Origin: an uncultured Desulfuromonadales bacterium | GTDB lineage: Bacteria > Desulfobacterota > Desulfuromonadia > Geobacterales > Pseudopelobacteraceae | Direction of reading: 5' to 3' | DNA: 46,434 bases | NCBI GenBank assembly: GCA_903868145.1 | Contig: CAIPTY010000027.1 | Coordinates: forward strand, 1-46,434 | Part shown: positions 1 to 46,434 of the stretch, piece after piece | Layout: the number at the start of each line of letters is the position of its first letter | Position numbering within the stretch: position 1 is the first letter of the stretch | Notes under the pieces: model-generated | The model's input: the letters and a program-made list of their open reading frames with translations, nothing else | Told to the model about the DNA's origin: nothing | Database searches by the model: none | Made by a program: the position numbers and the translations under genes

Positions 1-822
1 AATTCCAATCCCATTATCAGCGACTGAAAGAGAAATAATTCCATGTCTCTTATGATATTGAGCAAGAATCCACCAACCATTATCATGATATCCAACCCCA
101 TGTTCAACAACGTTGTTAAAGACCTCAATGAGTATTACATTTGCAAATAGTTCAATTTCATCTTTGGTAAAATTAGTATTTTCTTCTAGCAAACTTACTA
201 TTCCATCTTCTCTTTGCTCAATGTTTCGTCGATCTTTTTCTCTCTGAATTTTGACAACATCTTTGTCGTCATAACAAGACGAGTCTTCCTTTTTACCGAG
301 CTTTACGTAATCATAAAATCCGCAATGGTATAAATAAGAATTTACTGTACTGTGTTCAGACGGAATTGAACCTAATTTAGGAGGTCTATTGTTGTTTCTT
401 GACGAAAGCTCCACCCATTGCATCAATGAACAAAGGAGAGTAACCGCTGAAGGCCAAAGCCTCGTACATTTACTAAAATCAAAGATTAGCTCTCTTGATT
501 CAAAATCTATAACGTTATTTGCTATATAAAAAAAGTAATCAACAATGCCTTGTTTCTCTAACCCAAATTCTCCTTCAATCGGAATAACTATCTGATGCCC
601 TTTATAGTGTTTTCTGTAAAAGGCCTTCATAAAATGATTTCTCTGAACCCGAAGAAGCTTTATTTTTTTAGCAATTTCAATTTCAACAGATGCTATTTTC
701 CTGCTATTTTTAAGAAAGTTAGCATAACGTTTCTCTTGTCTCAGCTTTCTTATATTTCGCCGCTTCATTAGCAGCATTTTTTTTATTTTAATTTTTTTCA
801 TTTTTGTAGAATAAAACAACAT
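1..822 (-). CDS. Partial GHKL-type ATPase with a possible STAS-like segment (C-terminus beyond left edge)
   Basis: The minus strand is open from about 873 down to base 1. From the ATG at 822 it reads about 274 residues with no stop, so the C-terminus lies outside the window. Residues 233-242 (EVFNNVVEHG) fit the N-box of histidine-kinase/anti-sigma type ATPases, and residues 268-274 (ADNGIGI) fit the G1 box. Residues about 95-150 have alternating hydrophobic strands around a DFSKC motif that resemble a STAS-like fold; this part is tentative. The N-terminus is very basic (about 60 residues rich in K and R). The start is uncertain: the SD before 822 is weak, and ATG codons at 801 and 777 are alternatives. 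The gene lies just downstream of hsdR on the same strand and is much more AT-rich than its neighbours, which suggests recent acquisition. Function is unknown; a defence or signalling role is inferred only from location. Confidence 0.72.
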   Translation of the reverse strand, partial: MLFYSTKMKKIKIKKMLLMKRRNIRKLRQEKRYANFLKNSRKIASVEIEIAKKIKLLRVQRNHFMKAFYRKHYKGHQIVIPIEGEFGLEKQGIVDYFFYIANNVIDFESRELIFDFSKCTRLWPSAVTLLCSLMQWVELSSRNNNRPPKLGSIPSEHSTVNSYLYHCGFYDYVKLGKKEDSSCYDDKDVVKIQREKDRRNIEQREDGIVSLLEENTNFTKDEIELFANVILIEVFNNVVEHGVGYHDNGWWILAQYHKRHGIISLSVADNGIGI

Positions 823-946
823 GTGCCTTAATATTGCTAGATTCCATGCCCCTTTTCTCTCAGCAAACCAATTTTATATAACCGTCCTTAATCCTTTACC
901 CTCAACATGAAAACGTTCATTGTACCGCACTCTTTTCATCAAGTTC

Positions 947-974
947 TTTATACGCTATCAATCAGAAAGAACAA
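947..974 (-). promoter_or_regulatory. Candidate promoter for the GHKL ATPase gene
   Basis: On the minus strand TTGTTC (974-969) and TATAAA (952-947) are separated by 16 bases, in the AT-rich gap between the hsdR stop and the ATPase gene. The -10 matches the sigma-70 consensus at five of six positions and the -35 at about three. This is a motif match only; the gene could also be read through from hsdR. Confidence 0.28.
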
Positions 975-986
975 AAACCAAAAAAC

Positions 987-3392
987 TTACCTTTCATTAC
1001 CCAAAATATGGGGGGAATACAAATACTGCTGAAACCCAGCGAACACCTGCCCGATCTCTTCCGGTCTACTAAGATCAGCTACAGCGTCGGCGATAGAATT
1101 ATGATACTTCAGTTTCAAGAGCGGTGTCAGTTTCGCCTGATCCAGTTCTTCCACGCCGATGGTCACATAATGAGCAAGTACGAAGTCCAGAAACAGTTGA
1201 AGTTTGTTGTTGAAGTGCTGGGTGATAAGCGTCCGTGCTTTCCCAGCTCGTTCTTCTCTGGTTAGCGGTGGCATGGCATAGGCAACATGCGCCAGCACAT
1301 CGAACAGGTCACTTCTCTCTGCATCTATGATCTTCTGCATCTCTGCCAGTTGGTCTTGACCGAACCCCTTTTCAGAAAGCCCTTCCAGCAGTTTCTTGCG
1401 GGTATCCGGTCGGCTCCAAAGCGCACGCAGTTCTTCCTCGTTCTTGAAAAACTCAGGCAGTTTGCCGAACAGCATCTCCATGAACTGCTGCGCCGACATC
1501 GGCGTACCGTCAGGGTGCCAGAAACTTGTTACGGTCATGTGCTGGATGTTCCGCTCTTTGCCGTCAGCCAGCTTGACCTTCGCCTTCTTCTTGCAGACAC
1601 AGGGACGCTGGCCGCATTTGTGGCAGGGTGGCGGTTCAGGTTTATCGCATACGCACGGCAGTTCACCGCATATTTTACACGGCTCCAGTGGAGGTTTGAC
1701 GCACTCGCACGGGTAACAGCCGCACTTGGCACAGGCTTCCGGTTCAATCGGCTCACCGTCCCACTCAGGATCACTGAAATGGTGGTGTGCCTTCACGAAG
1801 TCGTAAATAGTGAAGTAGTCCTTGCCGTCATAGAGTCGAGTACCACGCCCTATGATCTGCTTGAACTCGATCATGGAATTGACCGGACGCATCAATACAA
1901 TGTTACGGATATTACGGGCATCAACGCCGGTTGATAGTTTCTGCGAGGTGGTCAATATGGTGGGAATACTCTTCTCGTTATCCTGAAAGTCCCGTAGGTG
2001 CTGTTCACCTAATGCGCCATCGTTGGCAGTCACCCGCTGGCAGTAGTTCGGCTCACTGCTGTTCTTGATCTGGTTGATAAGGTCACGTACCGCAAGTGCA
2101 TGATCCTGTGTGGCGCAGAACACCAAAGTCTTTTCCCTCTGGTCGATCATGGACATGAAGAGTTCTACCCGCTTCTTCTCCCGCTCCTTGATCTCGATGA
2201 TCTTGTTGAAGTCAGTTTCTTCGTACCGCTTGCCGAATTCTACTTCACCCTCCATGACCCTATCATCGGAGGTGTAGACATAATCATCCAACGTGGTGGA
2301 AATCTGCTTCACTCGGAACGGCGTGAGGAATCCATCATTGATACCGTCCTTCAGCGAGTAGATATAGACCGGCTCGCCGAAATAGGCGTAGGTGTCCACG
2401 TTGTCCTTGCGCTTGGGAGTAGCGGTCAGACCGAGTTGTACGGCGGGGGCGAAGTAATCCATGATACTGCGCCAGTTGCTTTCATCGTTGGCACCGCCAC
2501 GGTGACACTCATCAATAATGATGCAGTCGAAGAAGTCAGGCGGGTACTCGCCAAAATAGGGGGTGTCACCGGCTCCGCTCATGAAGGTCTGGAAGATGGT
2601 GAAGAACAGGCTACCGTTCTTTGGTACCTTGCCTTTCTTCTTGATCTCATCCGGTTCAATCCGTATCAGTGCATCTTCGGGGAAGGCTGAGAAGGCGTTG
2701 TATGCCTGATCTGCCAGAATGTTGCGGTCAGCGAGGAACAGGATACGAGGTCGGCGGGTCGGTTCGCTCTCCTTCTTCCAGTCGGTCAGGTTCCAGCGGC
2801 TATGAAACAGTTTCCATGCTATCTGGAAAGCGATGAAGGTCTTGCCGGTTCCGGTTGCCAGAGTCAGAAGGATACGCTGCTGATGGTCGGTAATAGCCTC
2901 CAACACCCGTTCAATGGCTATATCCTGATAATAACGCCCTTGGAAGTATCCACCCCGATCTTCAAACGGTACAGCGGCGAAGCGGTCACGCCATGCGTTC
3001 TGCGTGGCAAAAGTGAGGTTCCAGAGTTCATCCGGTGTGGGGTACTGTGACAACTCACCCTCAACGCCGGTTTCCATGTCAATGCCATAGATACCCTGCC
3101 CGTTGGTGGAGTAGGTGAAGCGGATTTCCAGCTTACCGGCATAGTCCTTGGCCTGACCTACACCCTCAGTCAGCAGTTTATCCCATGCCTTTGCTTCCAC
3201 CACCGCCAGCTTGGTGTTGCGGTACTCCAGCACATAGTCAGCCGTCAGAGCTTTACCACGTTTGCCGTGGCCTTCGATACGACCAAGAGTAATGGTGTAC
3301 TCACGCCGTATGCGGCTTCCCTCTACCACATTCCAGCCAGCAGCTTTCAAGGCGGGGTCTATGTATTCGGCTCTGGTTTCGGCTTCGTTCAT
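987..3392 (-). CDS. hsdR: Type I restriction enzyme R subunit (EcoEI-like HsdR)
   Basis: This 801-residue protein is the ATP-dependent translocase/nuclease subunit of a type I restriction system. The N-terminal PD-(D/E)xK nuclease motif is visible as D52 with E66-A-K68. The SF2 helicase motor follows: Walker A ATGTGKTF near residue 179, DECH at 294-297, LTATP near 322 and an arginine-finger motif QIIGRGTRL near 511. All look intact. Residues 553-599 form an unusual cysteine-rich stretch of three CxxCG..PCxC units, probably metal-binding. The C-terminal part fits the EcoEI-type R-subunit C-terminal domain. The gene starts 3 bases after the RhuM gene's stop and belongs to the same operon. HsdR restricts only as part of an R-M-S complex, so the damaged hsdM upstream makes activity doubtful. 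Confidence 0.95.
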   Translation of the reverse strand: MNEAETRAEYIDPALKAAGWNVVEGSRIRREYTITLGRIEGHGKRGKALTADYVLEYRNTKLAVVEAKAWDKLLTEGVGQAKDYAGKLEIRFTYSTNGQGIYGIDMETGVEGELSQYPTPDELWNLTFATQNAWRDRFAAVPFEDRGGYFQGRYYQDIAIERVLEAITDHQQRILLTLATGTGKTFIAFQIAWKLFHSRWNLTDWKKESEPTRRPRILFLADRNILADQAYNAFSAFPEDALIRIEPDEIKKKGKVPKNGSLFFTIFQTFMSGAGDTPYFGEYPPDFFDCIIIDECHRGGANDESNWRSIMDYFAPAVQLGLTATPKRKDNVDTYAYFGEPVYIYSLKDGINDGFLTPFRVKQISTTLDDYVYTSDDRVMEGEVEFGKRYEETDFNKIIEIKEREKKRVELFMSMIDQREKTLVFCATQDHALAVRDLINQIKNSSEPNYCQRVTANDGALGEQHLRDFQDNEKSIPTILTTSQKLSTGVDARNIRNIVLMRPVNSMIEFKQIIGRGTRLYDGKDYFTIYDFVKAHHHFSDPEWDGEPIEPEACAKCGCYPCECVKPPLEPCKICGELPCVCDKPEPPPCHKCGQRPCVCKKKAKVKLADGKERNIQHMTVTSFWHPDGTPMSAQQFMEMLFGKLPEFFKNEEELRALWSRPDTRKKLLEGLSEKGFGQDQLAEMQKIIDAERSDLFDVLAHVAYAMPPLTREERAGKARTLITQHFNNKLQLFLDFVLAHYVTIGVEELDQAKLTPLLKLKYHNSIADAVADLSRPEEIGQVFAGFQQYLYSPHILGNER

Positions 3393-3395
3393 GGG

Positions 3396-4421
3396 TTATC
3401 TCTTACCATCTTCCAGCAGTTTTTTGATATGACGATCAAAGTCCGACTCAAACAACCGATCCTGAACAATCCGGTATTTCTCATATTCACTCTCGGCAAA
3501 GGCTTTGGCAATTTCCTTGGTGACAGTACCGGGGCTATCCAGAATTTCACGTTCGTTGAACTGTAAAAAAGCGTTCAGCTTGTTGGCCCAATCCTCCATA
3601 GTCATGGGGATGTTCCGCTCTGCCTGATCCTCGGCGTAGTCGAGGTACATGCTCACAAAGCGGTCGAGTGATTTCAGCTCTTTTTCGGTAAGATAGTTTT
3701 TGGCAACCGATACATCCGGTTTGAGGATTTTGCCATCAGGGGCATTCTTCCAGGTCGTCAGCCCCATTCGTTCTTTGGCATTGTCGGCCCGATTGACGAT
3801 CAGTTCTGCTGCGGTATTCCCGTGAATGGCGAAATGGAGCTTATTCTGTACGGCAGCGAAGAAGGTTTTGGTGGTTTCTGAATCGCTGCTGTAATCCATT
3901 GCCGTTGCATAGATGTCGGTTATCTTTTGATAAAACTTCCGTTCACTCGCCCGAATCTCGCGGATTTCAGCCAGCAGGTTGTCGAAATATTCCTTGTTGA
4001 AGAAAGAGCCGTTTTTCAAGCGCTCCTTATCCAGCACGTAGCCACGAATGGCAAAGTCCCGCAACACACCGGTTGCCCATTGCCGGAACTGGGTAGCACA
4101 GGCGGAGTTAACCCTGAAACCCACTGCAATGATGGCATCCAGATTGTAAAACTTTGTGGTGTACTCCTTATCATCTTCGGCAGTGTGTCGGAATTCCCGA
4201 CATACTGAAGTTTCAGCAAGCTCTCCTGTTTCAAAGATATTCTTCAAATGTTCAGTAATGGTGCTGCGCCCTTTTTCAAACAGCACCCCGAGCAGCTTTT
4301 GCGTCAGCCAGACGGTTTCATCCTCAACGCGCACTTCGATGCTGTTTTCACCGGCCTGTTTGGTGAAGATAAGGAATTCGGCAGTGCTGTTGCGGATTTG
4401 CAGTTTTTTCTCTTTGCTCAT
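3396..4421 (-). CDS. rhuM: RhuM-family protein inside a type I RM operon
   Basis: This 341-residue protein resembles the RhuM ('virulence protein') family: an N-terminal segment with a winged-helix-like VWLTQKLLGVLFEKGRSTI motif, a conserved FYNLDAIIAVGFRVNS region, and a C-terminal helical part containing a Fic/DOC-like IHGNTAAELIVNRADN stretch. RhuM genes commonly sit between hsdS and hsdR in type I loci, as here (10 bases after hsdS, 3 bases before hsdR). Their biochemical role is not established; DNA binding is plausible from the N-terminal region. The frame is full length with no disruption. The family call is firm, the function unknown. Confidence 0.85.
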   Translation of the reverse strand: MSKEKKLQIRNSTAEFLIFTKQAGENSIEVRVEDETVWLTQKLLGVLFEKGRSTITEHLKNIFETGELAETSVCREFRHTAEDDKEYTTKFYNLDAIIAVGFRVNSACATQFRQWATGVLRDFAIRGYVLDKERLKNGSFFNKEYFDNLLAEIREIRASERKFYQKITDIYATAMDYSSDSETTKTFFAAVQNKLHFAIHGNTAAELIVNRADNAKERMGLTTWKNAPDGKILKPDVSVAKNYLTEKELKSLDRFVSMYLDYAEDQAERNIPMTMEDWANKLNAFLQFNEREILDSPGTVTKEIAKAFAESEYEKYRIVQDRLFESDFDRHIKKLLEDGKR

Positions 4422-4431
4422 GGGTAGCGTC

Positions 4432-5028
4432 CTAGAGTTGACCGGTGAAGGCTTGGTCGAGGAGTGATTTTTTCAATGCATCAAGGGCGGCGAGTTTCTT
4501 TTCTGAGTTGGCCTTGGCGGTGGCGATGCCATCAAATGCTTCATCAAGAATGGCAATGATGTGCTGTTGTTCATTTGTAGGAGGAATGGGAATTATAAGA
4601 GATTTTATGAATGGTAATTTCACACCCTGAACAGTTGCGCCAGTACCTTCATCAATAATTATTTGAGCACTGTTTTTGAACCATTGAAACAAATAACCGA
4701 CTGACAACACGGAAGTGTTTTTTGGAATAATCCCCTTTAAATCCTGATTTATTGCCGTATCATGTGCCAGCAGGCACACCTTGCCTAAACCAACTCTGGT
4801 AGCAATAACAACATTACCTTTTGGAATTACATTTGTTGAACTGCTTTTGACGGCCGCTTCTGTAATCTTGAATTCAGTTTCAGAAATAACGTCAGACTTC
4901 ATATCACGGACTGTTGCCCATGGAATGGTTCCGTTCAAGTAAAACAATTCGTTATCTTTGGAAGGCGTACCACCACCTATAACATCACACACATCTCCTA
5001 ACGTCCTATACTCCCATCCTGCCTTCAT
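4432..5028 (-). CDS. hsdS: Half-size type I specificity subunit HsdS (single TRD)
   Basis: This 198-residue protein has one target-recognition domain. It begins with the usual W..R.LGDVCDVIGGGTPS motif, continues through a TRD with IPKGNVVIATRVGLGK, and ends with PPTNEQQHIIAILDEAF and a coiled-coil dimerisation helix closing in LLDQAFTGQL. Typical HsdS proteins have two TRDs and about 400 residues, so this is half size. Half-S proteins can pair to recognise palindromic split sites (known for other systems), or the gene may have lost one TRD. The start overlaps the upstream frame's stop by 4 bases (ATGA), so translation is probably coupled. Confidence 0.88.
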   Translation of the reverse strand: MKAGWEYRTLGDVCDVIGGGTPSKDNELFYLNGTIPWATVRDMKSDVISETEFKITEAAVKSSSTNVIPKGNVVIATRVGLGKVCLLAHDTAINQDLKGIIPKNTSVLSVGYLFQWFKNSAQIIIDEGTGATVQGVKLPFIKSLIIPIPPTNEQQHIIAILDEAFDGIATAKANSEKKLAALDALKKSLLDQAFTGQL

Positions 5029-5498
5029 CTATTCCTCCGCTCATCCAACCGCTGCTGATCCCGCGCCTGCAACCTGGCTTTCGTCATCCGCTCACGCAAG
5101 CCGCCCTCTTTCAAAAAATCCTTCTCCAATCGCCGTATCTGCTGATCCAGCAGATAATTTGCCTGATGAATCAGGCAAATGGCGATGTTGGCGACTACAT
5201 TGGCAGGTCTGGTATCGACGAATTCCCGCAGATCATCGCCGGTCAGTGCTTTATTGTGGTCGAGCTTGCCGTCTGAAGTCTTGGGTGCAGCCCAGCTCTC
5301 CCAGCGGTACGGTTCATCAAGGATGAAGGTGTACGGCTTGCCCTCAAGCTGTGCCTCCATTGACTTGTCCTGCTCCAAACCGTCAAGGTACTTCAGGAAC
5401 AACAACCATGAAGTCTGCTCTGCGTAATCCAACTCACTACCGCAACCGGCCTCTTTCCAGAGAACGTCGTCGATGTTTTTGAAGGCTTGTTCAAACAT
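5025..5498 (-). pseudogene. hsdM: Remnant hsdM: N-terminal domain joined to a four-helix-bundle suffix-like sequence
   Basis: Residues 1 to about 92 match the HsdM N-terminal helical domain (W-K-E-A-G near the start, LLFLKYLDGLE, YRWESWAAPK, LDHNKALTGDDLREFVD). The frame then continues from about residue 96 (RPANVVANIAICLIHQANYLLDQQ) with a sequence resembling the 'four-helix-bundle suffix' segment known from small proteins encoded between hsdM and hsdS. The whole SAM-binding and NPPF/NPPY catalytic region of a roughly 500-residue HsdM is missing. The simplest reading is an internal deletion of more than 1 kb that fused hsdM to the end of the next gene. The frame stays open to the normal junction with hsdS (ATGA overlap). 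It is called a pseudogene because the product cannot methylate DNA; it may still be translated. Confidence 0.75.
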
Positions 5499-6832
5499 TA
5501 TTCATCCTCACTCCAAGATTCAGTCTCCAGCAAAGCAGTTGCCTCAGCTCCCGGCATCTCCTGGACTCCCTTGAGCTTTTTTTCGATGGAGCGTGAACGG
5601 ACTGCAGCTGCATCAATATGATTACCGGCTTCCTGCAGTTTTTTACTGGTTTTGTCCAGCACATCGCCAAACTTGTGGAATTCAGTGCGCACAGCACCCA
5701 GCAGATTCCAGACTTCGGCCGAGCGTTTTTCAATGGCAAGCGTACGAAATCCCATCTGGAGGCTGTTCAACAATGCGGCTAATGTCGTCGGACCGGCTAT
5801 CATCACCTTAAAATCACGCTGCAGAGCCTCAAACAGGCCGGGTCTGCGCAGAACTTCAGCATACAGCCCTTCCGTAGGCAGAAACATGACGCCAAAATCG
5901 GTGGTGTGGGGAGGATCAAGGTATTTATCCCTGATAGCCGTTGCCATCAGACGCACCGCCTTGTCGAGCTGTTTTGCAGCATCAGCCGTTGCCAGGAGAT
6001 CGCCGTTCTCCTGGGCTTCTACCAGGCGCAGATAATCCTCCTGGGGAAATTTAGCATCCAGCGGCAGCCAGATCTGACCATCGGCCGTTCCGTCACGCCC
6101 CGGCAGCCGAAGAGCAAATTCGACCCGCTGGCCGCTACCCTTTCTGGTCTCAACGTTTGCCTCGTACTGACCGGGGGAGAGTACCTGCTCCAGCAGGCTC
6201 GACAGTTGGATTTCCCCAAACGTCCCCCGTGTCTTGACATTGGTCAGCACCTTCTTGAGATCGCCCACCCCGCTGGCCAGGGTCTGCATTTCCCCCAGAC
6301 CGCGCTGGACCATTTCCAGGCGCTCGCTGACCTGTTTGAAGGATTCTCCCAGCCGTTTTTCCAGCGTATCGTGCAGTTTTTCATCGACGGTAGTCCGCAT
6401 CTGCTCCAGCTTGAGGGCATTATCTTCCTGAATAAGACGCAATCGTTCTTCAACCGTCTCCCGCAACTTGTCCATGCGTCCTTCGTTGCTGGCGGTCAGG
6501 TTTTTGAGCTGCCCGGCAAATATCTCGAGCTGATCCTTCTGCAGGCCGGCAATCTCACTCATCCGCTTCAGCAGCGAGTCACCAAAGGCCGAGACCGCTG
6601 CGGCATTTTCCTCCCGCCCCTGACGGGCTGACTGCAACGCCTCTTCACGTGAGCGCGTCAGTTCTTCCCGGAGCATTCGTTCCTGACGTTCCAGCAACCG
6701 CTCCAACGATTCTATCCGGGATGCAGCAGATAAGCTGTCATCCTTTACAGCAGAACGCTTAGCGATAAAAACGATTAGTAAAAAAGACAATACCGATATA
6801 AAAAGAACAAGATATAACAGCGCGTCAAACAT
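5498..6832 (-). CDS. rmuC: RmuC-family DNA recombination protein
   Basis: This 444-residue protein starts with one hydrophobic segment (residues about 5-23), has a long charged coiled coil (about 40-180), and then the RmuC domain, recognisable by the motifs KTRGTFGEIQLSSLLEQVL, PLDAKFPQEDY, FLPTEGLYAEVLRRPGL and GPTTLAALLNSLQMGF. RmuC proteins are PD-(D/E)xK-related factors that limit recombination at inverted repeats in E. coli; the exact activity is unproven. Its stop overlaps the hsdM remnant start (TAATG), so rmuC heads the RM transcript. An SD-like GGAG precedes the ATG. A strong hairpin separates it from ksgA upstream. Confidence 0.93.
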   Translation of the reverse strand: MFDALLYLVLFISVLSFLLIVFIAKRSAVKDDSLSAASRIESLERLLERQERMLREELTRSREEALQSARQGREENAAAVSAFGDSLLKRMSEIAGLQKDQLEIFAGQLKNLTASNEGRMDKLRETVEERLRLIQEDNALKLEQMRTTVDEKLHDTLEKRLGESFKQVSERLEMVQRGLGEMQTLASGVGDLKKVLTNVKTRGTFGEIQLSSLLEQVLSPGQYEANVETRKGSGQRVEFALRLPGRDGTADGQIWLPLDAKFPQEDYLRLVEAQENGDLLATADAAKQLDKAVRLMATAIRDKYLDPPHTTDFGVMFLPTEGLYAEVLRRPGLFEALQRDFKVMIAGPTTLAALLNSLQMGFRTLAIEKRSAEVWNLLGAVRTEFHKFGDVLDKTSKKLQEAGNHIDAAAVRSRSIEKKLKGVQEMPGAEATALLETESWSEDE

Positions 6833-6845
6833 ATTGAATCTCCAG

Positions 6846-6872
6846 ACAAAAAACCGCTAGTGCGGTTTTTTG
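6846..6872 (-). terminator. Rho-independent terminator after ksgA
   Basis: AAAAAACCGC and GCGGTTTTTT form a perfect inverted repeat around a 3-4 base loop in the 42-base gap between the ksgA stop and the rmuC start. On the minus strand it gives a GC stem followed by a T run just downstream of ksgA. The symmetric A/T flanks would let it act in both directions. Confidence 0.85.
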
Positions 6873-6874
6873 GG

Positions 6875-7684
6875 TTACATGTGTGATAGAGAGCGTGACA
6901 GGGCAGCGAATTCATCCAGAGAAAGTGTTTCCCCGCGACGCTGACCATCTATGCCGCATTCAGCCAGAATCCTCCGCAGTTCTTCAGTAGGTGCCAGTTC
7001 AGAGGCCTTCAGGCAGTTGATCAGTGTCTTGCGCCTCATGGCAAATGCGCTCTTGACGACCTGTCTGTAGACCGCCTCATCCCCTACCGCTGCACGCGGA
7101 ACCGTAAGGGGAACAAAGCTGAGGACGGCGGAGTAAACCTTGGGGCTGGGGTGAAAGCAACCGGGGGAGACCAGAAATTCGCGGCGCATGTCAAACCATA
7201 ATCCCAGCAGGGCCGTGGTAACGCCATAATCCGGGCAGTCGGGCGGCGCCACCAGACGGTCTCCGACCTCTTTTTGCAGCATCAGGATCATGCGCGACAG
7301 GCGGTTGCGAACATCCAGCAGCCTGAAGAGAACAGCCGTGGAAATATTGTAGGGGAGGTTTGCTACCACCTTCCAGCGCGACTCCGAATCACCCAGGATC
7401 GCCTCCAGATCCACGGCCAGTATATCGCCATCAATAACGGTGATGCGCGGGTCGTCCTGATAGCGTCGCTTGAGAGCTGCGGCCAGGGCGTGATCATACT
7501 CCACCAGAACTAGACGACCTGCCTGCCTGACCAGCAGTTCGGTCAGCGCCCCCCGTCCGGGACCTATCTCCAGAACGGCGTCTTCGGGTACGAGATGGGC
7601 GCTGTCGATAATCTTGTCAATGATATTGCCATCAACCAGAAAGTTCTGCCCCAGTGATTTGAGCGGACGGCGGGCGGCGCTCAC
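6875..7684 (-). CDS. rsmA: 16S rRNA dimethyladenosine transferase (KsgA/RsmA)
   Basis: This 269-residue enzyme methylates two adjacent adenosines near the 3' end of 16S rRNA (A1518 and A1519 in E. coli numbering) during small-subunit maturation. Visible family motifs are the N-terminal SLGQNFLVD, the SAM-binding EIGPGRG (39-45), and the catalytic NLPY (109-112). The C-terminal helical domain contains the FAMRRKTLINCL motif. Length is normal. Its start overlaps the tsaD stop by 4 bases (ATGA), so the two rRNA/tRNA modification genes are translationally coupled. Gene symbol ksgA is a synonym. Confidence 0.98.
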   Translation of the reverse strand: MSAARRPLKSLGQNFLVDGNIIDKIIDSAHLVPEDAVLEIGPGRGALTELLVRQAGRLVLVEYDHALAAALKRRYQDDPRITVIDGDILAVDLEAILGDSESRWKVVANLPYNISTAVLFRLLDVRNRLSRMILMLQKEVGDRLVAPPDCPDYGVTTALLGLWFDMRREFLVSPGCFHPSPKVYSAVLSFVPLTVPRAAVGDEAVYRQVVKSAFAMRRKTLINCLKASELAPTEELRRILAECGIDGQRRGETLSLDEFAALSRSLSHM

Positions 7685-8703
7685 CGGAATACCTCACTCA
7701 CGCGATCCATTTCCCAGGTAGCAGTAACGTCGAGGGTTGCGGGTGATGACAGGCCATGCTCCAGATAATAGTCACCAGGCACGGCAAGCATGGCGGCGTT
7801 ATCTCCGCAGAGCGTCGGATGGGGAATATGCAGATCAGCGCCGCATGTCAGAGCCAGCCGCGTCATACTCTCCCGCAGCCCGCTGTTGCAGGCGACCCCG
7901 CCGGCCACAACCAACCGCTTTGCTGAGGTCTGACGGATTGCCGCGGTCGTTTTAGCAACAAGCACGTCACAGACCGCCTGTTGGAAGGAGGCGCACAGGT
8001 CATTGGCCTGTCGGCCGGGAATCAAAACCGGATTTCGGGCAATCTGTTGCATCATGGCAGTTTTGAGGCCGCTGAAACTGAAATTGAGACTTCCATCGTT
8101 GATCAGGGGGCGCGGCAACTTTACTGCCTGTGCATTGCCGTCCCGCGCCATTGCATCGATCCGGGCGCCGCCGGGATATTCCAGCCCCATGATCTTGGCT
8201 GACTTGTCGAAGGCCTCACCCGCTGCATCATCAACAGTTCTGCCCAGCGTGGTGTATCGACCGACCCCTTCCACATGGTACAGATGGGTGTGCCCGCCTG
8301 AAACCACCAGCGCCAGAAAGGGGAACGGCACCACCTGTTCGAGAAAAGGGGCGAAAAGGTGCCCTTCAATATGATGCACGCCAACAAATGGAATTCCGCA
8401 CGCCAGGGAAATCGCTTTTGCGGTCGAAAGGCCTACCAGCAGCGCGCCGGAGAGCCCCGGACCCCGGGTGACCGTAATCCCTTCTATGGCGGAGAGAGGG
8501 ACATCGGCCTCAAGCAGAGCCTGTAAGATGACCGGTGTTATCATCTCCAGATGTTTGCGTGACGCTATCTCGGGAACCACTCCGCCATAGACGGCATGCG
8601 TGGTGACCTGCGACGAGACCACCGAGGAGAGAACCTCACGACCATCACGAACCACTGCCGCGGCAGTCTCATCGCAGGATGTTTCAATGGCGAGAAGCAG
8701 CAT
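7681..8703 (-). CDS. tsaD: tRNA N6-threonylcarbamoyltransferase TsaD
   Basis: This 340-residue ASKHA-fold protein transfers the threonylcarbamoyl group to A37 of ANN-decoding tRNAs, working with TsaB, TsaE and TsaC. The start MLLLAIETSCDET, the metal-binding HHIEGH motif (H111, H115), VVSGGHTHLY and AGGVACNS are all present. Length is typical. It starts 5 bases after the PhoH-family gene's stop and overlaps ksgA, consistent with one housekeeping transcript. Older annotations call this family gcp or O-sialoglycoprotein endopeptidase. Confidence 0.98.
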   Translation of the reverse strand: MLLLAIETSCDETAAAVVRDGREVLSSVVSSQVTTHAVYGGVVPEIASRKHLEMITPVILQALLEADVPLSAIEGITVTRGPGLSGALLVGLSTAKAISLACGIPFVGVHHIEGHLFAPFLEQVVPFPFLALVVSGGHTHLYHVEGVGRYTTLGRTVDDAAGEAFDKSAKIMGLEYPGGARIDAMARDGNAQAVKLPRPLINDGSLNFSFSGLKTAMMQQIARNPVLIPGRQANDLCASFQQAVCDVLVAKTTAAIRQTSAKRLVVAGGVACNSGLRESMTRLALTCGADLHIPHPTLCGDNAAMLAVPGDYYLEHGLSSPATLDVTATWEMDRVSEVFR

Positions 8704-8708
8704 TGAGA

Positions 8709-10028
8709 TTACAGCAGATTTGCGGCCAGTTCGGCCAGTTCGGAGCGTTCGCCCCTGGTGAGGGTCACATGGGCGGCAATGCGCTGGCCCTTGAACTTTT
8801 CGACCAGGTAGGTCAGTCCGTTGCTGGAGGAATCCACGTAGGGATTGTCGATCTGGTAGGGATCGCCGGTCAGAATGATCTTGGTACCCTCCCCCACCCT
8901 GGTCACGATGGTCTTGATCTCGTGGGGGGAGAGGTTCTGGGCCTCGTCAACGATCAGGTACTGGTTGGGGATCGAGCGGCCGCGAATGTAGGTCAGTGGC
9001 TCGATATCCAGCAGTCCCATGGCCATCAGTTCCTTGTAACCCTTGTTGCTGTGACGCTTGTCTGTGTCATGGCCGGAGAGCAGCAACTCCACATTGTCGA
9101 ATATCGGCTGCATCCAGGGGGTAAGTTTTTCCTCGATGTCACCGGGTAAAAAGCCCAGATCCTTGCCCATGGGGAAAACCGGCCGCGAAACAAGCAGGCG
9201 GTTATAGACGTTTTCCTCGGCGGTTTTATGCAGACCGGCTGCGATGGCCAGCAGGGTCTTCCCGGTGCCGGCCTTTCCGACGAGGGTTACAAGCTTGATG
9301 CTGTCATCCATCAACACATCCAGGGCGAAGGACTGCTCGCGGTTGCGCGCAAACAGGCTCCAGATCCCCTCCTTGGGAATCTTGCGAACCGGCACGATGC
9401 GGCCGTTCTCGGGAGAATTCCTGCAGATGGCGGTGTGGGAAGGATTACTGCTGTCCACGATTGTGATGAACTCATTTGGCAGAAGTTCCAGCGGCGCCTC
9501 CAGCCAGCCCTGGCCGTAGAAGCGGTCTACGGCATCCGGCGGAACTTCGACAGAGCGGGTGCCGGAATAGAGTTCCTGGATATCGACCTTGTCCGACTCG
9601 TAATCCTCGGCGGCCAGACCGATTGCATCGGCCTTTATGCGCAGGTTGGTGTCCTTGGTGACAAAGACCAGCTCGGTGTCCGGATTCTGGTCGCGCATAT
9701 CCATGGCCACGGACAGAATCCGGTTGTCGCCACTGTCCTCGCGCAGATCGACCGGCAGATGCTTGAGATTTTTCTCCGTGAACAATACAACCCGCAGGCT
9801 GCCGCCGCCAGGAAGCGAAATACCGACCGCCAGCGATCCCTTTTCACGCATGGTGTCAAGAACACGGGAGATCTGGCGGGCGTTCCGGCCGGTCTCGTTC
9901 ATGTCCTTCTTAAATCTATCGATTTCCTCAATAACTGTGATCGGTATTACAATATTATTTTCCTGGAACTTGAACAGGGCCTGCGGGTCATGCAGGAGCA
10001 CATTGGTATCAAGAATAAATATTTTCAT
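8709..10028 (-). CDS. PIN-PhoH fusion ATPase (PhoH2-type)
   Basis: This 439-residue protein joins an N-terminal PIN ribonuclease domain (FILDTNVLLHDP with D7; acidic residues near E34 and D37; later VTKDTNLR) to a C-terminal PhoH-type ATPase with Walker A GKAGTGKT (251-258), DEAQ (361-364) and LTGDP. Proteins with this architecture have been shown elsewhere to be ATP-dependent RNA helicase/RNases. It is likely cytosolic and RNA-processing, but its target is unknown. An AGGA ribosome site precedes the start. It lies upstream of tsaD in the same orientation. All key residues appear intact. Confidence 0.93.
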   Translation of the reverse strand: MKIFILDTNVLLHDPQALFKFQENNIVIPITVIEEIDRFKKDMNETGRNARQISRVLDTMREKGSLAVGISLPGGGSLRVVLFTEKNLKHLPVDLREDSGDNRILSVAMDMRDQNPDTELVFVTKDTNLRIKADAIGLAAEDYESDKVDIQELYSGTRSVEVPPDAVDRFYGQGWLEAPLELLPNEFITIVDSSNPSHTAICRNSPENGRIVPVRKIPKEGIWSLFARNREQSFALDVLMDDSIKLVTLVGKAGTGKTLLAIAAGLHKTAEENVYNRLLVSRPVFPMGKDLGFLPGDIEEKLTPWMQPIFDNVELLLSGHDTDKRHSNKGYKELMAMGLLDIEPLTYIRGRSIPNQYLIVDEAQNLSPHEIKTIVTRVGEGTKIILTGDPYQIDNPYVDSSSNGLTYLVEKFKGQRIAAHVTLTRGERSELAELAANLL

Positions 10029-10061
10029 GATTTCCTTTCAGAATAGCGGGAGATGTCATAA

Positions 10062-10076
10062 CCGACAGCCTGTCGG
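10062..10076. other. Short hairpin between the cysteine desulfurase and phoH genes
   Basis: CCGACA-GCC-TGTCGG is a perfect 6-bp stem with a 3-base loop in the 72-base gap. No T run follows on the minus strand, so it is not a clear terminator. It might be an RNA-stability or processing element; this is only a structural observation. Confidence 0.35.
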
Positions 10077-10100
10077 GGTTCAGAAATAGCGTGGTCAACG

Positions 10101-11240
10101 TCAGCGGAGACATTCTACAACGGCGCGTGCAAAAAGCGCAATATCTTCACGGGTGGAGAACCAGCCCGGACTCATGCGTACAGTGCCAGCCGGAAAGCTG
10201 CCCAATGTTTGATGGGCACGGGGCGCACAGTGCAGACCCGCACGTACGGCAATATCGAAACGCTGATCCAGCTCAAAAGCCAGCGATGCGGCATCCTTTC
10301 CCCTCGCGGCGCAGGAGAGCACGCCTGCGCAAACCGACTGATCTTCCGAGCCATAGAGAGTCAGGCCGGGAAGACCTTCCAGGGCGTCACGCGCAATTTT
10401 AACGAGATTACGCTCGTGACCGCCGATGATCGTCGCGCCCTGCTCCAGAACAAACTCCATACCGGCCTTGAGTCCTGCAATACCGGGAAGGTTGTGCGTA
10501 CCTGCCTCAAAACCGTCCGGAAAAGAGTCCGGTTGCTCTTCGGATGTCGAGTTGCTGCCGGTGCCTCCCGCCAGAAGCGGTCTCAATGCCACACCGGGGG
10601 CAACGGCGAGCAGCCCCGTTCCCTGGGGGCCGTACAGCCCTTTATGGCCCGGGACCGCCAGCAGGTCAATGCCAATTGAGGCAACATCGATCGGTATGCT
10701 TCCTGCGGACTGGGCTGCATCCAGCAGAAACAGGACTTCCGCCTGCCGGGCGATTTTGGCGATCAGCTCAATTGGCTGGATGGTACCCGACACGTTGGAG
10801 ACATGAGCACAGGCAATCATCCGGGTTTTCGGGGTCAAGGCGCGACGGATGTCATCGGGATCCACTCGACCATCGCTCGCAGCAGTAACGAAGGTCAGCC
10901 CTACCCCCCTTTCACGAAGAGCCTGCAGAGGACGGATCAGAGAGTTATGCTCCATCGAGGTTGTGATGACGTGGTCGCCGTCCGAGAGGGTTCCCCGCAA
11001 GGCAGTATTCAGTGATTCGGTGGCGCTGTGCGTAAATATAATCCGGGATGAGTCAGGGACGGAAAACAGTGCTGCGGCAACTTCACGGGTCTGAAACAAC
11101 AACCGGCCGGCCTCAAGTGAACGGCCATATCCGCCCCTTCCGGGAGAGGCCCCGATCTCGCGCATGGTGTGCAGAACAGCCTGGTAGACCGATTCAGGCT
11201 TTGGATAGGACGTTGCTGCATTATCCAGATACAGTGACAT
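10101..11240 (-). CDS. Cysteine desulfurase family (class V aminotransferase)
   Basis: This 379-residue PLP enzyme carries the class V signatures: the start MSLYLDNAATSYPKP, H98 in MEHNS, D174 in LLDAAQSAG, and the PLP lysine K200 in VPGHKGLYGPQGTG. A candidate catalytic cysteine lies in AGLHCAPRAH near residue 337. It would release sulfur from L-cysteine for Fe-S clusters or thio-cofactors. No IscU, SufB or thiI gene is adjacent, so the acceptor is unknown; the family also includes selenocysteine lyase-like members. It begins one base after the stop of the beta-helix gene. Confidence 0.93.
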   Translation of the reverse strand: MSLYLDNAATSYPKPESVYQAVLHTMREIGASPGRGGYGRSLEAGRLLFQTREVAAALFSVPDSSRIIFTHSATESLNTALRGTLSDGDHVITTSMEHNSLIRPLQALRERGVGLTFVTAASDGRVDPDDIRRALTPKTRMIACAHVSNVSGTIQPIELIAKIARQAEVLFLLDAAQSAGSIPIDVASIGIDLLAVPGHKGLYGPQGTGLLAVAPGVALRPLLAGGTGSNSTSEEQPDSFPDGFEAGTHNLPGIAGLKAGMEFVLEQGATIIGGHERNLVKIARDALEGLPGLTLYGSEDQSVCAGVLSCAARGKDAASLAFELDQRFDIAVRAGLHCAPRAHQTLGSFPAGTVRMSPGWFSTREDIALFARAVVECLR

Positions 11241-11241
11241 G

Positions 11242-12459
11242 TCAGGGCAGAGCCACGGGCTTTTCAGTAAGCCAGGGGAATACGCCCAAAGCGCCGGAGC
11301 TCTTATTTTCAGACCCTATACGGATTTTTGCCATAAGAGACGACTCATCGGCTGTCCCCCACCAGTTTCTGACAGCAAGAAGATTCTCAAGCCCGGCAGA
11401 TACAAGGTTATATCCGGCATTGCCGCTGAAATCATTATCCCAGACAACAGCGCGACCATCGGACAGCAACATGCCGTCACGAAGGTTATCGGCAATCCGG
11501 CAGCGGTTGATTGTCAGGCGTGCGCCGGTTATATGCAGGGCGGTATCGCGGTTACGTGTGAAGCGTGACATGAAGAGCCTGCCTTCGCCACCACGAATCC
11601 GGGCTCCCGCAGCGTTATCCACGACCTCGCACGAACTTATTTTCAATCGGCAATCATCGCTGAGAATACCCTGCTGTGTATTGGCCCTGAGCACTACAGA
11701 AGAAATGACAACAGCGGATCGCAACAGCGCCATTCCGGTTCGATTTTCGGAAATTACCGAATCCCTCACATCCAGTTCGCTGTCATGGACTTCCAGCCCG
11801 GTTTCGCAGGTGGATATTGCGCAACCCTGCATGCTGACAACGCTGTCCTGTAGGAGAACACCGGTTGTGGAATTGGTTACCGTCAGGTTTTTCGCTGTGA
11901 ATCCTGAAAAGCGGGCGTCAATAGCGGTCTGGGCGGCTTCAATAAAGCAATGTTCAAGCCGGTTGCGTTTTTCACTGGCGAGCAGCAGAATGCCGCCCCA
12001 GGTGCCCCCTGCGGACCGGGCCTGGAGGAACCGGATCGGGTTTTCAGGAGCGCCGACGGCCACAATACGACCCATAATAACCAGACGCGGCATCTGGCGG
12101 CTGGTGCCTCCCGCACTGAAACGGACAACCGTGCCCGGTTCAATCCGTAACGTCGCTTGCGGAGCCACAACCAGATACCCCGAAACCAGTATGGTTCCAC
12201 GCCAGCTCACGTCCTCTTTCAGGGTGGCGTCCTTATACACGCCTTCAGTCTGGTCAAAAATCGGGGGGGTGTCAGATGGGGTGGGGGCTGCTTGTACCGG
12301 TTTAACCGGATACAGCCCAGACATCCAGAGGAAAATAAACAGTAGGACGCAGCGGATGGACAGCAACGTGCAGCCAAAATCGGTCAGCCCCGCCCGGGCT
12401 ATCATCCGCCCATTCGCTTCATCAACCGTGCAAATGTTGTAATCCATGCTCTGAGGCAA
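11242..12459 (-). CDS. Exported right-handed parallel beta-helix repeat protein
   Basis: This protein of up to 405 residues has a hydrophobic segment (LLSIRCVLLFIFLWMSGLY) ending in a PVQA-A-type cleavage site, so it is probably exported. The rest consists of about 22-residue beta-helix rungs with recurrent N-G/D-I/V patterns (for example GCAISTCETGLEVHDSELDV and ENRTGMALLRS). A conserved NWWGT motif near the C-terminus is frequent in such proteins. Start choice is open: TTG at 12459 has GGGAG about 10 bases upstream, while ATG codons at 12447 and 12405 are in frame; the last would give a tighter signal peptide. No substrate or enzymatic residues are recognisable. Coupling to the cysteine desulfurase (1-base gap) is probably incidental. 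Confidence 0.85.
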   Translation of the reverse strand: MPQSMDYNICTVDEANGRMIARAGLTDFGCTLLSIRCVLLFIFLWMSGLYPVKPVQAAPTPSDTPPIFDQTEGVYKDATLKEDVSWRGTILVSGYLVVAPQATLRIEPGTVVRFSAGGTSRQMPRLVIMGRIVAVGAPENPIRFLQARSAGGTWGGILLLASEKRNRLEHCFIEAAQTAIDARFSGFTAKNLTVTNSTTGVLLQDSVVSMQGCAISTCETGLEVHDSELDVRDSVISENRTGMALLRSAVVISSVVLRANTQQGILSDDCRLKISSCEVVDNAAGARIRGGEGRLFMSRFTRNRDTALHITGARLTINRCRIADNLRDGMLLSDGRAVVWDNDFSGNAGYNLVSAGLENLLAVRNWWGTADESSLMAKIRIGSENKSSGALGVFPWLTEKPVALP

Positions 12460-12731
12460 TAGCGATCAGCTCCCGTTGATAATTCCGTTGATTCAAGTGC
12501 AACTCCTACCACATATCACCACACCTGTAAATTTATTGTTGCGCCCATCCCGATGTTCTTACACGTTTCAAATCCCATGATATTTTTTTGTGTTTATATG
12601 TCGAGTTGATGTGTGGTACATTTTATCAAGGTGCTAAAAATATCGCTAACGTATCTGCCAATTTACTCTCGGCCACTAGAATGAGAAAAGTCGCGTCAAT
12701 GGGTAGTCATCTTTGAAAAAGGAGAATTGGA
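12460..12731. other. Divergent intergenic region between the beta-helix and small membrane protein genes
   Basis: This 272-base AT-rich stretch separates two divergent genes and should hold both promoters. A loose inverted match (TACCACA near 12509 and TGTGTGGTA near 12611) is visible. No convincing -35/-10 pair or known riboswitch was recognised. Confidence 0.3.
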
Positions 12732-13004
12732 ATGAGCCTCTATACAATTAGTTCTGCAAAGATTATTTTAGCAGGTATTCCTTGGATCATCTGCGGACTT
12801 GTTGCGGCATACTGCGTAATTCGAGAGGAGAAAACCATCGATTTGCCCAAACTTGTCATGACATTTCTCATCATCTGCGGCGGTTGTATTTCGTTATTGG
12901 TATATATTTCCTCAACGTTCAAATCGTTTCATTTTGAAAATCCTTTGTATAGAGATAGAAATAAGATCATTGAAAATGGAGCTGCCCATAAAGGCGTCAA
13001 ATAA
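12732..13004 (+). CDS. Small two-TM membrane protein of unknown function
   Basis: This 90-residue ORF has a strong ribosome-binding site (AAAGGAG, 7 bases before the ATG), which is the main evidence that it is real. It encodes two hydrophobic segments: about residues 8-30 (KIILAGIPWIICGLVAAYCV) and about 39-60 (LVMTFLIICGGCISLLVYIS), with a charged loop between them and a basic tail. It is the only plus-strand gene in a long minus-strand block. It is not recognised as a member of a named family and has no partner gene. Confidence 0.62.
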   Translation: MSLYTISSAKIILAGIPWIICGLVAAYCVIREEKTIDLPKLVMTFLIICGGCISLLVYISSTFKSFHFENPLYRDRNKIIENGAAHKGVK

Positions 13005-13039
13005 ATGGAACATGCGTATGCGTGGTGCGATGACGTACC

Positions 13040-13960
13040 TCAGGGCATGTCGGCAGAGACAATTAAGCCTTCAAGCAGGCCATAATCACTGACGTGCAGC
13101 CGGGTAAAACCGAAAAGCTTCATCGAAAGCAGTGTGATCAGGGTACCTGCAATTATCAGATCCTCCCGCCCTTTTTCAAGTCCTGGAATCTTCAGGCGAT
13201 CCTCCGGAGCAAGCGGAAGCAAAATGGAGTAAATGCGCTCTATCTCATCCAGTCCAAGAACGGTATTGTTCACTTTGCGGTAATCGTAGTCTGACATCTT
13301 CATGCTGATGGCTGCCAGTGTAGTGGCAGTACCGGCGGTTCCCACAAGTGTCACGCCTCCGGGATCAACCGTCTTTCCCGACTGCTCCAGTTCAAGAACC
13401 AGGTAATCAAGTTCCTTCCGGATCTTCGCCATCATTTCGACGGTTCCGGCTTTTCCCTCTGTCAGTCTTACCACGCCCAAAGGCAGACTTCTGATGAAAT
13501 CTGCAACGCCTCGACAGGACAAGGTGTATTCTGTGCTCCCACCGCCCACATCAAAGACCATAAGATTGTCGCAGGGACAATTCAGGCCGGCAATGACCCC
13601 CGAGAGGGTCAGCGCACCCTCCGTTCCTCCATCGATAACCTTCAATGCAATGCCCGTTTGCCGGTACACGTCATCTATAAACTCACTACCGTTGGCGGCA
13701 TCCCTGATGGCGCTTGTTGCAACGGCTCTGGGAGATGAAATGTCATATGATTTAAGGATTTCTGAAAATCGCTTCAGACAACCCAGCCCGCGCTGAACAG
13801 CATCGCGAGACAAACCCGTCTCCCGGCAAAATCCACCACCCATGCGGACAATCTCACGTTCAATCCGAACATGCCGGAAACTTCCGTCAAGGGAGCGATC
13901 GGCAATCAGGAGGCGGGCTGTGTTTGTTCCGAGATCGATGGCGGCACAACGTTCGTTCAT
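13040..13960 (-). CDS. Ppx/GppA family phosphatase
   Basis: This 306-residue protein has the ASKHA phosphate-binding motifs of exopolyphosphatase/guanosine pentaphosphatase: AIDLGTNTARLLIAD at the N-terminus, VATSAIRDAANG, and VFDVGGGSTEY. It has only the core phosphatase domains and lacks the C-terminal HD-like extension of the roughly 500-residue E. coli Ppx and GppA. It may hydrolyse polyphosphate or (p)ppGpp precursors; sequence does not tell which. Its start overlaps the stop of the Na/Pi-type transporter gene by 4 bases, linking it to phosphate metabolism. Confidence 0.93.
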   Translation of the reverse strand: MNERCAAIDLGTNTARLLIADRSLDGSFRHVRIEREIVRMGGGFCRETGLSRDAVQRGLGCLKRFSEILKSYDISSPRAVATSAIRDAANGSEFIDDVYRQTGIALKVIDGGTEGALTLSGVIAGLNCPCDNLMVFDVGGGSTEYTLSCRGVADFIRSLPLGVVRLTEGKAGTVEMMAKIRKELDYLVLELEQSGKTVDPGGVTLVGTAGTATTLAAISMKMSDYDYRKVNNTVLGLDEIERIYSILLPLAPEDRLKIPGLEKGREDLIIAGTLITLLSMKLFGFTRLHVSDYGLLEGLIVSADMP

Positions 13961-15600
13961 TCCTTACTCCGTATGCGTATTCCAAGAATATTCCAGCACT
14001 CTTCAGCAATGCGAATAGTTGCAGATGCCATGTCGTTAAAAAGCAGCATCCCCTGAGGGAGGCAGATACCGGAACTGATTCGCGCAAAATGGGCCTGCTT
14101 GACCTGATCAAAGCACTTTTGGGCATCCCGTTTGATCCGGTGCAACTCATCGCGATTTGATAAACCGCCGTTTCTGATGGCATCCTCGGTAACAGCCACC
14201 ACATTGCCAACAGCTGCAAGCAGAATTTTAAAATCTCCCATGGCAGCCTCGGAGAAGAGAACACCGGCCTCTTTGCGGGCAACAATGCCATCCAGCACCT
14301 CTTCACAACGGTCGCCTATATGCTCAAGGGCAGTGACAGTCTGAAGAAACCCGGGGATTTCATATTGGATGTCTACATCGGTTGCGTTGCGCGAAAGAAG
14401 TGCCAAAAAAGTCGTAATTTCATGATTCAGTGAATCCAGAACAGCCTCGTGTTGCCGTATCGTTTCGGCTCTGCGGGAATCAAAATCAAAAAAAACCTCT
14501 CTGATGTCGGCGAACATGAATGATGCCACCGACATCATGCGCGTAATTTCCTTCCTTGCCTGCTCCATGGCCAGAGGTGGGGTATTGATGATCCGAACAT
14601 CCAGATAGCCCGCACAAGGCTGGGTTGAATCAGTTCCACTGCCGCCGGAATTTTCCAACAACGTCAGGAGTCGAGAAACCGGACCGCCCAATGCAACGGC
14701 GCACAGGGCCAATATCAGACTGGCGCCGGAATGAAGCCACGCCAGAGCTCCGAAGTAATACTGAAAACCCTGCTCCGGGATATGTAATGAAAGTTCCGAC
14801 AGGAAGGGAGTGGACACAAACGGGTACAGAAAAAGATACAGCAGGGAAAATGCCAGTGTAAGGGCAAAAAACACCAGCGCAATCCTGCGGGAAATATAAT
14901 TGCCGCCCAGCGATGCCAGACCGCCCATTGCCGCAACGCCAACCAGACCACCAACGACCATGGCGCCCGATAGCTCCGCAGTGACCTGATGATTTTCCAC
15001 AAGCGTGGCAATGATAGTGATCGTTGATCGAGCAGATTGAACAAGAAATGAGACAATCGCCCCAAAGAAAGCCGCAGTTGATGGAATGCTGTAAAATATG
15101 CCATTGAAAGCTTCGTACAGGGGATGGTGGTCAATGGGGCGAAAACTGTTTTCAAGAAGAGTAAGACCTAAAAAAAGGAGCCCGATGCCGAGCACAAGAT
15201 CACCAACGTTTGCAAAACGTCGGCGTCGAGCAAAATATTTGAGAAGCACACCAGAGAATATCAGCAGGGTTGCTATGAGGCTGTAGGGAATTATGTGGAT
15301 ATGCAGGGTCAGGGAGGCGCCTATAAGCACACCTGCCAGTACATTTAACGCCTGAAATGAATTCAGCACTCCGCCATTTATCAGGGCTATGGTAAAAATA
15401 ACCGCAGCGCTGCCCGAATTAACGCCTGTCGAAAGTGTTACTCCGAACAGGATCGAATAGAATCGGTTTGATGTCAGAAGTGAAAAAATGCGCCGGATGC
15501 GAGTATCAGCCACTGTACGAATGCCATCTGACATCAGACGCATGCCGAGCAGGAAGAGGCCAATACCGCCCAGCGCTCCTTCAAGCATACTCAGGGGCAT
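13957..15600 (-). CDS. Na/Pi-cotransporter-family membrane protein with PhoU-like tail
   Basis: This 547-residue protein has an N-terminal membrane part with about eight hydrophobic helices arranged as the inverted repeat of the Na/Pi cotransporter II family (GGIGLFLLGMRLMSDGI is the usual start). A cytosolic helical PhoU-like domain covers about residues 340-540. The family's hallmark QSSSA motifs are degenerate: NSGSA at 61-65 in the first repeat and QSARS at 188-192 in the second. Phosphate transport is therefore plausible but not certain. It overlaps the Ppx/GppA gene (ATGA), suggesting a joint role in phosphate or polyphosphate balance. MPLSM offers alternative starts at residues 1 and 5. 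Confidence 0.88.
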   Translation of the reverse strand: MPLSMLEGALGGIGLFLLGMRLMSDGIRTVADTRIRRIFSLLTSNRFYSILFGVTLSTGVNSGSAAVIFTIALINGGVLNSFQALNVLAGVLIGASLTLHIHIIPYSLIATLLIFSGVLLKYFARRRRFANVGDLVLGIGLLFLGLTLLENSFRPIDHHPLYEAFNGIFYSIPSTAAFFGAIVSFLVQSARSTITIIATLVENHQVTAELSGAMVVGGLVGVAAMGGLASLGGNYISRRIALVFFALTLAFSLLYLFLYPFVSTPFLSELSLHIPEQGFQYYFGALAWLHSGASLILALCAVALGGPVSRLLTLLENSGGSGTDSTQPCAGYLDVRIINTPPLAMEQARKEITRMMSVASFMFADIREVFFDFDSRRAETIRQHEAVLDSLNHEITTFLALLSRNATDVDIQYEIPGFLQTVTALEHIGDRCEEVLDGIVARKEAGVLFSEAAMGDFKILLAAVGNVVAVTEDAIRNGGLSNRDELHRIKRDAQKCFDQVKQAHFARISSGICLPQGMLLFNDMASATIRIAEECWNILGIRIRSKE

Positions 15601-15663
15601 GTTACGGCTCCGAACGTTAGTTCAAAAGTTTAGCAGTTTAGCAAGTTAAAAAGTGCGGCCACA

Positions 15664-15705
15664 GAAAAGTCGGTAACCCCGGATATGCCGGGGATAATTC
15701 CGATA
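15664..15705 (-). terminator. Possible weak terminator after ihfB
   Basis: CCCCGG-ATATG-CCGGGG (about 15677-15693) forms a 6-bp GC stem just downstream of the ihfB stop. On the minus strand it is followed by TTACCGACTTTTC, which is only moderately T-rich, so efficiency is uncertain. Confidence 0.4.
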
Positions 15706-15981
15706 CTAACCGAGAACACGCTCCTTCAGCTCTTTGCCAACCTTGAAAAAAGGAAGTTTCTTGGGACTGACCGTAATCTGTTCACCGGTCTTCGGGTTTC
15801 TGCCGGTGTAGGTTCCATAATCCTTGACCACAAAACTTCCCATGCCGCGGATTTCTATCCTGTCGCCCTCTACAAGCGCCTCGGCCATGGAACCAAAAAT
15901 CAGATTGACAACCTCTTCAGCACGCCTGATGGAAATATCCTTCGTGACCGCCAAATGTTCGATGAGTTCCGATTTGTTCAT
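15706..15981 (-). CDS. ihfB: Integration host factor beta / HU-family DNA-binding protein
   Basis: The 91-residue product starting MNKSELIEHLA matches IHF/HU proteins: the beta-arm region with GRNPKTGEQI, and a KKLPFFKVGKELKERV tail typical of IHF beta subunits. It bends DNA as a dimer and supports replication, recombination and sigma-54 transcription. The start at 15981 is chosen because GGAGGGG lies just upstream and the family begins here; a longer in-frame extension to 16080 is unlikely. It overlaps nothing and follows the TPR gene on the same strand. Confidence 0.96.
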   Translation of the reverse strand: MNKSELIEHLAVTKDISIRRAEEVVNLIFGSMAEALVEGDRIEIRGMGSFVVKDYGTYTGRNPKTGEQITVSPKKLPFFKVGKELKERVLG

Positions 15982-16009
15982 TTTCCCCTCCGGTTGAATC
16001 AAAGATATT

Positions 16010-17038
16010 TCAGTGTTTGCATGAATTGCCAAGATACTTTTTGAAAATAACGGCAGCATCCGCCTGCCTGCCGCACTCAAGCAGCAAACCGTGCAGCTTG
16101 TCAGCCGCAGTGCTTGCGAGCGGGGTATCGAGCAGGGCTATAAACTGATTGATGGCAGCCTCGGAATTACCGGTAAGCTGGTAAACCTCGCCACGCATCA
16201 TCAATGACTGCCCGGTGAAAATATCATCTTCAATCATCCTGTCAAGCTGTTCTTCCGCTTCATCAAGACGATTTTCCTCCATGAGCAGCAGAGCCAATCC
16301 GAGATGTGGAAGAGGATTACCGATATTCACCCCGATTGCGTCACGCATGCAGAGTTCTGTTTCGGCAGTTTTTCCCAGTCGATGCAGTATCTTACCTTTT
16401 TCATAACTGTATATGTCACGGTGGGAACCGTCAAACCATTTTTCGAGCGTATCGAGTGCTTCCTGGTGCCTATCCTGACTTGCTGCAATGTACATCTGAG
16501 CAAAATCCTCTCCCAGAGTGGCATACACCTCCTGCAACTTTTCAGGAAGCTGGAGAATGAGCAGCTCATAATATTCATGGGGCAACAGGTCGCTGTCGGG
16601 ATGAGGAGGCGGTACCTCCCCGGTTGACGTCGATATGTGTGAGCAGGAAGAGCATGCGTTTTTCGGCAGAGGCTCCTCCGCATCATGCGAGGACTCCAAC
16701 AGGTCTGTCAGCAGCAAGTCGGCTTTTGAGCGAAGGGACGTGTCGCCAGTCAGAGTAAGCGCCAATTCCAGATGCTCCACAGCTTTTTCGTGGGCTCCAC
16801 CTGCAATCGCATGGCACGCCTCTTCAATGTTCAATGCTGCAAGTCCTCTGTTGGCGTCATCGATGCGGCTGGCAAACAGGGTCGAAAGCTCCTGGCGGTC
16901 CGGATATCCCTTGCAGCGCTGCAAGCCGTCTTCATACGCAACTCTCGCATCATAGATGGAGTTGGATGCCATCAGGGCGTCACCTTTTTCGAGACAATCC
17001 TCCGGTCGCCGCACAAATAATTTTTTCAGGAACTTCAT
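16010..17038 (-). CDS. Tetratricopeptide-repeat protein
   Basis: This 342-residue, mostly helical protein has TPR-like repeats. Clear ones lie in the C-terminal half (HRLGKTAETELCMRDAIGVN, NPLPHLGLALLLMEENRLDE, QSLMMRGEVYQLTGNSEA), with weaker ones at the N-terminus (ALMASNSIYDARVAYEDGL). A CSSC motif (near residues 129-132) sits in the linker between the two halves. No signal peptide is seen, so a cytosolic protein-protein interaction role is inferred. An SD-like GGGAG precedes the ATG. It sits between rlmD and ihfB; its partner is unknown. Confidence 0.8.
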   Translation of the reverse strand: MKFLKKLFVRRPEDCLEKGDALMASNSIYDARVAYEDGLQRCKGYPDRQELSTLFASRIDDANRGLAALNIEEACHAIAGGAHEKAVEHLELALTLTGDTSLRSKADLLLTDLLESSHDAEEPLPKNACSSCSHISTSTGEVPPPHPDSDLLPHEYYELLILQLPEKLQEVYATLGEDFAQMYIAASQDRHQEALDTLEKWFDGSHRDIYSYEKGKILHRLGKTAETELCMRDAIGVNIGNPLPHLGLALLLMEENRLDEAEEQLDRMIEDDIFTGQSLMMRGEVYQLTGNSEAAINQFIALLDTPLASTAADKLHGLLLECGRQADAAVIFKKYLGNSCKH

Positions 17039-17051
17039 ATAATCTCCCGTG

Positions 17052-18368
17052 CTACCTTCTTCGCAGAAGGGTTATGCTCTCAATATGGTACGTCTGCGGG
17101 AACATGTCAACCGGCACACTTTCTTCTATGGAGTAACCGTCGGCGACCAGAAGACCGCAGTCTCTGGCAAGTGTGCTTGGGTCGCAGGACACGTAGATGA
17201 TCTTTTCCGGGCTCAGACGGCAGATATCGGGTATCAGGCCAACAGCCCCGACCCGGGGAGGATCGAGAATGACCGTGTCACACGGTCGGCCCGAATCTGC
17301 CCACCGCCTGGTTGCGCCCACCGCGACATCACAGATGAACGAGGTATTGCTGATACCGTTGAGGCGACTGTTGTGCTGCGCTGATTCAATGGAAATCCTG
17401 GACTCTTCGACGCCGGTGACGCTGCCCGCCTGGCTCGCTATCGGCAGGGAAAAATTACCGTTTCCGCAAAACAGATCAAGAACCTGCTCATGCGCCTGAA
17501 AGCACCCCATTCGTCTGACCTGAGCGAGCAAGGCCGCATTCTGGTCACGGTTGATCTGGGCAAAACCGCCCGGTCCGTACGTGATCAGGCAGGGTTGCTG
17601 TCCCTGAACCGGAGATGGCAGGGAATACGAGACCCTGTCATCACCGTATGCTTTCAGAAGTGAACGGGAGTTAGGCACCTGAAGGTGAATCCCGGTCAAA
17701 GGGCTCAGATCGGCCTGTCTTTCCCGGAAAAATCGCTCCACAGCATTTGTATCACGCCCCGTGTAGCTGATAACCGCCAGGACTTCACGTTCTCCGCATT
17801 CAAGTTTGATTGCCGGTATCGCATTCTTTTCCCTAAATGACGCCAGAACAGCCCGCAGGCGGTTCAAGGCCTTATTGACTACCGGCAGGGCTACGGGGCA
17901 TCCCAGGGGTGGCAGGTCTTCAACCCTGTGTGTTCCGAATCGATAGAATCCTATCTTAAGACGATTGTCCGCGAATTGCACCTTGAACTGGACACGACTG
18001 CGATAGCCATACGGGAGCGCAGACGGCAGTACCGGCGCAGTGATGTCACTGTCGGGCATCACCACTCTCCGGAGTGATTCACCCAGGATTTGCTGTTTTG
18101 CCACCAACTGCTGCGAATAATCGATATGCTGCCAGAAGCAGCCGCCGCAGATGCCAAAAAGTGGACAGGGCGGTGCTATCCTGTGTGAAGAAGCAATGAC
18201 CAGTTCGGCAATGTTTGCCGAGAGATAGGAGCGTTTCTCCGCCGTGACGGCGAGGCGCACCCCGTCACCGGGACAACTGAACGGCACGAAGCAGACCTTG
18301 CCATTAATACGGCAGACACCGTTGCCCCCGTAGGCCAGTTTTTCAATCATCACGGTGAGCTTATCCAT
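17052..18368 (-). CDS. rlmD: 23S rRNA (uracil-5-)-methyltransferase, RlmD/TrmA family
   Basis: This 438-residue enzyme has an N-terminal TRAM-like domain, a 4Fe-4S ligand set (C68, C74, C77 and C157) and a SAM-dependent methyltransferase domain with VLDLFCGNGNFSLP, TVILDPPRVG and the catalytic YVSCDPSTLARD. The Fe-S cysteines fit RumA/RlmD (methylating U1939 in E. coli 23S rRNA) better than TrmA, but RlmC-like specificity cannot be excluded. Length is normal. It begins 7 bases after the upstream small unknown gene. Confidence 0.92.
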   Translation of the reverse strand: MDKLTVMIEKLAYGGNGVCRINGKVCFVPFSCPGDGVRLAVTAEKRSYLSANIAELVIASSHRIAPPCPLFGICGGCFWQHIDYSQQLVAKQQILGESLRRVVMPDSDITAPVLPSALPYGYRSRVQFKVQFADNRLKIGFYRFGTHRVEDLPPLGCPVALPVVNKALNRLRAVLASFREKNAIPAIKLECGEREVLAVISYTGRDTNAVERFFRERQADLSPLTGIHLQVPNSRSLLKAYGDDRVSYSLPSPVQGQQPCLITYGPGGFAQINRDQNAALLAQVRRMGCFQAHEQVLDLFCGNGNFSLPIASQAGSVTGVEESRISIESAQHNSRLNGISNTSFICDVAVGATRRWADSGRPCDTVILDPPRVGAVGLIPDICRLSPEKIIYVSCDPSTLARDCGLLVADGYSIEESVPVDMFPQTYHIESITLLRRR

Positions 18369-18375
18369 GAACGGT

Positions 18376-18759
18376 CTACCTGGATTTAGGGGCGACAGAG
18401 TTCAGCGATTTTCGATATTCGCTGCGTACAAAGCTGCCGATGAAATCTTTCCGCAACAGATAGGGAAGCACATTGGAATCAAATGACGCCACCAGCGCCA
18501 TGCGTTCAAACTCGATCATGTTTTCAGGAACCGCCATTTTTTCAAGGGTTCTGGAGAACTGTGCAGAAGCACCCAGCCGCCTGACGGCATCCTCGTATTC
18601 CGGCACGCTCTCAAAATTCCGGCTCGAAAGCGGGACGTCGGCATGAACCACAATACGAACATGATAATAACCGCCGAAATAGTGGCGGGTACATTCGGTA
18701 AGTATGACCTCGACAGCATCGGCGATGGCATACGATGCAATGCGCTTATCAGCGGTCAT
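18376..18759 (-). CDS. Conserved-looking small protein of unknown function
   Basis: The 127-residue product starts at the ATG at 18759, overlapping the creatininase-family gene's stop by 11 bases; a longer in-frame extension over that gene is an artefact. It contains an alternating strand/helix pattern (AVEVILTECTRHYFGG, HVRIVVHADVPLS), then a helical C-terminus ending in basic residues. No family was recognised. Tight packing between the creatininase-family and rlmD genes suggests co-expression. Confidence 0.68.
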   Translation of the reverse strand: MTADKRIASYAIADAVEVILTECTRHYFGGYYHVRIVVHADVPLSSRNFESVPEYEDAVRRLGASAQFSRTLEKMAVPENMIEFERMALVASFDSNVLPYLLRKDFIGSFVRSEYRKSLNSVAPKSR

Positions 18760-19474
18760 GGTGCATCCGCTCCAGCTCTGTGGCCAAACTGACCAGACTT
18801 GCTGCAACCAGCGCTTCCAGGCGCTCCCCCTTTTCAGCAGAGGCTTTGCCGGGATCACCCCAGACACCGCCCGGCCAGTAGCGGCGTTTGTCCCGCACCA
18901 GAATGCCGGAAGGAAACGATGGGAACTCGCACGGGGCGCTCCCCTTGACCAGCTGTGGGTGTGAGTGAAGAATACGCGAGGTTTCAATCTCTCCGGCGTG
19001 CGCATCCCCCTCGGTCTCAACCAAACCCCTGCCCTGCTCCCTGGCCAGATCAAATTCGGTCACAACGGCAATATCGATGTCGTCGAATCGGGCAATCAAT
19101 TCCTCCCCCGCCTCCTGGAGCGCCATGCGGTGCGCGCCCCCGGCGTGGCCGGACAGGGCGATGAAACAGCGCAGCCCATGGGAGCGAAGCGAGCAGACGA
19201 TATCACGAAAAAGCGCCTTGAGTGTCGGTGTGGAAATGGATACGGTGCCGGGATGACAGGCCGTTGAACGGCAGTTACCGTAATGCACCGGCGGTGCCAC
19301 AAAAAGCGGTTTGAGCAGAGATGCTCTTTTGCAGACATCATAAGCCTCGAAGGTGTCGGTCGAGAGCGGCAGGTGCGGACCATGCTCCTCGACAGAACCG
19401 AAAGGTATCAGCGCCGTGCGTGTCGATGCGAGAGCCGCCTCAAACTCCGTCATGGTTATTTCTTCGAGGATCAC
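18749..19474 (-). CDS. Creatininase-family amidohydrolase
   Basis: This 241-residue protein matches the creatininase family: IPFGSVEEHGPHLPLSTDT (metal ligands E30, H31, D40), LSGHAGGAHR (metal-binding His) and EGDAHAGEIETSR (catalytic/metal Glu). Members cleave cyclic or peptide amides, including creatinine, FAPy-type pyrimidines (ArfB) and mycofactocin precursor (MftE). No mycofactocin genes are nearby, so the substrate is unknown. Its start overlaps the queE stop by 4 bases, which hints at a link to pterin or deazapurine metabolism, but that is only contextual. Confidence 0.92.
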   Translation of the reverse strand: MILEEITMTEFEAALASTRTALIPFGSVEEHGPHLPLSTDTFEAYDVCKRASLLKPLFVAPPVHYGNCRSTACHPGTVSISTPTLKALFRDIVCSLRSHGLRCFIALSGHAGGAHRMALQEAGEELIARFDDIDIAVVTEFDLAREQGRGLVETEGDAHAGEIETSRILHSHPQLVKGSAPCEFPSFPSGILVRDKRRYWPGGVWGDPGKASAEKGERLEALVAASLVSLATELERMHHDR

Positions 19475-20220
19475 AACGCCCCCAGCATGCGGTGCATCTG
19501 CGGAATCACCCTCACATCCCCAAGAACGGAGGAAGCTGCCTCCTGCAACAGGAGTATGCGCGCAGGAGTGATACCGGGGTCTCCGGTGGAAAGCGTTACC
19601 GGCTGTAGAAACAGGGGGATCGATGGCCCTGACTGATTGATGATGTCACACACCCGATAGATCTCATCAAGTCCGGTATTCTCAGCGATCACCACCTTGA
19701 CGGACACGGCATGACCGATTGAGGACTCGAGGAAAGATTGATGCAGCCCCCACAGATGCTGATCACATCCTGAGGTTGACGGGAGTTTCATGTCCATGCT
19801 GATGTAGTTCAGATACGGGATCACCCGCTTCAGTGCGTCAGGCATGGTTCCGTTGGTCTCAAGGTGAATGGGGAGGATGCTGCGCAGTCCGGGAAGCAGC
19901 AGTGTCAGAGCTTCTGGGTGCATAAGCGGTTCGCCGCCTGTGATGCTGATCGAATGATGTGCGCCCGGAAGGGATTCGTTCCACCGGATAATGAGACCGA
20001 CAAGCTCCTGAGGCGAGAGAGGTTGAGGCAGATGGTTGAATGTTGCTGATCCCGGACGCATCTCCACACGGCAGGTATCCTGACGGGAATAATCAGTATC
20101 ACAGTAGCGACAATCAAGATTGCAATCAGCCAGTCGGATGAAAATCTGGCGACGTCCCGCCAGAAAGCCTTCACCTTGTATCGAAGAGAATACTTCCGTG
20201 ATGAAAACAGGGTTACTCAT
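19471..20220 (-). CDS. queE: 7-carboxy-7-deazaguanine synthase (QueE, radical SAM)
   Basis: The 249-residue product beginning MSNPVFITEVFSSIQGEG converts 6-carboxytetrahydropterin to 7-carboxy-7-deazaguanine on the route to preQ0 and queuosine. The radical-SAM cluster motif is C33-x3-C37-x2-C40 (CNLDCRYC), followed by SITGGEPLMHP and LETNGTMP. The start at 20220 is preferred over an upstream one at 20280 because the family begins at this point and it overlaps the queD stop by 8 bases. It pairs with queD directly upstream. Confidence 0.95.
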   Translation of the reverse strand: MSNPVFITEVFSSIQGEGFLAGRRQIFIRLADCNLDCRYCDTDYSRQDTCRVEMRPGSATFNHLPQPLSPQELVGLIIRWNESLPGAHHSISITGGEPLMHPEALTLLLPGLRSILPIHLETNGTMPDALKRVIPYLNYISMDMKLPSTSGCDQHLWGLHQSFLESSIGHAVSVKVVIAENTGLDEIYRVCDIINQSGPSIPLFLQPVTLSTGDPGITPARILLLQEAASSVLGDVRVIPQMHRMLGAL

Positions 20221-20581
20221 AATAACAGGCGGAAGCGTTATCCGATTCCCACACCGTGACCGAATCCACCATAACGACATCGCCGTTCAGACGCTCCGAC
20301 AGCCTCTGGTAGAGATAGCGGGCTATATGCTCTGATGATGGCGAGGTATCCTTGAATGCCGGATTATCATTAAGGTATTTGTGATCAAGCTCCTGGATGA
20401 TGACGCCTGCCTCGCGTTTGAGAACCTTGAAGTCGATGCCCAGTCCGGCCTTGTCCAGTCCGGTGGCCGTAACCGTTACCTCAACGCGCCAGTTGTGGCC
20501 ATGGAGGTTCTCGCAATCTCCCTGATAGTTGATGAGATTATGAGCGGCGGCAAAACTGGTTCGAATGGTCAGCTTATACAT
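20213..20581 (-). CDS. queD: 6-carboxytetrahydropterin synthase (QueD)
   Basis: This 122-residue member of the PTPS/QueD family makes 6-carboxytetrahydropterin from 7,8-dihydroneopterin triphosphate. Zinc ligands H14, H27 and H29 and the catalytic Cys in CENLHGH (C23) are present, as are the family motifs LDHKYLN and PSSEHIARYL. AGGAG lies upstream of the ATG. It is the first gene of queD-queE. QueC and queF are not in the window. Confidence 0.96.
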   Translation of the reverse strand: MYKLTIRTSFAAAHNLINYQGDCENLHGHNWRVEVTVTATGLDKAGLGIDFKVLKREAGVIIQELDHKYLNDNPAFKDTSPSSEHIARYLYQRLSERLNGDVVMVDSVTVWESDNASACYYE

Positions 20582-20680
20582 TTCTGACTCCTGAATGACG
20601 GTATTGTGTTAATTTGCCCGATACTACAGAAAACAAACCGCAACCACAAGTGATGTGGAGCAAAAACGTATCATCCGGTT

Positions 20681-22057
20681 TCACTCGTCCCCTGAATCCA
20701 GCCCGAATTTTGCCAGACGGTAACGGAATGAACGAAAGGACATGCCCAGGAGTTCGGCGGCCTTTTTCTTGGCACCACCGGTTCTATCCAGGGCTTTGAG
20801 CAGATATTTCTTTTCCAGAGCCTCCAGCAGCGGCTCCAGTTCAAGGCCACCCTCGGGAATGATGACCTCGGCATCGGCACCAAATGAGCGAGCCGCTGTA
20901 ACCTGTGCAGGCAGGCTGTCTTCGGATATGACAACGGTGTTGAGTATCAGGCTTCGTTCCACAATATTTTCAAGTTCCCGGATATTGCCGGGGAAGGGAT
21001 AGTTCATAAGCCGCTTGAGAGCCGACGGGGTTATAATCTCCCCGCTGTGATCGGAAGTGCAGTATTTCCAGAAAAAATGTTCCAGCAGCAGCGGAATATC
21101 CTCGATCCGGTCACGCAGGGGGGGCATGACGATCTGCACCACATTGATCCGGTAAAAGAGATCCTCACGGAAACTTCCGCTGGCAACCTGATCCGCAAGA
21201 TCGCGGTTGGATGCCGTCAATACCCGGACGTCCGTTTTTCTGACCACCGAGTCCCCTACCCTTCTGAATTCACGCTCCTGAAGAACCCTCAGCAGTTTGG
21301 TCTGCAGCAGCAGCGGCAGTTCTCCGATCTCGTCCAGGAAGAGCGTCCCGCCGTCTGCCTGCTCGAAGAGACCGGGACGGTCTGCCACGGCGCCGGTAAA
21401 TGAGCCTTTCTTATGGCCGAACAGCTCGCTTTCGATCAACGTTTCAGGTATTGCACCGCAATTGACCGCGACGAAGGGTTTGCCGCTGCGTCCGCTGGAG
21501 AGGTGAATGGCCCGCGCAGCCAGTTCTTTTCCGGTTCCGCTTTCTCCCATGATCAAAACGCTGCTCAGACTGCCTGCCACTTTCCGGATCATCTCAAACA
21601 GCTCCCGCATTTTCGCGCTGTTTCCGATGATGCCGCAGAATCCGTCCCTGGCACGTGCATCCTGTTTCAGCAGGGTATTTTCACGTTTAAGTTCGCGGGT
21701 TTCAAGGGCATTTCTGATCAGCAGTTTTACTTCGTCGATCTTGAAAGGCTTGGGAATATAATCGTAGGCGCCCAGCTTCATCGCTTCAACGGCCTGATCG
21801 GCTGCCGAAAATGCCGTAATCATCAGAACAACCGTATCAGCGGAAACGGCCTTGATCCTGGCAAGCAGTTCGATGCCGCTCAGTCCCGGCATCTGTACAT
21901 CCGATATGACCAGATCAAACTGTGACGACTCAATCAGGCGCAGTGCATCATTGGCATTACCGACCACGCAGACCTGATACCCCTCACGTTCCAGAAGTAT
22001 GGTAAGAAATTCCCGCATGCTCAATTCATCATCGACAACCAGAATTCTGGTTTTCAT
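20681..22057 (-). CDS. Sigma-54-dependent response regulator (NtrC family)
   Basis: This 458-residue protein has a receiver domain with phosphoacceptor D53 ([10 protein letters not shown]) and K103, an AAA+ domain with Walker A GESGTGKE (171-178), Walker [11 protein letters not shown], and a C-terminal Fis-type helix-turn-helix ([19 protein letters not shown]). The sigma-54 contact loop reads GSFTGA instead of the usual GAFTGA. No histidine kinase is adjacent. It lies downstream of the macA/ABC operon on the same strand, so it may control that operon or be its last gene; neither is proven. Confidence 0.95.
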
Positions 22058-22098
22058 ATCAACTCCTCAACAGCCTGAAAAAAAGTATGGCGCAACGC

Positions 22099-22230
22099 TG
22101 TTATTCCAATTCCAGATCAAGGATGATATCAAGGCGGCGAGGATTGAGGCGGCGAGGCGTACGTGGCAGTACGTTGAGCTGCCGAAGACGAGCCAACGAA
22201 GATAGGGCCTTGAGATGAAATTGGAATTAC
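22099..22230. repeat. Dispersed-repeat-like palindromic element (MITE/REP-like)
   Basis: The ends form an inverted repeat: TTATTCCAATTCCAGATCAAGG on the left (about 22101-22122) against CCTTGAGATGAAATTGGAATTA (22208-22229) on the right, matching with a few mismatches. The interior contains direct GCGGCGAGG copies (22133 and 22153) and a smaller GTACGTGGCAGTACG palindrome near 22161. No ORF is encoded. The layout resembles non-autonomous repeats recalled from Geobacter-type genomes (memory, not checked). Its right end contains the stop codon of the ABC permease gene (22227-22229). Confidence 0.6.
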
Positions 22231-23384
22231 CCGATCCTGCGCAAACCATCCGCAATCCTGATCCGTACGGCCCGAGCCGTCGGAAATATGGCCGCTATGA
22301 TACCTACTATCAACGAAAAAGCAATATCGAGATAGATCGTCATCGGCTCCACGTGGAAGACGGGAAAAAAAGCGCCCATCATCTCTCCGAATCTGGCTGC
22401 CACCGGGAAGGTCAGCAGAATGCCGATGCTGCACCCACAGGTGGTGATGAACAGGGATTCCCCGAAAATCATGCCGGTGATGTGCCAGGAACGAAAACCC
22501 ATTGCCTTGAAAATGGCATACTCACCGATTCTCTCACGGGCGGTCATGGCCATGGTATTGGCAACCACCACCATGATTATGATGATGACCACGTACGATA
22601 CGATGCGGATTGCCACGACAATAGCCTCGGTCATGGAGACAAAACTGAGCTGAAAGGCCTTTTCCGTCTCGGTCAGCGTCTCGGCGAGAGAGTTTTTGAA
22701 GAGTGCGTCCACGGCCAGAGATGTTTCAGCAGCGGCCTGGGGGATTTTTACGCCGACTATGAAGACCCCGGCCTGGTCCGCCCGCCTCGCGACGGTTTTA
22801 CGGAGTGATTCGTTCAGATAGTCCCAGTGAAAAAAGAACTGTCCTTCGTCGGTAGACTGCTCCGCACCGCTGTAGATTCCTCGGAGGACGAACTCCCACG
22901 TGCCGGGGAAGATCGTGCCCTTGAGGGTAATGCTGTCACCGATCTTCCAGCCATAGCGCTCGGCCAGCTTGCGGCCCGCAACACATGACTTGCGATCCAT
23001 GACGAATGCCCGTTTTTGCTCGGCAGACAGCGTGAACTCTGGATACAGATCCAGATAACTGGAGGGCTCAATGGCAAAATTGGGGAAAAAATTCTTTTCG
23101 GTGATGTAAACTCCACCGAACCAGTTTGCGTAGGAAACACCCTTGACCCCTTCAACCCGCTTGATTCGCTCCAGATATGAGACCGGCATGGAGAACACAA
23201 GTGAGACGGCATTGCGGGTAATCAGACGGGTGGATGATGAGGCATTTACACCGGCATACCAAGCACTGACCACGGTTCTGAGCAGGCCGAACGCCAGGAT
23301 GGCAATGGTGATGCCCAGGATGGTCAGCAGGGTGCGCAGGCGGTGACGCAGAGCGTTACGGGAAAGAAGCTTAAGGATGAACAT
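22227..23384 (-). CDS. MacB/FtsX-family ABC transporter permease
   Basis: The 385-residue product starting [18 protein letters not shown] fits MacB-type permeases: one N-terminal TM segment, a large periplasmic MacB_PCD-like domain and three C-terminal TM segments within an FtsX domain (MTARERIGEYAIFKAMGF is the usual motif). The start at 23384 is chosen over 23441 because the family begins there; it overlaps the ATPase stop by 14 bases. The periplasmic region includes a conserved W-K-I-G-D motif. Its last codons abut a repeat element, whose end supplies the TAA. It should act with the ATPase and MacA-like adaptor. Confidence 0.92.
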   Translation of the reverse strand: MFILKLLSRNALRHRLRTLLTILGITIAILAFGLLRTVVSAWYAGVNASSSTRLITRNAVSLVFSMPVSYLERIKRVEGVKGVSYANWFGGVYITEKNFFPNFAIEPSSYLDLYPEFTLSAEQKRAFVMDRKSCVAGRKLAERYGWKIGDSITLKGTIFPGTWEFVLRGIYSGAEQSTDEGQFFFHWDYLNESLRKTVARRADQAGVFIVGVKIPQAAAETSLAVDALFKNSLAETLTETEKAFQLSFVSMTEAIVVAIRIVSYVVIIIIMVVVANTMAMTARERIGEYAIFKAMGFRSWHITGMIFGESLFITTCGCSIGILLTFPVAARFGEMMGAFFPVFHVEPMTIYLDIAFSLIVGIIAAIFPTARAVRIRIADGLRRIG

Positions 23385-24075
23385 TGTCAACCATGACACC
23401 TTTTTCCAGGTGTCGTATACTGTGTGCCTTTTCGGCGGCACGTGGGTCGTGGGTGACCATGATGATCGTCTTGCCGAACTCGCTGTTCAATCGCCCCATC
23501 AGCCCGAGAATCTCGCCGGCTGACACACGGTCAAGGTCTCCGGTCGGTTCATCGGCCACCAGGATGGACGGATCGGATACGATGGCACGGGCAATGGCAA
23601 CCCGCTGCTGCTGTCCCCCCGAGAGCTGTGAAGGATAATGGGTCACCCGGTCCTGCAGGCTGACAACCGAAAGGGCCGCTTCGACGTGATCGCGTCGCTC
23701 GCGCCGGGAAAGCGAAGTAAGGAGAAGTGGAAGTTCGACATTCTCAAAAGCGGTCAACACCGGGATCAGGTTGTAGAACTGGAAGATGAAGCCGACATGG
23801 GCCGCCCGCCAGTCCGCAAGCGAGGACTCATCCAGAGTCACGATATCAACGCCATTCACTATGATCGAACCGGCGTCAACCTTGTCGATACCAGCGATCA
23901 GGTTGAGCAGCGTGCTCTTGCCGGAACCGGACGGTCCCATCAAGGCCAGGAATTCTCCACGCTCAATCTCGAACGTGATGTCTTCCAGCACCGGCACAAT
24001 CTGGCCGCCCCGCTGGTAGGACTTGGCCACCCCCCGAATGCTCACGACATTCTGCTGCTCCCGACAGTTATCCAT
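23371..24075 (-). CDS. ABC transporter ATP-binding protein (MacB/LolD-type)
   Basis: This 234-residue ATPase has Walker [10 protein letters not shown] (47-55), signature [14 protein letters not shown] from 151, Walker [10 protein letters not shown] (171-179) and a conserved [12 protein letters not shown] switch. Length and motifs fit the LolD/MacB-N class. It lies 19 bases after the macA-like gene and overlaps the permease start, forming a three-gene operon for periplasm-facing efflux or mechanotransmission. The substrate is unknown. Confidence 0.95.
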
Positions 24076-24094
24076 GGTTATAAATTCTCACAGG

Positions 24095-25306
24095 TCACTT
24101 CTTCTCGGGCAGTGAGATTTTACTGCCGTCCTTCAGTTTATCAAGCGGCTTCAAAGCCACCTTGTCACCCGATTTGACACCGCTGACTTCAACCAGATCT
24201 CCCAGTTTCGCACCCCGTTTAACCGGTACAAACTCCACGCGCTCGGCTTTGACCCGGTACACACCTTCCCTGCCGCCGGTCGATACGATTGCCGCCGGGT
24301 TGACGGCGATGCGGGGCTGCTGGTCGGCCTTGACGGCTTCACGCTCCAGAAATGCCACCTTGGCGCTCATCTCCGGCAGAATACGGCTATCAGTGTCGAC
24401 AAAGCGGACTTTGACCATCACCGAGGCCTTGGTCCGGTCTGCGGTCGGCACAACCGTATGGACAACGCCACGGAATCGCGCACCCGGAAGGGCATCCAGC
24501 ACGATCTCGCAGGGTTGCCCTTTTTTCACCTGCGCCAGGTTGGACTCGGAAACATCGGCCTCCACCTCAAGGGAAGTCAGGTCGGCAATCGTCACAACTG
24601 CTGCCTTGGCGTTGGCGGCTGCCCCCAACGGCGTGATGATATCCCCCACATCGGCATTTTTTGTCAGCACGACCGCATCAAACGGCGCACGAATCAGGCT
24701 GTAGTCGAGATTTATCCTTGCTCCTCTCAGTGAGGCACCGGAACCGCTGATACCGGCTTCTGACGCCCTGGTGCCCGCGGCTGCACGCTTGAACCTGGCC
24801 TCCGCGATATCAAATTCAGAGCGGGAGACGATACCCTGCTTCAGCAATTCCTGCTGTCTTTTGTACGACTGTTCGGCATCTGCCAGCTCAGCCCGGGCCT
24901 GGGCCAGAAGAGCCCGGGAGTTTTGAAGGCTCGCCACTCCCTGCTGCACGATTGATTGGAGGTCCCTGTTCTCAAGGCGGGCAATTATCTGGCCCGATTT
25001 AACGACGCTCCCCTCTTCCACTCCGATCCACTCCAGGCGACCGGTTGTTTTTGATGCGACGGCGGCCTTGCGCTGGGCTACCACGTACCCACTGGCATTC
25101 AGCAGGGTAAACGACTGGGTCGGAAAAACCTGGCTGACGCTGCCCGATTCAATCACAACAGCCTTCCCTCGATACATGCCGACAATGAGCGCCACACTCA
25201 GAAGAGCGGCTGAGGCAATGATGATGACAGTACGATTCCTACGGCCAGCAGGGCGCTGCTGACGGGATTTATCTATGGTAAGCCTGTCAAGCGATTCTGA
25301 TGACAT
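24095..25306 (-). CDS. HlyD/MacA-family periplasmic adaptor subunit
   Basis: This 403-residue protein has an N-terminal TM anchor (about residues 25-46), a biotinyl-lipoyl-like barrel (GSVVKSGQIIARLENRD), a long alpha-helical hairpin (about 115-190) and a beta-barrel domain (IRAPFDAVVLTKNADVGDIITPLG). This is the usual layout of RND/ABC adaptor subunits. It heads the macA/ATPase/permease operon, with a divergent gap to eno. No TolC-type outer-membrane gene is in the window. Confidence 0.93.
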   Translation of the reverse strand: MSSESLDRLTIDKSRQQRPAGRRNRTVIIIASAALLSVALIVGMYRGKAVVIESGSVSQVFPTQSFTLLNASGYVVAQRKAAVASKTTGRLEWIGVEEGSVVKSGQIIARLENRDLQSIVQQGVASLQNSRALLAQARAELADAEQSYKRQQELLKQGIVSRSEFDIAEARFKRAAAGTRASEAGISGSGASLRGARINLDYSLIRAPFDAVVLTKNADVGDIITPLGAAANAKAAVVTIADLTSLEVEADVSESNLAQVKKGQPCEIVLDALPGARFRGVVHTVVPTADRTKASVMVKVRFVDTDSRILPEMSAKVAFLEREAVKADQQPRIAVNPAAIVSTGGREGVYRVKAERVEFVPVKRGAKLGDLVEVSGVKSGDKVALKPLDKLKDGSKISLPEKK

Positions 25307-25328
25307 TGGTGTCCCCCGGTAAAGTAGG

Positions 25329-25361
25329 TTGCATTCCCTTCATACCATTATTGGAATGCAA
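25329..25361. promoter_or_regulatory. Candidate operator: 9-bp perfect inverted repeat in the macA-eno gap
   Basis: TTGCATTCC (25329-25337) and GGAATGCAA (25353-25361) form perfect 9-bp arms separated by 15 bases, close to the macA-like start at 25306. Arm spacing (24 bp centre to centre) suits a dimeric DNA-binding protein. Alternatively it may form an RNA hairpin in the macA leader. The binding protein is unknown. Confidence 0.5.
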
Positions 25362-25413
25362 TGTGAAGCTTTGTGGCAACGGGTATTTTTTCATACTGCT
25401 GCTGTTATTTTGA

Positions 25414-26787
<1,374 letters not shown>

Positions 26788-26806
26788 TCTTTAACATGTT
26801 CATTTT

Positions 26807-26833
26807 AAAAGGCGGGTCGTCCCCGCCTTTTTT
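26807..26833 (+). terminator. Rho-independent terminator after eno
   Basis: GGCGGG and CCCGCC form a GC stem, preceded by AAAA and followed by TTTTTT (26807-26833), 20 bases after the eno stop. This is a canonical intrinsic terminator; pgi therefore probably has its own promoter. Confidence 0.93.
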
Positions 26834-26896
26834 AGTGACGAGAACCTCACTCGAATTATGAACTGCTCCCGGTGAGCGGTATTTCCAGGAGGAATT

Positions 26897-28483
26897 ATGA
26901 ACAAATCTGAGCTTTGGAACCGCTATCAAAAATACCTCTGCACCTGCCCCGAAATATCACTGTCGGTTGACATCAGCCGCATGAATTTCGGCGACGATTT
27001 CTGGAGCCGGATGGAACCGGCCATGCAGCGAGCTTTTGAGGCAATGGCGGAGCTGGAAAAGGGAGCCATCGCCAACCCGGACGAGGGGCGCATGGTCGGG
27101 CATTACTGGCTGCGCAATGCCCCTCTGGCACCCGGCGCCGACATACGCAGGGAGATTGAAGCTGCCATTTCCCAGGTACAGTCTTTTTCCGCCGCGATCC
27201 ATGAAGGCACGGTCCGGGCTGCCAACGGTGACATCTTCAAAAACCTCCTGGTGATCGGTATCGGAGGTTCGGCGCTGGGGCCGCAGTTTGTGGCCGACGC
27301 CCTCACCTCTTCCCGCGACCCGATGGCGGCTTACTTTCTGGACAACACCGACCCTGACGGCATGGATCGGGTCTTTGCCGGACTGGGGGGCGACCTGGCC
27401 CGGACACTCGTAATCGTCATCTCCAAGAGCGGTTCCACCAAGGAGACGCGTAACGGCATGCTGGAAACCACGGCCGCCTACACCCGCGCCGGACTGGACT
27501 TCAGCCGGCACGCGGTTGCGGTGACCGGTGACGGCAGCGAGCTCGACACTCTGGCTAAAAACGACGTTTGGATTGCACGTTTCCCCATGTGGGACTGGGT
27601 TGGCGGTCGCACATCAGTCACGTCGGCTGTGGGTCTGCTGCCTGCCGCACTTCAGGGAATCGACATTAAGGCAGTGCTGGAGGGGGCGAAGATCTGTGAC
27701 GAGATCACCCGTAAGCCGGATACCCGGAACAACCCGGCAGCGCTGATGGCTCTGATGTGGCACTACGCTACGGGGGGCACGGGCAGTAAGGATATGGTGA
27801 TGCTCCCCTACAAGGACCGCCTGCTGCTCTTTTCGCGCTACCTGCAACAGTTGATCATGGAATCCATCGGCAAGGAACGTGACCTGAACGGGGCAAAGGT
27901 CTACCAGGGGCTGACCGTCTACGGCAACAAGGGCTCCACCGACCAGCACGCCTACGTTCAGCAACTGCGCGAGGGTGTCGCCAACTTCTTCGTGACCTTC
28001 ATCGAGGTGCTCAAGGATCGCGACGGCACCTCCATGCAGGTTGATCCGGGCATAACCAGCGGCGATTACCTGTTCGGCTTTTTCCAGGGCACCCGCACCG
28101 CACTGTATGAGATGGGACGGGAATCAATGACCATCACCGTTGATTCAGTTGATGCCCGCACAATCGGCGCCCTGATCGCGCTGTTCGAGCGAACGGTCGG
28201 TCTGTATGCCAGCCTGGTAAACATAAATGCCTACCATCAGCCGGGAGTCGAGGCCGGTAAAAAGGCGGCCGGCGCGGTAATTTCCTTACAGAAATCGATT
28301 GTAGAGCTGTTAACAGCACACCGGCGAGAGATGACTGCACAGGAAATAGCAGCGGCGTTAGGAAAACCGGATGACACGGAAGCCATCTTCGCCATACTCC
28401 GCCATCTGGCTGCCAACCCCGATCGCACGGTCTCATCCAGCGCCAATGGAGCCCTGAAAGACATACGGTTTTGCTTAAAATAA
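26897..28483 (+). CDS. pgi: Glucose-6-phosphate isomerase
   Basis: This 528-residue enzyme interconverts glucose 6-phosphate and fructose 6-phosphate. Conserved blocks are [53 protein letters not shown] (catalytic His in QH) and [10 protein letters not shown] near the end. AGGAGGA lies 5 bases before the ATG. The stop overlaps the VanW gene's start (TAATG). It is the first gene of a unit that probably continues into vanW and the AMMECR1 gene. Confidence 0.98.
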
Positions 28484-29235
28484 TGGTAATTAACAAGTTG
28501 ATAAAATTACTTTTTATCATATTATTTTTCCTGCTGTCTGTTCCCGCACACACCAGCGCCGATGACAACCCTTTTTCTCTACTCTGGAGCGGTTTTTCCA
28601 CCTCACTGAAAGGGCGCAGCCCCGAGCAGCGCCACAATGCCGCACTGGCCGGACGCTACATCGATGGCTTCATAATCCCGCCTGGCGGTATCTTCAGTTT
28701 CAACGAACTGGTGGGCGGACGCAGCCGCAACAAAGGGTACGATGCGGCGCCTTTTCTGAACGGAGACGGCCTTCTGGAGGATACTCCGGGAGGCGGCATC
28801 TGCCAATTGGCCTCTACCATCTACAACACCGGGCTTCTGGGCGGCCTGGAGGTGGTCGAACGCTACCCCCACTCCCGCACCGTCCTGCACGTCCCTCCCG
28901 GTCGTGACGCCACCATCGCCTCCTGGCGCAAGGATCTGAAGCTTCGCAATCCCTTTCCCCATCCGCTGCAAATCCGGATCGTCAGCGCTCACAATCGTTT
29001 GACCGTGTCGCTCCGCTCAACGGTCGAAAAGAATTTTACTGTCGATATTCGTACCGAGCAGGTGCCGCTGGAACCGCAGGCCGTATCGGGAAAATCGGGA
29101 AAAAAACAGCCCGGCGGGCATGGGTTTTCAACAGCAACCTGGCGGGTGACGAAAACAGTTGGCGCAGAGCGGAAGGAACTGCTTTCGGAGGATATCTACC
29201 CTGCTCCGAGCCGGATTTTGGCAGGTGGTGATTGA
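28483..29235 (+). CDS. VanW-family exported protein
   Basis: The 250-residue product begins [16 protein letters not shown] and has a clear signal peptide ending near AHTSA (about residue 25). The VanW domain is unmistakable: SFNELVGGRSRNKGY, DTPGGGICQLASTIYNT, RYPHSRTV and ATIASWRKDLKLRNP. VanW is named from vancomycin-resistance clusters but its biochemical role is not established; the fold suggests a cell-envelope function. The start at 28483 (ATG, coupled to the pgi stop) is preferred over the TTG at 28471. It overlaps the next gene at TGATG. Confidence 0.92.
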   Translation: MVINKLIKLLFIILFFLLSVPAHTSADDNPFSLLWSGFSTSLKGRSPEQRHNAALAGRYIDGFIIPPGGIFSFNELVGGRSRNKGYDAAPFLNGDGLLEDTPGGGICQLASTIYNTGLLGGLEVVERYPHSRTVLHVPPGRDATIASWRKDLKLRNPFPHPLQIRIVSAHNRLTVSLRSTVEKNFTVDIRTEQVPLEPQAVSGKSGKKQPGGHGFSTATWRVTKTVGAERKELLSEDIYPAPSRILAGGD

Positions 29236-29834
29236 TGAAGTTTATAGGGAGCACCATACTGGTTTTCATTGCGGTATGCACGATTACAACCGTTTCCCAT
29301 GCAGACTTCAATTTTAACAAAACAGAGAAGCAGCAACTTCTGGACTATGCCCGTGCCACTCTGGCGGCCCGGGTAGCTGGCACAGCCCTGCCGTCACCGC
29401 CCGATTGCGCCACCCGCCAGCAGCGAGCCTGCTTCGTGACGTTCTTTATCGGCAGACGGGTCTTCGCCTGCTTTGGCGGCTTTTCACCCCGCAGGGCAAC
29501 ACTGGCCGATGAGATCAGCGAAAACGTCCGGCTGGCATTGAAGAACGATGCACGCGCCCGCTCAGTGACGCAGGAAACTGTAGCCACGGCAGGTGTGCAG
29601 ATCACATTCCCCATCGGGCAGCCGGAGAGGGTGTCAGGCTATCAGAGTATTGATCCGACACGTGAGGGAATGTTCGTAGAAGGCTCCAACGCCGGTGTGG
29701 CATTTGTCCCCGGAGAGGCCCGCACCGCGGCATGGGCCTTCCGCGAGGCCCTGCGCCGCCTGGGCGAGAGTGATCCGGCAGCGGTGGCGGTCTACAGATT
29801 CAAGGCGCTGGCAGTTTCGTCACGGCTGCATTGA
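29235..29834 (+). CDS. Exported AMMECR1-domain protein
   Basis: This 199-residue protein starts at the ATG at 29235 (TGATG overlap with the VanW stop). It has a signal peptide (MKFIGSTILVFIAVCTITT, cleavage near VSHA-DF), unlike cytosolic AMMECR1 proteins. The remainder resembles the AMMECR1 domain: LDYARATLAARVAG at the start, a divergent core (RRVFACFGGFSPRRATLADEI) and GVAFVPGEARTAAWAFREAL near the C-terminus. The usual RGCIG core motif is not preserved. AMMECR1 proteins occur with Memo and radical-SAM proteins, but none is here. A periplasmic role with VanW is inferred from coupling. Function unknown. Confidence 0.8.
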   Translation: MKFIGSTILVFIAVCTITTVSHADFNFNKTEKQQLLDYARATLAARVAGTALPSPPDCATRQQRACFVTFFIGRRVFACFGGFSPRRATLADEISENVRLALKNDARARSVTQETVATAGVQITFPIGQPERVSGYQSIDPTREGMFVEGSNAGVAFVPGEARTAAWAFREALRRLGESDPAAVAVYRFKALAVSSRLH

Positions 29835-29940
29835 AGTCTCGCACGAAGTGGCGTGAGCAGTAAGTATCCGATTAATTTTAATTTACACGTGGCTCTTTAT
29901 TTTTAGGCACGAACAGTTGGGCGAGCATGAAACCGATCAC

Positions 29941-29976
29941 TTGCATTGGTCGATTTATTGGTCTATATTTTGACCA
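29941..29976 (+). promoter_or_regulatory. Promoter and candidate operator of the toxin-antitoxin module
   Basis: TTGCAT (29941-29946) and TATATT (29964-29969) are spaced by 17 bases, a plausible sigma-70 promoter. TGGTC (29959-29963) and GACCA (29972-29976) flank the -10 as an inverted repeat, and TTGGTC occurs twice. This suits autorepression by a Phd/YefM-type antitoxin, which is an inference from known TA modules. Confidence 0.5.
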
Positions 29977-30008
29977 CAAAGGGATTCGTATTACGGGAGG
30001 TAAAATCA

Positions 30009-30299
30009 ATGAGAGCGATTTCAATCAGTAATGACATTATTCCAATTGCAGAATTTAAGACCAATATTTCCAAGTGGTTCAAAACACTTCAAACATCCAG
30101 ACATCCACTTATCATTACCCAGAACAGCAAACCAGCCGGTGTACTTCTGTCCGCTTCGGATTACGATGAATTGGTTTACCGAAAATCTTTTCTTGATTCT
30201 GTTGAGAAGGGGATTGCGGACGTTGAAAACGGGCGTACCCAAACTACATACGAACTACGAAAAGCCCTGCAGGCTCGAAGAAGTGCCGGTAATCAATGA
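30009..30299 (+). CDS. Phd/YefM-family antitoxin
   Basis: The 96-residue product starts at MRAISISND with GGGAGG upstream; a longer in-frame start at 29946 would run through the promoter. The N-terminus IIPIAEFKTNISKWF and the strand HPLIITQNSKPAGVLLSASDYDEL are typical of Phd/YefM DNA-binding antitoxins. The C-terminal half is helical and charged, as expected for toxin neutralisation. Its stop overlaps the toxin start by 4 bases (ATGA). Confidence 0.9.
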   Translation: MRAISISNDIIPIAEFKTNISKWFKTLQTSRHPLIITQNSKPAGVLLSASDYDELVYRKSFLDSVEKGIADVENGRTQTTYELRKALQARRSAGNQ

Positions 30300-30595
30300 G
30301 CGTAACATGGTCACAGGAAGCTGGCAAAAATCTGCTTGACACAGAGGATTTCATTGCACGTGATAGCCTGGAGCGCGCTGTCCGGTTTGTTGATGCACTT
30401 ATTGATCACGTTGAAGCAATTTTGACTGATAATCCAAGAAGCGGAAGGACTGTGCCAGAAATAGGAAGTCCTGATATTCGAGAGCTTATTTACCGAGGAT
30501 ATCGCATTGTCTACCGATTGAATGTTGATCGAATCGAAATACTTACGGTTTTTGAAGGACATCGGCTATTGCGACTGAATGAATCAGGCGATTAG
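30296..30595 (+). CDS. ParE/RelE-family toxin
   Basis: This 99-residue protein has the RelE/ParE fold pattern: two N-terminal helices (EAGKNLLDTEDFIARDS, ERAVRFVDALIDHVEAI), NPRSGRTVPEI, RELIYRGYRIVYRLNVDRIEILTVFEGHRLL. The phrase IRELIYRGYRIVYR favours the ParE branch (gyrase target) over RelE ribonucleases, but this is not certain. It is coupled to the antitoxin (ATGA overlap), consistent with a functional type II module. Confidence 0.9.
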   Translation: MSVTWSQEAGKNLLDTEDFIARDSLERAVRFVDALIDHVEAILTDNPRSGRTVPEIGSPDIRELIYRGYRIVYRLNVDRIEILTVFEGHRLLRLNESGD

Positions 30596-30802
30596 GATAG
30601 GATTAATCAAGATACCAAAAGGAGAGAGGCTATTTTTAAGTAATGAGTTTTTCCTTTTACTACAAAAGAGAGAAAAAGCAGGAAGGCAATAACAAAAATG
30701 GCAGGAAAAAGATGGACGCTTCCTGTATATTACCAGCTTGATGAAATGGAGCAGGGATTCGCTGAAAACCCGATTTAATTTTGCCGTCAATAAGGAGCTA
30801 CC
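30596..30802. other. Gap between the TA module and the macroglobulin gene
   Basis: This 207-base purine-rich stretch contains only very short frames, such as 30643-30741 (33 codons), with no suitable ribosome site. It ends in AAGGAG before the next ATG. No terminator or promoter stands out. Confidence 0.35.
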
Positions 30803-33800
30803 ATGAAAGTGTCCCACATCTTCATCTCCCTGCTGCTGATTACCGTATCGTTTCTAACCATACCACCCGCTCAGGCAGCCCCCAAGCCGCAGGATGCCCG
30901 GGGTACGGTTATGATGGCCGAGACCAACAAACCGGTGGCCGGTGCAGAAATAACCTTTTTCAGCACTAACGACAAGGGAATGGCCGCCACTGCAACCGCG
31001 AAATGTGTATCAGGCCCTGAAGGCACATTCCGCCTTACTCTTCCTGCCGCTACCTACACCTGGTTCGTCAAAGCCGATGGGTTTGGAACCATGCAGAACA
31101 GCATGACAGTGACTGACAAGCCGGTCGAGTTGAGTACGGTCTACCTGCAAAAACCGGCCGAACTGTTTGGCAGGGTCGTGGACGGAAGCGGCGCAGGTGT
31201 CGCCGGTGCCGTTATAGCAGCCAATGCGCTGAATACGGTAACCAGCGGCAGCGACGGTCGTTTTCGTCTCGCCGCACTGACTCCACAAGGGTACGAACCT
31301 GCCCTGCGCAAGCCGGGCTGGGTGCTGGAGAAGACCATCTATTACCATCTCGCTTCCGGTGAAAAAAAGGATATGGGCGATCTGGTCATCCGTCGCGCCG
31401 CTGCGTTGAATGTTCACATTTCTGTCCGCGAAAAGGGGCAACCTTCACAATTGCAGAATATCAGCGTCAGCCTGAGTGGCAGCGGAATCTATCGATCGGG
31501 CAAAGCCGACAAGAAGGGCCTTATGACGCTGGGGAACCTTCCGCCGGGTCGCTATGCCGTCTCGGTGTCTGATGAGCGCCTCAAGGATTCAAAACAGGAG
31601 CTGCTGATTGGAGAAGGACAGAACAGCGAAACAACGCTGGTTGCCGAATTAAAGCCACCATCCCTGAGTATCGAAGAGTACAACGAGGTCTTTCTGCCGA
31701 ACAAACCGTTCAAACTGCGCGCCAACAGCCTGCGGGTTGAAAAAGCGGAAGCCGTCCTGTCTCAGGTATCCGCAACCGGACTTCTGGATGGATCATTCGA
31801 TCTGCGAAAACCGGACGCTATACCGGTCGGCGCCTTGAAGAAGAACGTCAGCATCCCGGTTGTATTCAAGGCACGCCGCGACAGTCACAGCCGTTATGGC
31901 CGCTTTTCCCTGCCGGGACTACAGCCGGGAGCCTATCTGCTTGAATTAAAAGGCAATGGAGCCACGGCTCGCTTCGGTTTCCTGGTGACCCGCCTGGGGC
32001 TGATTGCCAAGACCTCGCCAAATGGAACGCTCCTCTTTGCTACCGACCTGATCAGCGGCTCACCGCTGGCCGGTGTCCGGATCGGCTCGCTGCCACGGAG
32101 CGGCAGTGCGGTCAGCGATCAGCAGGGGCTTGCCGTCTGGAAGGGAGCAGCAAATTCGACAAGTCTGACGGGACATAACGGAGACAACCTGGCCTTTCTG
32201 GAACTGCCCACTGGTGAGGAAGTCACCAAGGCGGCATCCCTCAAAGGCTACATCTACACCGACCGGCCCGCATACCGCCCAGCCCAGGATGTTTTCTTCA
32301 AAGGCGTCCTGCGACAGAGGGCCGGTGAGGGATACCAGCTCCCCACCCTGCCGCAGGTTCGCGTGACAATCAAGGACGATAACGACAAGGCAGTCTGCGA
32401 TTCAAGTTTCAGCGTTTCCGCCAAAGGTTCATTCCATGGCAAATGTCCCCTGCCCCCCGTTCCTGCACTGGGTGAGTACAGTATTACCGCCAGCGGAGGA
32501 GGAGAGTCGTGGCAGGGTTCGTTCCGGGTGCTCGAGTACCGCAAGCCGGAGTTCGAGGTCAAGGCGGTGGCCGATCGCAGATTCCTGGTAGCCGGTGACA
32601 CGGGGCAGATCAAGGTTTCAGGGCGCTATTACTTCGGCGCGCCGGTGGCAGGCGGCAAACTGGTCTGGCGGATCTACTCGAAACCGGCCTGGGGCCTGGG
32701 TGCAGCGGGCGGCGATGATGACACAAATGATGAAGAGGGTCGTGCCGGCGGCGGCTATGCCGATTTTATCGGTGAGGGTGAGACGAAACTGGATGAGAAC
32801 GGCGAAGCGATCATCCCGGTGACGGGCAATACCCATGACGCACCCTTCACGTACACCCTTGAGGCCGATGTCACTGATGCCTCCACCCGACAGGTGTCGG
32901 GATCGGGCAGTGTGAACGTTGTGCCGTCGCTGGTATCGTTGAACGTCAAGGCGGGAAATTATCTGGCCAGGCCGGGCGACCCCCAGGACATCGCTCTCAG
33001 GGCTGCCACGTGGGAAGGGGCTGCCGTGGCGCTGCCGCTCAAGCTCAGCTTCGAGCGCCAGATCTACGACAAGAAGACACGCTCCTATCTGTGGCAGGAG
33101 ACTGAAAACACCAGCCTGAACACAGCGACTGACGGCAGCGCGCGCACCCGCTTCAGTTTCCCCTCACCCGGCTATTGGCAGATCAAGGCTGAAGGGGCCG
33201 ATGAAGCCGGGCGTAAATCTGTTGCCACCACCTCGGTCTGGGTCTGGAAAGCAGGCTTTTCCTGGGAAGGTTCCTATCGTGAGCTGGAGGCAGAGTTCGA
33301 CCGGAAGAGCTACAAACCGGGTGAAACGGCGCGCTTGATCGTACGGGCGCCGATAACCGGGGGCAGCCTGCTGTTGACCCTGGAGGGACGTGATATCGCA
33401 AGCACTCGTATCGTGCCGCTGAAGGGGATGGTGGAGGTTATCGAGATCCCGGTCACTGAGGCCCATGCCCCCTATATCCAGATCTCGGCGGTAGCGGTCG
33501 GTGGCGGTCGTTTCTTCAGCCGCACCCTGCCCCTGAGGGTCGATTACCAGCCGGACAAGCTGGAGCTGAAGGTTACACCGGACAGACCGGTGTATGCGCC
33601 GGGTGACCCGGTGCGCCTGACCATATCAGCCTCCCGGTCCGGCAAACCTGTTCCAACCGAAATATCTTTGGGAGTGGTAGATGAGGCCATCTATGCCATC
33701 GCCAAGGAACGCCCGGATGATATCTGGCAGTTTTTCCGCGGCACGAGAGAACATCTGGTGACCACACTGCACTCCTTCCCACGGGTCTATCTGGGGGGGG

Positions 33801-35956
33801 CGGCCAAGGAAAAGGCAGCCGCACCGGTGGCCGATGATAGTCTGAAGGGGCTGAAAGTTCGGAAGGTATTCAAGGATACCGCCGCCTGGTTCCCCATGCT
33901 TGAAGCAATGGCTGACGGAACCGCTACAGCCGCATTTGACCTGCCTGACAACCTGACAGCGTGGCGGGCTACCGCCATCGGCCACACACCAACCAGCCAG
34001 TTCGGCACCGCCCGGGAGAAGTTCATCGCCCGGCTGGAACTGATGGCCCGTCTGGCGCCGCCCCGATTCCTGATTGCAGGTGACGAGCTCCAGGTACCGG
34101 GTGTGATCACCAGCATGCTGGATACGGAACAGCAGGCACAGAGCCGTTTCGAAGCTACCGGCCTGACCCTGTTGGGCGAAACCGCCTTCAGCGGAGGCAT
34201 TCCCGCACGGGGGACCCTGCGGGCCAATGTGAACCTGCGGGCCGATGCGGCGGGTTCTGCCACCCTGCGCCTGCTGGCCAAAGGCAATGACAAGGGCGAC
34301 GCCATGGAGTTGACCCTGCCGGTACTGCCGCGCTCCATTTTCCGCGAGATAAGCGGGGGGATCGCCCTGCGTGATGCGGATGGGGCAACCGAACTGAACC
34401 TGCCGTCGGAGGCACTGCCCGGTACGGCGCAGTTGAAACTCACCATTGCCCCCACCATAGCCGCCAGCCTCAACGGCGCCATCAATCGACTGGTTGAGTT
34501 CCCCTACGGCTGTGTCGAACAGACACTGTCCCGTTTTATCCCTGCGGTCTATGCCAAATCGCTGTTAAAGAAAAATGGCTGGCAGCCCGACCCGGCCACT
34601 GAAGCCAAACTCCCTCAGGTGATTGCCGAGGGGATCAGGCGACTGGAGGAGATGCAGCACGAGGATGGTGGTTGGGGATGGTGGAAGAATGACGCCACCA
34701 GCATTACCATGACCGCCCATGCCGTTTATGGATTGGGGCTGGCCTCCAAAAACGGACTGGTGATTCCTGAAAACCTGCTCAAACGTGGTGTAGAGACATT
34801 GGAAAAGCTGACTGCGACAGCCATGACCGATGATCTGCCCCGCGCCTACCGGGCACTTGCCATAAACGGTGTACGCAAGAAAGATCTGGAACGTAAAATT
34901 GCGGCGGCCTGGAAGTCGCTGCCACTTTCGGAGCAACTGGCCTACGGCGATGCTTTGGGATTTATTGACCAGAAGGATGAACTCGCATCGCTCATCGGCC
35001 AGATGAAGAAAGAAATCCGGAGCGAAGGAGAGACAGCCTACCTGAAAGACACCAACGCTGAATCCTGGTGGTACGGCTGGCGCTGGGGCTCGTCTGCGGT
35101 TGAGACCACCGCGGCCATGCTCTCGCTGCTGGTCACTCAGGACGCCGCAGATCCTTTAAATGCACGACTGGCCGGTTTCCTGGCCCGCCGACAGGAGGGT
35201 GGCTGGTGGCGCACCACCACCGCCTCTGCGGCAGCGGTGAAGGCTCTGGCCGATTATGTTGCCGCCAGCGGCGAAACAACAGCCAGTTACACGGCAAACA
35301 TTTCTCTCAACGGCAACGAGCTGGGAACCTGGCGGGTGGATAACGGCAGAGTGGTGGCGGGTGATACACGACTGACCATTCCGGCGGATAGACTGAAGAG
35401 TGGAGCCAACCGTCTGAGCGTTTCCAAGGTCGGATCCGGCGCGTTCTATCTGGCTGCCAACCTGGAATACCGGGCAGCGCCCGAAGCGGCGACTTCAAGC
35501 AATGGCCTGAAGCTGGAACGAAGCTTCTACAGGGTCACGACCGCCAAAACCGGAAGTGTCTGGCTGCGTGAATATACACAACTCAATCCTGGTGAGACAG
35601 TCAAACCGGGTGACGATATCGAAGTGCGATTGATCGTGGAGAACCAGCGGGCTCTGGAATACGTCATCATCGAAGACCGCCTGCCGGCAGGATTCGAGTC
35701 GCGCGAGACCGATCGTGACCCTCGTTTCATCAGCGAAACCGGGTATATGGGATGGTATTCCCAGCGGGAGCGGCGCGACGAAAAACTGGCCTTCTTCGTC
35801 ACCACTCTGCCTGCCGGAAGGCACGAGTTCCGGCATGTGCTCTATCCGGAGCTAACGGGTCGGATGCTTGCTCTGCCGACAGCAGCTTGGCCCATGTACC
35901 AGCCGGAACTGCGGGGCGAAAGCAAGCCATGGCTCTTTGATGTAAAGGTGCATTAA
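30803..35956 (+). CDS. Bacterial alpha-2-macroglobulin family protein with thioester motif
   Basis: This 1717-residue exported protein has a signal peptide (MKVSHIFISLLLITVSFL, cleavage near AQA) without a lipobox, an N-terminal run of carboxypeptidase-regulatory/Ig-like domains (about 30-290), macroglobulin domains with GYIYTDRPAYRPAQDVFFKG (about 480), and an A2M core with LGVVDEAIYAI and PDNLTAWRATAIGH. The reactive thioester motif CVEQ (C1237, Q1240 in YGCVEQTLSRF) is intact, followed by the alpha-toroid (EMQHEDGGWGWWKNDATS). Bacterial A2Ms are thought to trap proteases in the periplasm. No pbpC partner is next to it. AAGGAG lies 6 bases before the ATG. Confidence 0.95.
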   Translation: MKVSHIFISLLLITVSFLTIPPAQAAPKPQDARGTVMMAETNKPVAGAEITFFSTNDKGMAATATAKCVSGPEGTFRLTLPAATYTWFVKADGFGTMQNSMTVTDKPVELSTVYLQKPAELFGRVVDGSGAGVAGAVIAANALNTVTSGSDGRFRLAALTPQGYEPALRKPGWVLEKTIYYHLASGEKKDMGDLVIRRAAALNVHISVREKGQPSQLQNISVSLSGSGIYRSGKADKKGLMTLGNLPPGRYAVSVSDERLKDSKQELLIGEGQNSETTLVAELKPPSLSIEEYNEVFLPNKPFKLRANSLRVEKAEAVLSQVSATGLLDGSFDLRKPDAIPVGALKKNVSIPVVFKARRDSHSRYGRFSLPGLQPGAYLLELKGNGATARFGFLVTRLGLIAKTSPNGTLLFATDLISGSPLAGVRIGSLPRSGSAVSDQQGLAVWKGAANSTSLTGHNGDNLAFLELPTGEEVTKAASLKGYIYTDRPAYRPAQDVFFKGVLRQRAGEGYQLPTLPQVRVTIKDDNDKAVCDSSFSVSAKGSFHGKCPLPPVPALGEYSITASGGGESWQGSFRVLEYRKPEFEVKAVADRRFLVAGDTGQIKVSGRYYFGAPVAGGKLVWRIYSKPAWGLGAAGGDDDTNDEEGRAGGGYADFIGEGETKLDENGEAIIPVTGNTHDAPFTYTLEADVTDASTRQVSGSGSVNVVPSLVSLNVKAGNYLARPGDPQDIALRAATWEGAAVALPLKLSFERQIYDKKTRSYLWQETENTSLNTATDGSARTRFSFPSPGYWQIKAEGADEAGRKSVATTSVWVWKAGFSWEGSYRELEAEFDRKSYKPGETARLIVRAPITGGSLLLTLEGRDIASTRIVPLKGMVEVIEIPVTEAHAPYIQISAVAVGGGRFFSRTLPLRVDYQPDKLELKVTPDRPVYAPGDPVRLTISASRSGKPVPTEISLGVVDEAIYAIAKERPDDIWQFFRGTREHLVTTLHSFPRVYLGGAAKEKAAAPVADDSLKGLKVRKVFKDTAAWFPMLEAMADGTATAAFDLPDNLTAWRATAIGHTPTSQFGTAREKFIARLELMARLAPPRFLIAGDELQVPGVITSMLDTEQQAQSRFEATGLTLLGETAFSGGIPARGTLRANVNLRADAAGSATLRLLAKGNDKGDAMELTLPVLPRSIFREISGGIALRDADGATELNLPSEALPGTAQLKLTIAPTIAASLNGAINRLVEFPYGCVEQTLSRFIPAVYAKSLLKKNGWQPDPATEAKLPQVIAEGIRRLEEMQHEDGGWGWWKNDATSITMTAHAVYGLGLASKNGLVIPENLLKRGVETLEKLTATAMTDDLPRAYRALAINGVRKKDLERKIAAAWKSLPLSEQLAYGDALGFIDQKDELASLIGQMKKEIRSEGETAYLKDTNAESWWYGWRWGSSAVETTAAMLSLLVTQDAADPLNARLAGFLARRQEGGWWRTTTASAAAVKALADYVAASGETTASYTANISLNGNELGTWRVDNGRVVAGDTRLTIPADRLKSGANRLSVSKVGSGAFYLAANLEYRAAPEAATSSNGLKLERSFYRVTTAKTGSVWLREYTQLNPGETVKPGDDIEVRLIVENQRALEYVIIEDRLPAGFESRETDRDPRFISETGYMGWYSQRERRDEKLAFFVTTLPAGRHEFRHVLYPELTGRMLALPTAAWPMYQPELRGESKPWLFDVKVH

Positions 35957-35961
35957 GAGTC

Positions 35962-35990
35962 TTGTCTACAGCCCCGGACAGTGGTATGCT
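35962..35990 (+). promoter_or_regulatory. Candidate promoter for the monoheme cytochrome gene
   Basis: TTGTCT (35962-35967) and TATGCT (35985-35990) are 17 bases apart, just after the macroglobulin stop. Each matches four of six sigma-70 consensus positions. The leader then contains a small GCCGGG...CCCGGC hairpin (36007-36030). No riboswitch consensus was recognised. Confidence 0.38.
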
Positions 35991-36063
35991 TCTTCGCACA
36001 ACGCTTGCCGGGCGGGCGGTAGGTCCCGGCAACGAAATTTGTGGTTTGAAAGGGGAATTATCA

Positions 36064-36360
36064 ATGAAGCAACGTATCATCACTGCCACAGTTGTCGCAG
36101 CACTGGGAATGTTTGCATCTGCAGCTTGTGCCGCCGATGGCGGCGAGGCCTTATTCAAGGCCAAATGCGCATCCTGCCATCCGAATGGCGGCAACATTAT
36201 CAACAAAAGCAAGACCCTCAAAGGGATCAAGGATGTTAAGAAAATCACCAGCAAAATCCGCGCAGGCGGGGGCGGCATGACCGCATTCGATGCCAAGAAT
36301 GTCTCGGATGCCGACGCCAAACTCGTGGCTGATTACATCATAAAAACGTTCAAAAAATAA
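36064..36360 (+). CDS. Small monoheme c-type cytochrome
   Basis: The 98-residue precursor starts MKQRIITATVVAALGM, with AAGGGG upstream and a signal peptide ending near ACA (residue 23). The mature protein has one heme site, C35-A-S-C38-H39, and a likely distal ligand M72 in GGGGMTAFDAKNV. It resembles class I cytochromes of the c6/c553 type: about 75 mature residues, DAKLVADYIIKTFKK at the end. It is probably a soluble periplasmic electron carrier. The longer in-frame start at 35962 overlaps the promoter and is rejected. Confidence 0.93.
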   Translation: MKQRIITATVVAALGMFASAACAADGGEALFKAKCASCHPNGGNIINKSKTLKGIKDVKKITSKIRAGGGGMTAFDAKNVSDADAKLVADYIIKTFKK

Positions 36361-36366
36361 TCGCTT

Positions 36367-36393
36367 CCGGGGCGCGCCGTGGGTGCGCCCCGG
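36367..36393 (+). terminator. GC-rich hairpin after the cytochrome gene
   Basis: CCGGGGCGC and GCGCCCCGG form a perfect 9-bp stem with a 9-base loop, 6 bases after the cytochrome stop. It is followed by TAAAAAA rather than a T run, so it is a stable 3' structure, not a textbook intrinsic terminator on the plus strand. Confidence 0.5.
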
Positions 36394-36509
36394 TAAAAAA
36401 CCTTCCCTGTTGTCAACGTGGCCCCGCCGTTTATTTCGTTCCGTTTCACTTAATGTGACGTGTTACTCGGTGACTTTCACCGTATCCGTGCAGGATCAGG
36501 AGGAATTAC

Positions 36510-37163
36510 ATGCAATGTCCATACTGCAAAGAAGAAGTTCTGGATGGGGCCATCAAGTGCAAACACTGTGGATCGAATATCGGCAGCCCGTCGGGACTTG
36601 TTACCGTGTCCGCTCAGGCAGATTTTGGTGAGATGTTCATAACCTCCCTGAATATCTGGAAGGCAAACCTTGCTGATTTGATCATCCTGACCCTTGTTTT
36701 CATGCTGGTCGTCTGGATTCCGATTGCCAACGTCGGCTTCATAGCCGGTTACACCCGCTCAGTGATGAAGGTTGTCCGCGGGGAAGGCAAGGCACAGGTA
36801 GGCGATATTTTCAACGCCTGGGACTGCTTCGGTAATCTCCTGGTATTCTTTATCCTTAATCTGATTGCGATGGTCATTCTGGCATTCGTGCCGCTTATCG
36901 GTTCACTGGCGACCATGGCTCTCGCTTTCGCTGTCACACCTGGCCTGTACGCTATTATCGACAATAAATGCGGAACCATGGACGCCTACAAATGGAGTTT
37001 TGAAACCATCCAGGCCAACTTTGTAAACTGGCTTCTGGCATATCTGGTGGGCAATGTTGTCGCCTGCGCCGGCATGATCGCCCTGTTTATCGGCATCATC
37101 GTTACAGCTCCGTTCGGCGCAATTATCACCATCAGCCAGTATGAGAAGGTTAAACCGGCATAG
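36510..37163 (+). CDS. Zinc-ribbon membrane protein of unknown function
   Basis: This 217-residue protein opens with a zinc ribbon (CPYC...CKHC; C3, C6, C17, C20) that would face the cytosol, followed by about four hydrophobic segments (LADLIILTLVFMLVVWI, LLVFFILNLIAMVILAFV, and two later ones) and the loop RSVMKVVRGEGKAQVGDIF. AGGAGGA precedes the ATG. The family appears as uncharacterised zinc-ribbon or DUF membrane proteins; function is not known. The gap from the cytochrome hairpin (36394-36509) holds no other feature. Confidence 0.8.
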   Translation: MQCPYCKEEVLDGAIKCKHCGSNIGSPSGLVTVSAQADFGEMFITSLNIWKANLADLIILTLVFMLVVWIPIANVGFIAGYTRSVMKVVRGEGKAQVGDIFNAWDCFGNLLVFFILNLIAMVILAFVPLIGSLATMALAFAVTPGLYAIIDNKCGTMDAYKWSFETIQANFVNWLLAYLVGNVVACAGMIALFIGIIVTAPFGAIITISQYEKVKPA

Positions 37164-37199
37164 GTCTCACCTGCCAACTTTTTTACTCAACGAGGTATA

Positions 37200-37583
37200 A
37201 TGAAGACAGCAATTCTGATGATGGCGCACGGCAGCCGCATTATCGAGGCCAATGATTCAGCTCGCGAAGTGGCAGCCATAGTGAAAGAGATGACCGGTTT
37301 CGAGATTGTTGAGGTTGCGTTTCGCGAACTGCACCATCCGAACATTCAGAACGGCATCGACACGTGCGTGGCCAAAGGAGCCCGGCGCATTCTGTTGATG
37401 CCGTATTTCCTTTTTATGGGAGCCCATGTTCAGCACGACCTGCCCGAGGAGATCGCGGAAGCGCGGAAACGCTATCCTGATCTCATCATGGAGATGGGCA
37501 GCCATCTGGGCGCACACCGCAAATTGGCCGAGATCGAGTCCGAGCGCATCGGCGAAGCTCTGGATCGTCTGGGTTGGCGTTGA
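37200..37583 (+). CDS. cbiX: Sirohydrochlorin cobaltochelatase, short CbiX
   Basis: This 127-residue protein is the small homodimeric form of CbiX, inserting cobalt into sirohydrochlorin at the start of the anaerobic cobalamin branch. Motifs are MMAHGSR (H10) and LFMGAHVQHDLP (H76, H79), the likely metal/substrate histidines. AGGTAT just before the ATG is a modest ribosome site. It overlaps cbiC at TGATG, so cbiX-cbiC-cbiD are probably one transcript. Confidence 0.95.
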   Translation: MKTAILMMAHGSRIIEANDSAREVAAIVKEMTGFEIVEVAFRELHHPNIQNGIDTCVAKGARRILLMPYFLFMGAHVQHDLPEEIAEARKRYPDLIMEMGSHLGAHRKLAEIESERIGEALDRLGWR

Positions 37584-38212
37584 TGGACTCTCTCGCCATG
37601 AAACCGGAAGAGATCGAATCCGAGTCATTTCGCATCATCGACAGTGAGGCTGGCGAACATGAATGGACGGAATCTGAATGGCAGGTGGTGCGCCGTGCGA
37701 TCCACACCAGCGCCGATTTTGAATATATTCGTTCAATGATTGTTTCAAAGGATGCAGTCAGCAAGGCTGTTGCTGCACTGAGAAACGGAGCCGGGATTGT
37801 CACTGATACCAACATGGCGCTGGCAGGTATCAGCAAGTCCCGCCTGACATCATTCGGCTGCCCCGTCTCCTGCCATGTTGCCGATTCCGACGTAGGGGCG
37901 CTGGCAAAACGTGAAGGCATCACCCGCTCCGTGATCGCCATGCGCAAGTCCATAACCATCAGCAACAACCGCATCTTTGTAATCGGCAACGCCCCCACGG
38001 CGCTGTTTGAACTGCTGCGCCTGATTGACTTGAAACAGGTCGTCCCCGAACTGATCATTGGCCTGCCGGTCGGATTCGTAGGTGCCGCAGAGAGCAAAAT
38101 TGCACTGTCGACTGGAAGACACGGAATTCCCTTCATCACCAACATTGGTCGCAAGGGTGGTTCCAATGTTGCCGCTTCAGTGGTTAACGCTCTTGCGATT
38201 CTGGCTTCATAG
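37583..38212 (+). CDS. cbiC: Cobalt-precorrin-8 methylmutase (CbiC)
   Basis: The 209-residue product moves a methyl group from C11 to C12 of the corrin precursor, giving cobyrinate. Conserved regions are RRAIHTSADFEY (catalytic His), GAGIVTDTNMALAGI and LIIGLPVGFVGAAESK. The start at 37583 (ATG overlapping the cbiX stop) is preferred over a TTG at 37574; an inner Met at codon 6 is also possible. It sits 5 bases before cbiD. Confidence 0.95.
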   Translation: MDSLAMKPEEIESESFRIIDSEAGEHEWTESEWQVVRRAIHTSADFEYIRSMIVSKDAVSKAVAALRNGAGIVTDTNMALAGISKSRLTSFGCPVSCHVADSDVGALAKREGITRSVIAMRKSITISNNRIFVIGNAPTALFELLRLIDLKQVVPELIIGLPVGFVGAAESKIALSTGRHGIPFITNIGRKGGSNVAASVVNALAILAS

Positions 38213-38217
38213 CCCGT

Positions 38218-39309
38218 ATGAACATACGGGCATCGAATCAACTCAAATCAGGATTTACCACAGGCGCCTGTGCAACTGCTGCCGCCAAAGGTGCCGCCCT
38301 GATGCTTGTCCGGCAGGCTTCGGTTCATAATGTAACCATTGAGCTACCTACAGGTAACTCTTCAGATTTTAAGCTTTTCGGACAATCATTTACCTCGGTA
38401 TCAGCAGCATGTTACGTTGTAAAGGACGCCGGTGACGATCCCGATGTAACGAACGGAGCCCAGGTGCATGCCAGGGTGACCCTCACCCCAGCCCTCTCCC
38501 AGAGGGAGGGGGAGCAAAGAATCACCATCACCGGTGGAACCGGCATAGGAAGAGTTACCAAACCGGGCCTGGCCGTTCCTCCGGGTGAATGGGCCATCAA
38601 TCCGGTTCCGCGTCAGATGATCGAAACCGCCGTGCAGAAGGTCATTTCCCCGAAAACCTCCGTTCATGTTACTATCTCCATCCCCGACGGTGAAGAACGA
38701 TCTAAAAAAACCCTCAATGCCCGCCTCGGTATCATCGGCGGACTTTCCATCCTCGGCACCACCGGCATCGTCCGCCCGATTTCCGCCAAAGCCTGGACCG
38801 ATACCATCAAGTCGGCTCTGGATGTTGCCAAAGCCTGCGGACGTGATTATGTAGTGCTTTCCACTGGGAGAACGAGTGAGATGGCAGCACAACGCCTGAT
38901 CGCGCCGCCGCTTTCCGAAGAGAGCTTCATCATGATGGGTGACCACATTGCGAGTGCAGTGCGGGCCTGCCAGCAACGGGGATTCGGAAAACCGGTCATA
39001 GCATGCCAGTTTGCCAAGCTCCTCAAGATCGCCTGTGGGCATGAAAATACCCACGCTACCGCTTCGGTTCTGGATCTTGCACAGTTGCTGACATGGGCGG
39101 AGGAAGGGGAGCTTCCTGAATCGCTTCGGGCCACGATCTCCAGCGCCAACACAGCCAGAGAGATCGCCATAACCAGCAACTTTGATCCGCTCCTGCTCGA
39201 ACTGGTTTCCCGTCACGCCCGCATGGCGGTAGTGAAGCATGCTCCCGACGTTTCACCACGTTTCCTCGTTGCCGACTACAGCGGAAACGCTATCTTCACC
39301 AGCTCCTGA
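38218..39309 (+). CDS. cbiD: Cobalt-precorrin-5B C1-methyltransferase (CbiD) with an in-frame repeat insert
   Basis: This 363-residue enzyme methylates C1 of cobalt-precorrin-5B using SAM. Family motifs are [61 protein letters not shown] and [21 protein letters not shown]. Residues 88-100 ([13 protein letters not shown]) are not part of the family core; they are the translation of a palindromic repeat (38481-38514). They replace the usual short loop between two beta strands, so the fold is probably kept. Length is otherwise normal. Confidence 0.95.
38481..38514 (+). repeat. Palindromic (REP-like) repeat read through in cbiD
   Basis: The segment from CCTCACCCCAGCC through CCCTCTCCC-AGA-GGGAGGGGG (stem 38492-38512) forms a 9-bp stem with one wobble pair and a 3-base loop. 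It resembles the dispersed repeat whose translation gives the recurrent peptide [11 protein letters not shown] in many bacterial annotations (recalled, not searched). It lies inside cbiD and keeps the reading frame. Confidence 0.75.
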
Positions 39310-39389
39310 TACTGCACTTTTTTCTCCCCATCCGCAAAAATTATGCTAGTATTCCAAACTCTTTATCGCCATATATCGCGAGGTCAGTC

Positions 39390-39857
39390 ATGCCACAATT
39401 TTTTGAAGGTAAGCTGGAAGCCACAGGGCTTAAATTCGGCATCGTCGTCAGCCGTTTCAACAGTTTCATATCCGAACGTCTTCTGGAGGGTGCGGTTGAC
39501 GCCCTGGTACGTCACGGCGCTGATGACGGGAATATCCACGTTGCACGCGTTCCCGGCGCATTCGAGATCCCGCTGGCGGCCAGCAAACTGGCTGAGTCGG
39601 GAAAATACGATGCCCTCATCTGCCTGGGCGCAGTCATACGCGGTTCAACTCCTCATTTCGACTACGTTGCCTCGGAGGTTTCCAAGGGCGTTGCCTCCGT
39701 ATCTCTGGACAGCGGACTTCCCATTGCTTTTGGCGTTCTGACAACCGACACCATCGAGCAGGCTGTTGAGCGTGCCGGTACCAAGGCAGGCAACAAGGGT
39801 TTTGAAGCGGCAGTAACCGCCATCGAGACAGTCAACCTGCTGAAAGCGATGAACTGA
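39390..39857 (+). CDS. ribH: 6,7-dimethyl-8-ribityllumazine synthase
   Basis: This 155-residue enzyme condenses 5-amino-6-ribitylaminouracil with 3,4-dihydroxy-2-butanone 4-phosphate in riboflavin synthesis. The start [59 protein letters not shown] (catalytic His) and [12 protein letters not shown] are all present. GAGGT precedes the ATG. The ribH stop overlaps the nusB start by one base (TGATG). ribD, ribE and ribBA are not in the window. Confidence 0.98.
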
Positions 39858-40291
39858 TGGGGCTGCGCCGGGAGTCGCGCGAACTGGCGCTGCAGGTACT
39901 GTATGCGCTGGACGCGAATCCGACCGTGGGTATCCGGGAAACCCTGCAGACCTTTCGAGAAGAACAGGATGGTGTCATCCCGAAGGTGCGTGAATTTGCC
40001 GAAGGACTGGCCCAGGGTGTACAGGAATACCGCGAACAGATAGATTCAGCCATCAAGGCCCGCTCGAAGAACTGGTCACTCAGCCGGATGCCGAGGGTTG
40101 ATCTGAATGTCATGAGGCTTGCCGTATATGAGCTGATGTTCCGTCAGGACATTCCCAAAAAGGTGAGTATCAATGAAGCCATCGAGATTGCCCGTAAATT
40201 TGGAGACAAGGAATCACCTTCATTTGTAAACGGAATTCTGGACGAGATAGAAACATGTGCGAAAACTGATGAGGCTGGTGAGGCTCAATGA
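39857..40291 (+). CDS. nusB: Transcription antitermination factor NusB
   Basis: This 144-residue helical protein binds boxA RNA with NusE and supports rRNA antitermination. It has the family pattern [38 protein letters not shown] and [25 protein letters not shown]. The ribH-nusB pairing is common in bacteria. Its start overlaps the ribH stop and its stop overlaps the hom start by 4 bases, so expression is tightly linked. Confidence 0.97.
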
Positions 40292-41604
40292 ACAATATTA
40301 AAGTGGGACTGATAGGATTCGGCAATATCGGCGCAGGAGTTGTTAAGCTGCTGCGGGAAAACGCCGGAGTGATACGGAGCAAGGTCGGAACGGGTATCGT
40401 TCTCAAGCGGATTGCCGATCTGGATATTCTCTCTGATCGCGGGGTATCTGTTGACGACGGCATTCTGACAACCGACGTCAATGCAATTTTCAACGACCCT
40501 GAGATATCGGTAGTGATCGAACTGATCGGCGGGTATGAACCGGCAAAGACATTCGTATTGAAGGCCATTGAAAATGGCAAGCATATTGTTACCGCCAACA
40601 AGGCGCTTCTTGCTCTTCATGGCGATGAAATCTATGCCGCTGCAGCACGAAAGGGTGTCGAGGTTCAGTTCGAAGCATCGGTAGGTGGCGGCATTCCCGT
40701 GCTGACCGCCGTCAAGAGCAACATGGCCGCCAATAATTTCGGCAGCGTAATCGGCATCATGAACGGAACCTGCAATTACATCCTGACACGCATGACGCAG
40801 GAAGGTGCTGATTTTGCCGAGGTGCTGAAGACTGCCCAGGAGCTGGGCTACGCCGAGCCGGATCCGACCTTCGACATCGAGGGGGTGGACACGGCCCATA
40901 AACTTGCGATCCTGGTATCTCTCTGTTTCGGAACACGTATCGACTTCAACAACATTTATACTGAGGGTATTTCCCGCATCACCGGGCTTGACGTCAAATT
41001 TGCACAAGATTTCGGCTATCGTATAAAGCTGCTGGCGATTGGAAAACTGGCCGACGGGCAGGTAGAGGCGCGTGTTCACCCCACCATGATTCCGCTGCAC
41101 AATCCGCTTTCGGAAGTCAACGGAGTATTCAACGCCATTCGTCTGACAGGCGATTTTGTCGGGCCGGTCATATTCTACGGACGCGGAGCAGGACAGAATC
41201 CAACCGCCAGCGCAATTGTAGGCGACCTGATCGGTCTTGCCCGCACCATCCAGTCAGGCGCGGGCCGGAGGATGTCACCGCTCGGATTCATGGATGCTGA
41301 TATAACAACACTGCCGCTCAAACCCATGGCGGAGATCACCAGCAAATACATGCTGCGCTTCAGCGCCCTCGACAAGCCTGGCGTCCTGGCCTCCATCGCC
41401 GGTGCTCTGGGTAATCACGGTATAAGTATAGAATCCATGGTTCAGACGGCTCACGAGGACAGCGACGAAACCCCGGTACCGATCGTGATCAAGACCCACG
41501 AAGCCGGCGAAGGCTCGATTCAGTCGGCACTGGAAGATATTAACCGGCTCAGGATCATCTGTGAGAAAACCGTTTTAATCAGAATTGAGGACAATCTGGA
41601 GTAG
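40288..41604 (+). CDS. hom: Homoserine dehydrogenase
   Basis: This 438-residue enzyme reduces aspartate semialdehyde to homoserine on the threonine/methionine route. It has the N-terminal Rossmann motif [38 protein letters not shown] and [21 protein letters not shown], then a C-terminal ACT domain ([18 protein letters not shown], about 355-430) for feedback control by threonine. No aspartokinase is fused or adjacent. It overlaps nusB (ATGA). Confidence 0.97.
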
Positions 41605-41630
41605 TTTTCACTCTCATTTTGGAGAAACCA

Positions 41631-42986
41631 ATGAATACTAAAATTATTCTCAGCGAAGACCAGATCCCCCGGCAGTGGTACAATATCATACCGGATATGC
41701 CTGGCCCGCTGGCGCCCGTCATCAGTCCGCAAACATTGAAACCGGTCACGCCGGAAGACATGCTGGCAATTTTTCCGATGTCGCTGATCGAACAGGAAAT
41801 GTCTCCAAACCGCTGGATCGATATCCCGGACGAGGTCCGCGAGATCTATAAGCTCTGGCGACCATCACCGCTGTTCCGGGCACGCAGGCTTGAAAAGGCA
41901 CTGGGAACTCCTGCCAGGATTTATTACAAATACGAGGGGGTTTCACCGGCAGGTTCCCACAAGCCCAACTCTGCCATTCCCCAGGCGTATTACAACAAAC
42001 AGGCCGGTATTCGTCGCCTTGCCACTGAGACCGGTGCCGGACAGTGGGGCAGCTCCCTCGCCCTGGCCTGTTCCATGTTCGGACTCGAATGCACAGTCTA
42101 CATGGTCAAGGTATCCTGTTTCCAAAAACCGTACCGCAAGAGCATGATGCAGCTCTGGGGCGCAACTGTCATCCCGTCGCCATCGGAGTTTACCAATTCG
42201 GGTCGCTCGATCCTGGCCCACGACCCAGATTGCAACGGCAGCCTGGGCATCGCGATTTCCGAAGCGGTGGAAGATGCAGCCACACACACTGATACAAATT
42301 ATGCTCTGGGAAGCGTCCTCAACCATGTCTGCCTTCATCAGACCGTTATCGGCCAGGAAGCGCAGGAGCAGATGAAGATTGCCGGAGACTATCCGGATGT
42401 TGTGATTGCCTGCTGTGGCGGTGGTTCAAATTTCGCCGGACTGGCCTTCCCCTTCATCGCCGATCGCGCCAGCGGCAAGAACGTACGCTGTCTGGCTGTT
42501 GAACCTGCTTCGTGCCCTACCCTGACCAAGGGTGTGTACGCTTTTGACTATGGCGATACCGCCAAGGTGGCACCGATTGCCATGATGTACACCCTGGGTC
42601 ATGACTTCATGCCTCCCGGCATTCATGCAGGTGGCTTGCGCTATCACGGCCAATCTCCCCTGGTTTCCCAGCTCTACCATGCCGGTCAGATCGAGGCTAA
42701 ATCCTACAAACAGAATTCCTGTTTTGAAGGAGCGCTTCTCTTCGCCCGTAGCGAGGGAATAGTCCCGGCACCGGAATCCTCGCACGCCGTGCGCGCTGCA
42801 ATCGACGAGGCGGTCCTGGCCAAAGAAGAAGGCAAAGAGCGAACCATCCTGTTCGGTCTTTCCGGACATGGGCAACTTGATATGGGAGCCTACGATGCCT
42901 ATCTCTCAGGAAACCTTGAAGACTACGAATATCCAAGTGAAATGGTGAGGGCGGCGCTGGAACGTTTGCCAAAAATATGCCTGTAA
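41631..42986 (+). CDS. trpB2: Tryptophan synthase beta-like protein (TrpB2 type)
   Basis: The 451-residue product belongs to the TrpB2 branch, longer at the N-terminus than ordinary TrpB. The PLP lysine is K111 in [44 protein letters not shown] and [11 protein letters not shown] are typical. TrpB2 proteins can act without TrpA and may use serine-type substrates. The ATG at 41631 has GGAG 7 bases upstream; the TTG at 41619 is rejected. It precedes trpF and a standard trpB. Confidence 0.94.
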
Positions 42987-42992
42987 TCTTAT

Positions 42993-43607
42993 ATGGTTAA
43001 AGTAAAAATTTGCGGTATAACCACTCTTGAAGATGCGCTTGTCGCCGTCAAGGCTGGTGCAGATGCTCTGGGTTTCGTGTTCCACCACTCCTCACCCCGT
43101 CACATTTTCCCGGAACAGGCCGCCGCCATCATTCGCCAGCTGCCTGCGTTTGTGCAGACTGTCGGCCTGTTTGTGGACGAGGAACTGGCCACTGTAAACG
43201 CAACAGCCCATCAATGCGGACTGGATCTCCTCCAACTACACGGGGATGAAACACCAGCATACTGCGATCAGGTTCAGAGGCGCGTCATCAAGGCCTTTCG
43301 TGTCAAAGATATCACCAGCCTTGAATCAACCCAAAATTACCGTGTATCCTCGATTCTACTGGATGCATGGTCTCCCATAGCTCACGGCGGTACGGGGCAG
43401 ACCTTCAACTGGGAAATTGCCGCTCAAGCAGCTGAATCGGGGCATCTGATACTGGCAGGCGGCCTGACACCGGAAAACGTCGTTGAGGCGATACAGCAGG
43501 TGCATCCGTTTGCTGTTGATGTTTCTAGTGGAGTCGAATCATCTCCCGGGATAAAAGATGTTTCCAAGGTCGTACAATTTATATTTAAGGCCAAGCACCT
43601 ACAATAA
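42993..43607 (+). CDS. trpF: Phosphoribosylanthranilate isomerase
   Basis: This 204-residue TIM barrel performs the Amadori rearrangement of phosphoribosylanthranilate in tryptophan synthesis. The catalytic Cys is C7 ([11 protein letters not shown]) and the catalytic Asp is D124 (LLDAWSP); GGTGQTFNW and [10 protein letters not shown] form the phosphate-binding region. Length is normal. It starts 6 bases after trpB2 and lies 29 bases before trpB. Confidence 0.97.
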
Positions 43608-43636
43608 CAACCTCTACCGTTTATTCAGGATTTATA

Positions 43637-44830
43637 ATGCAAAAACCTGACAAAGAAGGACATTTTGGAAAATTTGGCGGCCGCTATGTGCCTGAGACAC
43701 TCATGCCAGCCCTGCTGGAGCTGCAAAAGGTCTATGAACACTATCGCCATGATCGCGAGTTTTGTCAGGAGTTTGAACACTATCTGAGGAACTACGTCGG
43801 TCGCCCCAACCCGCTCTATTTTGCTGAAAAACTCTCAAAAAAACTCGGTGGCGCCAGGGTCTACCTCAAGCGCGAGGATCTCAATCACACCGGAGCCCAC
43901 AAGATCAACAACACCATCGGACAGGGTCTGCTGGCTAAACGTATGGGAAAAAAGCGGGTGATCGCCGAAACCGGTGCCGGTCAGCACGGCGTTGCGACGG
44001 CGACAATAGCGGCACTGTTCGGCATGTCTTGCGAGGTCTTCATGGGTAAAGAAGACACACGTAGGCAGGCCCTCAACGTCTTCCGTATGCGGCTTTTGGG
44101 AGCCACCGTCACGTCGGTAACTGCTGGCACCGCAACCCTCAAGGACGCCATGAACGAGGCCATGCGCAACTGGGTAACGACGATCAAGGATACCTTTTAT
44201 GTGATCGGCACCGTGGCTGGTCCGCACCCCTACCCCATGATGGTGCGGGATTTTCAGTCCGTCATCGGGCACGAGGCGAAAAAGCAGCACCGCGCAGCAG
44301 AGGGACGACTGCCGGATTATCTTGTGGCGTGTATTGGTGGTGGAAGTAACGCGCTTGGCCTGTTCTATCCTTTCCTGAAAAACCGGAAGGTAAAGATGGT
44401 CGGTGTTGAGGCGGCAGGATACGGTATTGAAACGGGCATGCATGCCGCCGCGCTCTGTGCCGGTTCACCCGGCATCCTACACGGCAACATGACCTACCTG
44501 CTACAGGATCAGCATGGTCAGATCACCCACGCACACTCCATTTCGGCTGGGCTGGATTACCCTGGTGTTGGCCCGGAGCATTCATGGCTCAAGGACAGCG
44601 GTCGGGCCGAGTACGTATCCGTCACTGATGACGAGGCACTCGAAGGCTTCAGGATGCTTACCCAGGAGGAGGGGATCATGCCCGCACTTGAGTCGGCCCA
44701 TGCCATTGCCCACGTGATCCGCATGGCTCCAAAACTTTCAAAAGAGTGTACCATAGTGGTATGCCTTTCCGGGCGCGGAGACAAGGACATTCATACCGTG
44801 GCAGATGCAATGGGCGTAGTATTTACATAA
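43637..44830 (+). CDS. trpB: Tryptophan synthase beta subunit (TrpB1)
   Basis: This 397-residue enzyme condenses indole with serine. It has [16 protein letters not shown], the PLP lysine K89 in [42 protein letters not shown] and SLSGRGDKD-type C-terminal motif [13 protein letters not shown]. It is the TrpA-dependent form, yet trpA does not follow; a tRNA gene does. The end of the protein is complete. Confidence 0.98.
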
Positions 44831-44866
44831 GAAGTGCCGTTTTTGAATTGGTCGAAGGAATTTTTC

Positions 44867-44896
44867 TTGACAATGCAAGGACATTTCTGTTAGAAA
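44867..44896 (+). promoter_or_regulatory. Promoter of the tRNA-Ala gene
   Basis: A perfect -35 TTGACA (44867-44872) is followed by TTAGAA/TAGAAA (44890-44896) as the -10, at 17 or 18 bases, ending 15 bases before the tRNA. The -10 is weak, as often seen where the -35 is perfect. Confidence 0.65.
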
Positions 44897-44911
44897 GGCA
44901 CGCTAATTTAA

Positions 44912-44987
44912 GGGGCTGTAGCTCAGCTGGGAGAGCGCTTGACTGGCAGTCAAGAGGTCGACAGTTCGATCCTGTTCAGCTCCACCA
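44912..44987 (+). tRNA. tRNA-Ala (GGC anticodon)
   Basis: The 76-base sequence folds as a complete cloverleaf: acceptor GGGGCTG with CAGCTCC, D arm GCTC...GAGC, anticodon stem CTTGA/TCAAG around loop CTGGCAG, T-loop TTCGATC, and an encoded CCA end (44985-44987). The anticodon GGC reads GCC and GCU alanine codons. It has its own promoter and terminator. No integrase is next to it within the window. Confidence 0.97.
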
Positions 44988-44994
44988 AATAATC

Positions 44995-45030
44995 AAGCAC
45001 TTACAGAGTTTTCTTGTAGGTGCTTTTTTT
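44995..45030 (+). terminator. Rho-independent terminator after tRNA-Ala
   Basis: AAGCACTTACA and TGTAGGTGCTT form an 11-bp stem (one wobble pair) with a 9-base loop, ending in a run of seven T. It begins 8 bases after the tRNA CCA. Confidence 0.93.
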
Positions 45031-45040
45031 GTTATTTTTT

Positions 45041-45064
45041 AAAAGTGACTTGAAAAGTGACTTA
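45041..45064 (+). repeat. Tandem 12-bp direct repeat downstream of tRNA-Ala
   Basis: AAAAGTGACTTG is followed directly by AAAAGTGACTTA (11 of 12 identical), just after the tRNA terminator. It could be an old integration-site border or a chance duplication. The 45065-45222 stretch that follows has no recognised gene. Confidence 0.5.
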
Positions 45065-45222
45065 CAGCCATTCTCTAGCATCCTTGTTACCCCTCTAAAA
45101 AATATTATCCCTCTCACAGCAGGGGAGCAACCGGTTCTATTATGTCCCACGCCCGAGAGGTGAAGCATCGTCATCTGGCAATTTTCCTTACCGAAACGAC
45201 ATAGACGGTGAAACCGTTTCGA

Positions 45223-45330
45223 TTATTTTTTCTTTTCGGCCTTTTTGATCTTCTTGTCCGCTTTCTTTTCCTTCGGAGTTTTGGCAGGTGCTTTCTTTTC
45301 GGATTTTTTGCTGTCTTCACCTTTGCTCAT
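45223..45330 (-). CDS. Lysine-rich 35-residue small protein
   Basis: On the minus strand an ATG at 45330 with GGAG about 7 bases upstream begins a 35-residue frame ending in TAA at 45223. The product (MSKGEDSKKSEKKAPAKTP..., about half lysine) is very basic and rich in K, A, E and P, like the tails of histone-H1-like or nucleoid-binding proteins. A hairpin (ACGGTTTCACCGT) follows the stop. No known family. The plus-strand frames over it (45208 and 45245) are shadows of its A/T-rich codons. Moderate confidence: composition could be chance, but the ribosome site and clean start support it. Confidence 0.55.
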   Translation of the reverse strand: MSKGEDSKKSEKKAPAKTPKEKKADKKIKKAEKKK

Positions 45331-45470
45331 AATAGTCTCCTTTTCTGGTTATGCTGCGGATTTATGGATGCATCCAAGGCGGATTCAGGATATGGGAGTT
45401 ATAATCGCAAAAAAATATTTTCAACAGACTGATTTTTTGATCAGAAGGATTACTCTTCAGAGTCATAAAA
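45331..45470. other. Gap between the magnetochrome/PDZ gene and the lysine-rich ORF
   Basis: This 140-base AT-rich region lies downstream of the PDZ gene on the minus strand. A short CTGAT...ATCAG stem followed by a T-rich tract (about 45436-45410) could be a weak terminator. No -35/-10 pair for the small ORF was clear. Confidence 0.3.
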
Positions 45471-46434
45471 TTATACTTTAACAGTTAGATAGAGCGGATT
45501 ACCGGCGCGGATGACATCAAGCATGAAACCCATTTTCGTATCAACTCTTTTAGTCAGTTGGATAAATGTGTTCATGTCCGCAGCCTGTCTACCGTCAACT
45601 CCCACAATGATGTCTCCAACTTTTAAACCTGAAAGCCTCAGAATACCACCAGTGTCACTCACATATACACCATTCTTCTGATAGGGTGCCAAAGCCGGAC
45701 TAAGGGGCGTCATTTCAGCCCCGAGCCACTCAAACTCCGCTTGCTGGCGTACCTGTGCGGCTGGTGCTAATGTGGGCACCCCGACTCCCGTTTGTATTTT
45801 AAGCGTTTGCCGCGTATTGTTTCTCAAAACCACCAGATCAAATTTGCTGCCGGTTTTCTGTCCGGCCAGTACCTGATTGAAACCTTTAATGTCTTGAATC
45901 TTTCGACCGGCGGCCCGGATAATAATATCGCCCCTCCGGAGTCCGGCAGTATCGGCCGGGGATCCGGCCTTAACGTTATTAACAAGTACTCCTTCAGGAA
46001 GCACCATATTGAATTGACGAGCAACGATGTCATCAACCTCCAGCAGTTCAATGCCGAGATATGGGCCAACTGTTGCAGTCGTGGCGGCTACCGGAAGATA
46101 AGCTGGACCGGTGCCGTTTCTCAAACCGATCTGATTAGCCGGTGCTGGATTGCCTAAGCCGTTTCCCTGTCGAAGTCCTTGTCCTTGTCCGCTTCCATTG
46201 CCCAGTCCAGGTCCTTGACCGTTTCCAGGGCCAGTTTGACCAAATAACTGCGGGTGACAGTCTACACAATTGCCCCTGAAGGGGTGGGGTGCGACGATGG
46301 TTTGACCGCTCGGCAGCCGGAATGTATTGCCGATCTGTCTGCCACAGCGGGCCCAGGCGGCCAATTGACCGGTGCCGACATCAGGCGCGGTGTTGTTGAA
46401 GTCGATTACGCCGCCGACCAGTTCGGAGGCGCGG
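45471..46434 (-). CDS. Partial protein with magnetochrome-like CxxCH motif and two PDZ domains (N-terminus beyond right edge)
   Basis: The frame is open through the right edge, so the start is missing; the TTG at 46364 is an internal codon. In order, it encodes a segment ending GQLAAWARCGRQIGN, the motif PHPFRGNCVDCH (heme site CVDCH at 46268-46254), a G/N/Q-rich linker (GNGQGPGLGNGSGQGQGL; about 46250-46150), PDZ domain 1 (YLGIELLEVDD...LRRGDIIIRAAGRKIQD) and PDZ domain 2 (WLGAEMTPLS...LKVGDIIVGVDGRQAAD), ending LYLTVKV. The PH-x(3)-G-x-C-x-x-C-H pattern and PDZ association resemble the magnetochrome proteins MamP and MamE of magnetotactic bacteria. It is probably exported and redox-active; an actual magnetosome role is not implied. 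Confidence 0.85.
   Translation of the reverse strand, partial: RASELVGGVIDFNNTAPDVGTGQLAAWARCGRQIGNTFRLPSGQTIVAPHPFRGNCVDCHPQLFGQTGPGNGQGPGLGNGSGQGQGLRQGNGLGNPAPANQIGLRNGTGPAYLPVAATTATVGPYLGIELLEVDDIVARQFNMVLPEGVLVNNVKAGSPADTAGLRRGDIIIRAAGRKIQDIKGFNQVLAGQKTGSKFDLVVLRNNTRQTLKIQTGVGVPTLAPAAQVRQQAEFEWLGAEMTPLSPALAPYQKNGVYVSDTGGILRLSGLKVGDIIVGVDGRQAADMNTFIQLTKRVDTKMGFMLDVIRAGNPLYLTVKV

Follow-up and report, generated by a model that had tools for sequence, protein, structure and literature searches.

The 46,434-nucleotide stretch of DNA analysed here (the window) ends in a gene whose readable portion very probably encodes the C-terminal stretch of a further MamE-type protein. Proteins of this type are serine proteases of the HtrA/DegP family that combine a magnetochrome c-heme site with, in this case, a pair of PDZ domains, and the bacterium in question has magnetosome genes. 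The window is one contig (C27) from end to end, belonging to a genome (G000) of 3.80 Mb in 103 contigs that is 97% complete. Because the window spans the whole contig, the ORF (45471-46433, minus strand) is open at its 5′ end, and the C-terminal 320 amino acids can be read. A sequence-only reading had described a heme motif with tandem PDZ domains resembling MamE or MamP, its N-terminus cut by the window edge, and both points were borne out. The non-magnetosome setting that it proposed was not: the genome carries a magnetosome gene cluster on contigs C15 and C78, including a full-length paralog with a protease-MCR-PDZ-PDZ (MCR, magnetochrome) arrangement. The apparent isolation of the gene is a consequence of the contig edge.

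Domains and heme site of the window protein

The readable part of the window protein holds a single magnetochrome-like c-heme site, PHPFRGNCVDCH (46254-46295, minus strand), located by motif and profile searches; the sole CxxCH of the 320-residue ORF sits in SGQTIVAPHPFRGNCVDCHPQL. A linker (46065-46244, minus strand) leads to the first PDZ domain. It is rich in Gly, Asn and Gln, as previously described: of the 54 residues from 62 to 115, Gly accounts for 17, Gln for 7 and Asn for 6. A search for tandem repeats as a source of the linker yielded just one 6-base repeat of 2.7 copies. Two PDZ domains lie C-terminal to the heme site, PDZ1 at residues 124-214 (45792-46064, minus strand) and PDZ2 at residues 230-318 (45480-45746, minus strand), where the Pfam PDZ_2 model matched two stretches of the ORF with 81.6 bits against a cut-off of 27. 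PDZ2 matches both MamP and DegP-type PDZ domains; the MamP PDZ structure (4jj0) was hit with an E-value of 3.5e-6, and DegP-type chains matched better across the whole tail. Structure prediction for the fragment together with four relatives gave a mean pLDDT of 49, with block means of 25-38 for residues 1-120 and PDZ1 as the best-predicted part.

Family models alone do not name the protein. On the NCBIfam MamE model (NF040960, cut-off 800), the fragment scored 66.1 bits and the full-length C78 paralog 259.8, and the degP_htrA_DO model (TIGR02037, cut-off 416.2) scored higher for both, at 94.5 and 305.5 bits, also below its cut-off. Given the NF040960 scores, we call the gene MamE-type on the basis of paralogy and of the cluster context of its relatives. 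That TIGR02037 is the best NCBIfam match of the fragment, together with a Pfam magnetochrome score close to background, would fit a piece of an ordinary DegP/DegQ stress protease with a fortuitous CxxCH. Such an origin is highly improbable, given that the matched DegP-like proteins on contigs C46 (L028) and C42 (L029) of the same genome are just 28-31% identical, that the close paralog on C78 lies within the mam cluster, that the first CxxCH, along with the PH and G that go with it, does not vary among the MamE rows aligned, and that the site stands out on a magnetochrome profile built from this clade.

The generic magnetochrome model (PF18509) scored the window ORF at 13.5 bits (E 0.053) against a cut-off of 30.4, and by itself is therefore insufficient to establish the domain. 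Across the whole genome, the window site scored 16.7 bits and the top site outside mam genes 15.4, so the model alone fails to separate the site from background. Eight further MamE-type proteins from the clade, each scanned on its own, likewise stayed below the cut-off: six scored 12.4-23.9 bits and two gave no match at E 0.5. We built a clade profile from nine magnetochrome sites of five MamP proteins, including the MamP of this genome, and scored it on 105 distinct CxxCH sites from the collected loci and the window, a set without those second sites of MamP that lie too close to the end of the protein. By our reading, the 75 top-ranked rows contain 12 MamP and 30 MamE sites; there are 63 other sites in all, 30 of which rank lower. 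The window and C78 sites both scored 22.3 bits, 29 of the 30 MamE sites fell between 14.1 and 23.3 bits, and the best non-mam CxxCH site reached 10.6; the exception is the MamE heme site of G026, which at 9.0 bits lies under that best non-mam site. On this profile, the heme site resembles the MamP sites of the clade. The only CxxCH of the C78 protein is at residue 354, and further heme sites upstream in the window copy are unlikely if its lost half resembles C78.

A small c-type cytochrome gene in the window (36064-36360, plus strand; start codon set by eye within the open frame 35941-36360) comes after a 1717-residue alpha-2-macroglobulin-like gene, these names being given by resemblance. Its product starts like a signal peptide and has a single CxxCH (CASCH), for which the clade profile gave 1.2 bits. 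The DegP/DegQ-like ORF on contig C42 (L029) has no CxxCH.

Magnetosome genes in the genome and across the order

The end of contig C15 and the start of C78 share an exact 141-base overlap, and we therefore infer that the two contigs adjoin. The genome-wide search found two magnetochrome domains above the Pfam cut-off on C15, in a PDZ protein (MamP). We scanned 20 proteins with NCBIfam models, comprising the ORFs around this gene and those at the start of C78. Above their cut-offs (in brackets) were MamK with 452 bits (400), MamM with 377 (350) and FeoB with 357.5 (315.65). MamP with 211 (300), MamB with 197 (350), MamA with 144 (200) and MamQ with 48 and 97 (250) were below threshold, each of these models being the top NCBIfam match for its respective protein. 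The C78 protein, of 592 residues, is a full-length protease-MCR-PDZ-PDZ protein with a catalytic triad of H154, D187 and S263. Related MAGs (L034 and L035, both titled uncultured Geobacteraceae bacterium, and G026 and G059) have their genes in a comparable order, as judged by ORF resemblance, with only the MamE, MamK and magnetochrome matches there coming from searches.

A TauE-type protein of the cluster gave a weak match (39.9 bits) to the C-terminal portion of MamO, and was the only one of the scanned ORFs, besides C78 itself, to match MamO. This would leave room for the window copy as the MamO-like partner of the lineage, a duplicated second protease that has lost catalysis and regulates MamE. 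We consider this unlikely, as the His, Asp and Ser are kept in all 17 of the MamE-type copies that span the three positions; the remaining two of the 19 rows do not span them, and one of these is the window copy, whose protease half is missing.

The window itself holds no other mam-like gene, as stated in the sequence-only reading. None was seen when ORFs of at least 150 residues were read by eye, and genome-wide searches with magnetochrome, MamE, MamQ and MamK models matched C27 in the mamE-copy ORF only or nowhere. MamQ matches fell on C26, C78 and C15 and MamK matches on C15 and C10, with neither on C27. The MamK match on C10, at 73.5 bits, is far under the cut-off and is presumably MreB. 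The MamQ-model match on C26 (29431-29952) scored 86.9 bits against a cut-off of 250 and may be an ordinary LemA protein.

Across the order, the distributions of magnetochrome and MamK coincide exactly. Each exceeded its cut-off in the same nine of 141 genomes, eight of one genus (g7) plus G000. The latter falls within a family that also includes MAGs named Geobacteraceae; the three other listed genomes of its genus have neither magnetochrome nor MamK above cut-off. Searching with the C78 protein (E ≤ 1e-45) recovered close relatives in all nine MamK genomes and in none of the seven tested genomes without MamK. The sequence-only reading had suggested a periplasmic Fe(II)/Fe(III) redox protein that stands apart from magnetosome biology, from which MamE and MamP might descend, or which might derive from them. 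The neighbouring trp genes and tRNA and the lack of any other mam-like gene in the window fit this idea, which is nevertheless already contradicted, and hardly credible, given the cluster in this genome, the confinement of above-cut-off magnetochrome to MamK-bearing genomes of the order, the distribution of MamE relatives in the 16 genomes searched and the grouping of the window tail with the cluster copy (see below).

At least two MamE copies, counted by contig, are present in seven of the nine MamK genomes. Of 19 aligned copies, from which the fragment G132:C31 was left out, ten have two PDZ domains and nine have one, and the two-PDZ form occurs twice only in G000. All eight two-PDZ copies from other genomes share a contig with MamK. 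Three of the genomes (G131, G132 and G133) appear to be the same as G058, G057 and G059, respectively, with identical coordinates. One-PDZ copies in loci L037 and L065 adjoin MamQ-like genes and genes for cytochromes with five CxxCH motifs.

Two related MAGs showed additional features. One carries a second compact magnetosome cluster (L067, G057:C236 = G132:C236, 769-10715) that contains a second MamK above cut-off, a one-PDZ MamE and, by resemblance, MamA-, MamM-, MamB- and shortened MamP-like ORFs. In the other (L050 5908-7385, G026:C11), a tRNA-Glu is followed by an integrase-like ORF, named by resemblance, some kb beyond the magnetosome cluster of G026, which hints that an integrative island may lie there.

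Divergence and setting of the two copies

The window protein aligns with the C78 protein in two pieces, 57% and 93% identical. The last 189 bases of the contig (46246-46434, minus strand) are 98% identical to C78:1166-1354 (186 of 189 bases), the first 90 exactly. Over the 61 codons compared in this tract, all residues agree and the three differences are synonymous (pS 0.065, pN 0, by simple Nei-Gojobori counts, as below). The same tract of C78 agrees with nine copies from relatives at just 38-42 of 61 residues. Along the tail, 116 of 195 residues agree between the window and C78 proteins, with pS at 0.75 (saturated) and pN at 0.25, a replacement rate far below the synonymous rate in this diverged C-terminal arm. 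In a midpoint-rooted tree of the ten two-PDZ tails, the window and C78 copies group together against the other eight with support of 100/100. A PDZ1-only tree of 19 copies pairs them with 94/93, with 10 of 16 inner forks open.

These comparisons identify the window gene as a second copy, cut off at the contig end, of the C78 MamE-type gene. With a near-identical tract, a diverged tail and a tail grouping of 100/100, the duplication seems to be old and, within the genomes seen, particular to this lineage; the likeness of the tract seems recent. Its simplest explanation would be recent gene conversion or recombination with the cluster copy.

The main alternative is an assembly or strain chimera, in which the tail would belong to an old paralog (or to a different strain) and a variant of C78 would have supplied the 5′ tract. 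The contig stops within the tract, identity changes abruptly at the junction, and the 90 exact bases are followed by three synonymous differences as a strain variant would give. Moreover, the 90 exact bases shared with C78 at the contig end are fewer than the 141 at the C15/C78 join, so that an overlap of that kind does not account for the contig break. When the last 335 bases of the contig were compared with the whole genome at the DNA level to look for the missing 5′ half, only C27 itself and C78 matched. Weighing against a chimera, the junction is in frame at a homologous position, and the tail is a stop-free two-PDZ arm with the architecture of the cluster copies of the clade. We regard a chimeric or strain-derived contig end as rather improbable, and continue with gene conversion or recombination as the simplest reading of the tract.

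The immediate neighbours are those described earlier: trp genes, a tRNA and a small basic ORF. trpB (43637-44830, plus strand) is the last gene at this place common to congeners. It is followed by a tRNA-Ala(GGC) (44912-44987, plus strand) between trpB and the mamE copy; a 35-residue lysine-rich ORF (45223-45330, minus strand) lies downstream of the mamE copy. Six related post-trpB loci of 3.7-10.4 kb (G001, G003, G008, G009, G026 and G134) yielded no tRNA-Ala with ARAGORN, and none of their listed ORFs looked mamE-like. The congeners G003 and G001 have genes after trpB that partly resemble a succinate dehydrogenase/fumarate reductase set, by sequence reading, and a third congener, G002, is uninformative because its contig stops just past trpB. 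The segment 44831-46434 was not found at the post-trpB place in G001 and G003, consistent with insertion or rearrangement. A blastn comparison of the tRNA and the 113 bases following it with 14 loci gave no match, and 44831-45470 had no match in the compared loci, five copies of the window end excluded. For this reason, the tRNA-Ala is only suggested as the insertion site. Rfam identified the tRNA alone, and promoter and terminator scans were near shuffle expectation. At the opposite end of the window (987-5498, minus strand) lie type I restriction-modification-like genes (helicase-, specificity- and methylase-like, by resemblance) with a RhuM-like gene between them.

Relation to known MamE proteins and possible role

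MamE is an HtrA/DegP-type protease with magnetochrome domains between the protease and the PDZ domains (PMC3971196). According to the same source, loss of mamE and its paralog limE stops magnetite formation in Magnetospirillum magneticum AMB-1; there, a protease-impaired variant fails to restore magnetite and heme mutants restore it partly (PMC3971196). The Trypsin-MCR-PDZ-PDZ order of C78 and its eight two-PDZ relatives matches MamE. These proteins differ from it in having one magnetochrome site, where a tandem is usual, and a long, variable linker; the scores far under the NCBIfam cut-off set the window copy and C78 apart, and the window copy further lacks its N-terminal half and lies on a contig with no other recognised mam genes. 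Single-magnetochrome forms are known: MamE of Ca. Magnetobacterium bavaricum (Trypsin-MCR0-PDZ) and MamE′ of SS-5 also place one site between protease and PDZ, but come from a different lineage, and the present protein has two PDZ domains (PMC3971196).

Multiple copies have precedents as well. AMB-1 has three MamE paralogs, with the LimE and MamE-like copies away from the main copy and one of them in a separate islet (PMC3971196), and duplication of mam genes, mamE included, is described as common in Alphaproteobacteria (PMC6819731). The present case differs from the AMB-1 paralogs in combining a tract that closely matches the main copy with a diverged tail. In Desulfobacterota, MamE-Cter, MamE-Nter and MamEO are treated as mamE homologs (PMC9840458). 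The window protein also shares features with MamP, as PDZ2 matches the 4jj0 PDZ domain and the heme site is akin to MamP sites of the clade. MamP, however, has a PDZ followed by two C-terminal magnetochrome domains, whereas here one heme site precedes two PDZ domains and the paralog has a protease; the window protein is thus not MamP, which this genome encodes on C15. Three Pelobacteraceae MAGs with mam genes are reported (PMC7449369), and elsewhere are placed under Desulfobulbia (PMC9376291). Our literature search for magnetosome genes in Geobacterales, or in Desulfuromonadales together with Geobacter, found no paper, which we do not take to show that none has been published.

By homology with MamE, the window protein, if expressed, would be expected to act as a membrane-anchored magnetosome protease with an electron-exchanging heme and client-selecting PDZ arms. 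Its lost N-terminal half would contain a membrane anchor and a trypsin-type domain as in C78 (His154/Asp187/Ser263). The heme would exchange electrons inside the magnetosome, and the PDZ arms may bind magnetosome proteins by their tails and regulate the protease, contributing to protein sorting and to the initiation or maturation of magnetite crystals. Duplication of the cluster mamE within this lineage would have given rise to the copy, with subsequent divergence of the C-terminal arm, and at least 189 bp on its 5′ side would have been made near-identical to the cluster copy by recent gene conversion or recombination.

A more specific possibility, which we advance tentatively and hold to be somewhat doubtful, is that gene conversion keeps the heme part, and perhaps the whole protease half, identical in the two two-PDZ MamE proteins as their linkers and PDZ arms diverge, so that one protease-heme engine is directed to different clients in the magnetosome. 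On this view, the second copy entered or stayed beside the tRNA-Ala outside the main cluster. The gene, first read speculatively as a "pre-magnetosome" redox protein, is thereby better seen as a magnetosome paralog, ordinary yet informative. If the pattern of tract and arm is real, it would constitute a natural experiment on the purpose of the MamE PDZ arms, and if the shared-engine proposal is true, paralog specialisation by arm divergence around a common engine would represent a way for magnetosomes to evolve that is concrete and open to testing.
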